Source of the DNA: Streptomyces sp. NBC_00483
GTDB lineage: Bacteria > Actinomycetota > Actinomycetes > Streptomycetales > Streptomycetaceae
Length of the DNA: 64,000 bases
Direction of reading: 5' to 3'
Assembly (NCBI RefSeq): GCF_036013745.1
Contig: NZ_CP107880.1
Span: 744,001 to 808,000 of the forward strand
Both the position numbers and the translations under genes were made by a program. How positions within the stretch are numbered: the stretch's first letter is position 1; each line of letters starts with the position of its first letter. The notes below the pieces were generated by a model. That model was not told the origin of the DNA. It worked only from the letters and a program-made list of their open reading frames with translations, and ran no database searches. This document shows, piece by piece, positions 1 to 64,000 of the stretch.

Positions 1-894
1 TCCGGGGCCGACGACCGGCCCTCCGGTACCGAGAAGGCGGCACGCGGACCCTCGAAGCCCTCGCGGTCCCCCTCACCCAGCCCCACCCACCACCGCCCCG
101 AACTGCCGCGCGGCGGGCGCCGGTTGTTCCCCGAGCACCGGCTCGTCGGCTACTGCGGGCTGCCGGGCGCGACCGCGCTCGGCCGGCTCGGCACGGGTGA
201 CCTCGACGACCGTGTCGCGGAGCTCGAACGGCGCGGGCGCGCGTACGCCGACGGCCGCCGCGTGCTGCCCGTCCTCGAACTGCTCGCCACCGTCGCCAAC
301 CCCGGCGCGGGCCCCGACGGCACGTACCGCACGCGCACCCCCGACAAGACGATCAGCACCTTCTACGAGGCCGCACGCCGGCACAAGGCGCTGCTGCTGC
401 TCAACATCCAGCCGGGCCGCGCGGACGCCCTCGGTGAGGTGAAGGCCCTGGAGAAGTGGCTCGTCCGGCCGGACGTGGGCATCGCACTCGACCCCGAGTG
501 GGAGATGGATACCGGCCAGATCCCCGGCGACACGTACGGACACACCAGCGGGTCCGAACTCACCCGGATCGCCGACCATCTCGCCTCGCTCGTGGACCAC
601 CACGACCTGCCGGAGAAGGCGTTCGTCTACCACCAGGTCGCGGAGTCGGTCGTCCACGACGAAGCGGCGCTCGACGTCCCCGACGGAGTAGCCGTGATCA
701 AGAGTGCCGACGGCATAGGCAGCCCCCAGCTCAAGCGGCACACCTGGGACCGCCTGGTCGACAAGATGCCCGACCGGCTCCGCACCGGTTTCAAGCTGTT
801 CCTCGAGGAGGACACCGAGGGCGGCACCCACCTGATGACCCCCGACCAGGTCCTCGGCCTGCGCCCGCGCCCGTCGTACGTGATGTACGAGTGA
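1..894 (+). CDS. Conserved protein of unknown function, 5' end outside window
   Basis: The reading frame is open from base 1, so the start lies upstream and only the C-terminal part is seen. The first 40 residues visible are rich in Ser, Pro, Arg and Thr and look like a flexible linker, as found after a lipoprotein or Sec signal in actinobacterial surface proteins; no signal peptide is in view. From about base 124 the protein becomes globular (LFPEHRLVGYCG, then LLLNIQPGR and GIALDPEWEM), with alternating strand and helix segments that could form a TIM barrel. I do not recognise the family and give no function. It ends 184 bases before catR and is probably unrelated to it. Confidence 0.75.
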   Translation, partial: SGADDRPSGTEKAARGPSKPSRSPSPSPTHHRPELPRGGRRLFPEHRLVGYCGLPGATALGRLGTGDLDDRVAELERRGRAYADGRRVLPVLELLATVANPGAGPDGTYRTRTPDKTISTFYEAARRHKALLLLNIQPGRADALGEVKALEKWLVRPDVGIALDPEWEMDTGQIPGDTYGHTSGSELTRIADHLASLVDHHDLPEKAFVYHQVAESVVHDEAALDVPDGVAVIKSADGIGSPQLKRHTWDRLVDKMPDRLRTGFKLFLEEDTEGGTHLMTPDQVLGLRPRPSYVMYE

Positions 895-983
895 GGCCGG
901 TCTTCTGGGTGGCGCCCAGCTCGATCATCCTGCGCCCCTCCCCCGAGGCCGGCCCGGGGGCTATTGATATCGCGGACCTCTCA

Positions 984-1013
984 ATACCCTGCAACAAGAT
1001 ATTTGTGGGGTAT
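984..1013. promoter_or_regulatory. Imperfect dyad upstream of catR, candidate LysR/CatR site
   Basis: ATACCC at 984-989 is mirrored by GGGTAT at 1008-1013, with further partial matching inside the arms. The dyad is AT rich compared with its surroundings and ends 65 bases before the catR start. LysR regulators bind such interrupted dyads. No divergent gene exists here, so this site would control catR and the catBAC genes behind it as one unit. Confidence 0.45.
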
Positions 1014-1078
1014 GGGGTCCGCTCCCTACGCTGAAGCGCAACGAGGGCCCCGCCGAACCGCAACAAAGGGGCAGTCGG

Positions 1079-1987
1079 ATGGAATTGAGGCACCTGCGCT
1101 ACTTCGCGGCCGTCGCCGAGACACGTCACTTCGGCAAGGCCGCGCAGGCGCTGCACATGGCTCAGCCGCCGCTCTCCCAGGCGATCCGTCGCCTGGAGAC
1201 GGAACTGGGTGTGGAGCTGTTCACCCGCACCACCCGGCAGGTGTCCCTGACCGGCGCGGGCGAGGTGTTCCGCACCGATGTGGAGCGCATCCTCAAATCC
1301 GTCGACGAGGCGGTGGCCCGAGTGGGTCGGTTCGCCACCGGCGTCGAGGGTGTGCTCCGGGTCGGTCTGACCGGGTCCGCCTCGTACCGCCAACTGCCGT
1401 CCCTGGCACGGCTGGTGAAGCAGGAGATGCCGCACGTACGGATGGAGGTGCACACGGAGATGCTGACGCCCGCCCAGGAGCTCGGCCTCATCGAGCGGCG
1501 CCTCGACGTCGGCGTGCTGCGCCCGCCCATCCGCCAGGAGGGCATCGCGCACCGGCTGATCGCCGACGAGCCGCTCATCGCGGCCGTACCGGAAGGTCAC
1601 CGGCTCGCCGACGCCCAGGGCATCCGCATCGAGCAGCTGCGCCACGAGGACTTCATCATGTACGGCGCGACGCTCGGCTCCGTCGTCAACGACGCCGTCG
1701 TCCGCTCCTGCCTGGCCTCGGGCTTCTATCCGCACCGCGCGTACGAGGTCACCGAGACCTCGGCCGCGCTCGCCCTGGTCGCCGCCGGTCTGGGGGTGGC
1801 GGTGCTGCCCGCCTCGATCCGCTCCGCGCCCCGCGAGGGCGTGGTGTGCCGGGCGATCGAGGACGCGCTGACCGTGCCGCTGGCGCTGGCCTGGCGCAGC
1901 GAGGACGAGACACCACTGATCCGGCAGCTCCTTGACGTCCTGGAGCGGCACGACCTGTTTGCGAGAGAGACCGAGGAAACCCTATGA
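1079..1987 (+). CDS. catR: LysR-family regulator of the catechol operon
   Basis: 302 residues, the usual LysR length. An N-terminal winged helix-turn-helix (residues 1-60, MELRHLRYFAAVAE, then QPPLSQAIRRLE) is followed by a periplasmic-binding-protein-like effector domain. Members of this family (CatR, BenM) sense muconate or benzoate and activate catechol genes. It lies 16 bases upstream of catB on the same strand, whereas catR is divergent in several other bacteria, so here activator and enzymes probably share one transcript and the gene would be autoregulated from the dyad at 984-1013. A purine-rich stretch (AAAGGGG) precedes the ATG. The effector is inferred from context. Confidence 0.85.
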   Translation: MELRHLRYFAAVAETRHFGKAAQALHMAQPPLSQAIRRLETELGVELFTRTTRQVSLTGAGEVFRTDVERILKSVDEAVARVGRFATGVEGVLRVGLTGSASYRQLPSLARLVKQEMPHVRMEVHTEMLTPAQELGLIERRLDVGVLRPPIRQEGIAHRLIADEPLIAAVPEGHRLADAQGIRIEQLRHEDFIMYGATLGSVVNDAVVRSCLASGFYPHRAYEVTETSAALALVAAGLGVAVLPASIRSAPREGVVCRAIEDALTVPLALAWRSEDETPLIRQLLDVLERHDLFARETEETL

Positions 1988-2003
1988 GGACCGAGGGAAT
2001 GCC

Positions 2004-3107
2004 ATGAAGATCGTCAAGGTGGAGGCCATTCCCTTTGCCATTCCCTACGTCAAGCCGCTGCGGTTCGCGAGCGGCGAGGTGCACACCGCCGACCACGTAC
2101 TGGTCCGCGTGCACACCGACGAGGGCCTGGTGGGAACCGCCGAGGCGCCGCCGCGCCCCTACACGTACGGCGAGACGCAGGAGTCCGTCGTCGCCGTGAT
2201 CGAGAAGATCTTCACACCGCAGATCCTCGGACTCACCGTCCTGGAACGGGAGATGGTGCACGCCCGCCTCGACCGGACCGTGGGCAACCCGGCCGCCAAG
2301 GCCGCCATCGACATGGCCCTGTGGGACCTGCTCGGCCAGCACGCGGGACTTCCGGTGTCCGGGCTGCTCGGCGGCTTCGGCGACCGGATGCGCGTCAGCC
2401 ACATGGTCGGCTTCGCCCCGGCCGACACGATGGTCGCCGAGGCCGAACGGATCCGGGACACGTACGGCATCACCACCTTCAAGGTGAAGGTCGGCCGCAA
2501 CCCGTACTCCGAGGACGTCGCCGCCTGCCGGGCGCTGCGCACGGCACTCGGACCGGACGTGGAGCTCTACGTCGACGGCAACCGCGGCTGGTCGCCGTCC
2601 GACGCGGCCCGCGCCCTGCGCGAGATGGCCGACCTGGACCTGACGTTCGCGGAGGAACTCTGCCCCGCCGACGACGTGTTGGGGCGGCGGTGGCTCGTCG
2701 CGCAGAGCCAGGTCCCCTTCATCGCCGACGAGAGCGCGACCCGGGCAGCCGAGGTCACCCGCGAGCTGCTCGGTGGCTCGGCGACCGCCATCAGCATCAA
2801 GACCGCCCGCACCGGTTTCACCGCCTCCCAGCGGGTGCTGCACCAGTGCGAGGGCCTCGGCGTCGAGGTGGTGATGGGCAATCAGATCGACGGGCAGATC
2901 GGCACGTTGTGCTCCGTCGCGTTCGGCGCCGCCCACCGCACTTCCTCGCTGCACGCCGGTGAACTCTCCAACTTCCTCGACATGTCCGACGACCTGCTCA
3001 CCGAGCCGCTCACCATCGCGGACGGGACGCTGCGCGTCCGCGAGGGCGCGGGCCTCGGGATCGACATCGACCCCGAGAAGCTGGCCCGCTACCGCCAGGA
3101 CGTCTGA
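2004..3107 (+). CDS. catB: Muconate cycloisomerase
   Basis: 367 residues, an enolase-superfamily enzyme of the muconate cycloisomerase group. It would convert cis,cis-muconate into muconolactone, the second step of catechol ortho cleavage. The catalytic KxK motif is K160-V-K162; metal ligands fit D191 (VDGN), E217 or E218 (AEEL) and D242 (ADES), and the second catalytic lysine is K266 (SIKTAR). I chose ATG 2004 because the sequence then begins MKIVKVEAIPF, the normal N-terminus, with GAGGG before it; a start at 1932 would add 24 residues and overlap catR heavily. The neighbours catA and catC make muconate the likely substrate over a dipeptide or mandelate. Confidence 0.9.
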   Translation: MKIVKVEAIPFAIPYVKPLRFASGEVHTADHVLVRVHTDEGLVGTAEAPPRPYTYGETQESVVAVIEKIFTPQILGLTVLEREMVHARLDRTVGNPAAKAAIDMALWDLLGQHAGLPVSGLLGGFGDRMRVSHMVGFAPADTMVAEAERIRDTYGITTFKVKVGRNPYSEDVAACRALRTALGPDVELYVDGNRGWSPSDAARALREMADLDLTFAEELCPADDVLGRRWLVAQSQVPFIADESATRAAEVTRELLGGSATAISIKTARTGFTASQRVLHQCEGLGVEVVMGNQIDGQIGTLCSVAFGAAHRTSSLHAGELSNFLDMSDDLLTEPLTIADGTLRVREGAGLGIDIDPEKLARYRQDV

Positions 3108-4004
<897 letters not shown>

Positions 4005-4010
4005 TGCACG

Positions 4011-4313
4011 ATGCTGTTCGCTGTACGCATGGACGTCGACATCCCGCGCGACCTCGCGCCGGACGACCGCGCCGACCTGGTGGCCCGCGAGAAGGCCTAC
4101 TGCCATGAGCTGCAGAAGTCCGGTGAGTGGGTGCACATCTGGCGATGTGTCGGCCAGTACTCCAACCTCAGCGTCTTCGACGTCGCCGACAACGAGGCAC
4201 TGCACCGCATCCTGTGGAACCTCCCACTGTTCCCCTTCATGTCCATCGAGGTGACACCGCTCGCCCAGCATCCGTCGGACCTCGCCGCCGGGGCCCGGCC
4301 CACTGAAATATGA
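4011..4313 (+). CDS. catC: Muconolactone delta-isomerase
   Basis: 100 residues, close to the usual 90-96 of this small decameric enzyme. It would move the double bond of muconolactone to give 3-oxoadipate enol-lactone. The N-terminus MLFAVRMDVDIP and the block WRCVGQYSNLSVFDV are characteristic of the family, as is LPLFPFM near residue 77. It is the last cat gene, starting 6 bases after the catA stop. Genes for the later steps (enol-lactone hydrolase, CoA transferase, thiolase) are not in this window. Confidence 0.92.
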   Translation: MLFAVRMDVDIPRDLAPDDRADLVAREKAYCHELQKSGEWVHIWRCVGQYSNLSVFDVADNEALHRILWNLPLFPFMSIEVTPLAQHPSDLAAGARPTEI

Positions 4314-4320
4314 TCACGCC

Positions 4321-4419
4321 ATGCCCGACACCACCGCGAAAACGCCCGGACGGCCCGCCCTGACCAGCTGGAGCAGCTCCGAGCTCCCGGCCGCGATCGT
4401 GACGGAGGTCGCGGCATGA
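4321..4419 (+). CDS. Short ORF translationally coupled to the aminotransferase
   Basis: A 32-codon frame begins with ATG 7 bases after catC and ends in TGA inside the ATGA that starts the aminotransferase. The peptide (MPDTTAKTPGRPALTSW, then SSSELPAAIVTEVAA) has no motif I know. No clear ribosome binding site precedes it. It could be a real small protein, a coupling leader, or chance, since open frames are frequent in such GC-rich DNA. Confidence 0.3.
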   Translation: MPDTTAKTPGRPALTSWSSSELPAAIVTEVAA

Positions 4420-5591
4420 AGATCTCGCAACGCGCGCGGAACGTCGCCCCGTTCTACGCGATGGAGTTCGGCAAGCAGGCCGCGGCGCTGGAGGCCGAGG
4501 GCCACCACGTCGTCAAACTCAGCATCGGGGAACCGGACTTCGGGGCGCCCCCTGCGGTGCGGGAGGCGATGCGCGAGGCCATGGACGGGCGGCCGCTGCC
4601 CTACACGGCGGCGCTGGGCCTGCCCGCGCTGAGGGAGGCGATCGCCGGTTTCTACCGGGAACGGCACCACGTCGAGGTCGACCCGTCGCGCGTCGTCGTG
4701 ACCGCCGGCGCCTCCGCCGCCCTGGTGCTGGCGACCGCGGCCCTCGTCGACGCCGGCGACGAGGTGCTGATCGGGGACCCCTCGTACCCGTGCAACCGGC
4801 AGATCGTCGAGAGCTTCGGCGCGCACGTCGCCCTCGTACCGACGGCCGCGGAGACCCGCTTCCAGCTGGACGCGGCATCGGTGCGGAAGCACTGGACGGA
4901 CCGGACGTCGGGCGTCATGGTCGCCACGCCCTCGAACCCGACCGGGACCTCCGCGCCGATCGAGGAACTCGACGCGATCTGCCGGTTCGCACGCGAGCGC
5001 GACGCGTGGCGGATCGTCGACGAGATCTACCTCGACCTCAGCGACCACGACGAGCACGGCCGGCCGCCGCGCAGCGCGCTGTCGGTCGACCCCGACGCCC
5101 TCGTCATCAACAGCTTCTCGAAGTACTTCGGCATGACCGGCTGGCGGCTCGGCTGGTGCATCGCGCCGAAGGAGCTGGTCCCCGCGCTGGAGCGGCTCGC
5201 CCAGAACTACTTCCTGTGCGCCTCGGCCCCCGCCCAGCAGGCCGCTCTGGCGTGCTTCACCCCGGCGTCCCTCGCGGTCTGCGAGGAGCGCCGCACCGAG
5301 TTCGGCGAGCGCCGCGCGCTCGTCCTCGACGGCCTGCGGCGGATCGGCCTGCCCGTCCCGGTCCCGCCCGACGGCGCCTTCTACGTCTACTTCGACGTCG
5401 GCGGCACCGGTCTCACCTCGTGGGAGTTCTGCGAGCGGGCCCTGCAGGAGGCGCACGTGGCGCTCACCCCGGGCCGCGACTTCGGAACGCACACGGCCGA
5501 CACACACGTACGGCTGTCGTACGCGGCGTCGGCCGATGAACTGCGCGAGGGCATCGAGCGGTTGGGCAGGTTCGTGGCCACCCTGCGGTGA
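4416..5591 (+). CDS. PLP-dependent class I/II aminotransferase
   Basis: 391 residues, fold type I aminotransferase of the AAT-I group. The PLP lysine is K236 in NSFSKYFGMTGWRLGW; the family blocks KLSIGEPDFG near the N-terminus, TPSNPTGT and DEIY are all present. Such enzymes move the amino group between an amino acid and a 2-oxo acid. It follows the cat operon closely on the same strand (start overlapping the short ORF at 4321), so it may be co-transcribed, possibly feeding an aromatic amino acid or anthranilate-related compound towards catechol, but the substrate cannot be read from sequence. Confidence 0.85.
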   Translation: MKISQRARNVAPFYAMEFGKQAAALEAEGHHVVKLSIGEPDFGAPPAVREAMREAMDGRPLPYTAALGLPALREAIAGFYRERHHVEVDPSRVVVTAGASAALVLATAALVDAGDEVLIGDPSYPCNRQIVESFGAHVALVPTAAETRFQLDAASVRKHWTDRTSGVMVATPSNPTGTSAPIEELDAICRFARERDAWRIVDEIYLDLSDHDEHGRPPRSALSVDPDALVINSFSKYFGMTGWRLGWCIAPKELVPALERLAQNYFLCASAPAQQAALACFTPASLAVCEERRTEFGERRALVLDGLRRIGLPVPVPPDGAFYVYFDVGGTGLTSWEFCERALQEAHVALTPGRDFGTHTADTHVRLSYAASADELREGIERLGRFVATLR

Positions 5592-5609
5592 ACCTGAACA
5601 GCGGCGCCC

Positions 5610-5924
5610 TCAGAGCGGGTAGGTGATGACCTCCGAGAAGCTCACGGTGACCCCGCCCGGCGCGACGAAGTTGGCGATGTCGTCGGCGCCCGCCTTACCG
5701 GCCGGTGTGGCGAGCGCGGCGAGCGCGTCCTCCTTGGAGTCCCAGTCGAGCGCCGCCACCACGAAGTGCGGCGGCCGCGAGCCGTCGGGCATCTCCGACA
5801 CGCTCCACTGGAAGGACCGCAGCCCCTGCGTCCCCGAAGCCAGCGGCGCGTGCACCTCCCGGTAGTACTTCAGGAACTTCTCGGGGTCGGCGGGGTGATC
5901 GTAGATGACGGTCATCCGGTACAT
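5610..5924 (-). CDS. EthD-family small protein
   Basis: 104 residues with the ferredoxin-like EthD pattern: MYRMTVIYDHP, then FLKYYREVHAPLA and a C-terminal VSFSEVITYPL strand. EthD-like proteins are small dimeric alpha-beta barrels, often near monooxygenase or aromatic genes, some acting as isomerase or accessory factors. The start at 5924 is set by GAGGAGG seven bases upstream; a longer GTG form would place that ribosome binding site inside the gene. It converges on the aminotransferase with 18 bases between them. No specific reaction can be given. Confidence 0.8.
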   Translation of the reverse strand: MYRMTVIYDHPADPEKFLKYYREVHAPLASGTQGLRSFQWSVSEMPDGSRPPHFVVAALDWDSKEDALAALATPAGKAGADDIANFVAPGGVTVSFSEVITYPL

Positions 5925-6026
5925 CGGTCGGCCTCCTCGTGGCACGGTCCGCTCAAGTAGAGGGCCGTGTCGACACGGCCCTCCCGCACCACTGTCACCT
6001 TCCCCGGCCGGGACGGAGCAGTCCGG

Positions 6027-6224
6027 CTACTTCTGCGACTCGTCCTGCCCCTTGCCCTTGTCCGCTCCCAGATACTTCTTGGCCTGGTCCTGGGCGGAGT
6101 CGACCTGGGAGCTGTACTTGTTCCCGGTCTTCTTGTCCACGGCGTCGCCCGCCATGTCGATGCCCTTGCCGGCCTGGGACTCGCGCCCCTTGATCATCTG
6201 TTTGATCTTGTCCATCGCAGACAT
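6027..6224 (-). CDS. MT0933-like antitoxin family protein
   Basis: 65 residues, hydrophilic and rich in Lys, Asp and Gln, with MDKIKQMIKGRESQAGKGID at the N-terminus and DSAQDQAKKYLG later. This is the pattern of the short actinobacterial MT0933/Rv0909 antitoxin family. The start at 6224 follows GAGGAGG with 7 bases of spacing. Known members pair with a SRPBCC-fold toxin (Rv0910 type), but no such gene lies beside it here, so it is an orphan or acts otherwise. Assignment is from sequence resemblance only. Confidence 0.7.
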   Translation of the reverse strand: MSAMDKIKQMIKGRESQAGKGIDMAGDAVDKKTGNKYSSQVDSAQDQAKKYLGADKGKGQDESQK

Positions 6225-6312
6225 TGCAACCTCCTCGTGGACCTCTCCTGTCATCCAGGATCACCCCTGTGGGCGTTGCTCGCATGCGCGCGCAGCTGCG
6301 TGGCGGGAAGGA

Positions 6313-6348
6313 GCGCCCGGGGGCCCCGCGGGCCGGGGTCCCGGGCGC
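6313..6348 (-). terminator. Strong hairpin after the GH3 gene
   Basis: GCGCCCGGG at 6313-6321 pairs exactly with CCCGGGCGC at 6340-6348, with further G-C pairing between. It lies 9 bases past the stop of the GH3 gene on the minus strand and before the next minus-strand gene, so it fits an actinobacterial terminator lacking a U tract. Confidence 0.6.
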
Positions 6349-6356
6349 GCTACAGG

Positions 6357-8504
6357 TCACAGCACGCGCAGCGTCCCGTACGCGCGCGTCGTCGAGCTGG
6401 TCCCCGCGTACACGTCGAACCGTCCCCGCTCGACGCGGAAGGTGCCCGCCGGGTCGTTGGTCCAGAAGCCCAGGTCCTCCTCGCCGAGGGGGAAGGTGGC
6501 CGTGGTGGTGGCGCCGGGGGCGAGGGTGACGCGTCGGAAGCCGCGGAGCTTGCGGACGGGCTGGGCGATGCTGGCCGCGACGTCGTGGACGTACAGCTGG
6601 ACGGTCTCGTCTCCGATGCGGTCGCCGGTGTTGGTGACCGTGACGGTGACCTCGACCGTGGCGCCGTCGCTCAGCTCGTCCCGGGTGAGGGACTCGCGGG
6701 TCAGTGTCGGGGCCGATGTCGTGAACGTCGTATAGCTCAGGCCGTGGCCGAAGGGCAGGCGCGGGCCGTCCTCAAGGTCGAGGTACTTGGAGGTGTACTT
6801 CTCGTCGGGGTCGTAGGGGCGGCCCGTGCTTTCGTGGTTGTAGTAGACGGGGATCTGGCCCACCGCGCGCGGGAACGTCACCGGCAGTTTGCCGCCCGGG
6901 TTCACCGCGCCGAACAGGGCGTCGGCGACGGCGCTTCCCGCCTCGATGCCGCCGTGCCAGGCCTCGAGGACGGCGGGCGCCGCGTCGTACCAGTCGCCGA
7001 GGACCAGCGGCCTGCCGTTGACGAGGACCACCACGTACGGCTTGCCGGTCGCGGCGACCGCGGCGATCAGCTCCTCCTGGCCCGCGGGCAGTCCGATGTC
7101 GGCGCGGGCCGCGGCCTCGCCGCTGAGCGCCGGGTCCTCCCCCACGACGACCACGGTGACGTCCGCCTCGCGGGCCGCGTCGGCCGCCTCCGACGGGTCC
7201 GTGCCCGCATGCGTCACCAAAGCCGACGGGGCCGCGTCGCGCACCGCGTCCACGACGCTCACGGACGGGAAGCGGCGGCAGCCGGGTCCTGCCCAGGTGC
7301 CGTGCAGGTCGGTCGAGTCGGCGAAGGGGCCGACGACGGCGACCGATCCGACGTCCGGCGCGAGCGGCAGCGCCGACGCCTCGTTCTTGAGCAGCACCAT
7401 GCAGCGCGCGGCCGCCGCACGGGCGGCCGTGCGGGCGGCGGGGCCCGGTTCGGTGATCTCGGCGGACTCGTCGCAGTACGGGGTGTCGAACAGGCCGAGC
7501 GCGTACTTCAGGCGCAGGACGCGGGCGACGGCGTCGTCCAGGCGGCCGAGCGGCAGCGCACCCGACGCGACCAGGCTCTCGCCGTGTTCGGTGATGTCCG
7601 TGGAGACCATCTCCATGTCCATGCCCGCGGTGAAGGCGAGGGCGGCCGCGTCCGCGCCGTCCTCCGCGAAGCCGTGCGCGATCAGCTCCTGGACGCCCGT
7701 GTAGTCGCTGACCACGAAGCCGTCGAAGTCCCACTCGTCCTTGAGGATCGCCTGCATCGTGTGCGCGTTGCCGTGCGCGGGGACGCCGCCGACCGTGTTG
7801 AACGCGGCCATCACGGTGGCCGCGCCCGCGTCGACCGCGGCCTTGAAGGGCGGCAAGTAGTGGTTGCGCAGCCGCTGTTCGGACATGTCGACCGTGTTGT
7901 AGTCGCGACCGCCCTCCGCACCCCCGTACGCGACGAAGTGCTTGGCGCAGGCGGCGAGCCGGTCGTCGTGCGCGAGCTCGCTGCCGTCGGCCGCGCCCTG
8001 GTGGGCCCGGATCTTGGCGACGGCGTAGACCGCGTTGAGGTAAGGGTCCTCCCCGGAGCCCTCGGCGATCCGGCCCCAGCGCGGCTCGTGCGTCACGTCC
8101 ATCATCGGGGCGAACGTCCAGCGCACCCCGTTCGTCCTGGTCTCGGCGTTCGCCACCTCGGCGTCGCTCCGGGACACCTCGGGGTCGAAGGCCGCGGCCT
8201 GGGCGAGCGGGATCGGGAACGTGGTCCAGAAGCCGTGGATCACGTCGAGGCCGAAGAGGAGCGGGATGCCGAGCCTGGACTCCTCGACGGCGATCCGCTG
8301 CAGCGCGTTGGTGTGCGCCGCGCCGTGGATGTTCAGGACGGAGCCGAGCCGTCCCGCCCGCGCCGCCTCCTCCGTCTCGGCGGTCTGCCCGCCGCCGGGT
8401 CCTGTCTCGCCGGTCCACGTCAGCTGCTGGAGCTGCCCCAGTTTCTCCTGGACCGTCATCCGGTCCAGCAGTTCCTTGACTTGTGGTTCGTACGCTCGCA
8501 GCAC
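6357..8504 (-). CDS. Glycoside hydrolase family 3 beta-glucosidase, cytoplasmic
   Basis: 715 residues, a BglX-type GH3 enzyme without signal peptide, so it probably acts on sugars after uptake. The (beta/alpha)8 domain (about 10-330) carries the nucleophile D267 in FVVSDYTGV and the substrate block KHFVAYG; the alpha/beta sandwich follows, and a fibronectin-III-like domain (TVTNTGDRIGDETVQLYV) closes the protein. Family members remove terminal beta-glucose, or xylose, from oligosaccharides. The GTG start is supported by GAGGT upstream. It is divergent from the EEP gene at 8639, and a LacI-type operator (8579-8592) lies between them, matching a site next to the lacI gene at 15485. Confidence 0.9.
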   Translation of the reverse strand: MLRAYEPQVKELLDRMTVQEKLGQLQQLTWTGETGPGGGQTAETEEAARAGRLGSVLNIHGAAHTNALQRIAVEESRLGIPLLFGLDVIHGFWTTFPIPLAQAAAFDPEVSRSDAEVANAETRTNGVRWTFAPMMDVTHEPRWGRIAEGSGEDPYLNAVYAVAKIRAHQGAADGSELAHDDRLAACAKHFVAYGGAEGGRDYNTVDMSEQRLRNHYLPPFKAAVDAGAATVMAAFNTVGGVPAHGNAHTMQAILKDEWDFDGFVVSDYTGVQELIAHGFAEDGADAAALAFTAGMDMEMVSTDITEHGESLVASGALPLGRLDDAVARVLRLKYALGLFDTPYCDESAEITEPGPAARTAARAAAARCMVLLKNEASALPLAPDVGSVAVVGPFADSTDLHGTWAGPGCRRFPSVSVVDAVRDAAPSALVTHAGTDPSEAADAAREADVTVVVVGEDPALSGEAAARADIGLPAGQEELIAAVAATGKPYVVVLVNGRPLVLGDWYDAAPAVLEAWHGGIEAGSAVADALFGAVNPGGKLPVTFPRAVGQIPVYYNHESTGRPYDPDEKYTSKYLDLEDGPRLPFGHGLSYTTFTTSAPTLTRESLTRDELSDGATVEVTVTVTNTGDRIGDETVQLYVHDVAASIAQPVRKLRGFRRVTLAPGATTTATFPLGEEDLGFWTNDPAGTFRVERGRFDVYAGTSSTTRAYGTLRVL

Positions 8505-8578
8505 GGGGTGACCTCGAAGCCTTCTCTGCCTGTTGCCGTATCGATGTCCGCGAAGTTAACGTTCTCGCGCGGCATGAA

Positions 8579-8592
8579 TGTAAGCGCATTCA
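8579..8592. promoter_or_regulatory. LacI-type operator between GH3 and EEP genes
   Basis: On the minus strand this reads TGAATGCGCTTACA. It has the CG-centred half sites of LacI-family operators and differs by a single base from TGAATGCGCTTTCA at 15421-15434 next to the lacI gene. It lies 75 bases before the GH3 start and 47 before the EEP start, so one bound repressor could block both. Confidence 0.7.
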
Positions 8593-8638
8593 ATTGGTGG
8601 CGACAAGGCCCCCCACCGGGCCTTCCCGGAGGTTTCCC

Positions 8639-9451
8639 ATGACGGACGACGAATCGGGACTGCTCCGGGTCATGACGCTCAACCTGCATGTGGACTGGCC
8701 CGGTTCACCCCGTCCGTGGCGCGGGCGCCGCCCGCTCGTCGCGGAGCTGCTGCGCGCTGCGCGGCCGCATCTGCTCGGTACGCAGGAGGGGCTGCGGGAG
8801 CCACTGCGCGAGCTCGCCGACGATCTCGGGAGCGAGCGCTACGCGTGGGTGGGGCAGGGCAGGGAGGGCGGCGAGAGCGGCGAGTTCATGGCCGTCGGCT
8901 ACGACCGCGAGCGCTTCGAGGCCCTGGAGCACGGCGACTTCTGGCTGTCCGACACACCGGAGGTGGCGGGTTCGGAGACCTGGGGCGGGGGCTGCCCGCG
9001 CATGGTGACGTGGCTGCGGCTGCGCGACCTCGTGACCGGCGCCGAACTCCTCGCCGCGAACACGCACTTCGACCACGCGAGCGCGCACGCGCGTACCCGC
9101 GCCGCCCACCTCCTGGCCGACCGTCTGGGCGCCCTCGCCCCGGGTCTCCCCCGCATCGTGACCGGCGACTTCAACACCGCCGCGGGAGGCGACGTGCACG
9201 CGGCGCTGCTCGACGCGGCGGACCTGGTGGACGCCTGGGAGGTGGCCGAGCGGCGCGGGCCGGCCCTCGGCACATTCCACGACTACGGCACTCCGGAGCC
9301 GGACGGCGAGCGCATCGACTGGATCCTCGTGTCACCGGGCACGCGGGTCCGCGAGGTCGTGCTCGACGAGTTCACCCGGGACGGCCTGCGTCCGACGGAC
9401 CACCTGCCGGTGCGTGCGGAGATTCGAGTCCCGCGCACGCCCGCCCGCTGA
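8639..9451 (+). CDS. Endonuclease/exonuclease/phosphatase family protein
   Basis: 270 residues covering one EEP domain. The metal and catalytic blocks are in order: TLNLHVD near the N-terminus, GTQEGL, TGDFNT, DWILVS and TDHLPV at the C-terminus. Members cleave phosphodiesters or phosphomonoesters in nucleic acids, inositol phosphates or sphingomyelin. No signal peptide is present. ATG 8639 follows CCCGGAGG; longer forms would run through the operator. Its place between a beta-glucosidase and GH13, under the same LacI-type operator, suggests a role in sugar or sugar-phosphate use, which is inference. Confidence 0.85.
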   Translation: MTDDESGLLRVMTLNLHVDWPGSPRPWRGRRPLVAELLRAARPHLLGTQEGLREPLRELADDLGSERYAWVGQGREGGESGEFMAVGYDRERFEALEHGDFWLSDTPEVAGSETWGGGCPRMVTWLRLRDLVTGAELLAANTHFDHASAHARTRAAHLLADRLGALAPGLPRIVTGDFNTAAGGDVHAALLDAADLVDAWEVAERRGPALGTFHDYGTPEPDGERIDWILVSPGTRVREVVLDEFTRDGLRPTDHLPVRAEIRVPRTPAR

Positions 9452-9484
9452 CCACAACCACCCGCATCCCAAAGGACGTTCACC

Positions 9485-11095
9485 GTGTCGCTGTCCGACC
9501 GACGCCCCGCCACCGAGTGGCTCGCCGACGCCGTGCTCTACCAGATCTATCCGCAGAGCTTCGCCGACTCCGACGGGGACGGCATCGGCGACTTCGCAGG
9601 GATCGAATCGCGGCTCGACCATCTGTCCTGGCTCGGCGTGAACACTGTGTGGCTCAACCCCTGCTTCGCGTCCCCGTTCCTCGACGCCGGATACGACGTC
9701 AGCGACTACTTCTCCGTCGCGCCCCGCTACGGAACCAACGACGACCTGGCCCGCCTCGTCGAGGCCGCCCGGAGCCGCGGCATCCGCGTCCTGCTCGACC
9801 TGGTGGCCGGGCACACCTCCGACGCGCACCCCTGGTTCACGACGTCCGCGAACGACCCCGCCGACCAGCGCTACATCTGGGCGAACCCCGAGGACCCGGC
9901 CACGCTCCCCGACGGCTTCGTCGCCTCCCCCGGCAGCCGCCCCGGCTTCTACCTGCCGAACTTCTTCGAGTCGCAGCCCGCCCTCAACTTCGGCTACGCG
10001 CGCCAGGATCCGGCCGAACCGTGGCGCCTCCCGGTGGACGCCGAGGGGCCGCGCGCCAACCGGCAGGCGCTGCGCGACGTGATGGACCACTGGCTGTCGC
10101 TCGGCCTGTCCGGCTTCCGCGTCGACATGGCGGCGTCGCTGGTCAAGGACGACCCCGACCAGTCGGCGACCTCGGCGCTGTGGCGGGAGCTGCGCGGCTG
10201 GCTGGACTCCACGCACCCGCACGCCGCGCTGCTCTCCGAGTGGGGAGACCCGGCGACCTCGGTCCCCGCCGGTTTCCACGGCGACTTCTTCCTCCAGTTC
10301 GGCCCCGTCCAGGACGGCATCGCCCTGCGGTCCCTCTGGAACAACTTCGAGGGCACGGTCAGCGAGCCCTGGGAGCCCCTGGAGCCGTATTTCGGGGCGG
10401 AGGCGCAGGGCTCCCCGCGGACGTTCCTCGACATCTGGCGCTCGACGACCGACACCATCGGCGACGCCGGGTTCGCCTGCCTGCCCACCGCCAACCACGA
10501 CTTCTCCCGCCTGTGCTGCGGCCCACGCACGCCGGAGCAACTCCCCACCGCGCTCGCCTTCCAGCTGACCTGGCCGACGCTGCCGGCGATCTACTACGGC
10601 GACGAGATCGGCATGCGCTACGTCCCCGGCCTGCCCGACCACGAGGGCAGCCGGCTCGGCCCGCGCTACAACCGGGCCGGTTCGCGTACGCCGATGCAGT
10701 GGGACGGCACCGAGAACGCGGGCTTCTCCACCGCCCCGGCCGACAAGCTGTACCTGCCGCTCGACCAGGCCTCGGACCGGCCGAACGTCGCGGACCAGCA
10801 GGCCGACCCCGACTCACTCCTGCACCTGGTCCGACGCCTGATCGAACTGCGCACGTCGCGCCCGGAGTTGGGCTCGCGTGGCGCGACCCGTGTGCTGCAC
10901 GACGGGTATCCGCTGGTGTACGTACGGGGTGAGCACCACCTGGTCATCGTCAACCCGGGCCGCGCCGCCACCACGTTCGACCTGCCGTACGAGTACGCGG
11001 GCCGGGCCGCGACGCCGCTGCTCGCGCAGCGTGTCGAGGTGACCGAAGGAGCGGTGCGGGCGGCCGGGTTCGGCTTCGGGATCTTCGAGGTCTGA
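9485..11095 (+). CDS. GH13 alpha-glucosidase-like enzyme
   Basis: 536 residues, a GH13 protein of the alpha-glucosidase or trehalose-hydrolase/synthase group. The TIM barrel starts at once (AVLYQIYPQSFADSDGDGIG, the calcium-loop block), with nucleophile D214 in GFRVDMA, acid/base E252 in LLSEWGDP and the third acid D339 in ANHDFSR. A small beta-domain ends the protein. It has no signal peptide, so it works on imported alpha-glucosides. GTG 9485 follows AAAGGACG. It lies 33 bases after the EEP gene and is probably in that transcript, hence under the LacI-type operator at 8579. Exact linkage specificity cannot be read. Confidence 0.88.
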   Translation: MSLSDRRPATEWLADAVLYQIYPQSFADSDGDGIGDFAGIESRLDHLSWLGVNTVWLNPCFASPFLDAGYDVSDYFSVAPRYGTNDDLARLVEAARSRGIRVLLDLVAGHTSDAHPWFTTSANDPADQRYIWANPEDPATLPDGFVASPGSRPGFYLPNFFESQPALNFGYARQDPAEPWRLPVDAEGPRANRQALRDVMDHWLSLGLSGFRVDMAASLVKDDPDQSATSALWRELRGWLDSTHPHAALLSEWGDPATSVPAGFHGDFFLQFGPVQDGIALRSLWNNFEGTVSEPWEPLEPYFGAEAQGSPRTFLDIWRSTTDTIGDAGFACLPTANHDFSRLCCGPRTPEQLPTALAFQLTWPTLPAIYYGDEIGMRYVPGLPDHEGSRLGPRYNRAGSRTPMQWDGTENAGFSTAPADKLYLPLDQASDRPNVADQQADPDSLLHLVRRLIELRTSRPELGSRGATRVLHDGYPLVYVRGEHHLVIVNPGRAATTFDLPYEYAGRAATPLLAQRVEVTEGAVRAAGFGFGIFEV

Positions 11096-11107
11096 GCCGG
11101 GCCGCTC

Positions 11108-11788
11108 CTACGACGTGGGCGGGGCGCCGAAGAGGCGGAGGACGCTCAGGCGGAAGGCGGCCTCGGCGTCGGCGTGTGTCATGCGGCCCGAGGTCGCCTC
11201 GTCGCCCGCGGCGTGGCCGAGGGCGACCGTCGAGGCGACCAGCCAGTGCGTGGGGAGGTCCGGGGTGAACTCGCCTGCCTGTTGCCCCCGTTCGACGAGC
11301 CGGGCGAGACGTTCCGTGACGGGTTCATGGAGTTCGCGGTCCCGGTCTTCTTCACGACCCCGACCCCTTTCGCGACCCCGATCCTCTTCGCGGTCCCGGC
11401 CCTCTTCGCGGTCCCGCCCGGCTCGGTCGCCGGGCTGCGGGGGCGGGGCGGCGGCCTGGAGGAGCGGGGCATTCTCCTCGAACGACCGCCAGGACGCGTC
11501 GAGGAACCTCAACAACGCCGCCGTGGCCGATCCCTCGTCGAGCATCGCGGCTTCGAGCGCGGTGACGGACTCCGCCGTCATCCGGTCGACCGCGGCCCTG
11601 ACCAGACCCTCGCGCGAGGAGAAGTGGGCGTAGACCGTCTGCCGGGTGACACCTGCGGCCTGCGCGATGGCCGCCATTCCCGCGTCGGGCTGCTGCCGGA
11701 GCAGTCGGGCCGCCGCGTCGAGCACCTGGGTCCTGCTGCGCTCTGCATCGGCCCGACGGCGCGGGCGGCGTTCCTCGGAGGCAACCAT
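11108..11788 (-). CDS. TetR regulator with a charged RDREE insertion
   Basis: 226 residues. The DNA-binding domain is clear (residues 15-65: RTQVLDAAARLLRQ, then GVTRQTVYAHFSSREGLVR). Between about residues 118 and 152 there is an unusual Arg/Asp/Glu-rich repeat (RDREEGRDREEDRGRERGR) that is coded by short tandem DNA repeats and is not expected in a TetR ligand domain; it looks like a loop expansion. The gene is divergent from 11923-12857 and two palindromes lie in between, one just upstream of its own ATG, so it likely represses itself and the SnoaL/DUF1772 pair. The ligand is unknown. Confidence 0.85.
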   Translation of the reverse strand: MVASEERRPRRRADAERSRTQVLDAAARLLRQQPDAGMAAIAQAAGVTRQTVYAHFSSREGLVRAAVDRMTAESVTALEAAMLDEGSATAALLRFLDASWRSFEENAPLLQAAAPPPQPGDRAGRDREEGRDREEDRGRERGRGREEDRDRELHEPVTERLARLVERGQQAGEFTPDLPTHWLVASTVALGHAAGDEATSGRMTHADAEAAFRLSVLRLFGAPPTS

Positions 11789-11789
11789 C

Positions 11790-11843
11790 TCTTACACCCT
11801 TGTCAGAATTACCGGATCGGGGATATCTTACAGACCTGTAAGA
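11790..11843. promoter_or_regulatory. Twin TetR operators
   Basis: TCTTACAGACCTGTAAGA at 11826-11843 is a perfect 8-2-8 palindrome. A degenerate copy, TCTTACACCCTTGTCAGA at 11790-11807, matches it at 14 of 18 positions and begins 2 bases upstream of the tetR start codon. Centres are 36 bases apart. Both fit binding by the adjacent TetR. Confidence 0.75.
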
Positions 11844-11922
11844 GATCGTAGCCGACCAGGGCTCGCCGACTCGTGGCGCCGGCGTGCACATCGAGAATCC
11901 ACGGAATCCACGGGGAGCAGCC

Positions 11923-12342
11923 ATGCCGCCTTTCGCCGACGCCGATCCCGCGACGTTCATCGGCGCCTTCTTTGATTCCCTCACCTCCTCGACCGTCCGG
12001 GGCGACGCTCCGGACGAGGTGATGGAGCGCCACTTCACCCCGGACATCGTGCAGTTCAGCGACGGTATCCGGCTCGATCACCAGCGCCTCCGCGATCACT
12101 TGCGGCCGGTCTCCAGGAACGTGACGGACTGGCACTTCGAGGTCCACGAGGCATTCGCGGACGGCACGCACATAGCCGCCCGCCTCACCATCCACGCCGG
12201 CACCCGCAAGGGCGGCCCCGCCAGCACCGACGTCCTCCTCTTCGCGGACTTCACGGACGACGGACGCATGCACCGCGCGCACCAGCTCACCCGCACTCTT
12301 CCCGAGCCGGGCGTCCAGGCGGAGGCGGAGGCGGCCACGTGA
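11923..12342 (+). CDS. SnoaL-like nuclear transport factor 2 fold protein
   Basis: 139 residues with the cone-shaped SnoaL/NTF2 layout: an N-terminal helix pair (ATFIGAFFDSLTS), a strand block ending FTPDIVQFSDG, and C-terminal strands (HIAARLTIHAG, LLFADFTDDGRM). Such proteins include polyketide cyclases, hydrolases and ligand-binding proteins; the reaction here is unknown. ATG 11923 is chosen for GGGGAG upstream. It is divergent from the TetR gene and coupled by GTGA to the DUF1772 gene, so the two are probably induced together. Confidence 0.75.
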   Translation: MPPFADADPATFIGAFFDSLTSSTVRGDAPDEVMERHFTPDIVQFSDGIRLDHQRLRDHLRPVSRNVTDWHFEVHEAFADGTHIAARLTIHAGTRKGGPASTDVLLFADFTDDGRMHRAHQLTRTLPEPGVQAEAEAAT

Positions 12343-12857
12343 ACGCATCCCGCTCCGCGCGGATCCGGCTCGTCCACGGGATCGCGTTGCTCGCCACGGG
12401 CCTGTTGGCCGGCGCGTTCGGGTACGGCGCCGCCAACCTCGCTCCCACCTTCGACGCCGTGCCTCAGAACATGCGGTTCGACTTCCACACCGAGCTGATG
12501 AAGGTCAACGGGATCACGATGCAGGCCGCGATGGCCGTGTCGGCGCTGAGCTCCCTCGCTCTCGCCGTCCTCACGCGCGGTCACCACCGGGCCGTGGCCG
12601 CGGTGGCGTGCGCGTTCACTATCACGTCCTTCCTTGTCACCCGCTTCGGGAACGTCCCGATCAACGGCAGAATCAAACAGTGGGCGGTGCACGGGGCTTC
12701 GGCGGACACGGCGGAACTCCTGCGGCGCTGGGAGCTGTTCAACATCACCCGGACCCTCACCGCCGTCGTCGCGTTCACCCTCCTGATAGGTCTCGCCCTG
12801 CGGCCGCGCGTGGCGGAGGTGGACCGGGCCGCCGCTCTCAGCCCTTCCGCACGGTGA
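12339..12857 (+). CDS. DUF1772 (anthrone oxygenase-like) membrane protein
   Basis: 172 residues with four hydrophobic segments (about 9-32, 60-78, 84-102 and 135-155). The pattern, including a conserved polar stretch VPINGRIKQW after the third helix and RWELFNITRT before the fourth, fits the DUF1772 family, which includes proteins called anthrone oxygenases. The GTG start overlaps the SnoaL stop. Its last 20 bases overlap the end of the convergent GH35-like gene. Likely membrane-bound; function beyond the family name is unknown. Confidence 0.78.
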   Translation: MNASRSARIRLVHGIALLATGLLAGAFGYGAANLAPTFDAVPQNMRFDFHTELMKVNGITMQAAMAVSALSSLALAVLTRGHHRAVAAVACAFTITSFLVTRFGNVPINGRIKQWAVHGASADTAELLRRWELFNITRTLTAVVAFTLLIGLALRPRVAEVDRAAALSPSAR

Positions 12858-15201
12858 ACTCCGACCGCTTCACCCGCAGCAGCGTCCGCCCACCCTCCGA
12901 CGAAGACTTGGCACCTTCGCAGCGGGCCGGGCCGTCGACGGCGACCACGGCCTCGGAGCCCAGCGCGCGGAATGTGACCTGCCCGTCGCCGACACTCGTG
13001 ATCTCGGCGGTGGCGTAGGCGAGGCGCAGGCCGCCCGCCGTCACCCCCAGCGGCAGGATCGCCGCGCTGCGGCCGGGGATGTGGAGGCGTTCGCCGCCGA
13101 AGAGGGCCTTGCCCTTCTCGGTGACGGAGACGTTCTCCGCGTATCCGGAGGTGACGTTGAAGGCGTGCAGCAGGCGGCCGCCGTCGGCGTCGCGCGTGGT
13201 GAGCAGGAAGACGCCGGGGCGGGTGGCGGAGTGCCGCACGGCAGGTGTCGCGCCGAGTTCACGGAACGCGCCCAGCCAGAAGTCGAGGTCGCAGCGGTAG
13301 TCCGTGGCGACGACGGCGGCCCGGCCCTTGCCGACGGGGATGTCGAAGCCGCAGCCCTTGCCGGTGGTGAGTTCGCGCAGGATCGTCGTCCCGCGGCTCG
13401 ACGCGCACAATTGGGCCTTGCCGACGCGGATTTCGGCGATGCCCTCGGCCCAGCCGTGTGCGGACACCGACAGCCAGAACCGGTCGGCGTCGGTCATGGT
13501 CTTCTCGGGCTTCAGGCCGAGCGCCTCCTGGAGGACCGTGCAGCTCTCGCCCGCCATGTCCTTGCCGGGCACCTTTCCCGAGAGGAGCAGCTTGCCGCCC
13601 GCTTCCAGGTAGCGCACCAGCCGCTTCTGCAGGGCGGCCGCGAGGTACTCGCCGGTGGCGAGCGCGAGGACCGGCACGTCCTTCGGATCGACGTCCCCCG
13701 CTTGGAGGTTGATGCTTCGGTAGCGGAAGCCGCCGAGGAGCATGGCTCGGGTCAGCGCCCCGCCGGGCCCGTAGCCGCGGGTGCTCTGCACATCGGCGAG
13801 GACCGCGTCGGCCGTGTCCCGCCCGGGCGGGTGGTACTCGGTCAGGTAGTGGTCGGGTACGAAGGCCAGGGCCACGTCGTCGTACTCGGGGCGGGCCGTC
13901 GCAAGGAGCGGGGCGAGCGCGCGGACCGAGCGGGCGCTGCGCCGGGTCGGCTCGAAGCTGACGCCGCGCTGGCCCTCGGGGTCGACGGGCGCGGCGAAGC
14001 CGTGGCGTTCGCCGGTGATGCCGATGCGGTCGTTGCCGTCGCCCGTCGGCTCGTCGAGCTTGGGATTGAATCCGCCCGCGAACAAGTAGTAGTTGAGCAT
14101 TTTGTTGCCCTGGGCGAGGCAGAGGCGGGTCTTGAGCCAGGTGCTCTCGGCGTCGCTCTGGTCCGACAGGGTGTTGCCGTAGTCGGCGTGCCCGGCGTCG
14201 AACTCAAGGGCCGACAGGGGCTGGTCGTCGTCGGCGACCGCGTCCATGAAGGCGTTGATCAGGTAGAGGTCGGTGACGTTGTGGAGGTCGAGATCGCCGA
14301 GGTAGAAGTCGGCGCCGGCGATCATGCCGGGCCTGCCCGCGTACGTCTCCATGAGCTGGCTGATGCCGATGGGGAAGTTCTCTGCGGTGCCGCCGCCGGT
14401 GCCGTGGATGTTGATGAGGAAGGGGATGCCGGACACACCGCCGTCGTGCGCGTAGCGCTTCAACTCGTCGACGTAGCGGGCGAATCGGCCGCGCATGAAC
14501 GTGCCGAGGTCGTGCATGAGCGCGGCGGCGTACGCGTCCCTGGGGGCGCGGATCGCCTTGTCGCGCTCGTCGGCGGAGGCGCCCGCGAAGGGGTAGCGGT
14601 CCTTGAGACCGTCGCCGTATGTCGCATCGAGCCAGTCGTTGAAGTCGGCCAGGAGGCCCGTGGTGAGGTTCGGGCCGTTGCTGACCCACGCCAGCATGCC
14701 GATCTCGTTGTCGAGTTGGCAGGCGATGACTCCGGGCCGCCCCTTGCGGTGCAGGCGCTCGGCGAGCACCGGCATGACGGCCGCGTACCAGCGCTCGACC
14801 TCTTTGAGGTAGGCCGGGGCGAGGTAGTCGAGGGCGGCGGTGGTGGCCTCGGCACCGTCCCAGCCGGTGCCGACGATCTCGGGATGGTCCTTGCCGACAC
14901 GGAGCGGCACGCCCTCGCCCTTGAGCTCCGCCATGGTGAAGGGGCCCGGCCGGGCGATGACCTTGAAGCCGTTGTCGCGGCAGAGGTCGAGGAAGGCACC
15001 GAGATCGCGTTCGGGACGGGTGCGTCCTGTGACGTCGAGGCTGCCGTCGCCGGTCTCGTGCCACATCCAGGGGATGTACGTGGCGATGGTGTCGAGCCCG
15101 GCCTCCTTCCCGCGGTCCAGGCGGGACTGCCAGTCCGCGCGCTTCAGCAACCTGCTGAACTGGAGGTACGGGACGGGGAGTCGGAGGGGTGGGCGCGGCA
15201 C
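12838..15201 (-). CDS. GH35-like beta-galactosidase family enzyme
   Basis: About 787 residues. The N-terminal part has the GH35/GH42 TIM-barrel pattern: YLQFSRLLKRADWQSRL, then GLDTIATYIPWMWHE, ARPGPF, acid/base Glu in QLDNEIG and the likely nucleophile Glu in ALEFDAGH. Beta-sandwich segments follow. These enzymes remove beta-galactose from oligosaccharides; no signal peptide is visible. The start is uncertain: the usual strand before YLQFSR is degraded, and the frame stays open into a GC-rich repeat up to 15414. I chose GTG 15201, directly before PRPPLRLPVPYLQ, although no ribosome binding site supports it. The gene is divergent from lacI with a LacI operator in between. Confidence 0.8.
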   Translation of the reverse strand: MPRPPLRLPVPYLQFSRLLKRADWQSRLDRGKEAGLDTIATYIPWMWHETGDGSLDVTGRTRPERDLGAFLDLCRDNGFKVIARPGPFTMAELKGEGVPLRVGKDHPEIVGTGWDGAEATTAALDYLAPAYLKEVERWYAAVMPVLAERLHRKGRPGVIACQLDNEIGMLAWVSNGPNLTTGLLADFNDWLDATYGDGLKDRYPFAGASADERDKAIRAPRDAYAAALMHDLGTFMRGRFARYVDELKRYAHDGGVSGIPFLINIHGTGGGTAENFPIGISQLMETYAGRPGMIAGADFYLGDLDLHNVTDLYLINAFMDAVADDDQPLSALEFDAGHADYGNTLSDQSDAESTWLKTRLCLAQGNKMLNYYLFAGGFNPKLDEPTGDGNDRIGITGERHGFAAPVDPEGQRGVSFEPTRRSARSVRALAPLLATARPEYDDVALAFVPDHYLTEYHPPGRDTADAVLADVQSTRGYGPGGALTRAMLLGGFRYRSINLQAGDVDPKDVPVLALATGEYLAAALQKRLVRYLEAGGKLLLSGKVPGKDMAGESCTVLQEALGLKPEKTMTDADRFWLSVSAHGWAEGIAEIRVGKAQLCASSRGTTILRELTTGKGCGFDIPVGKGRAAVVATDYRCDLDFWLGAFRELGATPAVRHSATRPGVFLLTTRDADGGRLLHAFNVTSGYAENVSVTEKGKALFGGERLHIPGRSAAILPLGVTAGGLRLAYATAEITSVGDGQVTFRALGSEAVVAVDGPARCEGAKSSSEGGRTLLRVKRSEFTVRKG

Positions 15202-15270
15202 ACCGAAAACCGGGTGACCGGCGCGCGGCGGGGCATGCTGGGCCGGGTACCGCCGCGGCTGAGTCCGCGC

Positions 15271-15368
15271 CCCGGACCTGCGCCTGGCCCGGCCGGGCTG
15301 TACCCCGGACCTGCGCCTGACTCGGCCGGGCTCCGCCCCGGACCGCACCTGGCCCCGCCGGGCCGCGC
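15271..15368. repeat. Three imperfect 33-bp tandem repeats
   Basis: Copies begin at 15271, 15304 and 15337, each opening with CCCGGAC and containing a CTG then GGCCGGG segment; a partial fourth begins near 15369. They lie between the GH35-like gene and lacI. Read on the minus strand they code an 11-residue Arg-rich unit, but I judge this to be non-coding. Confidence 0.7.
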
Positions 15369-15420
15369 CCCGGCCCCGCGAAGGCGCCAGCCTTGCTCCG
15401 CCCCGCTCCCCCACCTATGG

Positions 15421-15434
15421 TGAATGCGCTTTCA
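15421..15434. promoter_or_regulatory. LacI-type operator upstream of lacI
   Basis: TGAATGCGCTTTCA is a near-perfect palindrome (12 of 14 positions symmetrical) of the LacI-family type, 51 bases before the lacI start and near the divergent GH35-like gene. It matches the 8579-8592 site at 13 of 14 positions. Confidence 0.75.
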
Positions 15435-15484
15435 TCCGTCGGAGGGCCGGTCACGCCCCCGCAGCAGACTCGGGGGCCGCCCAC

Positions 15485-16570
15485 ATGACCACCACCCCCA
15501 CGGTGTACGACGTCGCCGAACGCTCCGGCGTCTCGATCGCCACCGTGTCGCGGGTCTACCGCAACCCCGACTCCGTACGCGCACAGACCCGCGAGAGGGT
15601 GCTCGCCGCCGCCCGCGAGCTCGGCTACGTCCCGAGTGGCAACGCCCGGGGCCTGGCGAGCCGTTCGACCGGCGTGCTCGGCCTGTGCTTTCCCGACTAC
15701 TCGGATCCGGACGCCGAGTCGGAGGCGGAGGCCGGGGTCGGCGACGAACCGGACGACAACGCCGCGATGCTCTACTCCGACCAGATCATCCGCGGCATGG
15801 AGCGGGCCGCCCGCCGGCACGGCTACGCGCTGCTGATCGCGGCATCGCTGAAGAGCGGCCCCGAGACCCTGGTCGCGAAGGTGGCGGGGCGTGTCGACGG
15901 ATTCGCGGTGCTCGCCCGCACCGTCCCGACGGAGGAGCTGGAGCTCATATCGCGTCGGCAGCCCGTCGTGATGCTGGCGGGCCCGCGCGAACCCGGCGAG
16001 CAGGACCGGCCGGTGCGGCTCGACCACATCCAGGTCGCCAACGCCGACGGACAGCGCGAGTTGACCCGCCATCTCATCGAGGACCACGACCTGCGCCGCC
16101 TGGCCTACGTGGGCTCGGCGGAGGACTCCCCGGACGTGGAGGCCCGGTTCCACGGCTACACCGAGGCCTGCCGCGCCGCCGGCATCGACGTGGCCGACGT
16201 ACCCGATGTGCGCGTCGGCATGATGACGCAGGCGGAGGGCGCGCAGGCCACCGACACCCTGCTCGACCGCCCCGGCGAGCACCCCGAGGCACTGCTCTTC
16301 GCCAACGACCAGATGGCGGTCGGCGCCCTGCACACTCTGGAGCGGCGAGGTCTGCGCGTGCCGCAGGACGTGACGGTCACCGGCTTCGACGGCATCCCGC
16401 TCGGCCGCATGGCACGCCCCGCGCTCACCACGGTCCGTCAGCCGATGCGCCGCATGGGCGAGGAGGCGGTGGAGCTGCTGGTGCGGCGCCTCGGCGGCCA
16501 GGGGAACAAGGAACCCGAGTCGCTGACGCTGCCGGTTTCGCTGGTACGCAGGGCGAGTTGCGGCTGCTGA
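15485..16570 (+). CDS. LacI-family sugar-responsive repressor
   Basis: 361 residues, the usual LacI length. The helix-turn-helix with hinge is residues 7-60 (VYDVAERSGVSIATVSRVYR, then GYVPSGNARGLAS); the periplasmic-binding-like effector domain follows, with FANDQMAVGAL and VTGFDGIPLGRM blocks. An acidic insert (about residues 75-95) is longer than usual. Such proteins bind palindromic operators and release them when a sugar binds. Operators at 15421 and 8579 suggest it controls itself, the GH35-like gene, the GH3 gene and the EEP-GH13 unit. The inducer is not readable; a beta-galactoside or beta-glucoside is likely from the enzymes. Confidence 0.9.
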   Translation: MTTTPTVYDVAERSGVSIATVSRVYRNPDSVRAQTRERVLAAARELGYVPSGNARGLASRSTGVLGLCFPDYSDPDAESEAEAGVGDEPDDNAAMLYSDQIIRGMERAARRHGYALLIAASLKSGPETLVAKVAGRVDGFAVLARTVPTEELELISRRQPVVMLAGPREPGEQDRPVRLDHIQVANADGQRELTRHLIEDHDLRRLAYVGSAEDSPDVEARFHGYTEACRAAGIDVADVPDVRVGMMTQAEGAQATDTLLDRPGEHPEALLFANDQMAVGALHTLERRGLRVPQDVTVTGFDGIPLGRMARPALTTVRQPMRRMGEEAVELLVRRLGGQGNKEPESLTLPVSLVRRASCGC

Positions 16571-16636
16571 GGCCCGGCCCCTTTCGCTGGACAGCTGGAT
16601 AGGCTGAGCCCCCGTCCACACCTCCTGGGGGAGCAA

Positions 16637-17032
16637 ATGGCCAGTAGATTCACCGAGTTGGTCGTCGACTGTCACGATCCGGAGCGGCTCGCCGCCTTCT
16701 GGTGCGAGGTCCTCGACTTCAAGGTGCTCGAACGGAGCGAGGACAAGGTCGAGATCGGCTCCTGGGAGCCGACCGTCGAGGAGGTCCGGGCCCGCCAGAT
16801 GCCGCCCACCTTGGTGTTCATCCGCGTACCCGAGGGCAAGAGCGTGAAGAACCGGCTCCACCTGGACGTCAGCCCGGTCGACCGCAGCACCGACGACGAG
16901 GCGACGAGGCTGCTCGCCCTCGGCGCCACCAAGGTCGACGTGGGCCAGGGCCCCGGCCGCAACTGGGTGGTCATGGCCGACCCCGAGGGCAACGAGTTCG
17001 ACGTTCTACGCACGCTGGCGCCGTCCGACTAG
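16637..17032 (+). CDS. VOC family (glyoxalase-like) protein
   Basis: 131 residues with two beta-alpha-beta-beta-beta modules: ASRFTELVVDCHDPERLAAF at the start, LHLDVSPVDR in the middle and VVMADPEGNEFDVL at the end. This is the Streptomyces glyoxalase-like group whose members may be resistance proteins or enzymes, or have unknown roles. The possible metal site residues are weak. The ATG follows CTGGGGGAG. It is a single gene between lacI and an unrelated membrane gene; no function is assigned. Confidence 0.8.
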   Translation: MASRFTELVVDCHDPERLAAFWCEVLDFKVLERSEDKVEIGSWEPTVEEVRARQMPPTLVFIRVPEGKSVKNRLHLDVSPVDRSTDDEATRLLALGATKVDVGQGPGRNWVVMADPEGNEFDVLRTLAPSD

Positions 17033-17192
17033 CCACGCGGCGCACCCCGCCCTCATCGTCATCCCCATATCGGTCATACTCGATGAAACATGCACAACGT
17101 CTCAGATCGAGGAGTCCGTCATCACCATCACAGGACCCGCGCCCCGAGCAGTCGTTGACCGAGCCTCCGGCCCCTCCCGGCTGTGGCACGGC

Positions 17193-17843
17193 GTGTTGGC
17201 CGTCGTCGTCGCGGCGGCGCTCGTCGCGCAGTTCGTGCTCGTGTTCAGCGGTGGGTCCTCCGCCGGGGCCGGGGACACGACAGGGGACGAGGCCGGCACG
17301 TGGACCCGGCTGGTGCGCATGCTCAGCTACTTCACCATCCAGAGCAACATCCTCGTCCTGGCCTGCGCCGTGATCCTGGTGCTGCGCCCGGGCCGGGACG
17401 GCGCCGGGTGGCGGGTGCTGCGGCTCGACGCGCTGCTCGGCATCACGATCACCGGTCTGGTGTTCGCGATCGTCCTCGCGCCGCAGATCCACGCCGAAGG
17501 TGTCTCGCTGTGGATCACGGTGGGGCTGCACTACGTCGCGCCGCCGATGACGCTCCTCGGCTGGCTGCTGTTCGGGCCGCGCGGGCGGATCGACGGCGCG
17601 ACCGTGGGGTGGGCGTTCGTGTGGCCGACGCTGTGGATCGCGTACACGCTCGTGCACGGCGCGGTCACGGACTGGTACCCGTATCCGTTCCTCGACGCGC
17701 ACGCGCGCGGCTACGGCCTCGCGCTGCGGAACATCGTCGGGGTGCTCGTGGTCGCGGCCCTGCTGGCCTGGTTGTTCGGGTGGATCGACCGGCGCCTCGG
17801 TCGCCGACTCAAGCGGCCGCTGCCACTTCCCGATCACTTCTGA
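17193..17843 (+). CDS. Pr6Pr-type membrane protein, start uncertain
   Basis: At least 216 residues with about six hydrophobic segments and the blocks LSYFTIQSNILV, GLHYVAPPMTLLGWLLFGPR and VHGAVTDWYPYPFLD, as in the Pr6Pr (FAR-17a/AIG1-like) membrane family of actinobacteria. The listed GTG start cuts into the first membrane helix (RLWHGVLAVVV). The frame is open further upstream with no ATG, GTG or TTG, but a good ribosome binding site, GAGGAG at 17109-17114, sits 6 bases before an in-frame ATC at 17121. Translation may begin there or the start codon may be mutated. Its last 10 bases overlap the convergent glycosyltransferase gene. Confidence 0.7.
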   Translation: MLAVVVAAALVAQFVLVFSGGSSAGAGDTTGDEAGTWTRLVRMLSYFTIQSNILVLACAVILVLRPGRDGAGWRVLRLDALLGITITGLVFAIVLAPQIHAEGVSLWITVGLHYVAPPMTLLGWLLFGPRGRIDGATVGWAFVWPTLWIAYTLVHGAVTDWYPYPFLDAHARGYGLALRNIVGVLVVAALLAWLFGWIDRRLGRRLKRPLPLPDHF

Positions 17844-18005
17844 CACGGCAGCGCACCACCGTGCGCTCCGAGTCGGCGCCGTCGGCGTTCAGGGCCAGGA
17901 CCTTGACGACGTGTTCGCCGTCGGCCATCGGGGTGCGGGGCGTCCAGGACCAGGCCCCGTCCTCCGCGACCTGCGCCCTGCCCAGGAACCGGGCGTTCTC
18001 CCAGC
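17809..18005 (-). pseudogene. Relic of a bacterial Ig-like domain, out of frame at the 3' end of the glycosyltransferase
   Basis: In the frame different from the glycosyltransferase, the minus strand codes RWENARFLGRAQV, then WSWTPRTPMADGEHVVKV and ALNADGADSERTVV, ending at a stop at 17809. The pattern (WSWTP, ADGEH, A-x-NADG) is that of bacterial Ig-like repeats of surface proteins. It has no start of its own and begins at the point where the glycosyltransferase similarity ends. Confidence 0.5.
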
Positions 18006-21000
18006 GTGTCCCGGTAGTGGTCGAGGTCGTACGTGAAGAAGAGCATCGGCCGGCCGGTGTTGGCGAAGTCGAACATCAGGGACGAGTAGTCGGTGACCAG
18101 GACGTCCGTGACGAGCATGAGGTCGGCCATGTCGTTGTACGTGGAAACGTCGAAGACGAATCCGTCGCCCGCGCCCGGCACCGGGTCCACGACATTGGGG
18201 TGGCGGCGCACCAACAGGACGTGGTCGTCGCCGAGTCGGGCCCGCGCGTCGTCGAGGTCGATGCGGAAGTCGAGCGTGTACTTGCCCGCCGCGTGGTACT
18301 GGTCGTCGCGCCAGGTCGGCGCGTACAGGACGACCTTCTTGCCCTCGGGCAGACCGATCCGCTCCCGGACGAGCGCCGCGCGCCGGGCCTGCTCCTGTTC
18401 CGTGTGGTGGTGCACGTCGTTGCGGGGATACCCGGTCTCCAGCATCTCGCCCTCGAAGCCGAAGGCGCGGCGCAGGATCGGGGTGCTGAAGGAGTTCGGC
18501 GAGACGAGCATGTTCCACTGGCCGACCTCGGTGGAGAGCCGGTCCAGGTAGCCCTGGTCGGAGAAGTGCACCGACTCGATGTCGTGGCCGATCTTCTTCA
18601 ACGGGGTGCCGTGCCAGGTCTGGACGACGGTCTGCCCTTCGCGGCGCCGGAACCAGGCCGGGAAGTGGTTGTTGTAGACGAGGTACCGGGAGCGGGCCAG
18701 GGCCTCGTACCACTCGGGTGACCACATGCGGACGGCGCGGGCGTGCTCCGGAACCTCGACCTGGTCGTCGCGGACGACCCAGAGCAGCTCCAACTCCATT
18801 CCCCGGCGCACCAGTTCGTCGAAGACGGCGCGCGGGCTGTCGGCGATCTGCGCGCCGCGGAAGCTGTCGAAGAGGACCGCAGGGCGCACCGGGCGCTTGC
18901 GGCAGTGCGGGTAGTGGCGGGTGCGCAACTGGCGCTGTGCGTACGGTCCGCGCGCGGCGGCCGGGATGCCGGAGTGGGAGCGCAGGGTGAACCGGTCGTG
19001 CTGCTGGGCCTGCACCTCGAAGCGGCGCCCGGCCAGGGTGCGTTCGCTGGGCAGTCCGGCGACGAGGTCACGACGGGCCTTGAGCACGAGGTCGCGGGTG
19101 CGGCCCGGCACGCGGAACGCGAAGTCCCAGCGGCCCGCGGCGAGCGGCACCGCGCCGTTCAGCCCGTCGACGCGCGAGGGGTCGATCGCGAACCGGAAGC
19201 GACCGGCCAGGCACTCCACGGGGAAGTCCCGCTCCTCGCCCTTGGCACGGGAGCGCACGACGAGGCGCAGGCCCGCCCGCTCCTCGGCCGACAGGTGCTC
19301 CTGGCCGGGGAAGGCGCCCTCGACGGTCAGGCGGCCGTCGTCGGCCCAGGCGCACCGGTCGGCGACCGGCAGTTCGTCGCGGACGAAGAGCACCAGGTAG
19401 CCGGGGGCGTTGCGCAGGACGACGACCTCGCGGTCGGCGGCCACCCGGTCGGGCAGCGGGTAGGCGCCGTCGGCGGTGTCGGGGGCGACGACCGGGTACA
19501 GCAGGCGCTCGCGGCCGGGGATGTGCAGCGAGGTCTTCCAGCCGTTGCTGCCCACGCGCCATGCCTCGGGGGTGTCCTCACCGCCCGCAGGCGCGAGTGC
19601 GTGCAGCGGGATCCGTGTGCGGAACGTGCACCAGCCCTCGCCGCCGTCCTTGAAGTCGACCGGCGCGTCGTGCTCGGCGGCCCCCGTGAGCGCGCGGACC
19701 CGCAGCGTGGCGGCCGGCGGCGTCTCAGGAGCCAGGAGCACGCCGCGCAGCTCCAGGTGCTCGCCGCTCACGCGGTGTCCGATGATGCGGGCGCGGACGA
19801 TCTCCACACGGAGCTTGAGCGCGCCGTCGACGAAGAGCGGGACGACGCGGACGTTCTTGTCGACGTAGAAGTCCCGCGGGTGCGAGGCGCTGCCCGCGTC
19901 ACCGGCGATGAGCGACTTGTACCGGAACAGACCGCGGCTGAACGCGCCGACCGCGACGTCCCAAGTGCCCTCCACCCACCGGCCCTTGTGCTTGAGGCGC
20001 TCGGGGTCGATGGTGGCCTCGAAGCCGGACCAGTCGTAGGAGTAGCGCTGCTGGCCCGAGTGCTCGGTGGCCTCCGGCGCGTAGGTGGTGCGCGCGGGCA
20101 GCGCGAGGAACCGGCCCTGCTTCTTCTGCCGCAGCGCGACCGCCTTGAGCGAGTGGCGGCGCTTGCCGACGTCGAGGTTGCGGATGTAGGCGCGGCCGGC
20201 GATCCGCAGCTTGCCGCCCTCCCACTCCGCGCTGACCAGCGAGCCCCGCAGGGTGAACTCGGGGCCCAGGCGGTACGCGCTCTTGGGTACGCCGGCGCCG
20301 CGGTCGCCCAGGTGCGGGTACGCGAGGTGGCGGCGCAGCCGGCGGCGGACGGGCAACGAGCCGCGGTTGCCACGCTCGAATGCGAGAACGGACAGCAGCT
20401 CGTCCAGCTTGCCCGCGCACACCAGGCCCCACTTCACGCGGTCGACGGCGCCCAGCTCCTCGACGATGCCCTCGGCCGCCGCGTCGACGAACGCGGCCGC
20501 GTGCCGCATGAAGTGCGCGCGGGTCTCGTCGTCGGCGTCCGACAGTGCGTTGAGGTGGATCATGAGGTCGGACTCGAGGCAGGACCGGTCGTAGCGCCGC
20601 TTGTGCTCGACGTACTCCCCGGTCTCCCGCGCCCGCTCGGCGAGATAGCGGCTCACCGAGCCGACCGCGGTGATGCGGTCGCGGATGTTGCCCAGGGCGT
20701 GGTTCGTCTGCGTGATCGACGGGGCGGCGCCCCGGTCCCTGCGCCGCCAGTGATAGACGGGCGTACCGACGACGTCGACGCGCTCGGCGCTGTAGTGGGC
20801 GACGAGGTTGACCCACACGTCCTCGTACAGGATGCCCTCGGGGTACGTGATGCCGACGCGGTCCCAGAAGGAGCGACGGAACACCTTGTTCCACACGGTG
20901 CGGTCGAAGATCAGGCCGTGGTGCCGGGTGATGTGGGTGCGGCGCCGGTCCCGGGCCAGGTGCTTGTGGTGCAGGGTGGAGGGCCAGGACGTGCGGGAGT

Positions 21001-21382
21001 TCATCATGCGCACGTTGCCGGAGACGAAGTCGGAGCCGCTCTTCGCGAGCGTGCCGATCAGCAGCTCGTACGCGTAGTCCGGGATGACGTCGTCGCCGTC
21101 CACGAAGGCGAGGAACTCGGCGTCCGGGTGGATGGCCCGCAGACCGGTGTTCCGGGCGTGGCCGGGGCCGTGCGCCTCCTGCCGGACGAGGCGGAAGCGC
21201 GGGTCGGCGGCGCAGTGCCGGGCGGCGAGCTCGCCGGAGCCGTCGGTGGACCCGTCGTCGACGAGGACGACCTCGAAGTCCGTGAAGGTCTGGAGCGAGA
21301 TCGAGCGCAGACACTCCTCGAGATAGGTGTCCACGTTCTGGAACGGTACGACGACGCTGAGTCGCGGCGCGGCCTCGGGCAT
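17834..21382 (-). CDS. GT2 glycosyltransferase fused to CDP-glycerol glycerophosphotransferase, C-terminus altered
   Basis: About 1182 residues. The N-terminal GT2 domain (5-230: RLSVVVPFQNVDTYLEECL, VLVDDGSTDGS, FVDGDDVI) is followed by a long beta-rich middle and a TagB/TagF-type domain (about 860-1130: VQTWHGTPLKKIGHDIE, VLYAPTWRDDQ, VLVTDYSSLMFDFA, RPMLFFTYDLDHY). Such proteins build teichoic-acid-like wall glycopolymers at the membrane. After DHYRDTL the family normally continues with about 50 more conserved residues; here an unrelated Arg-rich tail follows to 17834. In another frame that DNA codes an Ig-like segment (WSWTPRTPMADGEH), so a deletion seems to have joined two genes near 18000-18010. 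ATG 21382 follows GGAGGG. Activity is uncertain. Confidence 0.82.
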   Translation of the reverse strand: MPEAAPRLSVVVPFQNVDTYLEECLRSISLQTFTDFEVVLVDDGSTDGSGELAARHCAADPRFRLVRQEAHGPGHARNTGLRAIHPDAEFLAFVDGDDVIPDYAYELLIGTLAKSGSDFVSGNVRMMNSRTSWPSTLHHKHLARDRRRTHITRHHGLIFDRTVWNKVFRRSFWDRVGITYPEGILYEDVWVNLVAHYSAERVDVVGTPVYHWRRRDRGAAPSITQTNHALGNIRDRITAVGSVSRYLAERARETGEYVEHKRRYDRSCLESDLMIHLNALSDADDETRAHFMRHAAAFVDAAAEGIVEELGAVDRVKWGLVCAGKLDELLSVLAFERGNRGSLPVRRRLRRHLAYPHLGDRGAGVPKSAYRLGPEFTLRGSLVSAEWEGGKLRIAGRAYIRNLDVGKRRHSLKAVALRQKKQGRFLALPARTTYAPEATEHSGQQRYSYDWSGFEATIDPERLKHKGRWVEGTWDVAVGAFSRGLFRYKSLIAGDAGSASHPRDFYVDKNVRVVPLFVDGALKLRVEIVRARIIGHRVSGEHLELRGVLLAPETPPAATLRVRALTGAAEHDAPVDFKDGGEGWCTFRTRIPLHALAPAGGEDTPEAWRVGSNGWKTSLHIPGRERLLYPVVAPDTADGAYPLPDRVAADREVVVLRNAPGYLVLFVRDELPVADRCAWADDGRLTVEGAFPGQEHLSAEERAGLRLVVRSRAKGEERDFPVECLAGRFRFAIDPSRVDGLNGAVPLAAGRWDFAFRVPGRTRDLVLKARRDLVAGLPSERTLAGRRFEVQAQQHDRFTLRSHSGIPAAARGPYAQRQLRTRHYPHCRKRPVRPAVLFDSFRGAQIADSPRAVFDELVRRGMELELLWVVRDDQVEVPEHARAVRMWSPEWYEALARSRYLVYNNHFPAWFRRREGQTVVQTWHGTPLKKIGHDIESVHFSDQGYLDRLSTEVGQWNMLVSPNSFSTPILRRAFGFEGEMLETGYPRNDVHHHTEQEQARRAALVRERIGLPEGKKVVLYAPTWRDDQYHAAGKYTLDFRIDLDDARARLGDDHVLLVRRHPNVVDPVPGAGDGFVFDVSTYNDMADLMLVTDVLVTDYSSLMFDFANTGRPMLFFTYDLDHYRDTLGERPVPGQGAGRGGRGLVLDAPHPDGRRRTRRQGPGPERRRRRLGAHGGALPCQK

Positions 21383-21510
21383 GATCCCTCCGGGTTCGAC
21401 GGATGCCGGTCGCGGGCAGGAGCCGAAGCTCCACGACCAGCCATTTCCATCAAAGCGGGGCAATCCGTGACCGCTGTGGGAGATGCCGGGGCGGCCCCCG
21501 GGAGTTCTCC

Positions 21511-21560
21511 GGGAATCGGGAATCGGGATGCGGGGATCGGGACAGGGATTCGGGGATCGA
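21511..21560. repeat. Short GGGATCGG-type repeats
   Basis: A run of variants of GGGAATCGGG and CGGGGATCGG fills the gap upstream of the glycosyltransferase start and downstream of the ATPase gene. It may be a decayed simple repeat; no regulatory role is evident. Confidence 0.6.
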
Positions 21561-21566
21561 GGGGCT

Positions 21567-22037
21567 TCAGCGCGCCGGAATCTCGGCCCACACGCAGTGC
21601 CCGCCCGCGAGCCTCCGGCTGCCCCACGCCCCGCCGGCGAGCCGGTCCACCAGCAGCAGACCGCGGCCCCGCTCGACGGAGTCGGTCGCGACAGGGGTGC
21701 GCCGCAGGACGGCGGCGGGCAGGCCGGGGCCGCGGTCGAGGACCTCGACGCACAAGGTGCGGCTCACGCTGAGGCGCAACTGGTAGGGGCCGCGGGCGTG
21801 TTGGCAGGCGTTGGCGACGAGTTCGCTGGCGACGACGACGGCCGCGTCGACGGCGCGCGGTTCGACGGCGTAGGCGCCGAGCGCCTGCCGCACCCGCTCG
21901 CGGGCCTGCGCGGCGGCGAGTTCGACGGACTGGTTCCAGGTCAGCAACGGGCGGGAGCGTTCCGCGTATTCGGGCAGCGACTGCCGACCGTCCGCTGCGC
22001 TCGGCTCGCTCGATTCATTCGCGCGGTAGACGTACAT
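21567..22037 (-). CDS. Anti-sigma-type histidine-kinase-like ATPase
   Basis: 156 residues with a single HATPase_c_2 (RsbW/SpoIIAB-like) domain. The N box is VVVASELVANACQHA (about 68-82), and the G1 and G2 regions are EVLDRGPGLP and VERGRGLLLVDRLAGG. Streptomyces has dozens of such orphan ATPases; some bind sigma factors or anti-sigma antagonists. About 40 residues precede the domain. ATG 22037 follows GGAGGAA. No sigma factor or antagonist gene lies nearby, so the partner is unknown. Confidence 0.82.
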   Translation of the reverse strand: MYVYRANESSEPSAADGRQSLPEYAERSRPLLTWNQSVELAAAQARERVRQALGAYAVEPRAVDAAVVVASELVANACQHARGPYQLRLSVSRTLCVEVLDRGPGLPAAVLRRTPVATDSVERGRGLLLVDRLAGGAWGSRRLAGGHCVWAEIPAR

Positions 22038-22209
22038 GACGGTTCCTCCGGATCGGGACGTGGGGGTGGCACCCTTCCCATGACATTCGGCGCAGCCGTG
22101 AAAGCAGCTAGGAATACGGCGTGCGACCGCCGGGCGTTCAGCGGGAGTTCTCGGGGAGCCGCCCCCGGCGCCGTGCCGCGCCGCGCCGCGCCGCGCGCAA
22201 CGGTGCGGG

Positions 22210-22962
22210 TCAGGCCTCGCGCTCGGGGTCGAACACGTAGCCGTAGCCGCGCTTGGTGTGGATCGCGGGTGGGCCCAGCGGGTCGAGCTTGCGGCGCAGA
22301 TACCGGATGTAGGTGTCGACGGCGTCCCTGCCCTGGTGGTGCGGGCCCCACACCGCGCCGAGGATCTGCTGCCGCGACAGCACCTGCCGGGGATGGGCCA
22401 TGAGGAATTCGAGCAGCCCGTACTCGGTGGGGGTCATCTCCACGGGGGTTCCGGCACGGGTGACGGTGCGGGTTTCGTCGACCAGCACGATGTCACCGAC
22501 CCGTACGCCGCCCGTGAGATCGGGCTCCTCCGGCTGCGGCTCCGCCTCCGGCGCGGCGGTCTCGCGCTCCCAGACGCAGCGCCGGATCAGCGCCCTGATG
22601 CGCATCTGGATCTCGGTGGCGTCCGCGGGCACGACGATGTACTCGTCCGCGCCCGCCGCGAACGCGGCCACGCGCCGGTTGGACTCGGTGTGCCGGGTGA
22701 GGAGCACGACGGGCACGGTGTCACCGCCGCCGCGCAGCTCCCGCACCGCGTCGATCGCACTGCCGTCCGGCAGGTCGGTCACGCTGATCACCAGGTCGGG
22801 GGCGGCGTCCGCGGCCCGCTCGACGAGCTCGACGGCGGTTGTGGCCGTCACGGCGTCCAGGCCGAGGATTTCCTTGCACAGCATGGCCGCCCGCTCGGCC
22901 GGGATGCTCTCCCCGCACCCCAGGAGAGCCTTGCGGAACTTTCCGTTATAGGCGGAATGCAC
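22210..22962 (-). CDS. OmpR-type regulator with a degenerate receiver domain
   Basis: 250 residues: receiver-like domain (about 10-130) and a C-terminal winged helix (about 150-245: VEMTPTEYGLLEFLMAHPRQ, then DTYIRYLRRKLDPLG and TKRGYGYVF). The receiver lacks its key residues: the acidic pair region reads LLGCGES, the phospho-acceptor Asp is V61 (PDLVISVTDLP) and the conserved Lys is Val (EYIVVPAD). It therefore cannot be phosphorylated in the usual way and resembles the atypical response regulators of Streptomyces such as JadR1, which respond to ligands. No kinase gene is adjacent. Target genes cannot be read. Confidence 0.85.
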   Translation of the reverse strand: MHSAYNGKFRKALLGCGESIPAERAAMLCKEILGLDAVTATTAVELVERAADAAPDLVISVTDLPDGSAIDAVRELRGGGDTVPVVLLTRHTESNRRVAAFAAGADEYIVVPADATEIQMRIRALIRRCVWERETAAPEAEPQPEEPDLTGGVRVGDIVLVDETRTVTRAGTPVEMTPTEYGLLEFLMAHPRQVLSRQQILGAVWGPHHQGRDAVDTYIRYLRRKLDPLGPPAIHTKRGYGYVFDPEREA

Positions 22963-23128
22963 GGATTCAGTCTATGCAGAACGCCGCACAGAACGCCGCG
23001 GTGCAGCGGCCGGACCGGCGCGCGGCCGGGCCCCTAACCACCCCCGCGCACCCCCTGTCATCACGGCCCCGTCGCGTGAAAGGATGCGCGGGCACAACTC
23101 CGACACAGCACCGCCGCAGGAGGCCCGC

Positions 23129-23542
23129 ATGCGTAGGAGGACGGGCGGGCTGATCACGACCGGTGACGGAACCGTGGTGATGCTCGCCGAACAGCGCCCC
23201 GGCGCCGACGGCCAGTGGCGGATCTCCGCCCGCACCCAGGCCGGCCGGCAGATCGCCGAGGTCCGGTTCCGGCTGTGCGAGGACTGCGCGGTCGGTCGGA
23301 TCCAGGGGATCTGGGTCGACGAGTTGTGGCGCCGCGAGGGGATAGGCCACGAGTTGTTACGCGGCGCGATCGCCGTCGGTGACGGCTTTCGCTGGACCAC
23401 CACGCTGCAGTCGTCCATGGGCCGCCGCTTCTTCGTCGCCACGGGTGCGACGGAGGGCGTGGAGCTGCTGCACGGCCGGCCGCTGTGCGCGCACATGATG
23501 GGGCGGTGGGGCCGCGCCTGGGCGAGACGGGCGGCGGCCTGA
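23129..23542 (+). CDS. GNAT-like acetyltransferase domain protein
   Basis: 137 residues. The central part (GRIQGIWVDELWRREGIGHELL, split here by the acetyl-CoA loop REGIG) follows the GNAT strand-4/helix-3 pattern, and a last strand pair (GFRWTTTLQSS, then RRFFVATGA) fits the end of the fold. The N-terminal part has two Cys (RLCEDCAVGR) that are unusual. Substrate is unknown. ATG 23129 is set by CAGGAGG. It stands alone between the response regulator and an SseB gene. Confidence 0.65.
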   Translation: MRRRTGGLITTGDGTVVMLAEQRPGADGQWRISARTQAGRQIAEVRFRLCEDCAVGRIQGIWVDELWRREGIGHELLRGAIAVGDGFRWTTTLQSSMGRRFFVATGATEGVELLHGRPLCAHMMGRWGRAWARRAAA

Positions 23543-23632
23543 GCCGGTCGCCGTCGCTACGGTCTCTGCTGCATGGACCGGTGTCCCTTGGGTACGCGGG
23601 GGCGCCACCCACCATCCACCAGAGGCTTGATC

Positions 23633-24037
23633 ATGGATTCGAACGCAACCCCGCAGAACGGCTCCTCCCCCGCACAGCAGGCGCTCAGCGCTCTCAGCAT
23701 GAATACAGAGGACCAGGGCGCGCTCGACGCGCTCGCCGAGTGCGAGGTCCTCGTGCCCGTGCCCGACGAGGTGGGCGCGGAACAGGACGCGGCCTCCCCC
23801 GGGCTGTCCCTGCCGGTCATCGAACAGCCCGGCGGCGAGCAGCTGGTCCCGCTCTTCACGTCCGAGCTGCGCATGTCGGAACTGCTTCCGTTCATCTCGC
23901 GCTGCACGCCGGTGCCGCTGGGCGCGCTCGCCGCGAGCTGGCCGACGGAGCTGTCGATGACGATCGACGCGGGTTCACCGGACGCCCTGACGCTCAACGG
24001 CGCAGGCGTACGGGAGTTGCTCGGCCACCGGACCTGA
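23633..24037 (+). CDS. SseB-family protein
   Basis: 134 residues with the SseB N-terminal domain pattern: LAECEVLVPVPDE, then EQLVPLFTSELRM and TELSMTIDAGSPDAL. Members occur in many actinobacteria and in some type III systems but have no agreed function. The ATG at 23633 has AGAGG upstream. A longer frame exists but lacks a better start. The gene is followed by a phosphoribosyltransferase gene 60 bases downstream, possibly one transcript. Confidence 0.75.
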   Translation: MDSNATPQNGSSPAQQALSALSMNTEDQGALDALAECEVLVPVPDEVGAEQDAASPGLSLPVIEQPGGEQLVPLFTSELRMSELLPFISRCTPVPLGALAASWPTELSMTIDAGSPDALTLNGAGVRELLGHRT

Positions 24038-24097
24038 GCAGGACCCTCCGTACCGCACCCCCCACCGAGGACCACTGACGACCACAGAGGAGGCCCC

Positions 24098-24781
24098 GTG
24101 CCCTTCCGTGACCGTACGCACGCCGGTGAAGAACTCGCCCTGCGGATGCTGGAGTGGGCCGACTCCAGCGATCTCGTCGATCCGGTCGTGCTCGCGCTGC
24201 CACGCGGCGGCGTCCCCGTGGCGGCGCCCGTCGCGCACGCGCTGCACGCGCCCCTCGACGTCCTGGTCGCCCGCAAGATCGGCGTGCCGGGCCGGCGCGA
24301 GACCGCGATCGGCGCCGTCGTCGGCGAGGAGCCGCCCCTGTTCGACCGGGTGGCCCTGGAACTCCTGGGCCTGAGCGAGGAAGGGCTCGGCTCCGATGTC
24401 GCCGAGGCCCGCGCCGAACTGCACCGCCGCGCCCACGTGTACCGCACCGACCGCCCCGCGCCCCCGGTCGAGAACCGGACGGTGATCGTGGTCGACGACG
24501 GGCTCGCCACCGGCCTCACCGCCACCGCGGCCCTCCTCTCGCTACGCCGCCGGGGCGCGGACCGCCTCGTCCTCGCCGCGCCCGTCGGCAGCCCGCAGAC
24601 CGTGGCGGACCTGCGAGGACACACGGGCGACGTGATCTGCCTCGAACAGCCGGCGGACTTCCACGCCGTGAGCGAGGGCTACGACCGGTTCCCGCAGGTC
24701 TCGGACGCGGAGGTGATGGACGTACTGAACGCGTTCCACGCCCGGGAGGACCGTCACGAGAGAAGCGGCCGCGGCGGCTGA
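24098..24781 (+). CDS. Phosphoribosyltransferase domain protein
   Basis: 227 residues, a type I PRTase fold. The PRPP-binding motif is VIVVDDGLATG (about 128-138); the N-terminal VLALPRGGVPVAAPVAHAL is the usual first strand and helix. These proteins are often found in dormancy-type or stress clusters and may act on a small molecule other than a purine or pyrimidine, or hydrolyse. A GTG start follows GAGG. The pair with SseB is not one I can name. Confidence 0.85.
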   Translation: MPFRDRTHAGEELALRMLEWADSSDLVDPVVLALPRGGVPVAAPVAHALHAPLDVLVARKIGVPGRRETAIGAVVGEEPPLFDRVALELLGLSEEGLGSDVAEARAELHRRAHVYRTDRPAPPVENRTVIVVDDGLATGLTATAALLSLRRRGADRLVLAAPVGSPQTVADLRGHTGDVICLEQPADFHAVSEGYDRFPQVSDAEVMDVLNAFHAREDRHERSGRGG

Positions 24782-24794
24782 CCCTTAGGCCCTG

Positions 24795-26168
24795 TCACCA
24801 CCCGGTGAGCACCAGGTGGTTCACGAGCAGGGCGAGCGCCACCTGCGCGGCGAGCCACGGTCTCGCCCGGGGGAGGAACGCGCAGGCGGGGACGAGCCAC
24901 ATCGCGAAGGGCAGCCAGATGCGTTCGGTCTCCGCCTTGCTCATGCCGGACAGGTCGGCGGCGAGCAGGGCGATGAGCGCGGCCCCGGCGAGGAGCGCGA
25001 GCCGGGCCTGCCCGCCTCCCCTGCCGTCCGGCCGGACCAGCTGCCCGACCGTCCGCCGCAGCCCCGCCACCGTCGCCACGCCGACGACCAGGACCGTGCA
25101 CGCGAGATTGGCCCACACCCAGTAGCCGTACGGCCGGATGCCGCCGGCGCCCTGGTCGTAACGGGTCATCAGCAGGTGGTACGCCTCCCACCAGTTGAAC
25201 CCGGCGAGCGTGAACACCACCGGCACGACCGCGAGCCCGGCGCAGAACAGCGCCGCGAGTGCCACCGGCCGATCCCGCACCCTCCCCCGCCCGAGGAAGA
25301 GGACCGCAAGCCCGATCAGCGCGAACAGCGTGAGCCCGTACGAGAGGTAGCAGGTCAGGCCGAACAGCAGCCCGGCCCCGGCCGCCCACCAGACCGAACG
25401 CCCGCTCACCGCCAGCGCGAGCAGGGCCACCGCCCACGCGGCGACGGCTGCGAAGTACGCATCGGCGGAGGCCCCCATCCACACCGCGCCGGGCACGACG
25501 ACCATGAACGGGGCGGCGCGGCGCGCCAGTTCCTCCCCGGCGAGCGCGCGCACGGCGACGAGCACGGCCACGCACGCCGTCGCGCCGACGATGACGCACC
25601 ACAGGCCCGCCCATCCCCCGCCACCGAGCCCGATGCGGTCGAGGAGGACGAAGGTGAGCGGGGCGGCGGGCGGGTGGCCCGCCGTGTGGGCCGGCCAGTG
25701 GTCCGGTGAGTCGATGAGGATGTGCCGCGTGTAGTCGCGCAGGGTGGCCGGGATGTCGTGGAAGCGGTCGATGACCTGCAGATACTCGTACTTGGTGGTG
25801 AGCCGTTCCGCGACGCCGCGGTGCCAGCCGTCGATCAGGGCGAGGGAGAGGATCCATGCGGTGGCCGTGGCCCAGGCCGAGGCAAGCAGCGCGCGCCAGC
25901 GGAGCCGGGCCGCGAGGGCGGGCCCGTACGCGACGACGGCGACGGCCACCGCGAGGGCGGCGGGTGTGCCGGGGCCGAGGTGCGGGAGCCACCTTCCGTA
26001 CAGCGGGGGCGCGCCGACGTGCAGGGTGCCGTAGGTGTCCTCCATGTGGCGGCCGACGAGCGCGGCGGTCAGTACGAGGAGCAGCGCGGCCGCGGCGGCG
26101 TACAGGTCGCGGCGCGTGCCGCGCGGTTCGGTGCGGGGATCCGTGCGAGGGTCGGTGCGGGGGTTCAC
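24795..26168 (-). CDS. Polytopic membrane protein, GT-C-like
   Basis: 457 residues with about ten to eleven hydrophobic segments spread over its length and a short, repeated N-terminal tail (RTDPRTDPRTE). A loop after the second to third segment carries TAGHPPAAPLTFVLLDR, and AGFNWWEAYHLL stands between helices 8 and 9; this layout resembles GT-C polyprenyl-phosphate-sugar transferases, but the usual DE motif in the first loop is not clear. It would sit in the cell membrane. It is divergent from the oxidoreductase at 26282. Function unproven. Confidence 0.7.
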   Translation of the reverse strand: MNPRTDPRTDPRTEPRGTRRDLYAAAAALLLVLTAALVGRHMEDTYGTLHVGAPPLYGRWLPHLGPGTPAALAVAVAVVAYGPALAARLRWRALLASAWATATAWILSLALIDGWHRGVAERLTTKYEYLQVIDRFHDIPATLRDYTRHILIDSPDHWPAHTAGHPPAAPLTFVLLDRIGLGGGGWAGLWCVIVGATACVAVLVAVRALAGEELARRAAPFMVVVPGAVWMGASADAYFAAVAAWAVALLALAVSGRSVWWAAGAGLLFGLTCYLSYGLTLFALIGLAVLFLGRGRVRDRPVALAALFCAGLAVVPVVFTLAGFNWWEAYHLLMTRYDQGAGGIRPYGYWVWANLACTVLVVGVATVAGLRRTVGQLVRPDGRGGGQARLALLAGAALIALLAADLSGMSKAETERIWLPFAMWLVPACAFLPRARPWLAAQVALALLVNHLVLTGW

Positions 26169-26281
26169 ACCGGAACGCTAGGCCGAGAGGCGTCCCGCAC
26201 TGCGCCGACCGGCCCTGATGTCAGCGTTTCGTCATGAGTCGCACACCCCGACGGGCGGTACTCGCGGCCTACGGTCGAGAC

Positions 26282-27505
26282 ATGCGCGACACCCCCGCCT
26301 CGCCCTCCTTCTGGCGCAGCCCGCTGCGCGGCCCCTGGCTCACCTCCGTGCTGGGCCTCGTGCTGCTCGTCGGCATCACCGCCCTGTTCGTGACCGGCCT
26401 CGTCTCGTACGCGGCGTACAACCCGGGCCTGGCCCCGGTCAACGACAAGACCCCGGACAAGGGGATCCTCGGCTTCTACCTCTTCGCCTGGCCGACGGAC
26501 CCGCACTGGCTGTACCGGCTCACGCAGGGCGTGCATGTCACGCTCGGCATCGCGCTGATCCCCGTACTGCTGGCAAAGCTGTGGTCGGTGGTGCCGAAGC
26601 TGTTCGCGCTGCCGCCGGCCCGTTCACTGACGCACGCGCTCGAACGTGTCTCGCTGTTGCTGCTGGTCGGCGGCGGGCTCTTCGAGTTCGTCACGGGGGT
26701 GATGAACGTGCAGCTCGACTATCTCTTCCCCGGCTCGTTCTATCCGCTGCACTTCTACGGGGCGTGGGTGTTCTTCGCCGCGTTCGTGGCGCACGCGGTG
26801 CTGAAGGTTCCGGCGGCGGTGCGCAATGTGCGTCGTGCGCGCGAGGAGGGGGAGTTGGTGGCTCCGCGACCGGATCCGCCGACGGTGTCCCGGCGGGGCG
26901 CGCTGTGGTTCGTCGGGGGCGGCTCGCTGCTGTTGTTCGGTACGACGGCCGGGCAGAGCTTCGACGGCCCGCTGCGCCGCACCGCGCTGCTCGCCCCGCA
27001 CGGCGGCGCGGACCCGGGGACCGGCCCCAACGGCTTCCAGATCAACAAGACCGCCGCCTACGCGGGGATCGACCGCGCGGAGACGGCCGAGGACGCGTGG
27101 CGCCTGGTCGTGGTCGGACGTTCGGGCCGCACGGTCCGCCTCAGTCGCATCGAACTGTCCCAACTCCCCCTTCACAGCTCGGCGTTGCCCATCGCCTGCG
27201 TGGAGGGCTGGTCGACGTCCGACCAGTGGTGGCGCGGCGTACGGCTGCGGGACCTGGCGGCGCTCGTGGGACACGACGGCGATCCGCCGGATGTGCTCGT
27301 CGAGTCGCTGCAGCGGCGCGGCGCCTTCCGGCACGCCGCGCTGCGCGCCAACCAGGTCGCCGATCCACGGTCGTTGCTCGCCCTGTACGTCAACGGGGAA
27401 GCGCTCTCCGCCGATCACGGCTACCCGGCGCGCGTGATCGTGCCCGCCGCACCGGGGGTGCTCAACACCAAGTGGGTGGCCCGACTCACCTTCGGAAAGG
27501 TGTGA
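26282..27505 (+). CDS. Membrane-bound molybdopterin-dependent oxidoreductase
   Basis: About 407 residues. The N-terminal half has four to five membrane helices like a cytochrome b561/b-type anchor with His in GVHVTLGIAL and YPLHFYGAWVF; the C-terminal half is a sulfite-oxidase-type Mo-cofactor fold (LPIACVEGWS carries the probable Mo-ligand Cys, then DHGYPARVIVP). Such proteins transfer electrons from an outside substrate to the membrane chain. The true start may be ATG 26282, with a -10-like sequence close upstream (leaderless), or ATG 26234. It is 5 bases from a small membrane gene and divergent from 24795-26168. Confidence 0.85.
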   Translation: MRDTPASPSFWRSPLRGPWLTSVLGLVLLVGITALFVTGLVSYAAYNPGLAPVNDKTPDKGILGFYLFAWPTDPHWLYRLTQGVHVTLGIALIPVLLAKLWSVVPKLFALPPARSLTHALERVSLLLLVGGGLFEFVTGVMNVQLDYLFPGSFYPLHFYGAWVFFAAFVAHAVLKVPAAVRNVRRAREEGELVAPRPDPPTVSRRGALWFVGGGSLLLFGTTAGQSFDGPLRRTALLAPHGGADPGTGPNGFQINKTAAYAGIDRAETAEDAWRLVVVGRSGRTVRLSRIELSQLPLHSSALPIACVEGWSTSDQWWRGVRLRDLAALVGHDGDPPDVLVESLQRRGAFRHAALRANQVADPRSLLALYVNGEALSADHGYPARVIVPAAPGVLNTKWVARLTFGKV

Positions 27506-27510
27506 CCACG

Positions 27511-27975
27511 ATGTCACTCTTGCGTCGCATCCCTCTGGGAAGCCCGCTTCAACTCCTTTTGCTGCTCTGCTCGTTCGCGCTCGCCGGGTACGCGGGGGTG
27601 CGGATGCTCGCCGACGACTGGTTCGGGGTGGCGCTGTGGTTCGTGGGCGCGGCCCTCGTGCACGATCTCGTGCTGGTGCCGTTGTACGCGGGCGTGGACC
27701 GGCTACTGGTGCGCGGGGCCGCGACGGCCGGGCGCCGGGAGCGGGTGGGGTACGTCCGGGTTCCGGCCGCGCTCTCGGCGCTGCTGCTGCTCGTCTGGTT
27801 CCCGCTGATCAGCGGGGCGCAGGAGGAGCGCTACCGGTCGGCGACCGGCCGCTCCGCCGATGTGTACCTCGGCCACTGGCTGCTGCTCACGGCGGCGCTG
27901 TTCGCGGGTTCGGCGCTGGTGCTCGCCGTGCGGGTGCGCAGCGCGGCGAAGCAGCGGCCGCCCACGGACCACTGA
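27511..27975 (+). CDS. Small membrane protein next to the oxidoreductase
   Basis: 154 residues with four hydrophobic segments (about 12-30, 38-60, 83-100, 118-140). It starts 5 bases after the oxidoreductase, so it is co-transcribed and could be its membrane partner. No motif names a function. Its last 145 bases overlap the convergent methyltransferase gene, an unusually long overlap. Confidence 0.75.
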   Translation: MSLLRRIPLGSPLQLLLLLCSFALAGYAGVRMLADDWFGVALWFVGAALVHDLVLVPLYAGVDRLLVRGAATAGRRERVGYVRVPAALSALLLLVWFPLISGAQEERYRSATGRSADVYLGHWLLLTAALFAGSALVLAVRVRSAAKQRPPTDH

Positions 27976-28583
27976 TCGACGGGGCGCAGACCCGCCCCGG
28001 CCGCGTACCGGAGCAGGGCGGGGGTGCCGAGCCGCGCCCACGGGAAGGGGTGACCTCCGGACTGCCCCGGTGAGTCGGTGACCTGCACGCTCGCCCGCTC
28101 GTCGACGTCGACGGGCGCGGCTTCGACTATCAACATCCCGCCGGGGGCGAGGAGTTGGACGACGCGGGCGAGCAGGGCGGCCGGTTCGCCGCCGATGCCG
28201 ATGTTGCCGTCCATCAGCAGCACGGTGTCCCAGCGGCCCTCGCCGGGCAGCGGATCGAACACCGAGCGGCACAGCGCCTGGCCGCCGAAAGCGCGGCTGT
28301 GGGCGACGGCGGCATCGCTGACATCCACGCCGAGCGCGGTACGCCCCTGCCCGGCGAGCTCCGCGACGAGCCGTCCGGGCCCGCAGCCGACGTCGAGCAC
28401 GGCGCCCTCGCAGCGTTCCAGCACCTGCCGGTCGACGGCGTCGGCCCGCGCACACCATCGCTCCACCTCGAGGGGCAGCAGCCACCCGTCGGCGCGCCGC
28501 AGGAACAGCGGCCCGCGCCCGGTGCGCAGGGCGGCGGAGTACGGGTCGGCGCCGGCCCAGGGGGCGGCGGGTGGGGCGCTCAT
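27831..28583 (-). CDS. SAM-dependent methyltransferase with a read-through tail
   Basis: 250 residues, class I Rossmann methyltransferase. Motif I is VLDVGCGPGR (about 60-69), motif II is ALGVDVS, and LLAPGGMLIVEA is motif post-II. Similarity expected for the family ends near FAALRTR at about residue 202; the last 48 residues lie antisense to the small membrane gene and are Ser/Thr-rich, so a stop codon may have been lost. ATGA overlap with the DUF2064 gene couples their translation. With GT2 and DUF2064 upstream it belongs to a small-molecule or lipid-linked sugar pathway, not identified. Confidence 0.8.
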   Translation of the reverse strand: MSAPPAAPWAGADPYSAALRTGRGPLFLRRADGWLLPLEVERWCARADAVDRQVLERCEGAVLDVGCGPGRLVAELAGQGRTALGVDVSDAAVAHSRAFGGQALCRSVFDPLPGEGRWDTVLLMDGNIGIGGEPAALLARVVQLLAPGGMLIVEAAPVDVDERASVQVTDSPGQSGGHPFPWARLGTPALLRYAAGAGLRPVDQWSVGGRCFAALRTRTASTSAEPANSAAVSSSQWPRYTSAERPVADR

Positions 28584-29218
28584 CGATCGGCCCCTGCCGT
28601 ACAGAGCGCCAGTCGTGCGGCGAACCGGCCGTGCGGTGCCTCGGCGGCCACGGCCGCGGCGTCCTCGGCGGTGTCCACGTCACGCAGGGGCGGCAGATCG
28701 CGTACCCGCAGGCCCGCCTCGACGAGCCGGGCGCGCTGTGCGGCGCCGGTGTGCGCCGTGGACATGGGCACACCGCGCAGCAGTCCCGGTTCGGGGTCGG
28801 CCAGGCCGAGGGCCCAGAAGCCGCCGTCGAGGGCCGGGCCGAACCAGGCATCGCAGTCGGCGAAGTCCACGGTGAGGAGCTCGGGCCGGACCTGCGGGGT
28901 GTCCATGCCGATGAGGAGCGCGGGCCCCGTGCACCCGGCGAACGCGGCCGCGAGGCGTTCGTCGAGGCCGCCCGCGCACTGCGGCACGACCTCGAAGCCG
29001 GGCGGCAGCCAGGGGCCGGGCGCGCCGTCGAGGACGAGGACGCGGCGGGCGGCCGGGGCCTGGGCGACCGCCTCCAGGGTGTCGGCGAGCGCGGCCTCGG
29101 CGAGCTCCGCCGCCTCCTGCGGCGTGAAGGGCGGCGTGAGGCGGGTCTTGACCCGGCCGGGGCGCGGCTCCTTGGCGATGACCAGGAGGTCGACCGGCGA
29201 TTGACGGCGTGTGCTCAC
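28580..29218 (-). CDS. DUF2064 (TIGR04282-type) glycosyltransferase-like protein
   Basis: 212 residues: VIAKEPRPGRVKTRL near the N-terminus is the nucleotide-binding loop of the DUF2064 family, and GMDTPQV plus DGGFWALGL follow as the two other family blocks. These relate to GT-A nucleotidyl/glycosyl transferases. The GTG start overlaps the stop of the upstream GT2 gene as GTGA, and its stop overlaps the methyltransferase start as ATGA; the three genes are thus a coupled operon. Substrates unknown. Confidence 0.85.
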   Translation of the reverse strand: MSTRRQSPVDLLVIAKEPRPGRVKTRLTPPFTPQEAAELAEAALADTLEAVAQAPAARRVLVLDGAPGPWLPPGFEVVPQCAGGLDERLAAAFAGCTGPALLIGMDTPQVRPELLTVDFADCDAWFGPALDGGFWALGLADPEPGLLRGVPMSTAHTGAAQRARLVEAGLRVRDLPPLRDVDTAEDAAAVAAEAPHGRFAARLALCTAGADR

Positions 29219-29916
29219 CGCGTGCTTCCTTCCCGTACGGGCGTCTCGTTCAGCACCCGGCTCATGTCGCGCACCGCGTGCCAGGTGCCGCGCCAGGTGC
29301 CGGTCACCTTGGAGGCGCCGGTGCGCGGCAGGTACGGCACGTCGTGCTCGGCGATCCGCCAGCCGGCGTCGGCCGCGCGCACCACCATCTGCAGGGGGTA
29401 GCCGCTGCGCCGGTCGGTGAGGTCGAGTCCGAGCAGCGCCTCGCGGCGCCCGGCGCGCAGCGGCCCGAGGTCGTGCAGGCGCAGGCCGGTCCTGCGGCGC
29501 AGCATGCGGGCGAGCGCGAGGTTGCCGGCGCGGGCGTGCACGGGCCAGGCGCCGCGCACCGTCGGGCGGCGCCGTCCGAGGACCAGGTCGGCCTCGCCGT
29601 CCGCCACTTCGCGGACGAAGGGGACGAGCAGCCCCGGGTCGAGCGAGGCGTCGCAGTCGCAGAAGCACACGATGTCGGCGTCGGACGCGGTCAGGCCCGC
29701 GTGGCAGGCGGCGCCGAATCCGCGCCGCTCCTCGCGCACGACCTCGGCGCCCAGCGAGCGGGCGATCCCGGCGGAGCCGTCGGTGGATCCGTTGTCGACG
29801 ACGAGGGCGCGCCAGTGCGGCGGGATCCGGTCGAGGACCCAGGGCAGGGCCTCGGCCTCGTTGAGGCAGGGAAGGACCACGTCGACGGTGGTGGGTGGGC
29901 TTGTCACGGGTCTCAC
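29215..29916 (-). CDS. GT2 glycosyltransferase, polyprenyl-phosphate type
   Basis: 233 residues with only the GT-A domain: DVVLPCLNEAEALPW, VVDNGSTDGS, a divalent-metal region DIVCFCDCDASLD and SGYPLQMVVRA late. It resembles dolichol-phosphate-mannose synthase-like enzymes without the C-terminal membrane helices. It is first in the GT2-DUF2064-methyltransferase operon and divergent from the two-component system at 30031, with 114 bases between. Start may be GTG 29916 or GTG 29907. Confidence 0.85.
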   Translation of the reverse strand: MRPVTSPPTTVDVVLPCLNEAEALPWVLDRIPPHWRALVVDNGSTDGSAGIARSLGAEVVREERRGFGAACHAGLTASDADIVCFCDCDASLDPGLLVPFVREVADGEADLVLGRRRPTVRGAWPVHARAGNLALARMLRRRTGLRLHDLGPLRAGRREALLGLDLTDRRSGYPLQMVVRAADAGWRIAEHDVPYLPRTGASKVTGTWRGTWHAVRDMSRVLNETPVREGSTR

Positions 29917-30030
29917 CCTACGAGCCTGATTCCGACATTTCGGGCGCGAGATCCTTACGAAACACGGACGTCGACCGCTCGGCCCCGGCCGGGACGTCGC
30001 GGAGGCCCGGCGCGGTGCGAGGCTGGTGGC

Positions 30031-30777
30031 ATGCAGCAGTCATACGAGCCCACGGGGCCGGCCCCCGACGGCGGCGCGGCCCGCGTCCTGGTCGTCGACG
30101 ATGATCCGACCGTCGCCGAGGTGGTGGCGGGATACCTGGACCGCGCCGGCTACCGCGTGGACCGCGCGGACGACGGCCCAGCCGCCCTCGCGCGGGCCGC
30201 CGCGCACCGACCGGACCTGGTGGTCCTCGACCTGATGTTGCCCGGCATGGACGGCCTGGAGGTGTGCCGCCGAATGCGTGAACGCGGCCCCGTCCCGGTC
30301 ATCATGCTCACCGCGCGCGGCGACGAGGACGACCGGATCCTCGGCCTGGAGGTCGGCGCGGACGACTACGTGACGAAGCCGTTCAGCCCGCGCGAGCTGG
30401 TGCTGCGCGTGGAGTCGGTGCTGCGCCGCGCCCGCCCCGCCACCGCACGGCAAAGCCCGCTGCGCGCGGCGGGCCTCACGGTCGACCCGGCGGCGCGCCG
30501 GGTCACACGGGACGGCACCGAACTCGCCCTGACCTTGCGCGAGTTCGACCTCCTGGCCTACTTCCTGCGCAATCCCGGGCGGGCGTACAGCCGGGAGGAC
30601 CTGATGCGCGAGGTGTGGGGCTGGGAGTTCGGCGACCTGTCGACAGTCACGGTCCACATCCGCCGGCTGCGCGGCAAGGTCGAGGACGATCCGGCCCGCC
30701 CGCGCCTGATCCAGACGGTGTGGGGCGTGGGCTACCGCTTCGAGCCGACGCCGGCGGCCGCAGACCTGGAGGCCTGA
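30031..30777 (+). CDS. OmpR-family response regulator
   Basis: 248 residues with an intact receiver: VLVVDDDPTV, phospho-acceptor D67 in VVLDLMLPGMDG, T in IMLTARG, K in YVTKPFSP. The winged helix (about 150-240) reads LALTLREFDLLAYFLRNPG and ends VWGVGYRFE. ATG 30031 lies in a short spacer from the divergent GT2 operon, so it may regulate that too. Its partner kinase begins at 30780, 2 bases past its stop. Confidence 0.92.
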   Translation: MQQSYEPTGPAPDGGAARVLVVDDDPTVAEVVAGYLDRAGYRVDRADDGPAALARAAAHRPDLVVLDLMLPGMDGLEVCRRMRERGPVPVIMLTARGDEDDRILGLEVGADDYVTKPFSPRELVLRVESVLRRARPATARQSPLRAAGLTVDPAARRVTRDGTELALTLREFDLLAYFLRNPGRAYSREDLMREVWGWEFGDLSTVTVHIRRLRGKVEDDPARPRLIQTVWGVGYRFEPTPAAADLEA

Positions 30778-30779
30778 CC

Positions 30780-31913
30780 GTGCCCCTTCACGACATCCTT
30801 CTCATCGCCCTGTACGCCTTCGTCGGCGCCGCCGCCACGGGCCTCGCCGGGGCGGCCGCGCTGCGGCTGCTGCGGCGCCGTTCGCTCACCACGTCGATCG
30901 CCGTGGTCGCCACCGTCGGCGTGGTCGCGATGCTGGCGGGCACCCTCGCCGTGGCGTGGGCCATGTTCCTGTCGCCGCACGACCTGAGCGTGGTGACGCT
31001 GGTGGCGGCGATGGCTGCTGCCGTCTCGCTGGCGACGGCGCTCGTCCTCGGCCGGTGGGTGGTGGCGCGCAGCCGTGAACTGGCCGACGCAGCCCGCTCG
31101 TTCGGCGACGGCGGCGACTTCGCCGCGCCCGACGCCCCGGCCACCGCCGAACTGGAGGAGCTCAGCCGGGAGCTGGCGGCGACCAGCGCCAAGCTCGCCG
31201 CCTCCCGTGAGCGTGAGCGCGCCCTGGAGACCTCGCGGCGCGAGCTGGTCGCCTGGATCTCGCACGATCTGCGCACCCCGCTCGCGGGTCTGCGCGCCAT
31301 GGCGGAGGCGCTGGAGGACGGCGTCGCCGCCGACCCGGACCGCTATCTGCGCCAGATGCGCACCGACGTCGAGCGGCTCAACGACATGGTGGGCGATCTC
31401 TTCGAGTTGTCCCGCATCCACGCGGGCGCGCTGCCGCTGGCCCCGGCAAGGATGTCCCTGTACGACCTGGTCAGCGACGCGCTGGCGGGCGCCGACCCGC
31501 TGGCGCGCGAGCACGGGGTACGGCTCGTCGGCGAGCAGGTGGAGCCGGTGCCGGTGGAGGTCGACGGCAAGGAGATGAGCCGGGTCCTGGGCAATCTCCT
31601 CGTCAACGCGATCCGCCGCACGCCGGCGGACGGCACGGTCGCCGTCGCCGCGCACCGCTCGCCGGAGGGCGTGGTGGTGTCGGTCTCGGACGCCTGCGGC
31701 GGCATCCCCGAGGAGGACCTCCCGCGCGTCTTCGACACCGGCTGGCGCGGCACCCACGCCCGTACTCCCCCGGCAGGCGCGGGTCTCGGTCTCGCGATCG
31801 TGCGCGGCATCGTGGAGGCGCACGCGGGCCGGGCCACGGTCAGCAACATCCCCGGCGGCTGCCGCTTCGAGGTCACGCTGCCGAACGCCGCCGCGAGCAC
31901 CGCCGCACCGTAA
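30780..31913 (+). CDS. Sensor histidine kinase
   Basis: 377 residues. Two to three N-terminal hydrophobic segments (about 5-28, 38-60, 72-92), a HAMP-like linker, the HisKA box with H162 in [12 protein letters not shown], and the HATPase domain: N box [12 protein letters not shown]1 [12 protein letters not shown]2 [10 protein letters not shown]. There is almost no extracellular sensor loop, so it may sense membrane or intramembrane signals. The GTG start is 2 bases after the response regulator stop. Signal unknown. Confidence 0.92.
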
Positions 31914-31929
31914 TGGCCGCCGTACGGCA

Positions 31930-32324
31930 TGGCTTGGAACCCTCCTTCGCACCCAGCAGGGCATCAAGGACCTCACCGACGCCGAGGCCCTCGTCGGCAA
32001 GGACCGCGAGTCGCACCAGCGCGACCTCTCCGACTCGATCGAGAACGGCGACTCCACCAGATCCCGGTCAACGCGCCGAAGAACCCGGTGAACTCCTACC
32101 ACCGCGACGGCGCCATGCGCGTCGACGGCAACCAGGGGGCCACGCCCGGCACCGAGCCGAACTCGTACGGCCGCTGGCGCGAGCAGCCCGCCTACCGCGA
32201 GCCGAGCCAGGCCGTGGGCGCCGTAGCCGACCGGTTCGACTTCCGCGAGGACGACGACAACTACTTCGAGCAGCCAGGCAACCTGTTCCGGCTGATGAGC
32301 GCCGAGCAGCAGCAGGCGCTGTTC
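31930..32324 (+). pseudogene. Catalase relic in two frames
   Basis: Two separate stretches of a clade-3 or KatE-type catalase are visible. From 31951 one frame reads [19 protein letters not shown] and [15 protein letters not shown], matching the middle of the protein; then, after a frame change near 32055, a second frame reads [38 protein letters not shown] and ends QQQALF, which is the C-terminal core. About 100 residues between them and all of the N-terminus with the haem His and Asn are missing. There is no start. It follows the kinase directly. Confidence 0.75.
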
Positions 32325-32422
32325 GCTGGAGGCGGGCCCCGATCTCGACTCGGGCACTCCGACGGCGCGGGCCGCGGCGACGATGTTCGGGCGCGAGCAC
32401 CTGCTGACCCACTGACCGGGGC

Positions 32423-33421
32423 TCACCTGTCCATCGCGGCGTGCGCGAACTCCCGTACCCCGTCGTCGAATTGCACCTCGGGCTTCCACCCGAGCTCGGC
32501 GCGGAGTCGCGCGGAGTCCGCGGTGATGTGCCGGACGTCGCCGAGCCGGTACTCCCCCGTCACGACGGGATCGGGCCCGCCGTACGCCGCCGCGAGCGCC
32601 GACGCCATCTCGCCGACGGTGTGCGGCGTGCCGCTGCCCGTGTTGTAGGCGCGCAGCACGCCCGGCTCGGCGTCCGCCTCCAGCGCCACCGCGTTGGCCT
32701 CGGCCACGTCCCGTACGTGCACGAAGTCGCGCCGCTGGCGGCCGTCCTCGAAGACACGCGGCGCCTCGCCGCGGGCGAGCGCGGAGCGGAAGAAGGAGGC
32801 GACACCGGCGTACGGGGTGTCGCGGGGCATCCGCGGCCCGTACACGTTGTGGTAGCGCAGCGAGAGCGCCGTCCCACCGCTCGCGCGCGCCCAGGCGGCG
32901 GCGAGGTGTTCCTGCGCGAGCTTGGTCGCGGCGTACACATTGCGCGGGTCGACGGGGGCGTCCTCACCCACGAGGCCGGGCGCCAACTCGGCGCCGCAGT
33001 CGGGGCACTTGGGCTCGAACCGCCCCGCGTCCAGATCGGCGGCGGCGCGCGGACCGGGCCGGACGACGCCGTGCCGCGGGCAGGCGTAGCGCCCCTCCCC
33101 GTAGACGACCATGGACCCCGCGAGCACGAGCCGCGGCACACCGGCCTCGGCCATGGCGGCGAGCAGCACCGCCGTGCCGAGGTCGTTGCGCGAGACGTAC
33201 TCGGCGGCGTCGGCGACCCCGTTGCCGAGCCCGACCCGCGCCGCCTGATGACACACGGCGTCGACGCCGACCAGCGCGCGGGCGACCGCGTCGGGGTCGC
33301 GCACATCGGCGCCGGGATCCTCCCGCACGTCGAACACGACGGGCTCGTGCCCGCGCGCGGTCAGCGCCTCGACGACATGGGACCCGATGAACCCGGCACC
33401 GCCGGTGACCAGTACTCGCAT
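32423..33421 (-). CDS. NAD-dependent sugar epimerase/dehydratase
   Basis: 332 residues, extended [12 protein letters not shown] (7-15) binds NAD, the catalytic pair is Tyr and Lys in NVYAATK, and [16 protein letters not shown] is the sugar-binding region. An insertion with four Cys/His (CPRHG near 113 and CPDCGAEL near 140) may bind zinc; a similar insertion occurs in dTDP-rhamnose 4-epimerase-like members. Reaction on a nucleotide sugar is likely, exact epimer unknown. It is divergent from the ClC gene. Confidence 0.87.
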
Positions 33422-33515
33422 GCCGCCACGCTAGATCCCCCGGCCCCGCGCACCACGGCAACGGGCCGATGCGTCACCACTCCGTAAGACCCGGCCGCAC
33501 GGCCCCTTGACACGT

Positions 33516-33554
33516 TTTGCATAATGCAAAGGTCGGTATTTTGCATGGTGCAAA
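33516..33554. promoter_or_regulatory. Two 15-bp palindromes upstream of the ClC gene
   Basis: TTTGCATAATGCAAA at 33516-33530 is a perfect palindrome with a central base, and TTTGCATGGTGCAAA at 33540-33554 is a close copy, centres 24 bases apart. A TTGACA hexamer starts at 33507. The MarR gene just past the ClC gene (35378-35917) is the nearest candidate binder. Confidence 0.65.
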
Positions 33555-33572
33555 CGTGAGGCAGGGAAAAGA

Positions 33573-35336
33573 GTGAGCGGCACAGGAGGCGGCCTGCGGG
33601 CACTACGCCCGATGCTCGGCGGCCGGGGTTCGACGATGGTTCTCGCGGTGCTCGTGGGTGCGGGAGCGGGGCTCGGCTCGATCGTCTTCCGCTGGTGCAT
33701 CCAGACGTTCACGCGCCTGTTCTCCGGGCACGGCGACTACGCGGCGGACCCCGGCAGCGCCAACCCGCACGTGCCCTGGCTCGGCCCCTTCTTCGTCCTC
33801 GTCACCCCCGTCATCGGCGGCCTCCTCTACGGCCCGCTGGTCAACCGCTTCGCCAAGGAGGCGCGCGGGCACGGCGTGCCGGAGGTGATGCTCGCGGTCG
33901 CCAAGCGCGGCGGCCGGATCAGCCCGAAGGTGGCCGTCGTGAAGACACTCGCTTCGGCGCTGACCATCGGCTCGGGCGGTTCGGTGGGGCGCGAGGGGCC
34001 GATCGTGCAGATCGGCTCGGCGCTCGGTTCGACGCTCGGCCGCATCACCGGACTCTCGGAGGAGCGGTTGAAGCTGCTCGTCGCGTGCGGCGCGGCGGGC
34101 GGCATCGCGGCGACGTTCAACGCGCCGCTGGCCGGTGTGTTCTTCGCGATGGAGCTGATCCTGCGGACCTTCACCGTCGAGGCGTTCGGCGCGACGGTCC
34201 TGGCCAGCGTCACCGCGAGCGTGATCGGCCGGGCCGCCTTCGGTGACGTGGCATTCCTGAGCCTGCCCGACTTCCCGGTCCAACACCTCGGCCAGTACGC
34301 CCTGTTCGCCGTGCTCGGCGTCGTCGCGGGCGCGGTCGGCGTCGGCTTCTCGCGCGTCCTGTACGCGATCGAGGACGCCTGCGACTGGCTGTGGCGCGGC
34401 CCCGAGTGGCTGCGCCCCGCGGTCGGCGGGCTCGCGCTCGGCCTGGTCCTGCTCGCGCTTCCCGAGATGTACGGGGTCGGGTACCCGGTCCTGGAGAAGG
34501 CGACGGAGGGCGGGTACGCCATCGGCTTCCTGCTGCTCCTGCTCGTCGGCAAGATGATCGCCACGAGCCTGACCATCGGCATCGGCGGCTCGGGCGGGGT
34601 GTTCGCGCCGAGCCTGTTCATCGGGGCGATGCTGGGCGCCGCGTTCGGCGCGGTCGCGCACGGCCTGCTGCCCGGCACGGCGGGAGCCGTCGGCGCGTAC
34701 GCGCTGGTGGGCATGGGCGCCGTCTTCGCGGGCTCGTCCCGCGCGCCGATCACCGCCGTGGTGATCCTCTTCGAGCTGACCGGCGAGTACTCGATCATCC
34801 TGCCGCTGATGCTGGCGATCGTCCTCGCCACCGCCACCAGCCGCCTGCTCACGCGCGACACCATCTACACGCTCAAGCTGCGCCGCCGCGGCATCGACCT
34901 GGACGGCCCCGCGCCGGACGCGCCGCTCGGCGGGCAGCGGGTGGCCACCGTCCTGGAACCGCTGCCGACTCCCCTGCCCGCGTCGCTCCAACTGGCCGAC
35001 GCCGCCGAGCTGTTGAGCCGCTCGGGCCACGGCGCCCTGCCCGTGCGCGACGACCGTGGCGCGCATCTCGGCGTCGTCACGGCGCAGGCGGTGGCCGAGA
35101 CGCTGGCGGAGCAGCCGGACGGGGCGCCGTCCACCGTGGGCGAACTCGCCCTGCACACGCCCCGCGTCACCGCGGACCAGCCGCTCGCCGCGGCACTGCA
35201 CACGCTCCTCGCGGCGCCCGGCACGGGACTTCCGGTGATGCACACCGACAAGGATGAGCCGGTGGGCTGGCTCAGCCACCAAGGGGCGCTGCGGGCGCTG
35301 CACCGGCCTGCGCCCGCGCAGGGCGTGTCCGCGTAG
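33573..35336 (+). CDS. ClC-family chloride channel/antiporter with CBS domains
   Basis: 587 residues: about ten membrane segments, then two CBS domains (about 440-575). The selectivity motifs are GSGGSVGREGPIVQIG (the Glu is the gate residue), GIGGSGGVFAPSLFIG and GMGAVFAGSSRAPITAV. The gating Glu is kept; the proton-pathway glutamate typical of antiporters is not obvious. It may move chloride (or fluoride or nitrate) across the membrane with adenine-nucleotide control by CBS. GTG 33573 follows CAGGGAAA. The double palindrome upstream suggests MarR control. Confidence 0.9.
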   Translation: MSGTGGGLRALRPMLGGRGSTMVLAVLVGAGAGLGSIVFRWCIQTFTRLFSGHGDYAADPGSANPHVPWLGPFFVLVTPVIGGLLYGPLVNRFAKEARGHGVPEVMLAVAKRGGRISPKVAVVKTLASALTIGSGGSVGREGPIVQIGSALGSTLGRITGLSEERLKLLVACGAAGGIAATFNAPLAGVFFAMELILRTFTVEAFGATVLASVTASVIGRAAFGDVAFLSLPDFPVQHLGQYALFAVLGVVAGAVGVGFSRVLYAIEDACDWLWRGPEWLRPAVGGLALGLVLLALPEMYGVGYPVLEKATEGGYAIGFLLLLLVGKMIATSLTIGIGGSGGVFAPSLFIGAMLGAAFGAVAHGLLPGTAGAVGAYALVGMGAVFAGSSRAPITAVVILFELTGEYSIILPLMLAIVLATATSRLLTRDTIYTLKLRRRGIDLDGPAPDAPLGGQRVATVLEPLPTPLPASLQLADAAELLSRSGHGALPVRDDRGAHLGVVTAQAVAETLAEQPDGAPSTVGELALHTPRVTADQPLAAALHTLLAAPGTGLPVMHTDKDEPVGWLSHQGALRALHRPAPAQGVSA

Positions 35337-35354
35337 GACGTGTCCGCATAGGAC
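35325..35354. repeat. 15-bp tandem duplication at the ClC stop
   Basis: GTGTCCGCGTAGGAC (35325-35339) is directly repeated as GTGTCCGCATAGGAC (35340-35354), with one mismatch. The first copy contains the ClC stop codon, the second repeats it in frame, giving a second stop 15 bases on. Confidence 0.8.
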
Positions 35355-35377
35355 GCGCAGGCCGCGCCCGCGTAGGT

Positions 35378-35917
35378 TCAGCCGGCGGAGCCCGTCGGCA
35401 GATCGGCCCAGCCCAGCGGGTGCAGGGTCGGGTCCGGGTTGTCGGGCGCCGAGGGCTCGCCGCCGGCCTCGTTGAACGCGTCCAGCGCGCCGATCAGCGA
35501 CGCGCGCTGCTCCGGGTCGAGGCGCTCCACGATCCCCGCGATGTCCTCGCGGCGCCGCGTGGTCACGTTCTCGACGGTGCGGCGCCCCTCGTCGGTCAAC
35601 TGCAGGAGCGTCTCCCGGCGGTTGGCGGGGTTCGCGCGGCGGTCCGCGAGTCCCGCCGCGATCAGCCGGTCCACCATCCGCATCGCGGTGGACGGCGCCA
35701 CGTGCAACTGCTCGGCGAGCATGACGAGTTTGGTGGCGCCGCGCGTCGAGAGCACCACCAGCATCCGGAACTGGGCCAGCGTCACCCGGTCCTCGACCTC
35801 CGCGAGGGACCGGGCCGACACGGCGACGAGCAGCCGCGACGCGGTGAGCACTGCTCGGGTCACCGCGTCCACGTCGTCCCGGCCCTCGGCCCGGGGCCCG
35901 CTCCCGCTCTCAGCCAT
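35378..35917 (-). CDS. MarR-family regulator
   Basis: 179 residues. The winged helix is about residues 55-125 (LAQFRMLVVLSTRG, HVAPSTAMRMVDRLIAAGL, DRRANPANRRETLLQLTDEG). The ATG at 35917 overlaps the end of the TetR gene by 8 bases (ATGGCTGA) and is preceded by GAGGAGG, so the two are translated together. Its likely target is the pair of TTTGCAT palindromes before the ClC gene, which ends 42 bases from its stop. Ligand unknown. Confidence 0.85.
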   Translation of the reverse strand: MAESGSGPRAEGRDDVDAVTRAVLTASRLLVAVSARSLAEVEDRVTLAQFRMLVVLSTRGATKLVMLAEQLHVAPSTAMRMVDRLIAAGLADRRANPANRRETLLQLTDEGRRTVENVTTRRREDIAGIVERLDPEQRASLIGALDAFNEAGGEPSAPDNPDPTLHPLGWADLPTGSAG

Positions 35918-36593
35918 GCGCCCTCCTCGCGGTGTCGATACCCGCCAGTATGAGGTCGATGCCGGCCAGGAACTGCGCCCGGTCGTCATGTTCGGGCAGT
36001 TCCGCGGCCACCTGCCGCAGGAACGGGTAGCGAGTGGCGTCAAGTTCCTTCCACCGGGCGGCGATTCCGCCGAGGAACGCCGAGCGGTCGGTCGCGCCCG
36101 GGAGTACGAGGCCGGCGTTCGCGGCGTTCTGAGCTGCGGCTCCGAGTACGTAATTCAGCAGCGCGGAGGCGGAGTTGAACTGCTCCGCGCGCGCGACGCC
36201 CAGCTCCTGGAGCCGGCCACCGAGGCCCTCGAAGATCTGCAACAGCGCGACTCCCCAAGGCTCGCGCGAGAGCTGGGTCCCCACCCACGGGTGCACGTCG
36301 ATCGCATCGAAGACGCCGAGCGCCAGGACACGGATCCCCTCCCGCGGATCCTCGTCACGGGCCACGTCCGCCATGACGCGCGTGACGACGCCGTCGGTGG
36401 CCGCGGCGAGCAGCTCGTCCTTGTTCGCGACGTGCCAGTAGATCGCCCCGGCGCCGGTCGCCAGACGCGCCGCGAGGGCACGGAAGGTCAGCCCCTTCTC
36501 GCCCTCGGTGTCGAGGATCTCGATCGCCGCCTCGACGATCCGCTCCTTGGAGAGCGCGTCGGTGCGCTGTGCCCTGGTCGCCATGGGTCCCAT
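35910..36593 (-). CDS. TetR-family regulator of the FAD monooxygenase
   Basis: 227 residues with helix-turn-helix about 15-60 (IVEAAIEILDTEGEKGLTFR, then GAGAIYWHVANKDELL) and a TetR_C domain. Position: divergent from the FAD monooxygenase, with two GGAACA palindromes between, so it should repress both. ATG 36593 (MGPMATR) is the first good start; ATG 36584 is the alternative. It overlaps the MarR gene and heads a two-regulator operon. Confidence 0.87.
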   Translation of the reverse strand: MGPMATRAQRTDALSKERIVEAAIEILDTEGEKGLTFRALAARLATGAGAIYWHVANKDELLAAATDGVVTRVMADVARDEDPREGIRVLALGVFDAIDVHPWVGTQLSREPWGVALLQIFEGLGGRLQELGVARAEQFNSASALLNYVLGAAAQNAANAGLVLPGATDRSAFLGGIAARWKELDATRYPFLRQVAAELPEHDDRAQFLAGIDLILAGIDTARRAHG

Positions 36594-36605
36594 TTTGACA
36601 CGGCT

Positions 36606-36642
36606 GGAACATTGTTCCAAACTGGTACTGGAACAACGTTCC
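36606..36642. promoter_or_regulatory. Two TetR operators
   Basis: GGAACATTGTTCC at 36606-36618 is a perfect 13-bp palindrome and GGAACAACGTTCC at 36630-36642 a close copy, centres 24 bases apart, between the divergent TetR gene and the FAD monooxygenase. Confidence 0.78.
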
Positions 36643-36690
36643 ACGCTCATCGCTTCCCGAAATCTCGGACTCTCGAAACGGAGCAAGATC

Positions 36691-37950
36691 ATGAACACGA
36701 CTACGCACACGACTGCGACCACGACCACGCACACGACCACCCCGATCACGATCGTCGGCGCGGGCCTCGGCGGCCTCGTCCTCGCCCGGGTCCTGCACGT
36801 CCACGGCATCCCCGCGACGGTCTACGAAGCCGACCCCTCGCCGGACTCCCGCACCCAGGGCGGCCAGCTCGACATACACGAGGCCGACGGGCAGGCGGCC
36901 CTCGCGGCGGCCGGGCTCACCGAGGAGTTCCGCGCGATCATCCACGAGGGCGCCGAGGCGCTGCGCGTGCTCGACCAGCACGGCAAGGTGCTGATGGACG
37001 AGCCCGACGACGGCAGCGCGAAGCGCCCCGAGGTGCTCCGCGGCGACCTGCGCCGGATCCTGCTCGACTCGCTGCCCGAGGGCACGGTCCAGTGGGGACA
37101 CAAGATCACCGGTGTCAGGCCGCTCGGCGACGGCCGCCACGAGCTGACCTTCGCCGACGGTTCGACCGTCACCACCAGCCTCCTCGTCGGGGCCGACGGC
37201 GCCTGGTCGAAGGTCCGCCCCCTCGTCTCGGACGCCACGCCCGCCTACACCGGCACGACGTTCGTCGAGACCTACCTGTACGACGTGGACGAGCGCCACG
37301 CGGCGGCCGCCGATGCGGTCGGCGCCGGCGCCCTGCTCGCCCCTTCCCCCGGCAAGGGCATCAACGCGCACCGCGAGGCCGGCGGAATCATCCACACCTA
37401 CGTCCAACTGACCCGCCCCGCCTCCTGGTTCGCCGACATCGACTTCACGGACGTGGCCGCGGCGAAGGCCCGGATCGCGGCCGAGTTCGAGGGCTGGGCC
37501 CCGGAGCTCACCGCCCTGATCACGGACGGCGAGTCGGCCCCGGTCGCGCGCATGATCCACACGCTGCCCGACGGACACCACTGGGACCGCGTGCCGGGCG
37601 TGACGCTGCTGGGCGACGCCGCGCACCTGATGCCGCCGTCCGGCGACGGCGCCAACCTGGCCATGTTCGACGGCGCCGAACTCGGCCGGGCGATCGCCGC
37701 ACACCCCGGCGACATCGAGGCGGCCCTCGCGGACTACGAAGCGGTGATGTTCGCCCGCACCTCCGGCTTCTACGACGACGCGCGCGAGATCTTGGACCTC
37801 TGCCTCGGCGACGGTGCACCGCACTCACTCGTCGACTTCTTCACCGCGGCTGGTGAGTCCGTCGCTGGCGAGTCGGCTGCCGGCGAGTCCGTCACTGGTG
37901 AGCGCGTCGCCGGCGAGACGGCGACGGAGTCCGACGCCGCGCGAGCCTGA
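36691..37950 (+). CDS. FAD-dependent monooxygenase, TetX-like
   Basis: 419 residues. A Thr/His-rich 18-residue head (MNTTTHTTATTTTHTTTP) precedes the FAD Rossmann motif GAGLGGLVLARVL and the GDAAHLMPPSGDGANLAM block with DG motif. It resembles class A flavin monooxygenases of the TetX type, which hydroxylate or inactivate drugs with NADPH. The tail (about 390-412) carries GES[A/V][A/T] repeats, coded by a 15-base tandem repeat. It is under the adjacent TetR. The substrate is not known; a TetX-type drug role is only an analogy. Confidence 0.85.
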   Translation: MNTTTHTTATTTTHTTTPITIVGAGLGGLVLARVLHVHGIPATVYEADPSPDSRTQGGQLDIHEADGQAALAAAGLTEEFRAIIHEGAEALRVLDQHGKVLMDEPDDGSAKRPEVLRGDLRRILLDSLPEGTVQWGHKITGVRPLGDGRHELTFADGSTVTTSLLVGADGAWSKVRPLVSDATPAYTGTTFVETYLYDVDERHAAAADAVGAGALLAPSPGKGINAHREAGGIIHTYVQLTRPASWFADIDFTDVAAAKARIAAEFEGWAPELTALITDGESAPVARMIHTLPDGHHWDRVPGVTLLGDAAHLMPPSGDGANLAMFDGAELGRAIAAHPGDIEAALADYEAVMFARTSGFYDDAREILDLCLGDGAPHSLVDFFTAAGESVAGESAAGESVTGERVAGETATESDAARA

Positions 37951-38080
37951 CCCGACGAAGCCCACCGAAAGGCACCGGCGCACCCACCCGCACCATGGTG
38001 CGGCGCCGACCCTGGCGGGACAATGTGCCGGATCCGCCCCTCGCCGGGACGGCCCCGCACACTCGTCGAAGGTGGCACCC

Positions 38081-39772
38081 GTGAATATCGACGGCAGCGA
38101 CGGCTATTACGACCTGGGATCCTTCCACCGCGAGGTCACCACCGGCTCACCCGAGGCCCAACTGTGGTTCGACCGCGGCCTGTTGTGGGTGTACGGCTTC
38201 CACCACGAGGAGGCGGCCCGCTGCTTCAAGCGGGCCATCGAGGCCGACGAGCAGTGCGCCATGGCCCACTGGGGCCTCGCCTACGCGCTGGGTCCGAACT
38301 ACAACAAGCCGTGGGAGGCGTTCGACGAGCGCGAGCTGACGTCGAGCGTCGAACGGACCCACCACGCCGTCCAGCGGGCCACGCTCGCCGCCGCCCGCGC
38401 GACACCGGTCGAGCAGGCGCTGGTCGACGCCCTCCGGCACCGCTATCCGTCCCCCGGTCCCGCCCCCGACCAGTCGGTGTGGAACGAGGAGTACGCGCAG
38501 GCCATGGGCAAGGTCTACGCGAACCACCGGGACGACCCGGATGTCGCGACGCTGTACGCCGACGCCCTGATGAACCTCACGCCCTGGCAGCTGTGGGATC
38601 TGCCCACCGGCCGTCCCGCCGAGGGCGCCCGCACCGTCGAGGCACGGGAGGCGCTCGAACACGCGCTCGCGCGGCCCGACGGCCGCGACCACCCCGGCCT
38701 GCTGCACCTCTACATCCACCTCATGGAGATGTCGCCGACGCCCGAACAGGCGTTGCCGGTCGCCGACCGACTCCGGGGCCTGGTGCCCGACTCGGGCCAT
38801 CTGCACCACATGCCCACGCACATCGACGTACTGTGCGGCGACTACCGGCGCACCATCGAGGCCAACACCCGCGCCATCGAGGCGGACGAGCCGGCACTGG
38901 CCCGCGACGGCGCCATGAACTTCTACACGCTCTACCGCTGCCACAACATCCACTTCCGGCTCTACGCCGCGATGTTCGCGGGCCGGGCGGAGGTGGCGTT
39001 CGACTCCGTGAACCGGCTCGAGGCGGCGGTCCCCGAGGAGCTGCTGCGCGTCGAGTCCCCGCCCATGGCCGACTGGCTGGAGGGCTTCGTGGGCATGCGG
39101 GTGCACGCCCTGGTCCGCTTCGGCCGCTGGCAGGACCTCATCGACCTGCCGCTGCCCCGCGACCCGGAGCTGTACTGCGTGACGACGGCGATGACCCACT
39201 ACGGCAGGGGCGTGGCCCTCGCCGCGACCGGCCGCACACAGGAGGCCGCGGCGGAACGCGCGCGCTTCACCACCGCCGTGGAACGGGTACCGCGGTCCCG
39301 CACCCTCTTCAACAACACGTGCCTCGACCTCCTCGCCCTGGCCGGAGCGATGCTCGACGGCGAACTCGCCTACCGGACGGGCGACTTCGACCAGGCCTTC
39401 ACCGACCTTCGCCGCGCCATCCACCTCGACGACACCCTCCCCTACGACGAGCCGTGGGGCTGGATGCAGCCGACCCGGCACGCGTACGGGGCGCTGCTCC
39501 TGGAGCAGGGCAGGGTGGCGGAGGCCGCCGACGTCTACGCCGCCGACCTGGGCCTCGACGACACCCTCCCCCGCCCCCTGCGCCACCCCAACAACGTGTG
39601 GGCGCTGCACGGCTACCACGAGTGCCTGCTCCGCCTCGGCCGCGACGCCGAGGCCCGGATCATCGCCCCGCAGCTGACGACGGCACTGGCGGTGGCGGAC
39701 GTCCCGATCCGCTCGTCGTGCTACTGCCGCCTGGACTCGGGGACACCTGAGGAGGAGAACGACTGCTGTTGA
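38081..39772 (+). CDS. TPR protein of unknown function
   Basis: 563 residues, helical throughout with tetratricopeptide-like motifs (AARCFKRAIEADEQCAMAHW, AADVYAADLGL). Conserved-looking His clusters occur: HLHHMPTHID and YRCHNIHF. The C-terminus has five Cys (CYCRLD to NDCC). These residues may bind a metal or a partner. It stands 130 bases after the monooxygenase; the GTG start lies after GAAGG. I do not recognise an enzyme. Confidence 0.7.
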   Translation: MNIDGSDGYYDLGSFHREVTTGSPEAQLWFDRGLLWVYGFHHEEAARCFKRAIEADEQCAMAHWGLAYALGPNYNKPWEAFDERELTSSVERTHHAVQRATLAAARATPVEQALVDALRHRYPSPGPAPDQSVWNEEYAQAMGKVYANHRDDPDVATLYADALMNLTPWQLWDLPTGRPAEGARTVEAREALEHALARPDGRDHPGLLHLYIHLMEMSPTPEQALPVADRLRGLVPDSGHLHHMPTHIDVLCGDYRRTIEANTRAIEADEPALARDGAMNFYTLYRCHNIHFRLYAAMFAGRAEVAFDSVNRLEAAVPEELLRVESPPMADWLEGFVGMRVHALVRFGRWQDLIDLPLPRDPELYCVTTAMTHYGRGVALAATGRTQEAAAERARFTTAVERVPRSRTLFNNTCLDLLALAGAMLDGELAYRTGDFDQAFTDLRRAIHLDDTLPYDEPWGWMQPTRHAYGALLLEQGRVAEAADVYAADLGLDDTLPRPLRHPNNVWALHGYHECLLRLGRDAEARIIAPQLTTALAVADVPIRSSCYCRLDSGTPEEENDCC

Positions 39773-39861
39773 CGGCTGCCGTTCGGGCCCTGCCCAGCAA
39801 CCTGGGTCAACTCCCCCGTTCACCTCTCATGCCTGGCCCCTCAGTCCTCACCCCTGACTCC

Positions 39862-40101
39862 TCACTCCTGCTCCTCCAGCAGGCAGAATCCGCCGCCACG
39901 GCAATCCCCGCACACCTCCCCCTCGCGCTGCCCGCTCCCGTGGCAGGCCCCGCACAACCCGTCGTGCCACGTCGTCCCGTCCAGCGCGTGGTGCGGGTGC
40001 GGATAGTGCGTGTCGGGGAGCACGCACTCCACCTGTGTGTCCGGATGCCGTCGGACACACAGGTCCCGGCCGGGCTGCCGACGCCGAGCTTCCTCTGTCA
40101 T
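39862..40101 (-). CDS. Small DnaJ-like zinc-finger protein
   Basis: 79 residues. Two motifs of the DnaJ Cys-rich type, CGACHGSG and CGDCRGGG, lie at the C-terminus and could hold one zinc; a CVRRHPDTQVEC block is near the N-terminus. It is compact, hydrophilic and probably cytoplasmic, with no partner clear. The ATG has a weak GGAG only 2 bases upstream. Confidence 0.6.
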   Translation of the reverse strand: MTEEARRRQPGRDLCVRRHPDTQVECVLPDTHYPHPHHALDGTTWHDGLCGACHGSGQREGEVCGDCRGGGFCLLEEQE

Positions 40102-40198
40102 GACTCCTGCTTCCCCTTCCGCTACGACTCCAGGGAAGCATCCACCACTGACAATCGGGCCGACAGCGCCCCGCCGGGCCGCGCCGCAGGCCCCGGTG

Positions 40199-41020
40199 TC
40201 AGGCTTCGGCGCGCTCCGCGGTGACCACCACCGCCGTGTACGGCAGGGTGAATTCGCCGCCCATCGCGTCGATCGCGGCGCCCGTGCGCGCCAGCAGGTC
40301 CGCCAACTGCTCCGGCCGGTACGTGCCCGCCTCCCCGCTGGTGCGCAGCTGTTCCAACCACGCGTCGCGCGTGTACGTGGCCTCCCAGTCGAAGTGCCAC
40401 TCCTCGGGCTCGCCGAACAGAGCGGTGTCGCGCAGCCCGTCGGCGACCTTCGCGAAGACCGCCCCGTACGCGTCGAGGGTGGGGCGGGCCCAGGGGTTGC
40501 GCGGCGAGTCGGGCAGGGCCTCGCGGTGGGCGGCGGCGAAGGCGGCCGCGAGCTCGGGCCCTGGACGGAAGACGTTCCAGAAGAGGGCGAGGCGCCCACC
40601 CGGGCGCAGCACCTCGGCCGCCTTCATGGCTCCTGCGACCGGGTCGACCCAGTGCCAGGTCTGTCCCGCGACGACCGCGTCGAAGGTGCGGCCCGCCGCG
40701 TCCCAGGTCTCGAACTTGCCGACTTCCACGTCGAGTTCGTGACCGCGGGCGTACTCCGCCATACGCGCGTCGACGTCGATACCGAGGACGGTGCAGCCCG
40801 CCGCCCGGAACTGGCGGGACGCGATGCCGGTGCCGCAGCCGACGTCGAGGACGTCAGGGCCCGGCGCGGCGGCGGTGATCCGGGCGACCAGGGCATCCGG
40901 GTAGCGGGGCCGGGTGCGGTCGTAGCGCTCGGGGTCGGCCCCGAAGGACTCCGCCATGGCGCGGGCCTTGTGCGGTTGGTTCGCAGCGGCCTCAGAGGGC
41001 TTCACATCACGAGTGGGCAT
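40199..41020 (-). CDS. SAM-dependent methyltransferase
   Basis: 273 residues, class I. Motif I VLDVGCGTG (about 55-63), GIDVDARM, and LRPGGRLALFWN; also QTWHW in the substrate region. This is the UbiE/type 11 group. Start 41020 ATG lies within a palindromic operator that is shared with the divergent TetR gene. Possibly modifies a toxic small molecule, which is inference from the regulator pairing. Confidence 0.82.
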   Translation of the reverse strand: MPTRDVKPSEAAANQPHKARAMAESFGADPERYDRTRPRYPDALVARITAAAPGPDVLDVGCGTGIASRQFRAAGCTVLGIDVDARMAEYARGHELDVEVGKFETWDAAGRTFDAVVAGQTWHWVDPVAGAMKAAEVLRPGGRLALFWNVFRPGPELAAAFAAAHREALPDSPRNPWARPTLDAYGAVFAKVADGLRDTALFGEPEEWHFDWEATYTRDAWLEQLRTSGEAGTYRPEQLADLLARTGAAIDAMGGEFTLPYTAVVVTAERAEA

Positions 41021-41049
41021 GCGCCCACCATAGTGGGCACTCGCCCACT
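41012..41049. promoter_or_regulatory. Two TetR operators
   Basis: AGTGGGCATGCGCCCACC (41012-41029) and AGTGGGCACTCGCCCACT (41032-41049) share the 7-4-7 form; the second is perfect and the first covers the methyltransferase start codon. Binding would shut off the methyltransferase and the divergent TetR gene. Confidence 0.75.
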
Positions 41050-41088
41050 CTTCTACCCTGAGCCGAGTCGAACGAAGGAGAAGCGCAG

Positions 41089-41679
41089 GTGCCGACCGGT
41101 GTGGCCATACGCGATGTGCGGGAGCAGCTCTTCGACGCGGCCGAGCGCGTCCTCATGCGGGACGGGGCCGCCGCGCTCACCAGCCGGGCGGTCACCACGG
41201 AGGCGGGCTGCGCCAAGGGCGTGCTGCACCGTCACTTCGCCGATTTCGACGCCTTCCTGGCCGACCTCGTCATCGACCGCGCGGGCCGCATGGAGGAACG
41301 GGCCGCCGCGCTCGTCGCTACCGCCGGCACCCGTACCGTCGTCGACCTCCTCACCGACGCCCTGACGGACCTGTTCACGCCGGTCGTCGTCGCCATGGTC
41401 GGCCTGCTCACCTTCCGCGACGGCCTGCGCGCGCGACTGCGGGCGGCCGGGCGGCCCGGTGTCACGGTCCTGTCGGACGCCACCGCCATGCTCCGCTCGT
41501 ACCTCGAAGCGGAGCGGCAGGCCGGCCGGTTGACGCCCGACACGGACATCGACTCCCTGGGCCTGACCCTCATCGGCTCGGGCCACCTGCTGTACGCGAA
41601 CCGGGAGGACGGTCCGCCCGCGGAGGCGGACGTCCGCCGGGTCGTCACGTCCGCCGTCGCGGGAGCGCTGCCCCGCTAG
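41089..41679 (+). CDS. TetR-family regulator
   Basis: 196 residues. Helix-turn-helix about 10-55 (FDAAERVLMRDGAAALTSRA, then GCAKGVLHRHFADFDAFL). GTG 41089 follows GAAGGAGAAGCG. It is divergent from the methyltransferase with two good palindromes between, so it is an autoregulated repressor of that gene. It converges on the SDR gene. Confidence 0.85.
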   Translation: MPTGVAIRDVREQLFDAAERVLMRDGAAALTSRAVTTEAGCAKGVLHRHFADFDAFLADLVIDRAGRMEERAAALVATAGTRTVVDLLTDALTDLFTPVVVAMVGLLTFRDGLRARLRAAGRPGVTVLSDATAMLRSYLEAERQAGRLTPDTDIDSLGLTLIGSGHLLYANREDGPPAEADVRRVVTSAVAGALPR

Positions 41680-41694
41680 CAACTGGACAGGTCG

Positions 41695-42408
41695 TCAGGC
41701 TCCGGCGTGCACGCCGATGCCGCCGGAGACGGCGAGGTTCTCGCCGGTGATGTAACCGGCGGCGTCCGAGGCAAGAAAGGCCACGGTCTCGGCAACGTCC
41801 GAGGGTGTGCCGACGCGGCCCAGCGGGACGCCCTCACCCCACGAGTCGACCATTTCCCGGGAGACGCCCAACTTGCTGTAGGCGGGGGTGTCGATCAGCC
41901 CTGGGCTGACGGCGTTGACGCGGATGCGGCGTGGGGCGAGTTCGAGCGCGAGGGACCGCACGAGAGGCAGCAGGGCCCCCTTGGCGGCCGTCATGGCGGC
42001 CCCGATCCCTTCGCCGGCCCCGACGGTGAACACGACCGACGCCCCCTCCTTGAGGTGCGGGAGCGCCTTTTGCAGGGTGAAGAAGTTGCCCTTGACGTTG
42101 ATGTCGAAGAGGTCGTCGAAGGCGTCCTCGTCGGTCGACTCGATCGGGCCCGGCCGGGAAATGCCGGCGTTGAGGAACAGCAGGTCGAGGGAGCCGAATT
42201 CACGGCGCACCTGGCCCATCAACTCGTCGACGTCGGACAGGGACCGCGCGTCGGCCCGGACGACCTTGACGTCCTCGGGAAGTCCGGCCTCGGTGACGTT
42301 ACTGACGCCGGTGACCATGACGCGGTAACCGCGTGAGCGGAGCAGTTCAGCGGTGGCCTTGCCGATACCGCTGGTTCCACCGGTGATCAAAGCTGCAGGT
42401 GCAGACAT
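41695..42408 (-). CDS. Short-chain dehydrogenase-like protein lacking the catalytic Tyr
   Basis: 237 residues with SDR fold: TGGTSGIGKA (9-18), LFLNAGIS, VNAVSPGLIDTP and the end AGYITGENLAVSGG. The YxxxK pair reads M139-TAA-K143, so the catalytic Tyr is replaced and the usual VSS strand is FTVGAG. NAD(P) binding can still be expected; a redox role is doubtful. It is divergent from the TetR gene at 42524. The cofactor type is unclear. Confidence 0.8.
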   Translation of the reverse strand: MSAPAALITGGTSGIGKATAELLRSRGYRVMVTGVSNVTEAGLPEDVKVVRADARSLSDVDELMGQVRREFGSLDLLFLNAGISRPGPIESTDEDAFDDLFDINVKGNFFTLQKALPHLKEGASVVFTVGAGEGIGAAMTAAKGALLPLVRSLALELAPRRIRVNAVSPGLIDTPAYSKLGVSREMVDSWGEGVPLGRVGTPSDVAETVAFLASDAAGYITGENLAVSGGIGVHAGA

Positions 42409-42443
42409 GGTGCGCCCCTTTGCGTGCTGCCGGAGGTAGGAAT

Positions 42444-42502
42444 TGACAGCCTACGTCTACCTGTCAGCGACTGCCAAACTTCGCGTGAGTGCCACCCTGG
42501 CA
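42444..42502. promoter_or_regulatory. Inverted repeats between SDR and TetR genes
   Basis: TGACAG at 42444 pairs with CTGTCA ending 42466 and TGCCA at 42490 with TGGCA ending 42502. Both lie in the short divergent promoter and may be TetR sites; a -10-like TAGCCT is at about 42512, so the tetR transcript may be nearly leaderless. Confidence 0.5.
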
Positions 42503-42523
42503 GTGCCGGGATAGCCTGAGGGC

Positions 42524-43132
42524 ATGAAGCAGGAAGCCAAGACGGCGGCAGGCGCGCCGGCCACACTGTGGGACCGGACGCGGCAACTGGCCTCCAAGGA
42601 GATCCTCGAGACGGCCCTGCGCCTGTTCACCGAGCAGGGTTACGACGAGACGACCACCGCCCAGATCGCCCGCGAGGCCGGCGTCTCCCAGCGCACCCTC
42701 TTCCGCTACTTCGGCACCAAGGAGGACCTCCTCGGCGGAGGTCAGGAGCAGTTCGGGCAGGTCCTGACGGACGCGATCAACGAGCAGCCCGCCGGGGCCG
42801 ACATCTGGGACACCCTGCGCGCGGGACTCGCCGCCGTACTGGCGCTGCACGACAGCCGCGAGCAGGCCCTGGAGCGGTTCCGTCTCCTGCACAACACCGC
42901 CTCGCTGCGCGCCGGTTGGCTCGAAAAGCGCATGCGCCTCCAGGAGGCCGTACTGCCGCTCGTCGAGGCGCGCATGAGCATCGCTCCCGGAAGTGCGGAC
43001 CCGAGGGCCCGCGCGGTGATCGCGACGGCGTTCGCGTGCCTGGATGCCGCATCGATGACGTGGGTCGACAACGGCGGCAAGGGCGACATCATCGACCTGT
43101 ACGACGCATGCCTGGCCGCGGTGCGCGGCTGA
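42524..43132 (+). CDS. TetR-family regulator
   Basis: 202 residues with helix-turn-helix about 25-70 (EILETALRLFTEQGYDETTT, then GVSQRTLFRYFGTKEDLL). It is divergent from the SDR-like gene and likely regulates it. Ligand unknown. The next gene, a tannase, begins 181 bases downstream and has its own promoter-like repeats. Confidence 0.85.
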   Translation: MKQEAKTAAGAPATLWDRTRQLASKEILETALRLFTEQGYDETTTAQIAREAGVSQRTLFRYFGTKEDLLGGGQEQFGQVLTDAINEQPAGADIWDTLRAGLAAVLALHDSREQALERFRLLHNTASLRAGWLEKRMRLQEAVLPLVEARMSIAPGSADPRARAVIATAFACLDAASMTWVDNGGKGDIIDLYDACLAAVRG

Positions 43133-43230
43133 CCGCAGCGCACGACCGGCCACAGCATTGCGACCGCCGCCCACTCGTGCCGGAGCGCCACCTTCGCCTA
43201 CCTGAGCACCTCCTGAGAATGTCTCCCAAA

Positions 43231-43254
43231 TTGTTGACACTTACGTTGACAGTT
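43231..43254. repeat. Two adjacent 12-bp repeats with GTTGACA upstream of tannase
   Basis: TTGTTGACACTT (43231-43242) and ACGTTGACAGTT (43243-43254) lie head to tail 60 to 83 bases before the tannase start. The core GTTGACA-n-TT also occurs, on the minus strand, at 50654-50665 in the gntR promoter (TCGTTGACAATT). They may be binding sites of the GntR regulator, or overlap a -35 element TTGACA. Confidence 0.5.
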
Positions 43255-43313
43255 GATGCCGTAGGTCCGGGGACGGGACTCGCTCGCCCCAAGAGCCACA
43301 CGGGAGCCACGAG

Positions 43314-44873
43314 TTGAAGCACAGGGCCATCAAGCGCAGAAACGTCATGATCGGGATCGGGGCGACCGCGGGCGCCGCGGTCGCAGGCGGCCTCACCCTG
43401 TCCGCGCAGGCGTCGACCGGAACCGCGTCCGACGAGCCTTCCGGCGCCCTCACGTTCGACACGGACGCCTACAAGGAGCTGACCGCGACCGTCACCACCG
43501 ACGACGGCGACAAGGAGGTGAAGTACCGCTTCTGGAAGGCGATCACCTATGTCGCCAAGCCGGTCGACGAGACGTACCAGAGCCTCAACGTGAGCGTGCC
43601 GGTGGAGATCGACGGCAAGGCGATCGACGCCTCCGACGCGCCCATCCTGTTCGCCAACTCCGTCGGCGGCTATATGCCGTCCTCCGTCGCGGACGCGGAC
43701 GGCGTAGGGGGCGGCGGCATGCCCGGTGGCGGCGGTGGCGGTGGCGGCGGCATGCCGGGCGGTGGCGGCGCGATGAACGCCAACCAACTGCTCGCCCTCG
43801 CCGCCGGATACGTCGTCGTGGAACCGGGAGCACGCGGCCGCACCCTCAAGGACGACGACGGCACGTACTACGGCACCGCGCCCGCCGCGATCGTCGACCT
43901 GAAGGCCGCCGTGCGCTACGTCCGCGCCAACAAGGGCCGCATACCCGGCAACACCGACCGCATCGTGTCCGCGGGCACCAGTGCGGGCGGCGCCCTGTCC
44001 TCGCTGCTCGGCGCCTCCGGCGACAGCAGGATCTACGCGAAGTACCTGTCCGACCTGGGCGCGGCCGACGCCTCCGACGCGATCTTCGCGACCAGCGCCT
44101 GGTGCCCCATCGCCGACCTGGAACACGCCGACGGCGCGTACGAGTGGAACTGGGGCGCCAACAAGCAGAGCAACGGCGAGCAGGTCGACCAGGCGACCTC
44201 CAAGCAGCTGCGGGCCCAATTCGCCGAGTACCAGGCCTCGTTGAGGCTGCGCAGGATCGACGGCCACGGACTGCTGACCGCCCGGAACTACGACGACTAT
44301 CTACTGACGCACTATCTGCAGCCGTCGGCCGCCCGCTACTTGAAGGGTCTGTCGGACAGCGACCGCGCCGCGTACCTCGCCGACAACACCTTCATCACGT
44401 GGCACGGCGGGCGGGCCACGTTCACGTGGGAGGACTTCCTCACGCACGTGGGCGCGCGCAAGAAGGACACGCCCGCCTTCGACCCGTTCGACCTGTCCGC
44501 CCCGGAGAACAACGAGTTCGGCGCGGGCACGACCGAGGCGCGGCACTTCACCGCGTACGGCGCGCGGCACGACACGTCCGGTCTGGACAGCAAGCGCGTG
44601 GCGTCGGACATCCCCGAGAAGCTCGACCTGATGAACCCGATGTACCACCTGGAGCGCCGCAACCCCGGTCGCTCCAAGCACTGGTGGATCCGGCTCGGCA
44701 CCAAGGACAGCGACACGTCGCTGACCGTCTCCGCCAATATCGCGGCGAGTGCGGCCGGGCTCGGTGACAAGGTCGACCACCTCTACTACTGGGACCAGGG
44801 GCACGGGGCCAACACCGATCCGGCGGACTTCATCGCGTGGATCGCCCAGGTGACGGGCCACAAGAGGAAGTAG
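43314..44873 (+). CDS. Exported subtype-B tannase-like esterase
   Basis: 519 residues. A twin-arginine-like signal (KHRAIKRRNVMIGIGATAG to SAQA, about 33 residues) leads to an alpha/beta hydrolase. Catalytic residues fit S223 (GTSAGG), D467 (TKDSDTSL) and H497 (DQGHGANTD), as in the Lactobacillus-type subtype-B tannases. An unusual Gly/Met-rich loop (about 135-155) interrupts the first third. It would free gallate from tannins or gallate esters outside the cell. The TTG start has GGGAG upstream. It converges on the gallate/protocatechuate operon with a bidirectional terminator between. Confidence 0.8.
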   Translation: MKHRAIKRRNVMIGIGATAGAAVAGGLTLSAQASTGTASDEPSGALTFDTDAYKELTATVTTDDGDKEVKYRFWKAITYVAKPVDETYQSLNVSVPVEIDGKAIDASDAPILFANSVGGYMPSSVADADGVGGGGMPGGGGGGGGGMPGGGGAMNANQLLALAAGYVVVEPGARGRTLKDDDGTYYGTAPAAIVDLKAAVRYVRANKGRIPGNTDRIVSAGTSAGGALSSLLGASGDSRIYAKYLSDLGAADASDAIFATSAWCPIADLEHADGAYEWNWGANKQSNGEQVDQATSKQLRAQFAEYQASLRLRRIDGHGLLTARNYDDYLLTHYLQPSAARYLKGLSDSDRAAYLADNTFITWHGGRATFTWEDFLTHVGARKKDTPAFDPFDLSAPENNEFGAGTTEARHFTAYGARHDTSGLDSKRVASDIPEKLDLMNPMYHLERRNPGRSKHWWIRLGTKDSDTSLTVSANIAASAAGLGDKVDHLYYWDQGHGANTDPADFIAWIAQVTGHKRK

Positions 44874-44890
44874 GCGCGACGCACGCGAGC

Positions 44891-44930
44891 CACTGTGGCC
44901 CGGCCCCCGCGAAGGGGCCGGGCCACAGTG
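44891..44930. terminator. Bidirectional terminator between tannase and MFS genes
   Basis: A perfect 17-bp stem, CACTGTGGCCCGGCCCC at 44891-44907 pairing with 44914-44930, with a six-base loop CGCGAA. It serves both convergent transcripts. Confidence 0.9.
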
Positions 44931-44943
44931 CCGTACGCACGGA

Positions 44944-46305
44944 TCAACCGGCCATCGCCGGCGCTCCCTTCCTGTCCCCGCTCCCCCGGTTCGCCCGGAC
45001 CCTGATGGTGAGCGCGGCCAGCGCCATCATCACCGCGCCGAACACGGCCGCCACGGCGAACATCGAGAAGCCCAGGTCCGCGTGGCCCGCCGCGAGCAGC
45101 TGACCGCCCATCCACGGGCCGAAGACGGCGCCGAAGCGGCCAATGCCGGAGACCCAGCTGAGCGCGGTGGGCCGGTCCTCCTCGACGTGGTGCGAGCCGA
45201 CCGTCGCGTACACCATCGTCTGGCCGCTGAACAGGAGCAGCCCGGCGAGGAAGACGACGCCGTACAGCACGACCACCGACATGTGTACGCCCATCAGGTA
45301 GACGAAGACCGCGGTCAGCGCGAACCAGATGATGACGATGCGGCGCGGGCCCACACGGTCGGCGAGGCGGCCCGCGACCAGCATGCCGACGATGCCGCCG
45401 ACGTTGAGGAACGTCGAGAAGAGCAGCGAGTCACCGGTGTCGTAGCCGAGGTCGCCCATGATCTTCGGCAGCCACTGGCCGACCCCGTAGACGAGCAGCA
45501 GGCCGGCGAACGACGTCAGCCAGAAGCACAGCGTCGTCAGCCACTGGCGGCCACGGAACAGGGCCTTGATGCTCTCCAGCTTGTCGGCGGCGTGCCCCTT
45601 GGGCTCGGGCAGTTCGAGGCCGTACGTGCCCGCGAGGGCCTGCGCGTCGCCGGTACGGCCGCGGGTGAGCAGGTTGGTCGGCGACTCGGGCAGCAGCTTC
45701 AGGGCCAGCGGCAGGAAGATCAGCGCGGGTATCGCGCCGACGAGGAAGGCCGAGCGCCAGCCGAAGTCGTCGATCAGCCACAGCGCGAGCAGCGGCGCGA
45801 CGGCGCCGCCGGTCTGGTGGGCGGTCATGATGACACCGGTCGCGAGCGCCTTGCGGGCGCCGGTGGTGAACTCCATCCCGTACGAGATGGCGATCGGCAG
45901 CAGCGCGCCGAGACCGAAGCCGCACACCAGGCGGAAGAAGCCGAACACCCCGGCGCTCTGGGCGAATCCGCAGCCGACGGTGGCGATGGTGAAGACGACG
46001 ACCGAGGTGAAGACGGTCTTGCGGCGGCCCACCCAGTTGCTGACGGTGCCGGAGAGGATCGTGCCGACCAGCATGCCGAAGGTGGTGTAGCTGCCGATGT
46101 CACCGGCGGAGGCGTCGGTCAGGCCGAGTGCCTTCGAACCGAGCATGTGCGGCAGCGCGGAGCCGTAGATGAACGTGTCGATGCCGTCGATGAACACCAG
46201 CGCCCAGCACAGGGCGATGACGATGGTGCGGCTGCGGCGGGACGGGTCCGCGGCGACGGCGGAGGCCGCGTTTTTGGGCAGGGCGGAGCGGTAACGCGAG
46301 GACAT
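44944..46305 (-). CDS. MFS aromatic-acid transporter
   Basis: 453 residues, 12 membrane segments, of the aromatic acid:H+ symporter (AAHS) group. The first loop has DGIDTFIYGSALP and the loop after helix 2 GTVSNWVGRRKT; the central loop is hydrophilic (about 215-245). It would bring gallate, protocatechuate or a related acid into the cell. It is last in the gntR-galBCD-dioxygenase operon. PcaK- or GalT-like specificity cannot be told apart from sequence. Confidence 0.87.
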   Translation of the reverse strand: MSSRYRSALPKNAASAVAADPSRRSRTIVIALCWALVFIDGIDTFIYGSALPHMLGSKALGLTDASAGDIGSYTTFGMLVGTILSGTVSNWVGRRKTVFTSVVVFTIATVGCGFAQSAGVFGFFRLVCGFGLGALLPIAISYGMEFTTGARKALATGVIMTAHQTGGAVAPLLALWLIDDFGWRSAFLVGAIPALIFLPLALKLLPESPTNLLTRGRTGDAQALAGTYGLELPEPKGHAADKLESIKALFRGRQWLTTLCFWLTSFAGLLLVYGVGQWLPKIMGDLGYDTGDSLLFSTFLNVGGIVGMLVAGRLADRVGPRRIVIIWFALTAVFVYLMGVHMSVVVLYGVVFLAGLLLFSGQTMVYATVGSHHVEEDRPTALSWVSGIGRFGAVFGPWMGGQLLAAGHADLGFSMFAVAAVFGAVMMALAALTIRVRANRGSGDRKGAPAMAG

Positions 46306-46369
46306 CGTTGTTCCTCTCGTCCGGGCGGTCCGGTGGCGGCCCGGTAAGGGTGGAGTGGGATACGCGGGG

Positions 46370-47323
46370 TCAGGGCTGAATCGGCGGGGTTCCGTGCGTG
46401 TGGAAGGACTCGATGGTCTTCAGGCCCCAGGCCTGCCCCTTCTTGCGCTCTTCCTCGGTCCAGGTGATGAGCGGCCAGTCGGGGGCGAGGACGAGGCGGG
46501 TGAGCGGGTTGCACAGCTCGATGCGGTTGCCGCCGGGCTCGTAGACGTAGAGGAAGAACGTCTGCTGGATGGCGTGCTTGTGCGGGCCGGTCTCGATGAA
46601 CACGCCGGTGTCGATGGCGAGATCGGCGGCGCGCAGGATGTCCTCGCGGTTGTCGGTCGCGAAGGCGATGTGGTGCAGGCGGCCGTTGGCGCCGGTCCAG
46701 TCCTCGGTGTAGACGACGTCGTACGACTTGTTGGTGAAGGTCAGCCACTTGCCGGCGATGCGCCCGGTGTCGAGCTGGATCTGCTCGGTGGGGCGGGCGC
46801 CGAGGACGTCCGACTGGAAGTCGGCGTTGAGCGCGACGTCCGAGGCGAGGAAGTTGACGTGGTCGAGGCGGCGGACGCCGACGCCGCGGTTGGGCTTGGC
46901 CTGCGGCTGGTTCTTGAGGGCCGGCTTCAGCTCGTCGGGGGCCCGGTAGTGCTCGCTGTCCCAGTAGAGGGCGAGTTCGTGGCCGTCCGGGTCGGTGGTG
47001 ACGAACAGCTTCCCGATGCCGGGCTCGTCCTCCGCCCAGTGCCCGGTGCCGCCGGACTCCTCGACCGCCTTGATGCGGCGCTGGAGCGCTTCCTCGCTGG
47101 AGGTGCGCAGCGCGATCCGGCCGAGTCCCGGCTGGTCGCGGGCGGTGAGGACGAGGCTGTGGTGCTCGTAGTCGTCGAAGGTGCGCAGGTAGACGCTGTC
47201 GCCGTCCTGGCCGCAGACGGTCAGGCCCAGGAAGTCCGTGAAGAAGCCGACGCTGGCGTCCAGGTCCGGGGTGAACAGCTGGGCGTGGCCGATGTGCGCG
47301 ATGTCGCCGAGGGGCGGAGTCAT
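46370..47323 (-). CDS. Type I (VOC) extradiol ring-cleavage dioxygenase
   Basis: 317 residues in two VOC modules. In the C-terminal module the Fe(II)-binding residues of type I extradiol enzymes fit His in LDHVNF, His in LHHIAF and Glu in RIELCNP. It would open a catechol-type ring next to the hydroxyls. Its neighbours make 4-oxalomesaconate-type chemistry likely, with gallate or protocatechuate as substrate, a role usually filled by the class III LigAB/GalA type, so this is unusual. It is coupled by ATGA to the tautomerase. Confidence 0.82.
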   Translation of the reverse strand: MTPPLGDIAHIGHAQLFTPDLDASVGFFTDFLGLTVCGQDGDSVYLRTFDDYEHHSLVLTARDQPGLGRIALRTSSEEALQRRIKAVEESGGTGHWAEDEPGIGKLFVTTDPDGHELALYWDSEHYRAPDELKPALKNQPQAKPNRGVGVRRLDHVNFLASDVALNADFQSDVLGARPTEQIQLDTGRIAGKWLTFTNKSYDVVYTEDWTGANGRLHHIAFATDNREDILRAADLAIDTGVFIETGPHKHAIQQTFFLYVYEPGGNRIELCNPLTRLVLAPDWPLITWTEEERKKGQAWGLKTIESFHTHGTPPIQP

Positions 47324-48459
47324 CGGGGACCTCCTGAGTTCTGTGCGGGGAGGGATGCGGTGTCGACGGTGCGCGGGAAGACCGTGCCGTCGAAGAGTTT
47401 TCGGGCCGTGCGGACGACGGCGGTGCGCCGCGGGGCGGGAAGTCCGTCGGGGCCCGTGGTGAGGCCGGCTTCGATGTCGGTGAAGCCGGTGGGGTGCTCG
47501 ATGCGCAACCGGTCTGCTCCCGTGGGTGGTTGGGCGATGCCGTCCGCCACACTGCCGTCCATCCACAGCCCCGCCGCCACGCTCGCCGCGCCGAGCACGC
47601 CGATGGAGGTGTGGCAGCGCACGGGGATGAACGTACGGGTGGTGACGGCGCCGCCGTGCCGGGGCGGGGCGAGCAGCGTCAGCTTGGGGACGGTGGCGTC
47701 GGAGACGTCACCAAGACCCATCAACTCACCGGCTTCCAGACGGATTTCACGGAGCCGTCGAGCCAGCCCCTGGTCCGCCTCCAGCTCCTTCGGGTCCTCG
47801 TAGCCGGTGACCTTCAGGGAGTCGGCAGGGATGAGCACAGTCGGCATGCCGTTGTCGACGCAGGTCACCTCGGTGCCGGCGACCGTGTCGCGGAGGTGCC
47901 CCGTCGGCAGCAACGCGCCCTCGCCCGGCGGGAATTCGATGACCACGGCGGCCGCGGTCCCCGGTACGCCGGATATCTCCGCGTCGCCCGTGTAGTCGAC
48001 CCGGCCGCCCGGCGTAGGGAACGTGGCCGTGGCCCGGTCACCGGAGTTGACCATGCGGATACGGACCGAGGTCTCCCCCTCCCCCGCGGACACCAGGCCC
48101 CGCTCGACCGCGAACGGGCCGATACCGGCGAGGATGTTGCCGCAGTTCTGACGGTCCGACACCACGGGTTCGTCGACGTTCACTTGGAGAAAGAGGTAGT
48201 CGACGTCGGCGTCCGGCTCGGCCGAAGGTGACACCACCGCGACCTTGCTGGTCAGCGGGTGGCCACCTCCAATGCCGTCGATCTGGCGCGGGTCGGGGCT
48301 GCCCATCACCCGCAGCAGCAGTTCGGCGCGGGCGGCCGGTTCGGCGGGCAGGTCCTCGGCCAGGAAGTAGGCACCCTTGGAGGTGCCGCCGCGCATCAGC
48401 AGACAGCGCACCTCATCGAACCGGGCCTCTTCCGACCCGGCCCCCTCCGCCCCGGTCAC
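47320..48459 (-). CDS. galD: 4-Oxalomesaconate tautomerase, PrpF/GalD type
   Basis: 379 residues with PrpF features: CLLMRGGTSKGAYFL near the N-terminus (the catalytic-loop region), DRQNCGNILAGIGPFA and VDNGMPTVLIP. Two Cys near the active site fit (DRQNCGNI and VTCVDNGMP). It would interconvert the keto and enol forms of 4-oxalomesaconate made by ring cleavage. GTG 48459 overlaps the upstream aldolase stop as GTGA; its stop overlaps the dioxygenase start. Confidence 0.85.
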   Translation of the reverse strand: MTGAEGAGSEEARFDEVRCLLMRGGTSKGAYFLAEDLPAEPAARAELLLRVMGSPDPRQIDGIGGGHPLTSKVAVVSPSAEPDADVDYLFLQVNVDEPVVSDRQNCGNILAGIGPFAVERGLVSAGEGETSVRIRMVNSGDRATATFPTPGGRVDYTGDAEISGVPGTAAAVVIEFPPGEGALLPTGHLRDTVAGTEVTCVDNGMPTVLIPADSLKVTGYEDPKELEADQGLARRLREIRLEAGELMGLGDVSDATVPKLTLLAPPRHGGAVTTRTFIPVRCHTSIGVLGAASVAAGLWMDGSVADGIAQPPTGADRLRIEHPTGFTDIEAGLTTGPDGLPAPRRTAVVRTARKLFDGTVFPRTVDTASLPAQNSGGPR

Positions 48460-49151
48460 GAGGTGTGTTCCTCGTACGTGCGGTACTCGACGCCGAGCCG
48501 CTTGAGGGTGTCGCGCAACCCGTAGCGGTCCAGGCCGAGTTGGCCCTCCAGGAAGGCGGCGCGGGTGGCGGCCTCCTTCTCCTCGCGGGCCTGGGACTTC
48601 TCCGCGGCCTCGGCGGCCCGTTCACGCGGCACGACCACCACACCGTCGTCGTCCGCGACGATGACATCACCGGGACGGACGGTCTCACCCCCGATGACGA
48701 CCGGGACGTTGACGCTGCCGCCGGTCGCCTTCACGGTGCCCTGCGCGGACACGGCGGCGGACCAGGCGTGGAAGCCCATCTCGCGCAGCTCGGACGTGTC
48801 ACGGATCCCGGCGTTGGTGACGATGCCGCGCACCCCGCGCTTCTGCAGCGCCGTGGCGAACAGCTCGCCGAACATGCCGTCGGTGGACGGAGATGTGGTG
48901 GTGACGACGAGGATGTCGCCCTCGCCGCACTGCTCCACGGCCGCGTGGATCATGAGGTTGTCGCCGGGCCAGGACAGCACGGTCACGGCGGTGCCGGCGA
49001 TGCGCGTGTCCTGCTGGTTGGGGCGCAGGTGGTGGCCGAGGAGGCCGGTGCGGCCCATCGCCTCGTGGACGGTGGCGACGCCGTACCCGGCGAGCGCCTC
49101 GACGTCCTTGGGCTCGGCCTTGGGCGGGTTGGTGACGATGACGCCGGGCAT
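48456..49151 (-). CDS. galC: 4-Carboxy-4-hydroxy-2-oxoadipate aldolase, RraA family
   Basis: 231 residues in the RraA/HMG-CHA aldolase fold: ATVHEAMGRTG, then TVLSWPGDNLMIHAA, GIVTNAGIRDT and VRPGDVIVADDDGVVVVP. Asp and Arg in NAGIRDT and the metal-binding Asp fit class II pyruvate aldolases. It would split the hydrated product into pyruvate and oxaloacetate. Its ATG shares one base with the stop of the hydratase gene. Confidence 0.87.
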   Translation of the reverse strand: MPGVIVTNPPKAEPKDVEALAGYGVATVHEAMGRTGLLGHHLRPNQQDTRIAGTAVTVLSWPGDNLMIHAAVEQCGEGDILVVTTTSPSTDGMFGELFATALQKRGVRGIVTNAGIRDTSELREMGFHAWSAAVSAQGTVKATGGSVNVPVVIGGETVRPGDVIVADDDGVVVVPRERAAEAAEKSQAREEKEAATRAAFLEGQLGLDRYGLRDTLKRLGVEYRTYEEHTS

Positions 49152-49903
49152 CAGGCGAGCTCCTTCGCGATCTGCGGGTACGGGCGCATGTACGCCTCGG
49201 CCATGGTCTTGTGGGCGAGCCCCAGGTTGGGCCCCGCGTTGCGCTTGAGCTGCACACCTCGGCGTACGGCCAGGTCGGTGTAGTACTCCCACAGGTGCTG
49301 CTGGGCGCCCAGGCACTCCATGGCCTTGCGCTTGGTGTCCCAGACCTCGGTGATGTCGAGGAGGACCTCGGGCTTGAAGCCGCTCATCTCGGGCTGGTGC
49401 GGCTCGAAGTAGAAGACGGGCGGGGCGCCGATGATCTCGCCCTCGCCGGGGTAGCCGATGGCCTGCGCGAGGACGCGGGCCTGCAGGGCCATGCGGTTGG
49501 CGGCCGGGTGGTCGCCGTTGTACGGGTCCTCGACCGGGTGCGTGAGCACGACGTCGGGCTGGGTGTCGCGGTAGACCGTGACGAGCCGGTCGGTCAGCTC
49601 GGCGGTCTCGACGAGGGGGTAGTCACCGGCGTCAAAGAAGTGCACGTCGGCGCCGAGCGCGGCGGCGGCCCGCTCCGCCTCGTCGCGGCGCAGCGCCTTG
49701 ATCTCGTCGAGCTTCTTGCCCTCCCGCCAGGCCTTGGCGGACTCGCCGCGCTCCCCGAACGTCAGGCACGCGATGCTCACCTTCTCGCCGCGGGCGGCGG
49801 CGAGCGCGATGGCACCGCCGGCCCGCCACACGAAGTCCCCGGCGTGCGCGGTGACCACGAGGATCGATCGTGGCGGGGTGGCGGGCACGTGGCCGTTGGT
49901 CAT
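49151..49903 (-). CDS. galB: 4-Oxalomesaconate hydratase, PIG-L/LmbE type
   Basis: 250 residues. The PIG-L/LmbE zinc motif is seen as AHAGDFVWRAGG (an AHxD-type block, with Gly before the Asp) and the second His as HPVEDPYNGDHPA. GalB enzymes of this family add water to the enol form of 4-oxalomesaconate. The ATG follows TAGGAGAT. The set of galB, galC and galD types with no LigJ-type hydratase matches the gallate pathway of Pseudomonas putida. Confidence 0.85.
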   Translation of the reverse strand: MTNGHVPATPPRSILVVTAHAGDFVWRAGGAIALAAARGEKVSIACLTFGERGESAKAWREGKKLDEIKALRRDEAERAAAALGADVHFFDAGDYPLVETAELTDRLVTVYRDTQPDVVLTHPVEDPYNGDHPAANRMALQARVLAQAIGYPGEGEIIGAPPVFYFEPHQPEMSGFKPEVLLDITEVWDTKRKAMECLGAQQHLWEYYTDLAVRRGVQLKRNAGPNLGLAHKTMAEAYMRPYPQIAKELA

Positions 49904-49951
49904 TGCTGCATCTCCTAGGTGACAGGTGTGCGGCCCGCCCCCGGTGCAACG

Positions 49952-50605
49952 TCAGTCGGCGCTCAACACGTCGATCACACTGCGGAGGTGGGCGCGGACG
50001 GCCGTCTCGGCCGCCTGCGGGTCCCTGGCGCGGATCGCCTCGATCATCGCCAGATGCTCGCTCAGGGACTGCTGCGAACGCCCCGGACGCAGCGCCAACT
50101 GGAAGCGGTGACGCACCAGTTGGGCGTTGAGCCGCTCCAGGAGCCCGACGGCCGTGTGCTGGCCGGAGATCTCCCGGATGCGGGCGTGCAGCTCGTGGTT
50201 GAGGTCGGAGTAGGTGAGCGGATCACCGTCCGCGACCGCCTTGGACATGGCGTCACCGAGCCCAGTGAGCTCGTCGAGCTGCGCGTCGGTGGCCTCCTCT
50301 GCCGCCTTGGCCGCGCACAGCCCTTCGAGTGCCATCCGGCACTCGGTGATCTCCACGGCCTCCTCGACCGTGACGACCCGCACCCGCGAGCCGCGGTTAC
50401 GGATCCGCTCGACCAGGCCTTCCGCGGCCAGCTCGAGCAGCGCGGCACGGATACTCGCCCGCGTCACGTCGTACTGCTCGGCGAGTTCGTTCTCCACCAG
50501 CCGCTGAGCCGGTGACATCTCGCCGCGCAGAATCGCCTTCCGCAGCTGATCGAGCGCGTACTGCTTGGCCTGCTCTCCGGAGCCCGGACGGGCTTCCTCC
50601 GGCAT
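49952..50605 (-). CDS. GntR-family (FCD) regulator of the aromatic operon
   Basis: 217 residues, FadR-like layout. Winged helix about 10-75 (ALDQLRKAILRGEMSPAQRL, then EQYDVTRASIRAALLELAAEGL), FCD domain with helical His/Asp residues (SDLNHELHARIREIS). It is the first gene of the six-gene operon on the minus strand, 48 bases from galB. It likely represses the operon and itself; the ligand would be a pathway metabolite. Confidence 0.87.
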   Translation of the reverse strand: MPEEARPGSGEQAKQYALDQLRKAILRGEMSPAQRLVENELAEQYDVTRASIRAALLELAAEGLVERIRNRGSRVRVVTVEEAVEITECRMALEGLCAAKAAEEATDAQLDELTGLGDAMSKAVADGDPLTYSDLNHELHARIREISGQHTAVGLLERLNAQLVRHRFQLALRPGRSQQSLSEHLAMIEAIRARDPQAAETAVRAHLRSVIDVLSAD

Positions 50606-50645
50606 CTGCCCTCCCTGAGTGAGTGCGTGTCGACGCTAAATCTAG

Positions 50646-50675
50646 GCGAACAGAATTGTCAACGATTTTGTTCGC
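50646..50675. promoter_or_regulatory. GntR operator region
   Basis: GCGAACA at 50646-50652 and TGTTCGC at 50669-50675 form an inverted repeat around AATTGTCAACGA (50654-50665). This core, read on the other strand, is the GTTGACA-n-TT element seen twice before the tannase gene. Confidence 0.6.
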
Positions 50676-50754
50676 AACCTGTCCGCACGCTTCGACCGGT
50701 CGCCGGCGACCCGCACGACGGCAGCACGTCTCAACTTCCCTTCCCACACCACGA

Positions 50755-50776
50755 GTTCACCCCTTGTACGCTTCCG
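50755..50776 (+). promoter_or_regulatory. Candidate PHO box upstream of the phytase
   Basis: GTTCACCCCTT is followed by GTACGCTTCCG. The first 11-mer agrees with the Streptomyces PhoP direct-repeat unit; the second is a weak match. It starts 102 bases before the phytase start. Phosphate-starvation control of a phytase would make sense. Confidence 0.45.
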
Positions 50777-50856
50777 CTTCGGGCACCACCCCCTTCCCCC
50801 TCACACCAAGATCACAGAATGCATCCGCCATGCTCACGCCATGAAGGAGCTTTCAC

Positions 50857-52140
50857 GTGGCCACTCCACGGACGTCCCTGCTGGTCCTCGCCACCACCGT
50901 CGCCGCGCTCGCCGTGACCACGACGGGCCCGGCCCAGGCCACCCCACGGGCTCTGCCCGCCGTCGCGCCGCGCGCCGAGACCGCCGCCCTGCACGACGAC
51001 GCCGCGGGCGGTGACGCGGACGCCGACGACCCGGCGATCTGGCGCAACCCCGCGGACCCGGACCGCAGCCTCGTCGTCGCCACGGCCAAGCAGGGCGGCC
51101 TGCGCGTCTACGACCTCGACGCGCACGAGGTGCAGTCGCTGCCGGCCCCCGCGGGACCCGGCGCCGACGACGCGCCCGGCCGGTTCAACAACGTCGACCT
51201 GGTCCACAGCGCCGGCCTCGGCGACCTGGCGGTGACCTCGGACCGCGGCAACGACCGGCTGCGCTTCTACCGCATCGACCGCGACCACGCCGGCGGCCCG
51301 CTCACCGACGTCACCGACCCCAAGGCGACCCCGATCTACTCCGGCTCCCAGGACGAGATCAACGAGCAGCGCACGGCGTACGGCCTGGCCACCTGGACGG
51401 ACAAGGCGAGCGGCCGCTCGTACGCCCTGGTCAGTCAGCGTGAGCGCACCCGCCTCGCCCTCCTGGAGCTCAAGGGCAACGCCGACGGCACGGTCGGCTA
51501 CACCAAGGTCCGCACCCTCGACCTGCCGTCCTCCTTCCGACTCCCGAACGGCGCCACCTGGTCACCCTGCGGCGAGCCCGGCGAACTTCCGCAGGTCGAG
51601 GGCATGGTGGTGGACCCGGCGACCGGCACGCTCTACGCCGGCCAGGAGGACGTCGGCATCTGGCGGCTGCGCGCCGACCTCACCGGTGCACCGAAGCTGA
51701 TCGACAAGGTGAAGGAGTACGGGGTTCCGGGCACGTACGACGAGGCGACCGAGGAGTGTGTCGCGGGCGCCGACCCGGGCTTCGGCGGCAAGCGCCTCAC
51801 CGCGGACGTCGAGGGCCTGACCCTGGTCACCGAGAAGGACGGCGACGGCCTGCTCCTCGCCTCCAGCCAGGGCGACAACACCTTCGCCGCGTACGACCGC
51901 GAGGTCTCCGACGCGAACGAGTACGAGGGCGGCTTCCGCGTCACGCCCGCATCGGCGGAGCTCGACGGCTCCGAGGAGTGCGACGGCGCCGCCGCACTGA
52001 ACGAGCCGCTGGGCCGCCGCTACCCGAACGGTCTGCTGGTCGTGCAGGACGGCCACGACGCCCCGGGCGAGACGGACCGCCCCTCCACCAACTTCAAGTT
52101 CGTGGACCTGGGCGCGGTCACGGACGCGGTCGACGACTGA
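50857..52140 (+). CDS. Secreted beta-propeller phytase
   Basis: 427 residues with a Sec signal (about 1-29, ending GPAQA). The six-bladed beta-propeller phytase pattern is seen: DDPAIWRNPADPDRSLVVAT, NNVDLVHSA, QVEGMVVDPATGTLY, DVEGLTLV and GRRYPNGLLVVQDG, with acidic residues for calcium. It releases phosphate from phytate outside the cell. GTG 50857 follows AAGGAG. Its end overlaps the convergent MarR gene by 23 bases. Confidence 0.88.
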   Translation: MATPRTSLLVLATTVAALAVTTTGPAQATPRALPAVAPRAETAALHDDAAGGDADADDPAIWRNPADPDRSLVVATAKQGGLRVYDLDAHEVQSLPAPAGPGADDAPGRFNNVDLVHSAGLGDLAVTSDRGNDRLRFYRIDRDHAGGPLTDVTDPKATPIYSGSQDEINEQRTAYGLATWTDKASGRSYALVSQRERTRLALLELKGNADGTVGYTKVRTLDLPSSFRLPNGATWSPCGEPGELPQVEGMVVDPATGTLYAGQEDVGIWRLRADLTGAPKLIDKVKEYGVPGTYDEATEECVAGADPGFGGKRLTADVEGLTLVTEKDGDGLLLASSQGDNTFAAYDREVSDANEYEGGFRVTPASAELDGSEECDGAAALNEPLGRRYPNGLLVVQDGHDAPGETDRPSTNFKFVDLGAVTDAVDD

Positions 52141-52588
52141 CGGCCTCGGCGGGCCGCTCGTCGAACGGCCCGCCCCACGGAGCCTCCAGCGCCGCACGCA
52201 GCCCGCCGAGCACCTCCTCCCCGATGCGCTCCGCCAGCCGGGCCTCGAGACCGTCCAGGGCCCGCCGCGCCCGCTCATGGGCGCGCCGCCCCTCCGCGGT
52301 ACGGCGGACCAGGCGCTGCCGGGCCGACGCGGGGTCCGGCACCTGCTCCAGGAGGCCGTCGTCGATCAGGGCGCGGACGGCCTGATGGACGGTCTGCCGG
52401 GTCACGCCCATGCGGCGGGCCAGCTCGGAGACGGTGGTGCCGTCCGCGTCGAGCATCGCGAAGAGCTGCACCTGGGTGGGCGTTATCGGCGCCACACCCT
52501 GCGCCTCCAGAGCCGCGAGCAGCCCGTCCTCGAACCAGCGCCGGGCGTCACCGAGGAGCTGCGGCAGATCACGTCGGGGCTGGCTCAT
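52118..52588 (-). CDS. MarR-family regulator of the quercetinase operon
   Basis: 156 residues, winged helix about 40-105 (ITPTQVQLFAMLDADG, VSELARRMGVTRQTVHQAVR, PDPASARQRLVRRTAEGRRA). It is divergent from the cupin/esterase pair with two near-perfect palindromes between, so it should repress both. The effector is likely a flavonoid. Confidence 0.85.
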   Translation of the reverse strand: MSQPRRDLPQLLGDARRWFEDGLLAALEAQGVAPITPTQVQLFAMLDADGTTVSELARRMGVTRQTVHQAVRALIDDGLLEQVPDPASARQRLVRRTAEGRRAHERARRALDGLEARLAERIGEEVLGGLRAALEAPWGGPFDERPAEAVSRRPRP

Positions 52589-52695
52589 CACTTCTTCGTC
52601 CTCCCGGACTCCCGGATTTCTCGGCACAGGCCCTGCCCTTGCTCTTGCCCGTCGACCCCTTGCTTGTCGACCTCTTGCCTGTCGACCGCTTCACA

Positions 52696-52734
52696 TGTCA
52701 GGCTACCTGACACAGAACGTCAGGCACCCTGACA
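52696..52734. promoter_or_regulatory. Two MarR operators
   Basis: TGTCAGGCTACCTGACA (52696-52712) is a perfect 7-3-7 palindrome. CGTCAGGCACCCTGACA (52718-52734) is the same with one end changed. Centres are 22 bases apart, about two helical turns. Confidence 0.8.
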
Positions 52735-52752
52735 CAGGCAAGGATGATCCGC

Positions 52753-53310
52753 ATGACCATGGAGTTCGCGACGCGCTACCGCAGCGCCTCCCGCATACCG
52801 GCCGACCCGTCGAAGCCGTACGTGATCGAGAAGGGCGAGGGCGACCGGGCCCACCTCTTCGGCGATCTCGTCACCGTCTACGCGGGCGGCGAGCAGACCG
52901 ACAACACCTTCAACTTCTTCACCGTCGAGGGCCCGAAGGGCGACATCATCCCGGCGCATGTGCACGCGGACACCCACGAGGTGTTCTACGTGACGCAGGG
53001 CGCGGTCCGGCTCTTCGCCGAGGACCCCGAGGGCGAGCAGCTGGAGCGCCTGCTCACGCCGGGCGACTTCGGTTTCGTGCCGAAGAACTGCGCGCACGCC
53101 TACCGCATGGAGCGCCACCACTCCCAGGTCGTCGGCGTCGCCGCGGGCCCCGGCGGAACCTTCGAGCGGTTCTTCGAGACGCTGGGCACACCGGCGGAGG
53201 AAATGGGCCTGCCGGCCCGGCCGTTCGTCCCCGAGCCGCACAAGTTCGGCACGGTCCCGCAGGAGTACGACGTGCGCTTCCTGCCCGACCACCAGTGGCG
53301 GACCTCGTGA
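52753..53310 (+). CDS. Cupin quercetin 2,3-dioxygenase-like
   Basis: 185 residues, a cupin of the QdoI/quercetinase group. Metal-binding residues are in IIPAHVHADTHEVFYVTQG and the second motif PKNCAHAYRME. The enzyme would open the flavonol heterocycle with release of CO, giving a depside. ATG 52753 fits AAGGA 8 bases upstream; ATG 52744 lies on that site. It overlaps the esterase start as GTGA, so the product may pass to it. Confidence 0.82.
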   Translation: MTMEFATRYRSASRIPADPSKPYVIEKGEGDRAHLFGDLVTVYAGGEQTDNTFNFFTVEGPKGDIIPAHVHADTHEVFYVTQGAVRLFAEDPEGEQLERLLTPGDFGFVPKNCAHAYRMERHHSQVVGVAAGPGGTFERFFETLGTPAEEMGLPARPFVPEPHKFGTVPQEYDVRFLPDHQWRTS

Positions 53311-54179
53311 CGCCGGGCGAACTGCGGCAGTTGATCGCCGCGCCGCACCCGGACGTCACGCCGCTGCCCCGGTCGACCGAGTACGCGGGTGGCGTGCGCG
53401 CGCTGCGCGGCGTCCCGTACGCGGACGTGGAGGGCGCCCGCCCGCTGGAACTCGACCTGTGGCTGCCCGCGTCGGCGGGCCCGGCGCCGCTGGTGCTGTT
53501 CGTGCACGGCGGGGCGTGGCGGCGCGGCCGGCGTGACGACATGGGTGTGCGTACGCGGGGGTGGGCTCCCGGCCCGTTCGAGCAGCTCGCGGCGGCGGGC
53601 CTCGCGGTGGCCTGCGTGGACTACCGGCTCAGCGGCGAGGCGACGTTCCCCGCGCCGCTGGAGGACCTGCGGTCGGCGCTGCGCTGGCTCGGCCTGCGCG
53701 CGGACGAGTTGGGCATCGACCCCGAACGCACCGTCGTCTGGGGCGAGTCGGCGGGCGGCCATCTGGCCTCGCTGCTCGCGCTCACGCACGACGAGCCACG
53801 GCTCGCGGGAGCGGTCGTCTGGTACGGCCCTGCGGACCTGACGACGGCGCGGCCCCCGTTCGATCCGGCCAACCCGGCCACGCCCGAGGCGCTGCTCCTG
53901 GGTGACGCCCCATCTTCGGTGCCCGAACTGGCGGACGCAGCAAGCCCGTTGAAACGGGTGCACGCGGACGCACCGCCCTTCTTCGTCGTGCACGGCGAGG
54001 CCGACTCGATGGTGTCGTGCTCCCACGGCCGTGACCTGTCGGACGCGCTGCGGGCGGCCGGGGCGCCGGTCGAGCTGCGGACGGTGCCGGGGGCCGACCA
54101 CGGCTGGCACGGCGCGGACGACGCCGAGGTCCGGCGGATCTTCACCGCTTCCCTGGACTTCGTACGGCAGCACACCTGA
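53307..54179 (+). CDS. Alpha/beta hydrolase (esterase), probable depside esterase
   Basis: 290 residues: HGGAWRRG (oxyanion), catalytic Ser in WGESAGGH, Asp in HGEADSMV and His in GADHGWHG. It resembles acetyl-esterase/BD-FAE-type enzymes without signal peptide. Coupling to the quercetinase suggests it splits the depside into protocatechuate and a phloroglucinol carboxylate. That role is inference. Confidence 0.8.
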
Positions 54180-54252
54180 CCACCCCTTTGCGCCGCGCAG
54201 TCGACCTGGCAGATTGGTGTGTCCCTGCCCCCGCCCGGTGAAGAGGTGCGCG

Positions 54253-55422
54253 ATGAGCCCGCAGTTCGGCGACTACCAATTCGAGATCTACCTCGACGGA
54301 CTGCGGGGCGTCACGCCCTCGCAGCCGATGGACTTCGCCACCCTCGAACAGCGGGCCCAGGCGGCCCTCTCCCCCTCCATCTGGTCCTACGTCGCCGGGG
54401 GCGCGGGCGACGAGCACACGCAGCGCGCCAATGTGCGGGCCTTCGAGCGGTACGGACTCGTGCCCCGGATGATGGTGGGTGCCACGCAGCGCGACATGTC
54501 CGTGGACCTGTTCGGGATGCGCCTCGCCTCACCGCTGTTCATGGCGCCGGTCGGCGTGATCGGGCTGTGCGCGCAGGACGGACACGGAGACCTGGCGACG
54601 GCGCGGGCCGCGGCGCGCACCGGTGTGCCCATGGTGGCGTCGACACTGACGGTCGACCCGATGGAGGACGTGGCCGCCGAGTTCGGTGACACACCTGGCT
54701 TCTTCCAGCTGTACACACCCACCGACCGGGCGCTCGCCGAAAGCCTCGTCAAGCGGGCGGAGGCGGCGGGCTACAAGGGCATCGTGGTCACGCTCGACAC
54801 ATGGGTCACCGGCTGGCGTCCACGCGACCTGTCGACCTCCAACTTCCCGCAGCTGCGGGGCCATTGCCTCGCCAACTACATGTCGGACCCGCGCTTCCAG
54901 GAGATCGCCGCGAGCACCGACCCCACGGACCTCGTACGGTCCTGGGTCGGCCTCTTCGGCAATCCGCTCACCTGGGACGACCTGCCGTGGCTGCGCTCGC
55001 TCACCGATCTGCCACTGATCCTCAAGGGCATCTGCCACCCCGAGGACGTGCGCCGTGCCAGGGACGGCGGCGTGGACGGCATCTACTGCTCCAACCACGG
55101 CGGCCGCCAGGCCAACGGCGGCCTTCCCGCGCTCGCCGCGCTGCCGGGAGTCGTCGAGGCGGCGGAGGGCATGCCAGTGCTCTTCGACTCCGGAATCCGC
55201 TCGGGCGCCGATGTCATCAAGGCGCTCGCGCTGGGTGCCACGGCGGTGGGCGTCGGGCGCCCGTACGCGTACGGACTCGCGGTCGGCGGCGACGACGGCC
55301 TCGTGCACGTCCTGCGCTCCCTGCTCGCCGAGGCCGACCTGATCATGGCGGTGGACGGCTATCCGACCCTGGCGGACCTGACACCGGAGGCGTTGGTGAA
55401 GTCGGGTCCCTACGGCGATTGA
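54253..55422 (+). CDS. FMN-dependent alpha-hydroxy acid oxidase, lactate 2-monooxygenase type
   Basis: 389 residues, TIM-barrel FMN enzyme. Catalytic His is in [12 protein letters not shown]; Arg and Lys for FMN are in [12 protein letters not shown] and [13 protein letters not shown]. The N-terminus has a substrate-cap segment ([18 protein letters not shown]) and [14 protein letters not shown] is the lactate 2-monooxygenase-like part. It may oxidise L-lactate or another 2-hydroxy acid. ATG 54253 follows GAAGAGG. Confidence 0.85.
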
Positions 55423-55447
55423 GCAGCGGAGCCCCGTGGCGTGGGGG

Positions 55448-56296
55448 CTATCGCAACAGGTCCCGTACCGCCGTGAGCGCGGCCTCGGCCGTGGCCGGGT
55501 CCACGCCCGGACGGGCGAGCGCGCTCATCGGGATGGGGGCGGCGTCGGGCAGTCCGGTGCAAGGGGTCAGGCCTTCGGGTTCCTGGCCGACCGCCGCGAG
55601 CAGCGCCACGCCCTGGCCCGTGCGGGCGAGGTCCAGGACCCCCGCGAGATAGCCGGCGTCGCCGACGACCGAGGCCGGCACCCCGCGCGCGGCCAGGGTC
55701 GCGATGGCCCTGCGGCGAATGGCGCAGGGGTCCTCGATCGCCACGAGAGGTACGGGCTCCGGGGCGGTCGGCGGCTGCCAGCCGGGGACGGCGTACCAGG
55801 TGAGCGGGAGTCCGCCGACGGGTGTGCCCTCGGTGGCCGCGGCCTCGGTGACGTACACCGCGACGTCGACCCCGCCCCGTTCCACGGCCTCCACCAGGCG
55901 GGCGGAGCGGTCGATGCGGAAGCGGACCCGGCAGCCGGGGCGCACCTCCTGGACGGCCGCGGTGAGCCGGGGCAGGAACTGGTCCGCGGCGTGCTCGGTG
56001 GAGCCGATGGTCACGGTGTCGCCGTCGGCGTCGAGCAGCGTGCGTACGGCCTCGTCGTGGACGGCGAGTATCTTCCGCGCCTGTTCGAGCAGCAGCCGCC
56101 CGTCGGGGGTGAACCGGGTGCCTCTGCCCTCGCGTTCGACGACTGGCCGCCCCAGGGTCTTCTCCAGCTTCCGGACGTGCTGGCTCACCGCGGACTGGCT
56201 CAGGGACAGGGCCTCACCGGCGCGGTGGAAGCCGCCGCAGTCGGCTATGGCCGTCAGGCTGCGCAGGGCGACGAGGTCCAGGAGGGGTCGGGGCAT
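55448..56296 (-). CDS. LysR-family regulator, divergent from the sulfur operon
   Basis: 282 residues: winged helix about 5-60 (LVALRSLTAIADCGGF, SQSAVSQHVRKLEKTLGRPV), effector domain after 85. ATG 56296 is the first typical start (MPRPLLDLVALRSL). It is divergent from the leader peptide and sulfur genes with 103 bases between, so it may control sulfur use, in the manner of CysB or Cbl. Effector unknown. Confidence 0.85.
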   Translation of the reverse strand: MPRPLLDLVALRSLTAIADCGGFHRAGEALSLSQSAVSQHVRKLEKTLGRPVVEREGRGTRFTPDGRLLLEQARKILAVHDEAVRTLLDADGDTVTIGSTEHAADQFLPRLTAAVQEVRPGCRVRFRIDRSARLVEAVERGGVDVAVYVTEAAATEGTPVGGLPLTWYAVPGWQPPTAPEPVPLVAIEDPCAIRRRAIATLAARGVPASVVGDAGYLAGVLDLARTGQGVALLAAVGQEPEGLTPCTGLPDAAPIPMSALARPGVDPATAEAALTAVRDLLR

Positions 56297-56399
56297 GCCG
56301 TGACAGTAGTCGTCATCGGCGATCGATCGCGATCCCTGATCGGTTTCGATCCGAATTCGTCGTTGGACGCTGTCGACCACGGCCGGTCATGATGGGCAC

Positions 56400-56486
56400 A
56401 TGTTGCACGCGCCGTCTTCCGCTGCCTTTCTGACGCGGCGCCGAGTCATCGACTTCGGCGTCACGTGCAGCGCGCGCTGTCGCTGA
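56400..56486 (+). CDS. Sulfur leader peptide, 28 residues
   Basis: The frame reads MLHAPSSAAFLTRRRVIDF then GVTCSARCR and stop. It has the arginine cluster, V-I-D and two cysteines near the end that typify the short Streptomyces leader peptides before sulfur genes. A -10-like CATGAT at 56388-56393 suggests it is leaderless. Ribosomes short of Cys-tRNA should stall at the Cys codons and alter downstream folding. Confidence 0.8.
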   Translation: MLHAPSSAAFLTRRRVIDFGVTCSARCR

Positions 56487-56533
56487 CCTCCTGCCGCACT
56501 CCTCCCCTTCACCGCGTCGCGCCTCTTCACCGC

Positions 56534-56573
56534 GTCACGCGTCGCCCGGCTCACGCCTGCGCCGACGCGTGAC
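56534..56573 (+). promoter_or_regulatory. Attenuator-like hairpin after the leader peptide
   Basis: GTCACGCGTCG (56534-56544) and CGACGCGTGAC (56563-56573) make a perfect 11-bp stem with an 18-base loop; after a three-base bulge CCGC (56530) and GCGG (56580) add four more pairs. It lies 48 bases after the leader stop and 193 before the rhodanese. There is no U tract. It is a candidate cysteine attenuator or a simple terminator. Confidence 0.6.
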
Positions 56574-56765
56574 CTCGCGGCGCCCGAAGGGCCCGGCCCG
56601 CTGCGCCTTCCCTTCCCCTCGGCACCCCTGATCCCCTCGGCACCCCTGACACCGCCGATCGCCCTCGCCCTCCCCCTCGCCCGATGTCCGCCTGCCCCGA
56701 ACCGGGAGTCCCCTCCTCATGCCCTCACCCCATGCCGAACTGCCCTTGATCGCGGAGGCCCTGGC

Positions 56766-57710
56766 ATGACCGTGACCACGACCGTCGCCGAGTTGCGCGA
56801 GCTGCTCGCCTCCGACGCTCCCCCAGCCCTGCTCGACGTCCGCTGGGCGCTGGGCGACCCGCACGGCCGCGAGCACTACGCCGAGGGGCACATCCCGGGC
56901 GCCGTGTACGTCGACCTGGAGACGGAGCTGGCGTCCGCTCCGACCGCGCGGGGCGGCCGCCATCCGCTGCCACCGATCGACCGACTCCAGGACGCCGCGC
57001 GCCGCTGGGGCCTGCGGCGGGACCGGCCCGTCGTCGTCTACGACGACCTGGGCAACACCGCCGCGGCGCGGGCCTGGTGGCTGCTGCGGTACGCGGGCCT
57101 GGACCGGGTGACGCTGCTGGACGGCGCGCTCGGCGCCTGGCGCTCCGCCGGTCTGCTGTTGGAATCGGGCCAACCCGCCGCCCCGCCGCGGGGCGATGTC
57201 GTCCTGCGCGAGGGCGCGCTGCCGCTCACCGACGCCGACGGGGCGGCCGAACTCGCGGCATCCGGGCTGCTGTTGGACGCCCGGGCCGGTGAGCGGTACC
57301 GCGGCGAGGTGGAGCCCGTCGACCCGCGCGCCGGACACATTCCGGGCGCGGTGTCCGCGCCGACCGGCGAGAACCTGGCGGCGGACGGCACGTTCCTGCC
57401 CGCCGACGAGCTGCGCAAGCGCTTCGCGGAGCTGGGGGCCGACGCGGCCGGGCCAGGCCCCTACGCGACCGGGCCGGGTGCCGACACGGCCGAGCCAGGT
57501 GCCGACACGGCCGAGCCGGGTGACGACGCGGCCGAGCCGGGCGCGAATTCCGCACCCCGCATCGGTGTCTACTGCGGCTCCGGTGTCACCGCGGCCCACG
57601 AGATCGCCGCCCTGGAGATCGCCGGGTTCCGTGCCGTCCTCTTCCCCGGCTCCTGGTCCGCCTGGTCCACCGACCCCGACCGCCCTGCCACGAAGGGAGA
57701 GCGGCCATGA
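56766..57710 (+). CDS. Two-domain rhodanese (sulfurtransferase) with a repeat insertion
   Basis: 314 residues: N-terminal rhodanese domain (about 8-125: LLDVRWALGDP, VVVYDDLG) and the catalytic second domain with C270 in GVYCGSGVTA. Between them near residues 226-258 is an AD[T/A]AEPG repeat insertion. Thiosulfate or 3-mercaptopyruvate would be the sulfur donor. It opens the sulfonate operon; its stop overlaps the permease start as ATGA. Gene is the first after the leader/hairpin. Confidence 0.88.
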   Translation: MTVTTTVAELRELLASDAPPALLDVRWALGDPHGREHYAEGHIPGAVYVDLETELASAPTARGGRHPLPPIDRLQDAARRWGLRRDRPVVVYDDLGNTAAARAWWLLRYAGLDRVTLLDGALGAWRSAGLLLESGQPAAPPRGDVVLREGALPLTDADGAAELAASGLLLDARAGERYRGEVEPVDPRAGHIPGAVSAPTGENLAADGTFLPADELRKRFAELGADAAGPGPYATGPGADTAEPGADTAEPGDDAAEPGANSAPRIGVYCGSGVTAAHEIAALEIAGFRAVLFPGSWSAWSTDPDRPATKGERP

Positions 57711-58582
57711 CGACGGACCACCTGGACGCCGCGGTCCTGCCACCTCCCGCGGACCATCCGCCCGCGCCGTCCGCCCGTGTCACCATCCGTGGCACCGCGA
57801 AGACCGGCCGCCGCCTCGCCGTGCCACGTTCCGTGCGCCGGGCCGCGGGACCGGTCGGGCTCGTCGTCCTCTGGTTCCTGGCCTCGGCCACCGGTGTGCT
57901 CCCGGAGTCGGTGCTCGCCTCGCCCGTGGACGTCGTGCGGCAGGCCGTCGAACTCACCCGCAGCGGCGAACTGCCCGACGCCGTCGCCGCGTCCGGCCGC
58001 AGGGCCGCCACCGGATTCCTGATCGGCGGTTCGGTGGCGCTGGCGCTGTCGCTGCTGGCGGGGCTCTTCCGGCTCGGCGAGGACGTGGTCGACTCCTCGA
58101 TGGGCATGTTCCGGGCCATCCCCTGGGTGGGTCTCATCCCGCTGTTCATCGTGTGGTTCGGCATCGAGGAGACGCCGAAGATCGCGCTGGTCGCGCTCGG
58201 CGTGACGTACCCCCTGTACTTCAACATCTACGGCGGCATCCGCTCCACGGACGCCCAACTCGTCGAGGCCGCCCGGATGATGGGGCTCGGCAAGCTCGGC
58301 CTGATCAAATACGTGATCCTGCCGAGCGCACTGCCCGGCGCGCTCGTCGGACTGCGGTACGCGCTGTCGACCGCCTGGCTCGCCCTCGTCTTCGCCGAGC
58401 AGATCAACGCGGACGCCGGTCTCGGCTATCTGATGAGCAACGCCCAGCAGTACTTCCGTACGGACGTCATCGTGCTCTGCCTCGTCGTGTACGCGCTGCT
58501 CGGCCTCGTCTGCGACTTCGCCGTACGGATCCTTTCGCGCCGGCTGCTCGCCTGGCGCGCCAACTTCGAGGGCGAGGCATGA
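57707..58582 (+). CDS. ssuC: Sulfonate-type ABC transporter permease
   Basis: 291 residues with about six membrane segments after a 45-residue cytoplasmic head. The EAA-loop VEAARMMGLGKLGLIKYVI (about 187-205) marks the ATPase contact; it belongs to the nitrate/taurine/sulfonate permease group. ATG overlaps the rhodanese stop; the stop overlaps ssuB as ATGA. Confidence 0.9.
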   Translation: MTTDHLDAAVLPPPADHPPAPSARVTIRGTAKTGRRLAVPRSVRRAAGPVGLVVLWFLASATGVLPESVLASPVDVVRQAVELTRSGELPDAVAASGRRAATGFLIGGSVALALSLLAGLFRLGEDVVDSSMGMFRAIPWVGLIPLFIVWFGIEETPKIALVALGVTYPLYFNIYGGIRSTDAQLVEAARMMGLGKLGLIKYVILPSALPGALVGLRYALSTAWLALVFAEQINADAGLGYLMSNAQQYFRTDVIVLCLVVYALLGLVCDFAVRILSRRLLAWRANFEGEA

Positions 58583-59370
58583 CCCCCATGGCCGACACCG
58601 TCACCAAAACCGAAACCGAAACCGGCACCGGCACCGGCACCGGCACGCACACCACGGTCAACAGCGTTGAGATACGCGGCCTTTCGCGGGCCTTCGACGG
58701 TCACACCGTCCTGCACGACCTGGATCTCGACCTGCGCGAGGGCGAGTTCGTGGCGCCGCTCGGGCACAGCGGCTGCGGCAAGTCGACGCTGCTGAGGATT
58801 CTCGCCGGCCTGGACGAGGAGATCGGCGGCGAGGTGACCGTGCCCGCGCGGCGCAGTGCCGCCTTCCAGTCACCGCGGCTGCTGCCCTGGCTGAAGACAT
58901 GGCGCAACGTCGTGCTCGGGCTGCCGGGCCGGCCCGACCGGGCGCTCGCCGACAAGGCCCTCGCCGAGGTGGGCATCGCGGAGCGCGCCACCGTCTGGCC
59001 CAAGACGCTCTCCGGCGGCCAGGCCCAACGTGTCTCCCTGGCCCGTGCCCTGGTCCGCGAGCCCGAACTGCTGCTCCTGGACGAGCCGTTCGGCGCCCTG
59101 GACGCGCTCACCCGGGGCCGGGTCCAGCAGCTGGTGGCCGAGCTGTGGGAGCGGCACGGCTGCGCGATCCTCCTGGTCACGCACGACGTGGAGGAGGCGC
59201 TGCTGCTCGCCGACCGGGTCCTGGTGATGGACGAGGGGCGCATCGCCCACGAGCTCACCGTCGACCTGCCCCGCCCCCGCGATCTGACCGCCCCCGAGTT
59301 CGTGACCCTGCGCGCCCGCCTCCTCAACTGGCTCGGCGTGACCGGCACCCTGGAAGGAACCCCGTCGTGA
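58579..59370 (+). CDS. ssuB: Sulfonate-type ABC transporter ATPase
   Basis: 263 residues. Walker A is GHSGCGKST with K68, Q-loop AAFQSPRLLPW, signature LSGGQAQRVSLARAL, Walker B LLLLDEPFGALD and switch TLVTHDVEE-like (LLVTHDVEEA). A head of ET/GT dipeptide repeats (about 10-25) precedes it. It starts in the ATGA of the permease stop and drives uptake with ssuC and ssuA. Confidence 0.9.
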   Translation: MTPMADTVTKTETETGTGTGTGTHTTVNSVEIRGLSRAFDGHTVLHDLDLDLREGEFVAPLGHSGCGKSTLLRILAGLDEEIGGEVTVPARRSAAFQSPRLLPWLKTWRNVVLGLPGRPDRALADKALAEVGIAERATVWPKTLSGGQAQRVSLARALVREPELLLLDEPFGALDALTRGRVQQLVAELWERHGCAILLVTHDVEEALLLADRVLVMDEGRIAHELTVDLPRPRDLTAPEFVTLRARLLNWLGVTGTLEGTPS

Positions 59371-60338
59371 TCCGCAGAATCGCAGCCGCCGCCCTGAGCC
59401 TCACCGCCCTTGTCTCGCTCACCGCTTGTGGCGCGGACTCCTCCGCGGACGCCGCCGCCGAGGACGGCCGGGCCACCCTCACCATCGGCGACCAGGCGAA
59501 GACCCTGCAGACCATGTTCGCCGCGTCGGGCGCCCTCAAGGGGGCGAAGTACAAGGTGAAGTGGGCCGAGTTCGAGGGCGCGGCGCCGCTGTACCAGGCG
59601 GTGCAGGCGGGCGCCGCGGACACCGGGTACTCCGCCGACCTGCCGGCGCTTCAGGCGCTCAGCGGCGGGCTGAAGATCAAGAACATCGCCGCCCTGAAGA
59701 ACGACGGCTCGCACGTGGGCATCGTCGTCCGCAAGGGTTCCGGCATCGACAGCGTCAAGGACCTCAAGGGCCAGAAGGTCGTGGTGTCCTCGGCGAAGGG
59801 CAGCATCTCGGAGTATCTGCTGGCCAATGTCCTCAAGCAGCACGGGCTCAGTTACCGGGACGTCAAGGTGCAGTATCTGCTGCCGACCGACGCGCAGGCC
59901 GCGTTCGCCTCCGGGAAGGTCAAGATCTGGGCCACCTTCGGCGTCTACCAGACCGTGGGCCTCCAGCAGGGCGGCAAGCTCCTCGTCGACGGACAGGACG
60001 GCCGGGTCAGCGGGATCGGCTTCGTCAACGCCTCCGACGACGCTCTGGCCGACTCCTCGAAGAAGGCCGCGCTCACCGACTTCGTGAAGCGTCTCGGCAC
60101 GGCCCTCAAGTGGACCAGCACGCACAAGGACGCCTACGCCAAGGCCATCGTCGAGCACAACGGCGCCGACCCCTCCGTGGCGAAGACCCTGGCATCGGGG
60201 GCGTACGGCAAGGTCCTGCCGGTCTCCTCCGATGTGAACGAGACCGTCCAGGACGTCGCCGACCTCATGAACGGGATCGGTGTCCTGAACCCGAACGTCG
60301 ACGTGGCGAAGTCGGCGGACACCTCGCTGCTCAAGTGA
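59367..60338 (+). CDS. ssuA: Sulfonate-binding lipoprotein
   Basis: 323 residues with lipobox ending at C21 (SLTAC). The domain has GYSADLPALQAL, VVRKGSGIDSVKDLKG and SSAKGSISEYLLANVL, as in aliphatic sulfonate/taurine-binding proteins. GTG 59367 shares the ATPase stop. It would capture sulfonates outside the membrane. Confidence 0.88.
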   Translation: MIRRIAAAALSLTALVSLTACGADSSADAAAEDGRATLTIGDQAKTLQTMFAASGALKGAKYKVKWAEFEGAAPLYQAVQAGAADTGYSADLPALQALSGGLKIKNIAALKNDGSHVGIVVRKGSGIDSVKDLKGQKVVVSSAKGSISEYLLANVLKQHGLSYRDVKVQYLLPTDAQAAFASGKVKIWATFGVYQTVGLQQGGKLLVDGQDGRVSGIGFVNASDDALADSSKKAALTDFVKRLGTALKWTSTHKDAYAKAIVEHNGADPSVAKTLASGAYGKVLPVSSDVNETVQDVADLMNGIGVLNPNVDVAKSADTSLLK

Positions 60339-60378
60339 CCCACCCCCACAACTGACCTTCCGAGCCCAGGAGTTGTCC

Positions 60379-61476
60379 ATGCCTGTCGAGTTCATCAGCG
60401 CCGTCCACACCGATTCCGGCGCCTCCGGTCCCGCCGCCGCGAGCCGCACCGGCTTCGACCCCGCCTATCTGCGCAGGTACGCCCGCGCCCTGGACGACGG
60501 GGGCTTCGACCACACCCTGGTCGCCTACCACTCGGCCTCTCCGGACGCCCTCCAGGTCGCCCAGTTCGTCGCCACGCACACCGAGCGCATCCGGCCGATC
60601 CTGGCCCATCGGCCGGGCGTCGTCTTCCCCACCCACGCGGCCCGCGCCCTGGCCACCCTCGACCGGATCAGCGACGGGCGGCTGTCGCTGCACATCATCT
60701 CCGGCGGCAGCGACGAGGAGCAGCACCGCGAGGGTGACTACCTCAACAAGACGGAGCGGTACGAGCGTTCGGACGAGTACATCCGGATCCTGCGCAAGGT
60801 GTGGCAGTCCGAAGGACCCGTCTCGCACGAGGGCAAGTACTTCCGCTTCGAGGGCTACCACTCGGACGTGAAGCCCGTGAACGGGCTCGTGCCGATCTCC
60901 GTCGGCGGCTCCTCCCAGGACGCCTACCGGGTCGGCGGACAGCAGGGCGACATCTTCGGCCTGTGGGGCGAGCCGCTGAAGGAGACGGCCGAGCAGATCG
61001 CCGCCGTGAACGCGGTCGCGGACGCGGCCGGGCGCCCGCATCCACGCATCTGGGTGTCGTTCCGCCCCATCGTCGCGCCCACCGACGAGCTGGCCTGGGA
61101 GAAGGCGCACCGCACGCTGGGGGCGCTCCAGGACCAGGCACGCAACACCGAGTTGCTCCGCCACTACCGCACCACGGGCCGCCCCGCCAATGTCGGCTCC
61201 CAACGGCTCCTGGACGTCGCCGGGCGCGGCGAGGTCCACGACCGCTGCCTGTGGACCGCTCCCGCCGTCGCCACCAACGCCGCGGGCGCCTCGACCGCCC
61301 TCGTCGGCTCGCCCGAGACAGTCGCGCAGGCGCTGCTCGACTACGTCGACATCGGCTGCGACCTGCTGTCGATCCGCGGCTACGACCCGCTCAACGATGC
61401 GATCGACTACGCCCGTCACGTGGTGCCACTGGTACGCCAGGAGCTCGCCCACCGGGCCACGACCCGCGCCGCCTGA
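60379..61476 (+). CDS. ssuD: FMNH2-dependent alkanesulfonate monooxygenase
   Basis: 365 residues, luciferase-like TIM barrel. VEFISAVHTDSGA at the N-terminus, SDGRLSLHIISGGSDEEQHR (about residues 96-115) and VPISVGGSSQDAYRVGG are as in SsuD, which releases sulfite and an aldehyde from alkanesulfonates. ATG 60379 follows CCAGGAG. It is 40 bases after ssuA. The flavin reductase partner is not in view. Confidence 0.9.
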   Translation: MPVEFISAVHTDSGASGPAAASRTGFDPAYLRRYARALDDGGFDHTLVAYHSASPDALQVAQFVATHTERIRPILAHRPGVVFPTHAARALATLDRISDGRLSLHIISGGSDEEQHREGDYLNKTERYERSDEYIRILRKVWQSEGPVSHEGKYFRFEGYHSDVKPVNGLVPISVGGSSQDAYRVGGQQGDIFGLWGEPLKETAEQIAAVNAVADAAGRPHPRIWVSFRPIVAPTDELAWEKAHRTLGALQDQARNTELLRHYRTTGRPANVGSQRLLDVAGRGEVHDRCLWTAPAVATNAAGASTALVGSPETVAQALLDYVDIGCDLLSIRGYDPLNDAIDYARHVVPLVRQELAHRATTRAA

Positions 61477-61494
61477 CCGAACCAGGACACCGAG

Positions 61495-62871
61495 ATGACC
61501 ACCGCACCCCAACGAACCGCCTCCGCCACCCTCCTCGGGCTGCTCGCCCGCGACCTGCCTCCCGACCGGCTGAGCACCGACCCGGCGGCCCTCGCCGCAC
61601 ACACCACCGACCGCTCCGGCACCCGCCCGGACGGGGAACCCCTGGCCGTGGTGCACGCCCGGCACACGCAGGACGTGGCACTCGCCCTGCGGCACGCCCA
61701 GGCACTGCGCGTGCCGGTGGTGCCGCGCGGGGCCGGTACCGGCCTGTCGGGCGGAGCCACCGCCGACGAGGGCTCCCTGGTCCTCGACCTCTCCCGGATG
61801 GACCGGATCCTCGAACTCGACGCCTTCGACCAGGTGGCCGTCGTGGAACCCGGCGTCATCACCGCGGAGTTGGACCGGGCGGCCGGTGCGCACGGGCTGC
61901 GGTACGCGCCCGACCCGGCGAGCGCGGCCCTGTCCACCATCGGCGGGAACATCGCCACCAACGCGGGCGGCCTTCGCTGCGCCAAGTACGGGGTGACCCG
62001 CGACAGCGTCCTCGGCCTGGAGGCGGTGCTCGCCGACGGAACGGTGGTCACCACAGGCCGCCGTACCGTCAAGGGCGTCACCGGTTACGACCTGACCGCG
62101 CTGCTCACCGGCTCGGAGGGCACCCTCGCGGTGATCACCGGGGCGACCCTGCGCCTGCGGCCCGTCCCGGTGGCGGTGGCCACGCTGGCCGCGTACTTCC
62201 CCACCTTCGAGGCGGCCGCCGAGGCCTCGTACGCGATCGCGCGGGCCGGCGTCGAGCCCGCGCTGGCCGAACTGGTCGACGGCCCGGTGCTGCAGGCCAT
62301 CGACCCGGCGCTGCGGGAGCGGGGTGCCGCGCTGCTGCTCGTGCAGTGCGACGGGGCGGGCGCGGCGGTGGAGGCCGCGGCGATCGCCCGGCTGATCGCT
62401 CCTTCGGCCACCTCGGTGGAGACCACCGAGGACCCGGCCGAGTCGGAAGCACTGCTGGCCGCCCGCCGCCTGGCGCTGCCCGCGCTCGAGAAGCTCGGCC
62501 GCCCGCTCATCGAGGACATCGCCGTGCCACGCTCCCGACTCGCGGAGGCGGTGCGGGAGATCCGGGCGATCTCCGCGCGCCATGACGTGCCCGTGTTCAC
62601 CATCGCGCACGCGGCCGACGGCAATCTGCACCCGATCGTCGTCGTGGACCGGGCCCTGGACCAACTGCCGGACGCCGCGTGGGAGGCGGCCGGCGAGATC
62701 TTCGCCCTGGCACTGCGGCTCGGCGGGACGCTCACCGGGGAGCACGGGGTGGGCCTGCTGAAGCGGCAGTGGGTCGCCGAGGAACTCGGCCCCGCGTCCC
62801 ACGCGTTGCAGCGCGGCCTCAAGGAGGTGTTCGACCCGCGGGGCATCCTCAACCCCGGAAAGGCCCTGTGA
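61495..62871 (+). CDS. GlcD-like FAD-binding oxidase
   Basis: 458 residues, FAD-PCMH domain. PRGAGTGLSGGAT, STIGGNIATNAGGLRCAKYG and VKGVTGYDLTALLTGSEG bind FAD; HAADGNLHP and GEHGVGLLK are in the C-terminal FAD-linked oxidase part. It would oxidise glycolate, D-lactate or a related 2-hydroxy acid. It starts 18 bases after ssuD, so it may handle the carbon product of a sulfonate. Substrate is inferred only. Confidence 0.87.
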   Translation: MTTAPQRTASATLLGLLARDLPPDRLSTDPAALAAHTTDRSGTRPDGEPLAVVHARHTQDVALALRHAQALRVPVVPRGAGTGLSGGATADEGSLVLDLSRMDRILELDAFDQVAVVEPGVITAELDRAAGAHGLRYAPDPASAALSTIGGNIATNAGGLRCAKYGVTRDSVLGLEAVLADGTVVTTGRRTVKGVTGYDLTALLTGSEGTLAVITGATLRLRPVPVAVATLAAYFPTFEAAAEASYAIARAGVEPALAELVDGPVLQAIDPALRERGAALLLVQCDGAGAAVEAAAIARLIAPSATSVETTEDPAESEALLAARRLALPALEKLGRPLIEDIAVPRSRLAEAVREIRAISARHDVPVFTIAHAADGNLHPIVVVDRALDQLPDAAWEAAGEIFALALRLGGTLTGEHGVGLLKRQWVAEELGPASHALQRGLKEVFDPRGILNPGKAL

Positions 62872-62889
62872 CACCAGGGGCGGGCGGGC

Positions 62890-63693
62890 TCAGCCGGCGG
62901 ACACCGCGTCGATCAGGCGCGTGAGCGCGTCGGCGGCCTTCGCCAGTCCGTCGTTCGGGGTGACCGGCTCGTCGAGGTAGCGGTCGCGGCGCAGTTCCAG
63001 CATGAGGGCGGTGACGCGGGGCTCCGTGCCGTAGTACGTCAGGGGGACGTACGCGCCCGCGAAGGGTGTGTTCACGGCCGTGTCGCCGTACGGGGCGAAG
63101 GCCTCGCGGGCCCGGGCGAGGAGGGTGTCCGGTGTGTGGAACGGGTCGGTGCCCAGGCAGACCGGTGGGCGCGGGTCGCTGCCGTGCAGTTCGTAGGGCA
63201 GGGCCCGGCTCGGGTAGGAGTGGACGTCGATGACGACCGCCCGGCCGGTCGCGGCCAGGCGGTCCGCCACTGCTTGCGTCATGGCCTGGGCGTAGGGGTG
63301 GAAGTACGTGTCGAGCAAGGCCTGCTCGTCCGCCGGGGGTTCGGGGCGCAGTGGATCGCGGTGTGTGGTGCGTGTGTAGACCGCGCCCATGCCGACCGAC
63401 CGCATCTCCTCGCGTTCGTCGGGGAACCGCTCCGGGTCGACGACCAGACGCGAGCGCTCGTTGACGAAGCACCAGGGTGTGACGGACGCGGCCCGCGCGG
63501 CGCGTTCCGCGACGGCCTCGGTGTGGGCGTCGGTGATGAGGTCCAGCTCGTGTTCGAGGGCGGCGTCGTCCAGCAGGAGTCGTGAACGCACCCGCTCCGG
63601 GATCTCACGGGAGGCATGCGGTACGTGCAGGAGCACCGGGGAGTCCGGGTCGCCGGGGTGCAGGCGGTGGGGCGGTGTGGCCATGTGTCCCAC
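62890..63693 (-). CDS. N-formylglutamate amidohydrolase-like (HutG-type) protein
   Basis: 267 residues of the N-formylglutamate amidohydrolase family: HVPHASREIPERVR (about 23-36), LITDAHTEAV, IDVHSYPSRALPYE and a final LELRRDRYLDE. These include metal-binding His and Glu. Members remove formyl from formylglutamate in histidine breakdown or act on related amides. The GTG start may instead be ATG 63684. It converges on the FAD oxidase. Confidence 0.82.
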   Translation of the reverse strand: MGHMATPPHRLHPGDPDSPVLLHVPHASREIPERVRSRLLLDDAALEHELDLITDAHTEAVAERAARAASVTPWCFVNERSRLVVDPERFPDEREEMRSVGMGAVYTRTTHRDPLRPEPPADEQALLDTYFHPYAQAMTQAVADRLAATGRAVVIDVHSYPSRALPYELHGSDPRPPVCLGTDPFHTPDTLLARAREAFAPYGDTAVNTPFAGAYVPLTYYGTEPRVTALMLELRRDRYLDEPVTPNDGLAKAADALTRLIDAVSAG

Positions 63694-63812
63694 TCTCCCA
63701 TCCGTCCATTTCTTGGGACAGGTGGTTTCGAGGTGTGGGCGAGGGGTAGGGAGCCCAGCCGCTACTACTGAATGGACAGTGAGTAGCTGAAGCGCGACAG
63801 GAGTACCTCACC

Positions 63813-64000
63813 TTGCCCGAAGCACCTGCAGAACTCGTGCGCCACCTGTGGATCCCGCTCGCCGACGGCACGCGGCTCGCCGCCCGTGTCTGGCTCCCGG
63901 AGGGCCCCGCACGCCCGGCGCCCGCGATCCTCGAGTACATCCCGTACCGCAAGAACGACGGGACGGCCGACCGCGACAACAGCCTGCACGCCCGCTTCGC
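63813..64000 (+). CDS. CocE/NonD family hydrolase, N-terminal part
   Basis: 62 residues are visible before the window ends. ELVRHLWIPLADGTRLAARV and ILEYIPYRKND are the opening of CocE/NonD (X-Pro dipeptidyl-peptidase-like) hydrolases. TTG 63813 has AGGAG upstream. The catalytic part lies beyond the window. Confidence 0.75.
   Translation, partial: MPEAPAELVRHLWIPLADGTRLAARVWLPEGPARPAPAILEYIPYRKNDGTADRDNSLHARF

Follow-up and report, generated by a model that had tools for sequence, protein, structure and literature searches.

The locus described here is very probably a gallate regulon of Streptomyces sp. NBC_00483 in which a dioxygenase of the VOC type stands as a non-orthologous replacement of the LigB-type GalA, a reading based on which genes are present and how well they are conserved, on the observed pattern of replacement, on where the operator occurs and on a change in the active site. 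In the proposed mechanism, a probably exported tannase would free gallate from hydrolysable tannins, an MFS protein would import the gallate, and the VOC dioxygenase would open its ring to 4-oxalomesaconate, to be converted by GalD, GalB and GalC into pyruvate and oxaloacetate; both the substrate and the ring-cleavage product are suggested by gene position and by the replacement pattern. A GntR/FCD regulator would control its own operon, the tannase genes and, in many relatives, the transporter gene by binding the core ATYGTTGACAAT, from which gallate or a gallate product may release it. It is also likely that the dioxygenase clade, distributed in Actinomycetota, Pseudomonadota and Deinococcota (Thermus) under the names "catechol 2,3-dioxygenase" and "VOC family protein", represents a second, independently evolved gallate dioxygenase that uses a Tyr in place of the catalytic His regarded as indispensable in the two known extradiol types, because the intradiol and the extradiol cut of a pyrogallol acid would yield one product.

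Gene Content and Organization of the Locus

The window, that is the whole stretch of DNA analysed, comprises 64,000 nt (NZ_CP107880.1, 744,001–808,000), and all coordinates are window positions (Table 1). The operon runs on the minus strand from 50605 to 44944 in the order GntR-GalB-GalC-GalD-dioxygenase-MFS, with a gap of 48 bases between the GntR gene and galB, overlaps of 1 base (galB/galC) and 4 bases (galC/galD and galD/dioxygenase) and a gap of 64 bases before the MFS gene. All the genes of the six-gene operon read by the earlier note, with its GalB-, GalC- and GalD-type enzymes, ring-cleavage dioxygenase and transporter, are present; in particular, the three enzymes of the gal pathway are recognized by profiles and by a PDB match, the best one of GalB being 5cgz, "4-oxalmesaconate hydratase" (E 1.7e-79), and the MFS protein scores 272 bits with TIGR00895, under the cut-off of 418. 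The operators, the MarR gene, the FMN oxidase gene and the position of the dioxygenase outside the GalA/LigB family had been missed in that note.

Table 1. Features of the locus in window positions.
Feature	Position	Strand	Evidence or remark
GntR operator-like core	43230..43241	+	1 mismatch to ATYGTTGACAAT; 84 bases 5' of tannase start
Tannase of subtype B (TanB), start codon TTG, probably exported	43314..44873	+	NF041556
MFS transporter, aromatic-acid/H+ symport type, putative gallate importer	44944..46305	-	TIGR00895
Extradiol dioxygenase of type I (VOC), putatively acting on gallate	46370..47323	-	Tyr201 at catalytic His position
galD, 4-oxalomesaconate tautomerase	47320..48459	-	NF033377, 496 over 440
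galC, 4-carboxy-4-hydroxy-2-oxoadipate aldolase	48456..49151	-	NF006731, 329.6 over 179
galB, PIG-L type 4-oxalomesaconate hydratase	49151..49903	-	closest solved protein 5cgz
GntR/FCD regulator, first operon gene	49952..50605	-	PF00392, PF07729
Operon promoter	50633..50671	-	overlaps inverted-repeat operator 50650-50671
Phytase, neighbour	50857..52140	+	PF02333; signal-like N-terminus by eye
MarR regulator, probably of quercetinase module	52118..52627	-	
Quercetinase, Streptomyces QueD type, neighbour	52744..53310	+	5fli
Alpha/beta esterase, putative depside esterase	53307..54179	+	PF20434, PF07859
FMN-dependent alpha-hydroxy acid oxidase family	54253..55422	+	PF01070

The Ring-Cleavage Dioxygenase

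In profile searches the dioxygenase matches Glyoxalase/VOC families only and does not fall in the LigB superfamily of GalA and DesB; it has the two-domain VOC fold with a 2-His-1-Glu iron site. It passes narrowly the catechol 2,3-dioxygenase equivalog TIGR03211 (about 328–329.2 bits over 320.2), and its fold is nearest to the catechol-type enzymes AphC and 3lm4. The second-sphere catalytic His of type I extradiol enzymes is absent: among the type I enzymes AphC (7q2a), RHA1 3lm4, HPCD (1f1x) and catechol 2,3-dioxygenase (1mpy), His200 of HPCD, the equivalent of BphC H194, aligns with Tyr201 of the window protein. This protein belongs to a clade of 35 of the 49 tree rows (support 97/95), with Tyr at the position in 35/35 and His in all 14 rows outside it, and the same Tyr occurs in 207/207 rows of a close set that partly overlaps the 35. 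The clade also differs from those enzymes in Lys199 and in a genomic context of gal genes instead of the catechol meta pathway. The closest solved sequence, PDB 9wgj (E 7.6e-110), deposited as "Catechol 1,2-dioxygenase", has the KSYD motif in common with the window protein and probably belongs to the clade.

DesB retains its catalytic His192 at the position where the clade appears to have Tyr. The H200F variant of HPCD is reported to perform intradiol cleavage. The need for the His that directs extradiol cleavage may be relaxed in the clade because the hydroxyls of gallate flank the cleaved bond, so that intradiol and extradiol cleavage would give the same product; its loss could, on the other hand, point to a different reaction.

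The genome itself gives no match to Klebsiella GalA at 1e-40 and contains five LigB-family matches, three of which (L006, L008 and L010; the other two are L007 and L009) were scored against NCBIfam. L006 and L010 were rejected as GalA, the best score with the gallate-dioxygenase model being 108.9 versus 412, and L008 did not match this model.

Distribution and Linkage to gal Genes

Members of the Tyr201 clade mostly adjoin galB, galC and galD in all three taxa, and none of these genes was found in the eight loci examined outside the clade. At least two of them lie near VOC homologs of at least 52% identity in 14 of the 17 plasmid loci fetched (from 116 records) and in 6/6 genomes; for homologs of at most 44% identity the corresponding values are 0/5 and 0/2. 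Exceptions occur within the clade: the members of Roseomonas, Methylobacterium and Pantoea At-9b have no galB, galC or galD within 6 kb, the Roseomonas one adjoining a LigB-type enzyme, and galD was not found nearby in Thermus oshimai and six genomes. Among the best 80 of 570 related loci, relatives of at least 50% identity are present for VOC in 80, GntR and GalD in 79, GalC in 78 and GalB in 77, an agreement that partly reflects shared descent because these are the closest relatives (84–92% identity). In Streptomyces, carriers number 28 of the 111 genomes sampled, one of them with only a 43% relative.

The replacement pattern emerges from a class survey of 394 genomes, 23 of which have galB: the VOC gene lies within 4 kb of galB in 14, five have an enzyme of the LigB type no more than 5 kb from it (two GalA-like and three LigAB-like), and both were found close to galB in 0/23. 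Two genomes, G479 and G660, combine VOC and galC/galD with a 41% LigB-type match elsewhere, at a distance of 13 kb in G660. GalD occurs in 235 plasmid records, and two of those with GalD and no VOC were chosen for fetching (Klebsiella L155 and Azospirillum L156); GalB of the Pantoea VOC locus is 84% identical to that of the Klebsiella GalA locus, and their ring cleavers differ. In another locus (L206), GalA stands beside galB, galC and galD with a 61% relative of the GntR regulator.

Comparison with Known Systems

GalA and DesB are type II enzymes of the LigB superfamily (PMC4250580, PMC3962378), the class in which AromaDeg places gallate dioxygenases (PMC4250580); the reaction proposed for the window enzyme is the same, whereas fold and superfamily are different. 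Pseudomonas putida KT2440 has a gal cluster, galTAPR-galBCD (PMC9942251), that shares with the window GalB, GalC, GalD, a transporter of the MFS type, the 4-oxalomesaconate intermediate and the substrate proposed here, and that differs in its LigB-type GalA, where the window has a type I VOC enzyme, and in its LysR regulator GalR, where the window has GntR/FCD; in addition, the window tannase carries the operator core of the operon. No description of a type I gallate dioxygenase was found in the titles, abstract openings and text passages searched, which did not extend to the Rhodococcus opacus gallate cluster credited to Cai et al. 2021 by PMC9942251. If the proposal is true, a large protein family would need another name, and non-orthologous replacement would have affected the key reaction in the degradation of tannins and gallate across phyla; about a quarter of Streptomyces (28/111 sampled) would be credited with a route for gallate, in some cases within a regulon that also includes tannases. 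The clade would also be a natural example of the loss of the extradiol-directing His, and the dioxygenase would be a new component for building gallate sensors and for lignin or tannin conversion.

The Tannase and the Operator

The tannase-like esterase of the earlier note is confirmed as a subtype B tannase by NF041556 (522.9 bits versus a cut-off of 300) and by the preserved catalytic motifs GTSAGG, K..E, D-x-D and QGH in the alignment to the solved tannases 6yq4 and 3wa6; its N-terminus resembles by eye a twin-arginine export signal. It shares family and motifs with these two proteins and differs from them in being actinobacterial and part of a putative gallate regulon. The Pfam family Tannase (PF07519), which has no match in this genome or in the control genomes, does not include it. 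Of the best 80 of 570 related loci, 4 contain a tannase of this type with an identity of at least 50%; tannases of two families stand beside the cluster in 10 of these 80, a count without a genus-wide denominator, and also in G589 and G660 (tblastn) and in a walnut-derived Agrobacterium.

The operon promoter, recognized by eye, consists of a -35 box TTGACA (50662-50657), overlapped by the palindromic core ATYGTTGACAAT, and a -10 box TAGCGT (50638-50633). Scanning for this core with at most one mismatch in the window and in the best 80 of 570 related loci (1.625 Mb) gave 141 sites, all in one of three places: 80 belong to GntR promoters, 54 immediately follow the VOC gene and 7 lie upstream of tannases. 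Thus 7 of the 61 sites outside GntR promoters precede tannase genes, one of them in the window, against a crude expectation of 0.14 in which the 54 sites behind VOC count as background. An MFS-like frame was called for 45 of these 54 and no frame for 9; of the 45, 44 fall in the main MFS cluster and one in a small cluster, MFS-like by eye, and six, as called, have a start that precedes the site by as much as 51 bases. Fourteen tannase-like starts, which are alignment starts and make site distances approximate, include seven with a site of at most one mismatch, two with a two-mismatch site, four with none and one (L056) where the GntR promoter provides the sole site. The window tannase belongs to the seven, with a site of one mismatch, and no separate operator site accompanies the MFS gene of the window. 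The presence of tannases among the operator-core sites strongly supports the earlier claim that tannase and gallate operon serve one function.

Alternative Readings

The natural substrate could be another pyrogallol acid, such as 3-O-methylgallate derived from syringate, instead of gallate. The routes of 3-O-methylgallate also reach 4-oxalomesaconate, 70 of the best 80 of 570 related loci have no tannase-like gene in the locus DNA searched, and O-demethylases are possible nearby, the flanking genes having been clustered without annotation; however, tannases, whose product is gallate, have the operator core and adjoin the cluster in several taxa, which makes this substrate very improbable. Protocatechuate 4,5-cleavage, in which the dioxygenase would make CHMS and enzymes coded elsewhere would oxidize it and hydrolyse the lactone before GalB, is very improbable. 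GalB, GalC and GalD are common to both pathways (the Azospirillum cluster adds LigA, LigB, a Gfo/Idh/MocA oxidoreductase and an amidohydrolase), a 4-hydroxybenzoate 3-monooxygenase gene lies near the Thermus VOC copy, and one characterised LigB-type protocatechuate dioxygenase also acts on gallate (PMC8431788), all in favour of this substrate. Against it, the six operon genes include no lookalike of a CHMS dehydrogenase (LigC) or a PDC hydrolase (LigI) and no LigAB-type dioxygenase, the tannase has the operator core, and the genome encodes a PcaG-type protocatechuate 3,4-dioxygenase alpha subunit (TIGR02423, 173 over 126) with a second PF00775 match adjoining. LigC and LigI probes from Azospirillum gave 0/80 among the best 80 of 570 loci, an absence that weighs less since these probes are weak in actinobacteria, where three LigAB loci (L205, L207 and L208) gave no match to them either. 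A true catechol 2,3-dioxygenase that simply adjoins gal genes would agree with the equivalog score (329.2 over 320.2) and with the fold nearest AphC/3lm4, but is extremely improbable given the linkage to gal genes across phyla, the lack of any genome in which VOC and a LigB-type enzyme both lie near galB, and the Tyr at the catalytic His position; meta-pathway genes adjoin instead the 42% relatives, in fact dmpG and an acetaldehyde dehydrogenase gene in T. thermophilus and Rhodococcus PD04.

Gallate cleavage within a regulon of operon and tannase remains the preferred reading, and its extension to one coordinated polyphenol-phytate island at 43–54 kb is unlikely, including the variant in which myricetin is the substrate of quercetinase and esterase and, by virtue of its trihydroxyphenyl ring, would give a depside that yields gallate. 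The phytase (beta-propeller type, PF02333 172.8 over a gathering score of 21) and the quercetinase coupled to an esterase by a 4-base overlap, both read by the earlier note, are present. For the island speak the depside formed by the quercetinase reaction (PMC4416304), the occurrence of all parts in Streptomyces sp. HmicA12 (L044), the only such case in the DNA covered for the best 80 of 570 loci, and of most parts in L019, and the position of the GntR site between the divergent phytase and GntR genes, owing to which an effect of GntR on the phytase is possible. On the other side, quercetinase and phytase each occur in 2 of those 80 loci, which together with 4/80 for the window-type tannase makes the full island rare, the operator core is absent at the quercetinase, MarR and FMN genes with up to two mismatches, and the MarR gene adjoins the quercetinase. 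The idea of one locus for tannins, flavonols and phytate holds for the tannase and the gallate operon, but phytase and quercetinase-esterase lack such support and, on present evidence, are outside the regulon. Recurrence of the neighbourhood was found for the core of GntR, galB, galC, galD and VOC, present in most of the best 80 of 570 loci, but not for the whole island, and the entry of protocatechuate from quercetin into the operon is not supported, with no LigC- or LigI-like gene in the operon and a protocatechuate 3,4-dioxygenase in the genome. The quercetinase itself is a monocupin of the QueD type, alike in sequence to Streptomyces QueD (PDB 5fli, E 5.9e-106 over 184 residues), with nothing notable different.

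Gene Content and Conservation of the Locus

The genome carrying the window is a single contig of 10.24 Mb, in which the window lies at 744–808 kb. Gene calls and profile matches agree with an earlier note on the presence of a tannase, a minus-strand six-gene operon, a phytase, a quercetinase, and an esterase, which that note had joined into one island for plant polyphenol use. In the operon, galB, galC, galD, and the dioxygenase gene are linked by overlaps of 1, 4, and 4 bases; the quercetinase and esterase genes overlap by 4 bases, and their side of the locus also includes a MarR gene and an FMN oxidase (PF01070). A further gene, some 40 kb distant, matches the intradiol dioxygenase family (PF00775, E 6.2e-67), so the window holds two genes for aromatic ring cleavage.

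Coordinates of the features discussed (window positions unless another locus is named)
Feature	Position	Strand
Intradiol dioxygenase family gene	3465–3995	
Tannase	43314–44873	+
Operon GntR/FCD-galB-galC-galD-dioxygenase-MFS	50605–44944	-
VOC (type I extradiol) dioxygenase	46370–47323	-
Leader upstream of GntR	50606–50632	
Phytase	50857–52140	
MarR	52118–52627	
Quercetinase	52744–53310	
Esterase	53307–54179	
FMN oxidase	54253–55422	
Tyr-type VOC enzyme, Roseomonas mucosa L133	5977–6969	

Conservation was assessed in the best 80 of 570 relatives (84–92% identical), of which 79 come from Streptomyces and one from 'Actinobacteria bacterium OV320'. At ≥50% identity, the dioxygenase is accompanied by galD and GntR in 79/80 loci each, galC in 78, and galB in 77, whereas the window's tannase type occurs in four, the FMN oxidase in three, and the quercetinase, esterase, MarR, and phytase in two each, all these counts being lower bounds because contig ends cut some loci. 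The whole island is therefore rare. The dioxygenase is found in 28 of 111 Streptomyces genomes, one of the 28 having a homolog of just 43% identity. Streptomyces sp. A108 and CB02400 possess two gallate-operon loci each (L017 and L083; L068 and L082), one with a tannase and an MFS protein 72–75% like that of the window, the other with a 48–50% MFS protein.

Regulation and Substrate

The sequence ATYGTTGACAAT overlaps the -35 element of the GntR promoter, and the 8-mer GTTGACAA is found in all 80 upstream regions taken, that of the window included. A scan of the 80 loci and the window (1.625 Mb, at most one mismatch) returned 141 operator-like sites: 80 lie no more than 130 bases from a GntR start, 54 follow the VOC gene at a distance of up to about 140 bases, seven lie within 300 bases upstream of tannases, and none lies elsewhere. 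Of the 54 sites that follow the VOC gene, 45 adjoin a called MFS-like frame and nine have no such frame. The tannase sites belong to the window, L044, L047, L059, L065, L068, and L072, and the tannases of L047, L059, and L072 pass NF041556. In the window alone, two sites were observed with up to two mismatches versus 0.89 from shuffles, so its putative tannase site is persuasive only jointly with those of its relatives. A short leader around CACTCACTCAGGGAGGGC upstream of GntR is almost the same in about 75 of the 80 upstream regions, a conservation that perhaps exceeds the need of a ribosome-binding site alone.

The tannase-gallate part is a real regulon with a VOC ring cleaver. Gallate is the best-supported candidate substrate, since the operon has no genes for the two extra steps of protocatechuate and tannase-like genes stand beside the cluster. 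A comparison cluster with genes for these steps exists; LigC/LigI probes gave no match in the 80 loci, though these probes likewise failed in three actinobacterial LigAB loci. Tannase-like genes adjoin the gallate cluster in 10/80 loci, seven being subtype B-like and three PF07519-like (two of these, L022 and L056, were checked), in the survey genomes G589 and G660 (by tblastn only), and in an Agrobacterium from walnut. The proposed feeding of quercetin through protocatechuate into the operon is not supported, as the operon lacks those two steps; the quercetinase, MarR, and FMN genes have no site with up to two mismatches in the 400 bases before them. By the same scan the phytase has only the GntR site of the shared intergenic region, and with its presence in so few loci its link to the operon is likewise unsupported.

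The Ring-Cleaving Dioxygenase

The dioxygenase matches only VOC families in profile searches and solved type I enzymes in a structure-sequence search. The best structural matches of its AlphaFold model (45 sequences, pLDDT 81.8, residues 137–145 and 300–317 poor) are AphC and 3lm4. In contrast, the gallate dioxygenases GalA and DesB are described as LigB-type in PMC4250580 and PMC3962378. The genome itself has five LigB-family matches; of the three scored against the gallate-dioxygenase NCBIfam model, two fell far below the cut-off and one gave no match, and a Klebsiella GalA query found nothing in this genome at 1e-40. The ring cleaver of the regulon is of a kind without a description for gallate in the literature found. 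Earlier knowledge of it may exist in work on Rhodococcus opacus or in that underlying PDB 9wgj.

HPCD His200, which presumably equals BphC His194, is aligned to Tyr201 of the window, with no gap between Tyr201 and the preceding conserved Trp. The close set combines 120 proteins with 87 locus rows, some genes being shared, and all 207 of its rows carry Lys199 and Tyr201, as do all 116 rows with listed patterns in a second set of 120 protein rows. A legend of PMC3962378 calls the corresponding His (DesB His192, BphC His194) essential for the two types of enzyme alike. A 49-row tree places the 35 Tyr rows in one clade (support 97/95); the remaining 14 have His. Three of the Tyr rows are proteins without known context; of the other 32, 29 lie near one or more of galB/C/D. 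Outside the clade, no gal genes were found near the seven rows read, nor near L125, a near twin of row L115. The sister branch (L148 and L194; Embleya, G641) combines Lys199 with His201 and lacks gal genes in its vicinity; it is possibly an intermediate in the change of function.

Distribution and Exchange of the Ring Cleaver

Klebsiella aerogenes L155 carries an MFS gene, a LigB-type gallate dioxygenase, a LysR gene, and galBCD, whereas Pantoea piersonii L136 carries galD-galC-galB, a LysR gene, an MFS gene, and a VOC gene, with GalB 84% identical between them. A class survey of 394 genomes (thresholds 1e-40 for galB and the LigB-type query, 1e-80 for VOC) found galB in 23, the VOC enzyme in 19, and a LigB-type enzyme in 12. 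galB and VOC genes lie at most 4 kb apart in 14 genomes; a LigB-type gene lies within 5 kb of galB in five, GalA-like (64–65%) in G386 and G422 and LigAB-like in G379, G470, and G585; no surveyed genome has both near galB. The G386 locus, L206, combines GalA with galD, galC, galB, and a 61% GntR relative. Of the other four galB genomes (G401, G412, G520, and G561), contexts were read for two: in G412 a 28% LigB relative adjoins galB, and in G401 no ring cleaver occurs in the 12.8 kb examined, a LigB-type match being on another contig. VOC without galB at 1e-40 occurs with galC and galD in G246, G479, and G660, with galC in G565, and as a 46–47% homolog with His and no gal genes in G641; G479 and G660 have an additional 41% LigB-type match elsewhere, which in G660 is 13 kb away from the VOC gene.

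Plasmids yielded 116 records with a dioxygenase homolog, and 22 loci were fetched for spread over genera. At least two of galB/C/D are near 14 of the 17 homologs of ≥52% identity: Nonomuraea, Pantoea piersonii, Agrobacterium (three), Rhizobium (three), Pararhizobium (one), strain UR115, Roseibium, Thioclava (two), and Thermus oshimai, the latter with galB and galC. The three exceptions are Roseomonas, Methylobacterium, and Pantoea At-9b. No gal genes occur near the five plasmid homologs of ≤44%, nor at two genome loci with 43% and 38% homologs, and six genomes with 52–53% homologs have galB and galC nearby. In Roseomonas mucosa L133, with no galB/C/D within 6 kb, the Tyr-type VOC enzyme adjoins a LigB-type dioxygenase, a LigI-like amidohydrolase, and a DUF1932 protein. 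Thermus oshimai L138 and six actinobacterial genomes (L119–L124) have VOC, galB, and galC, with galD not nearby, and a DUF1932-like oxidoreductase, 29–34% identical to the Klebsiella one, adjoins these VOC loci; since the Klebsiella gallate cluster is also accompanied by such a protein, this oxidoreductase may play a part in the gallate pathway that has gone unrecognised.
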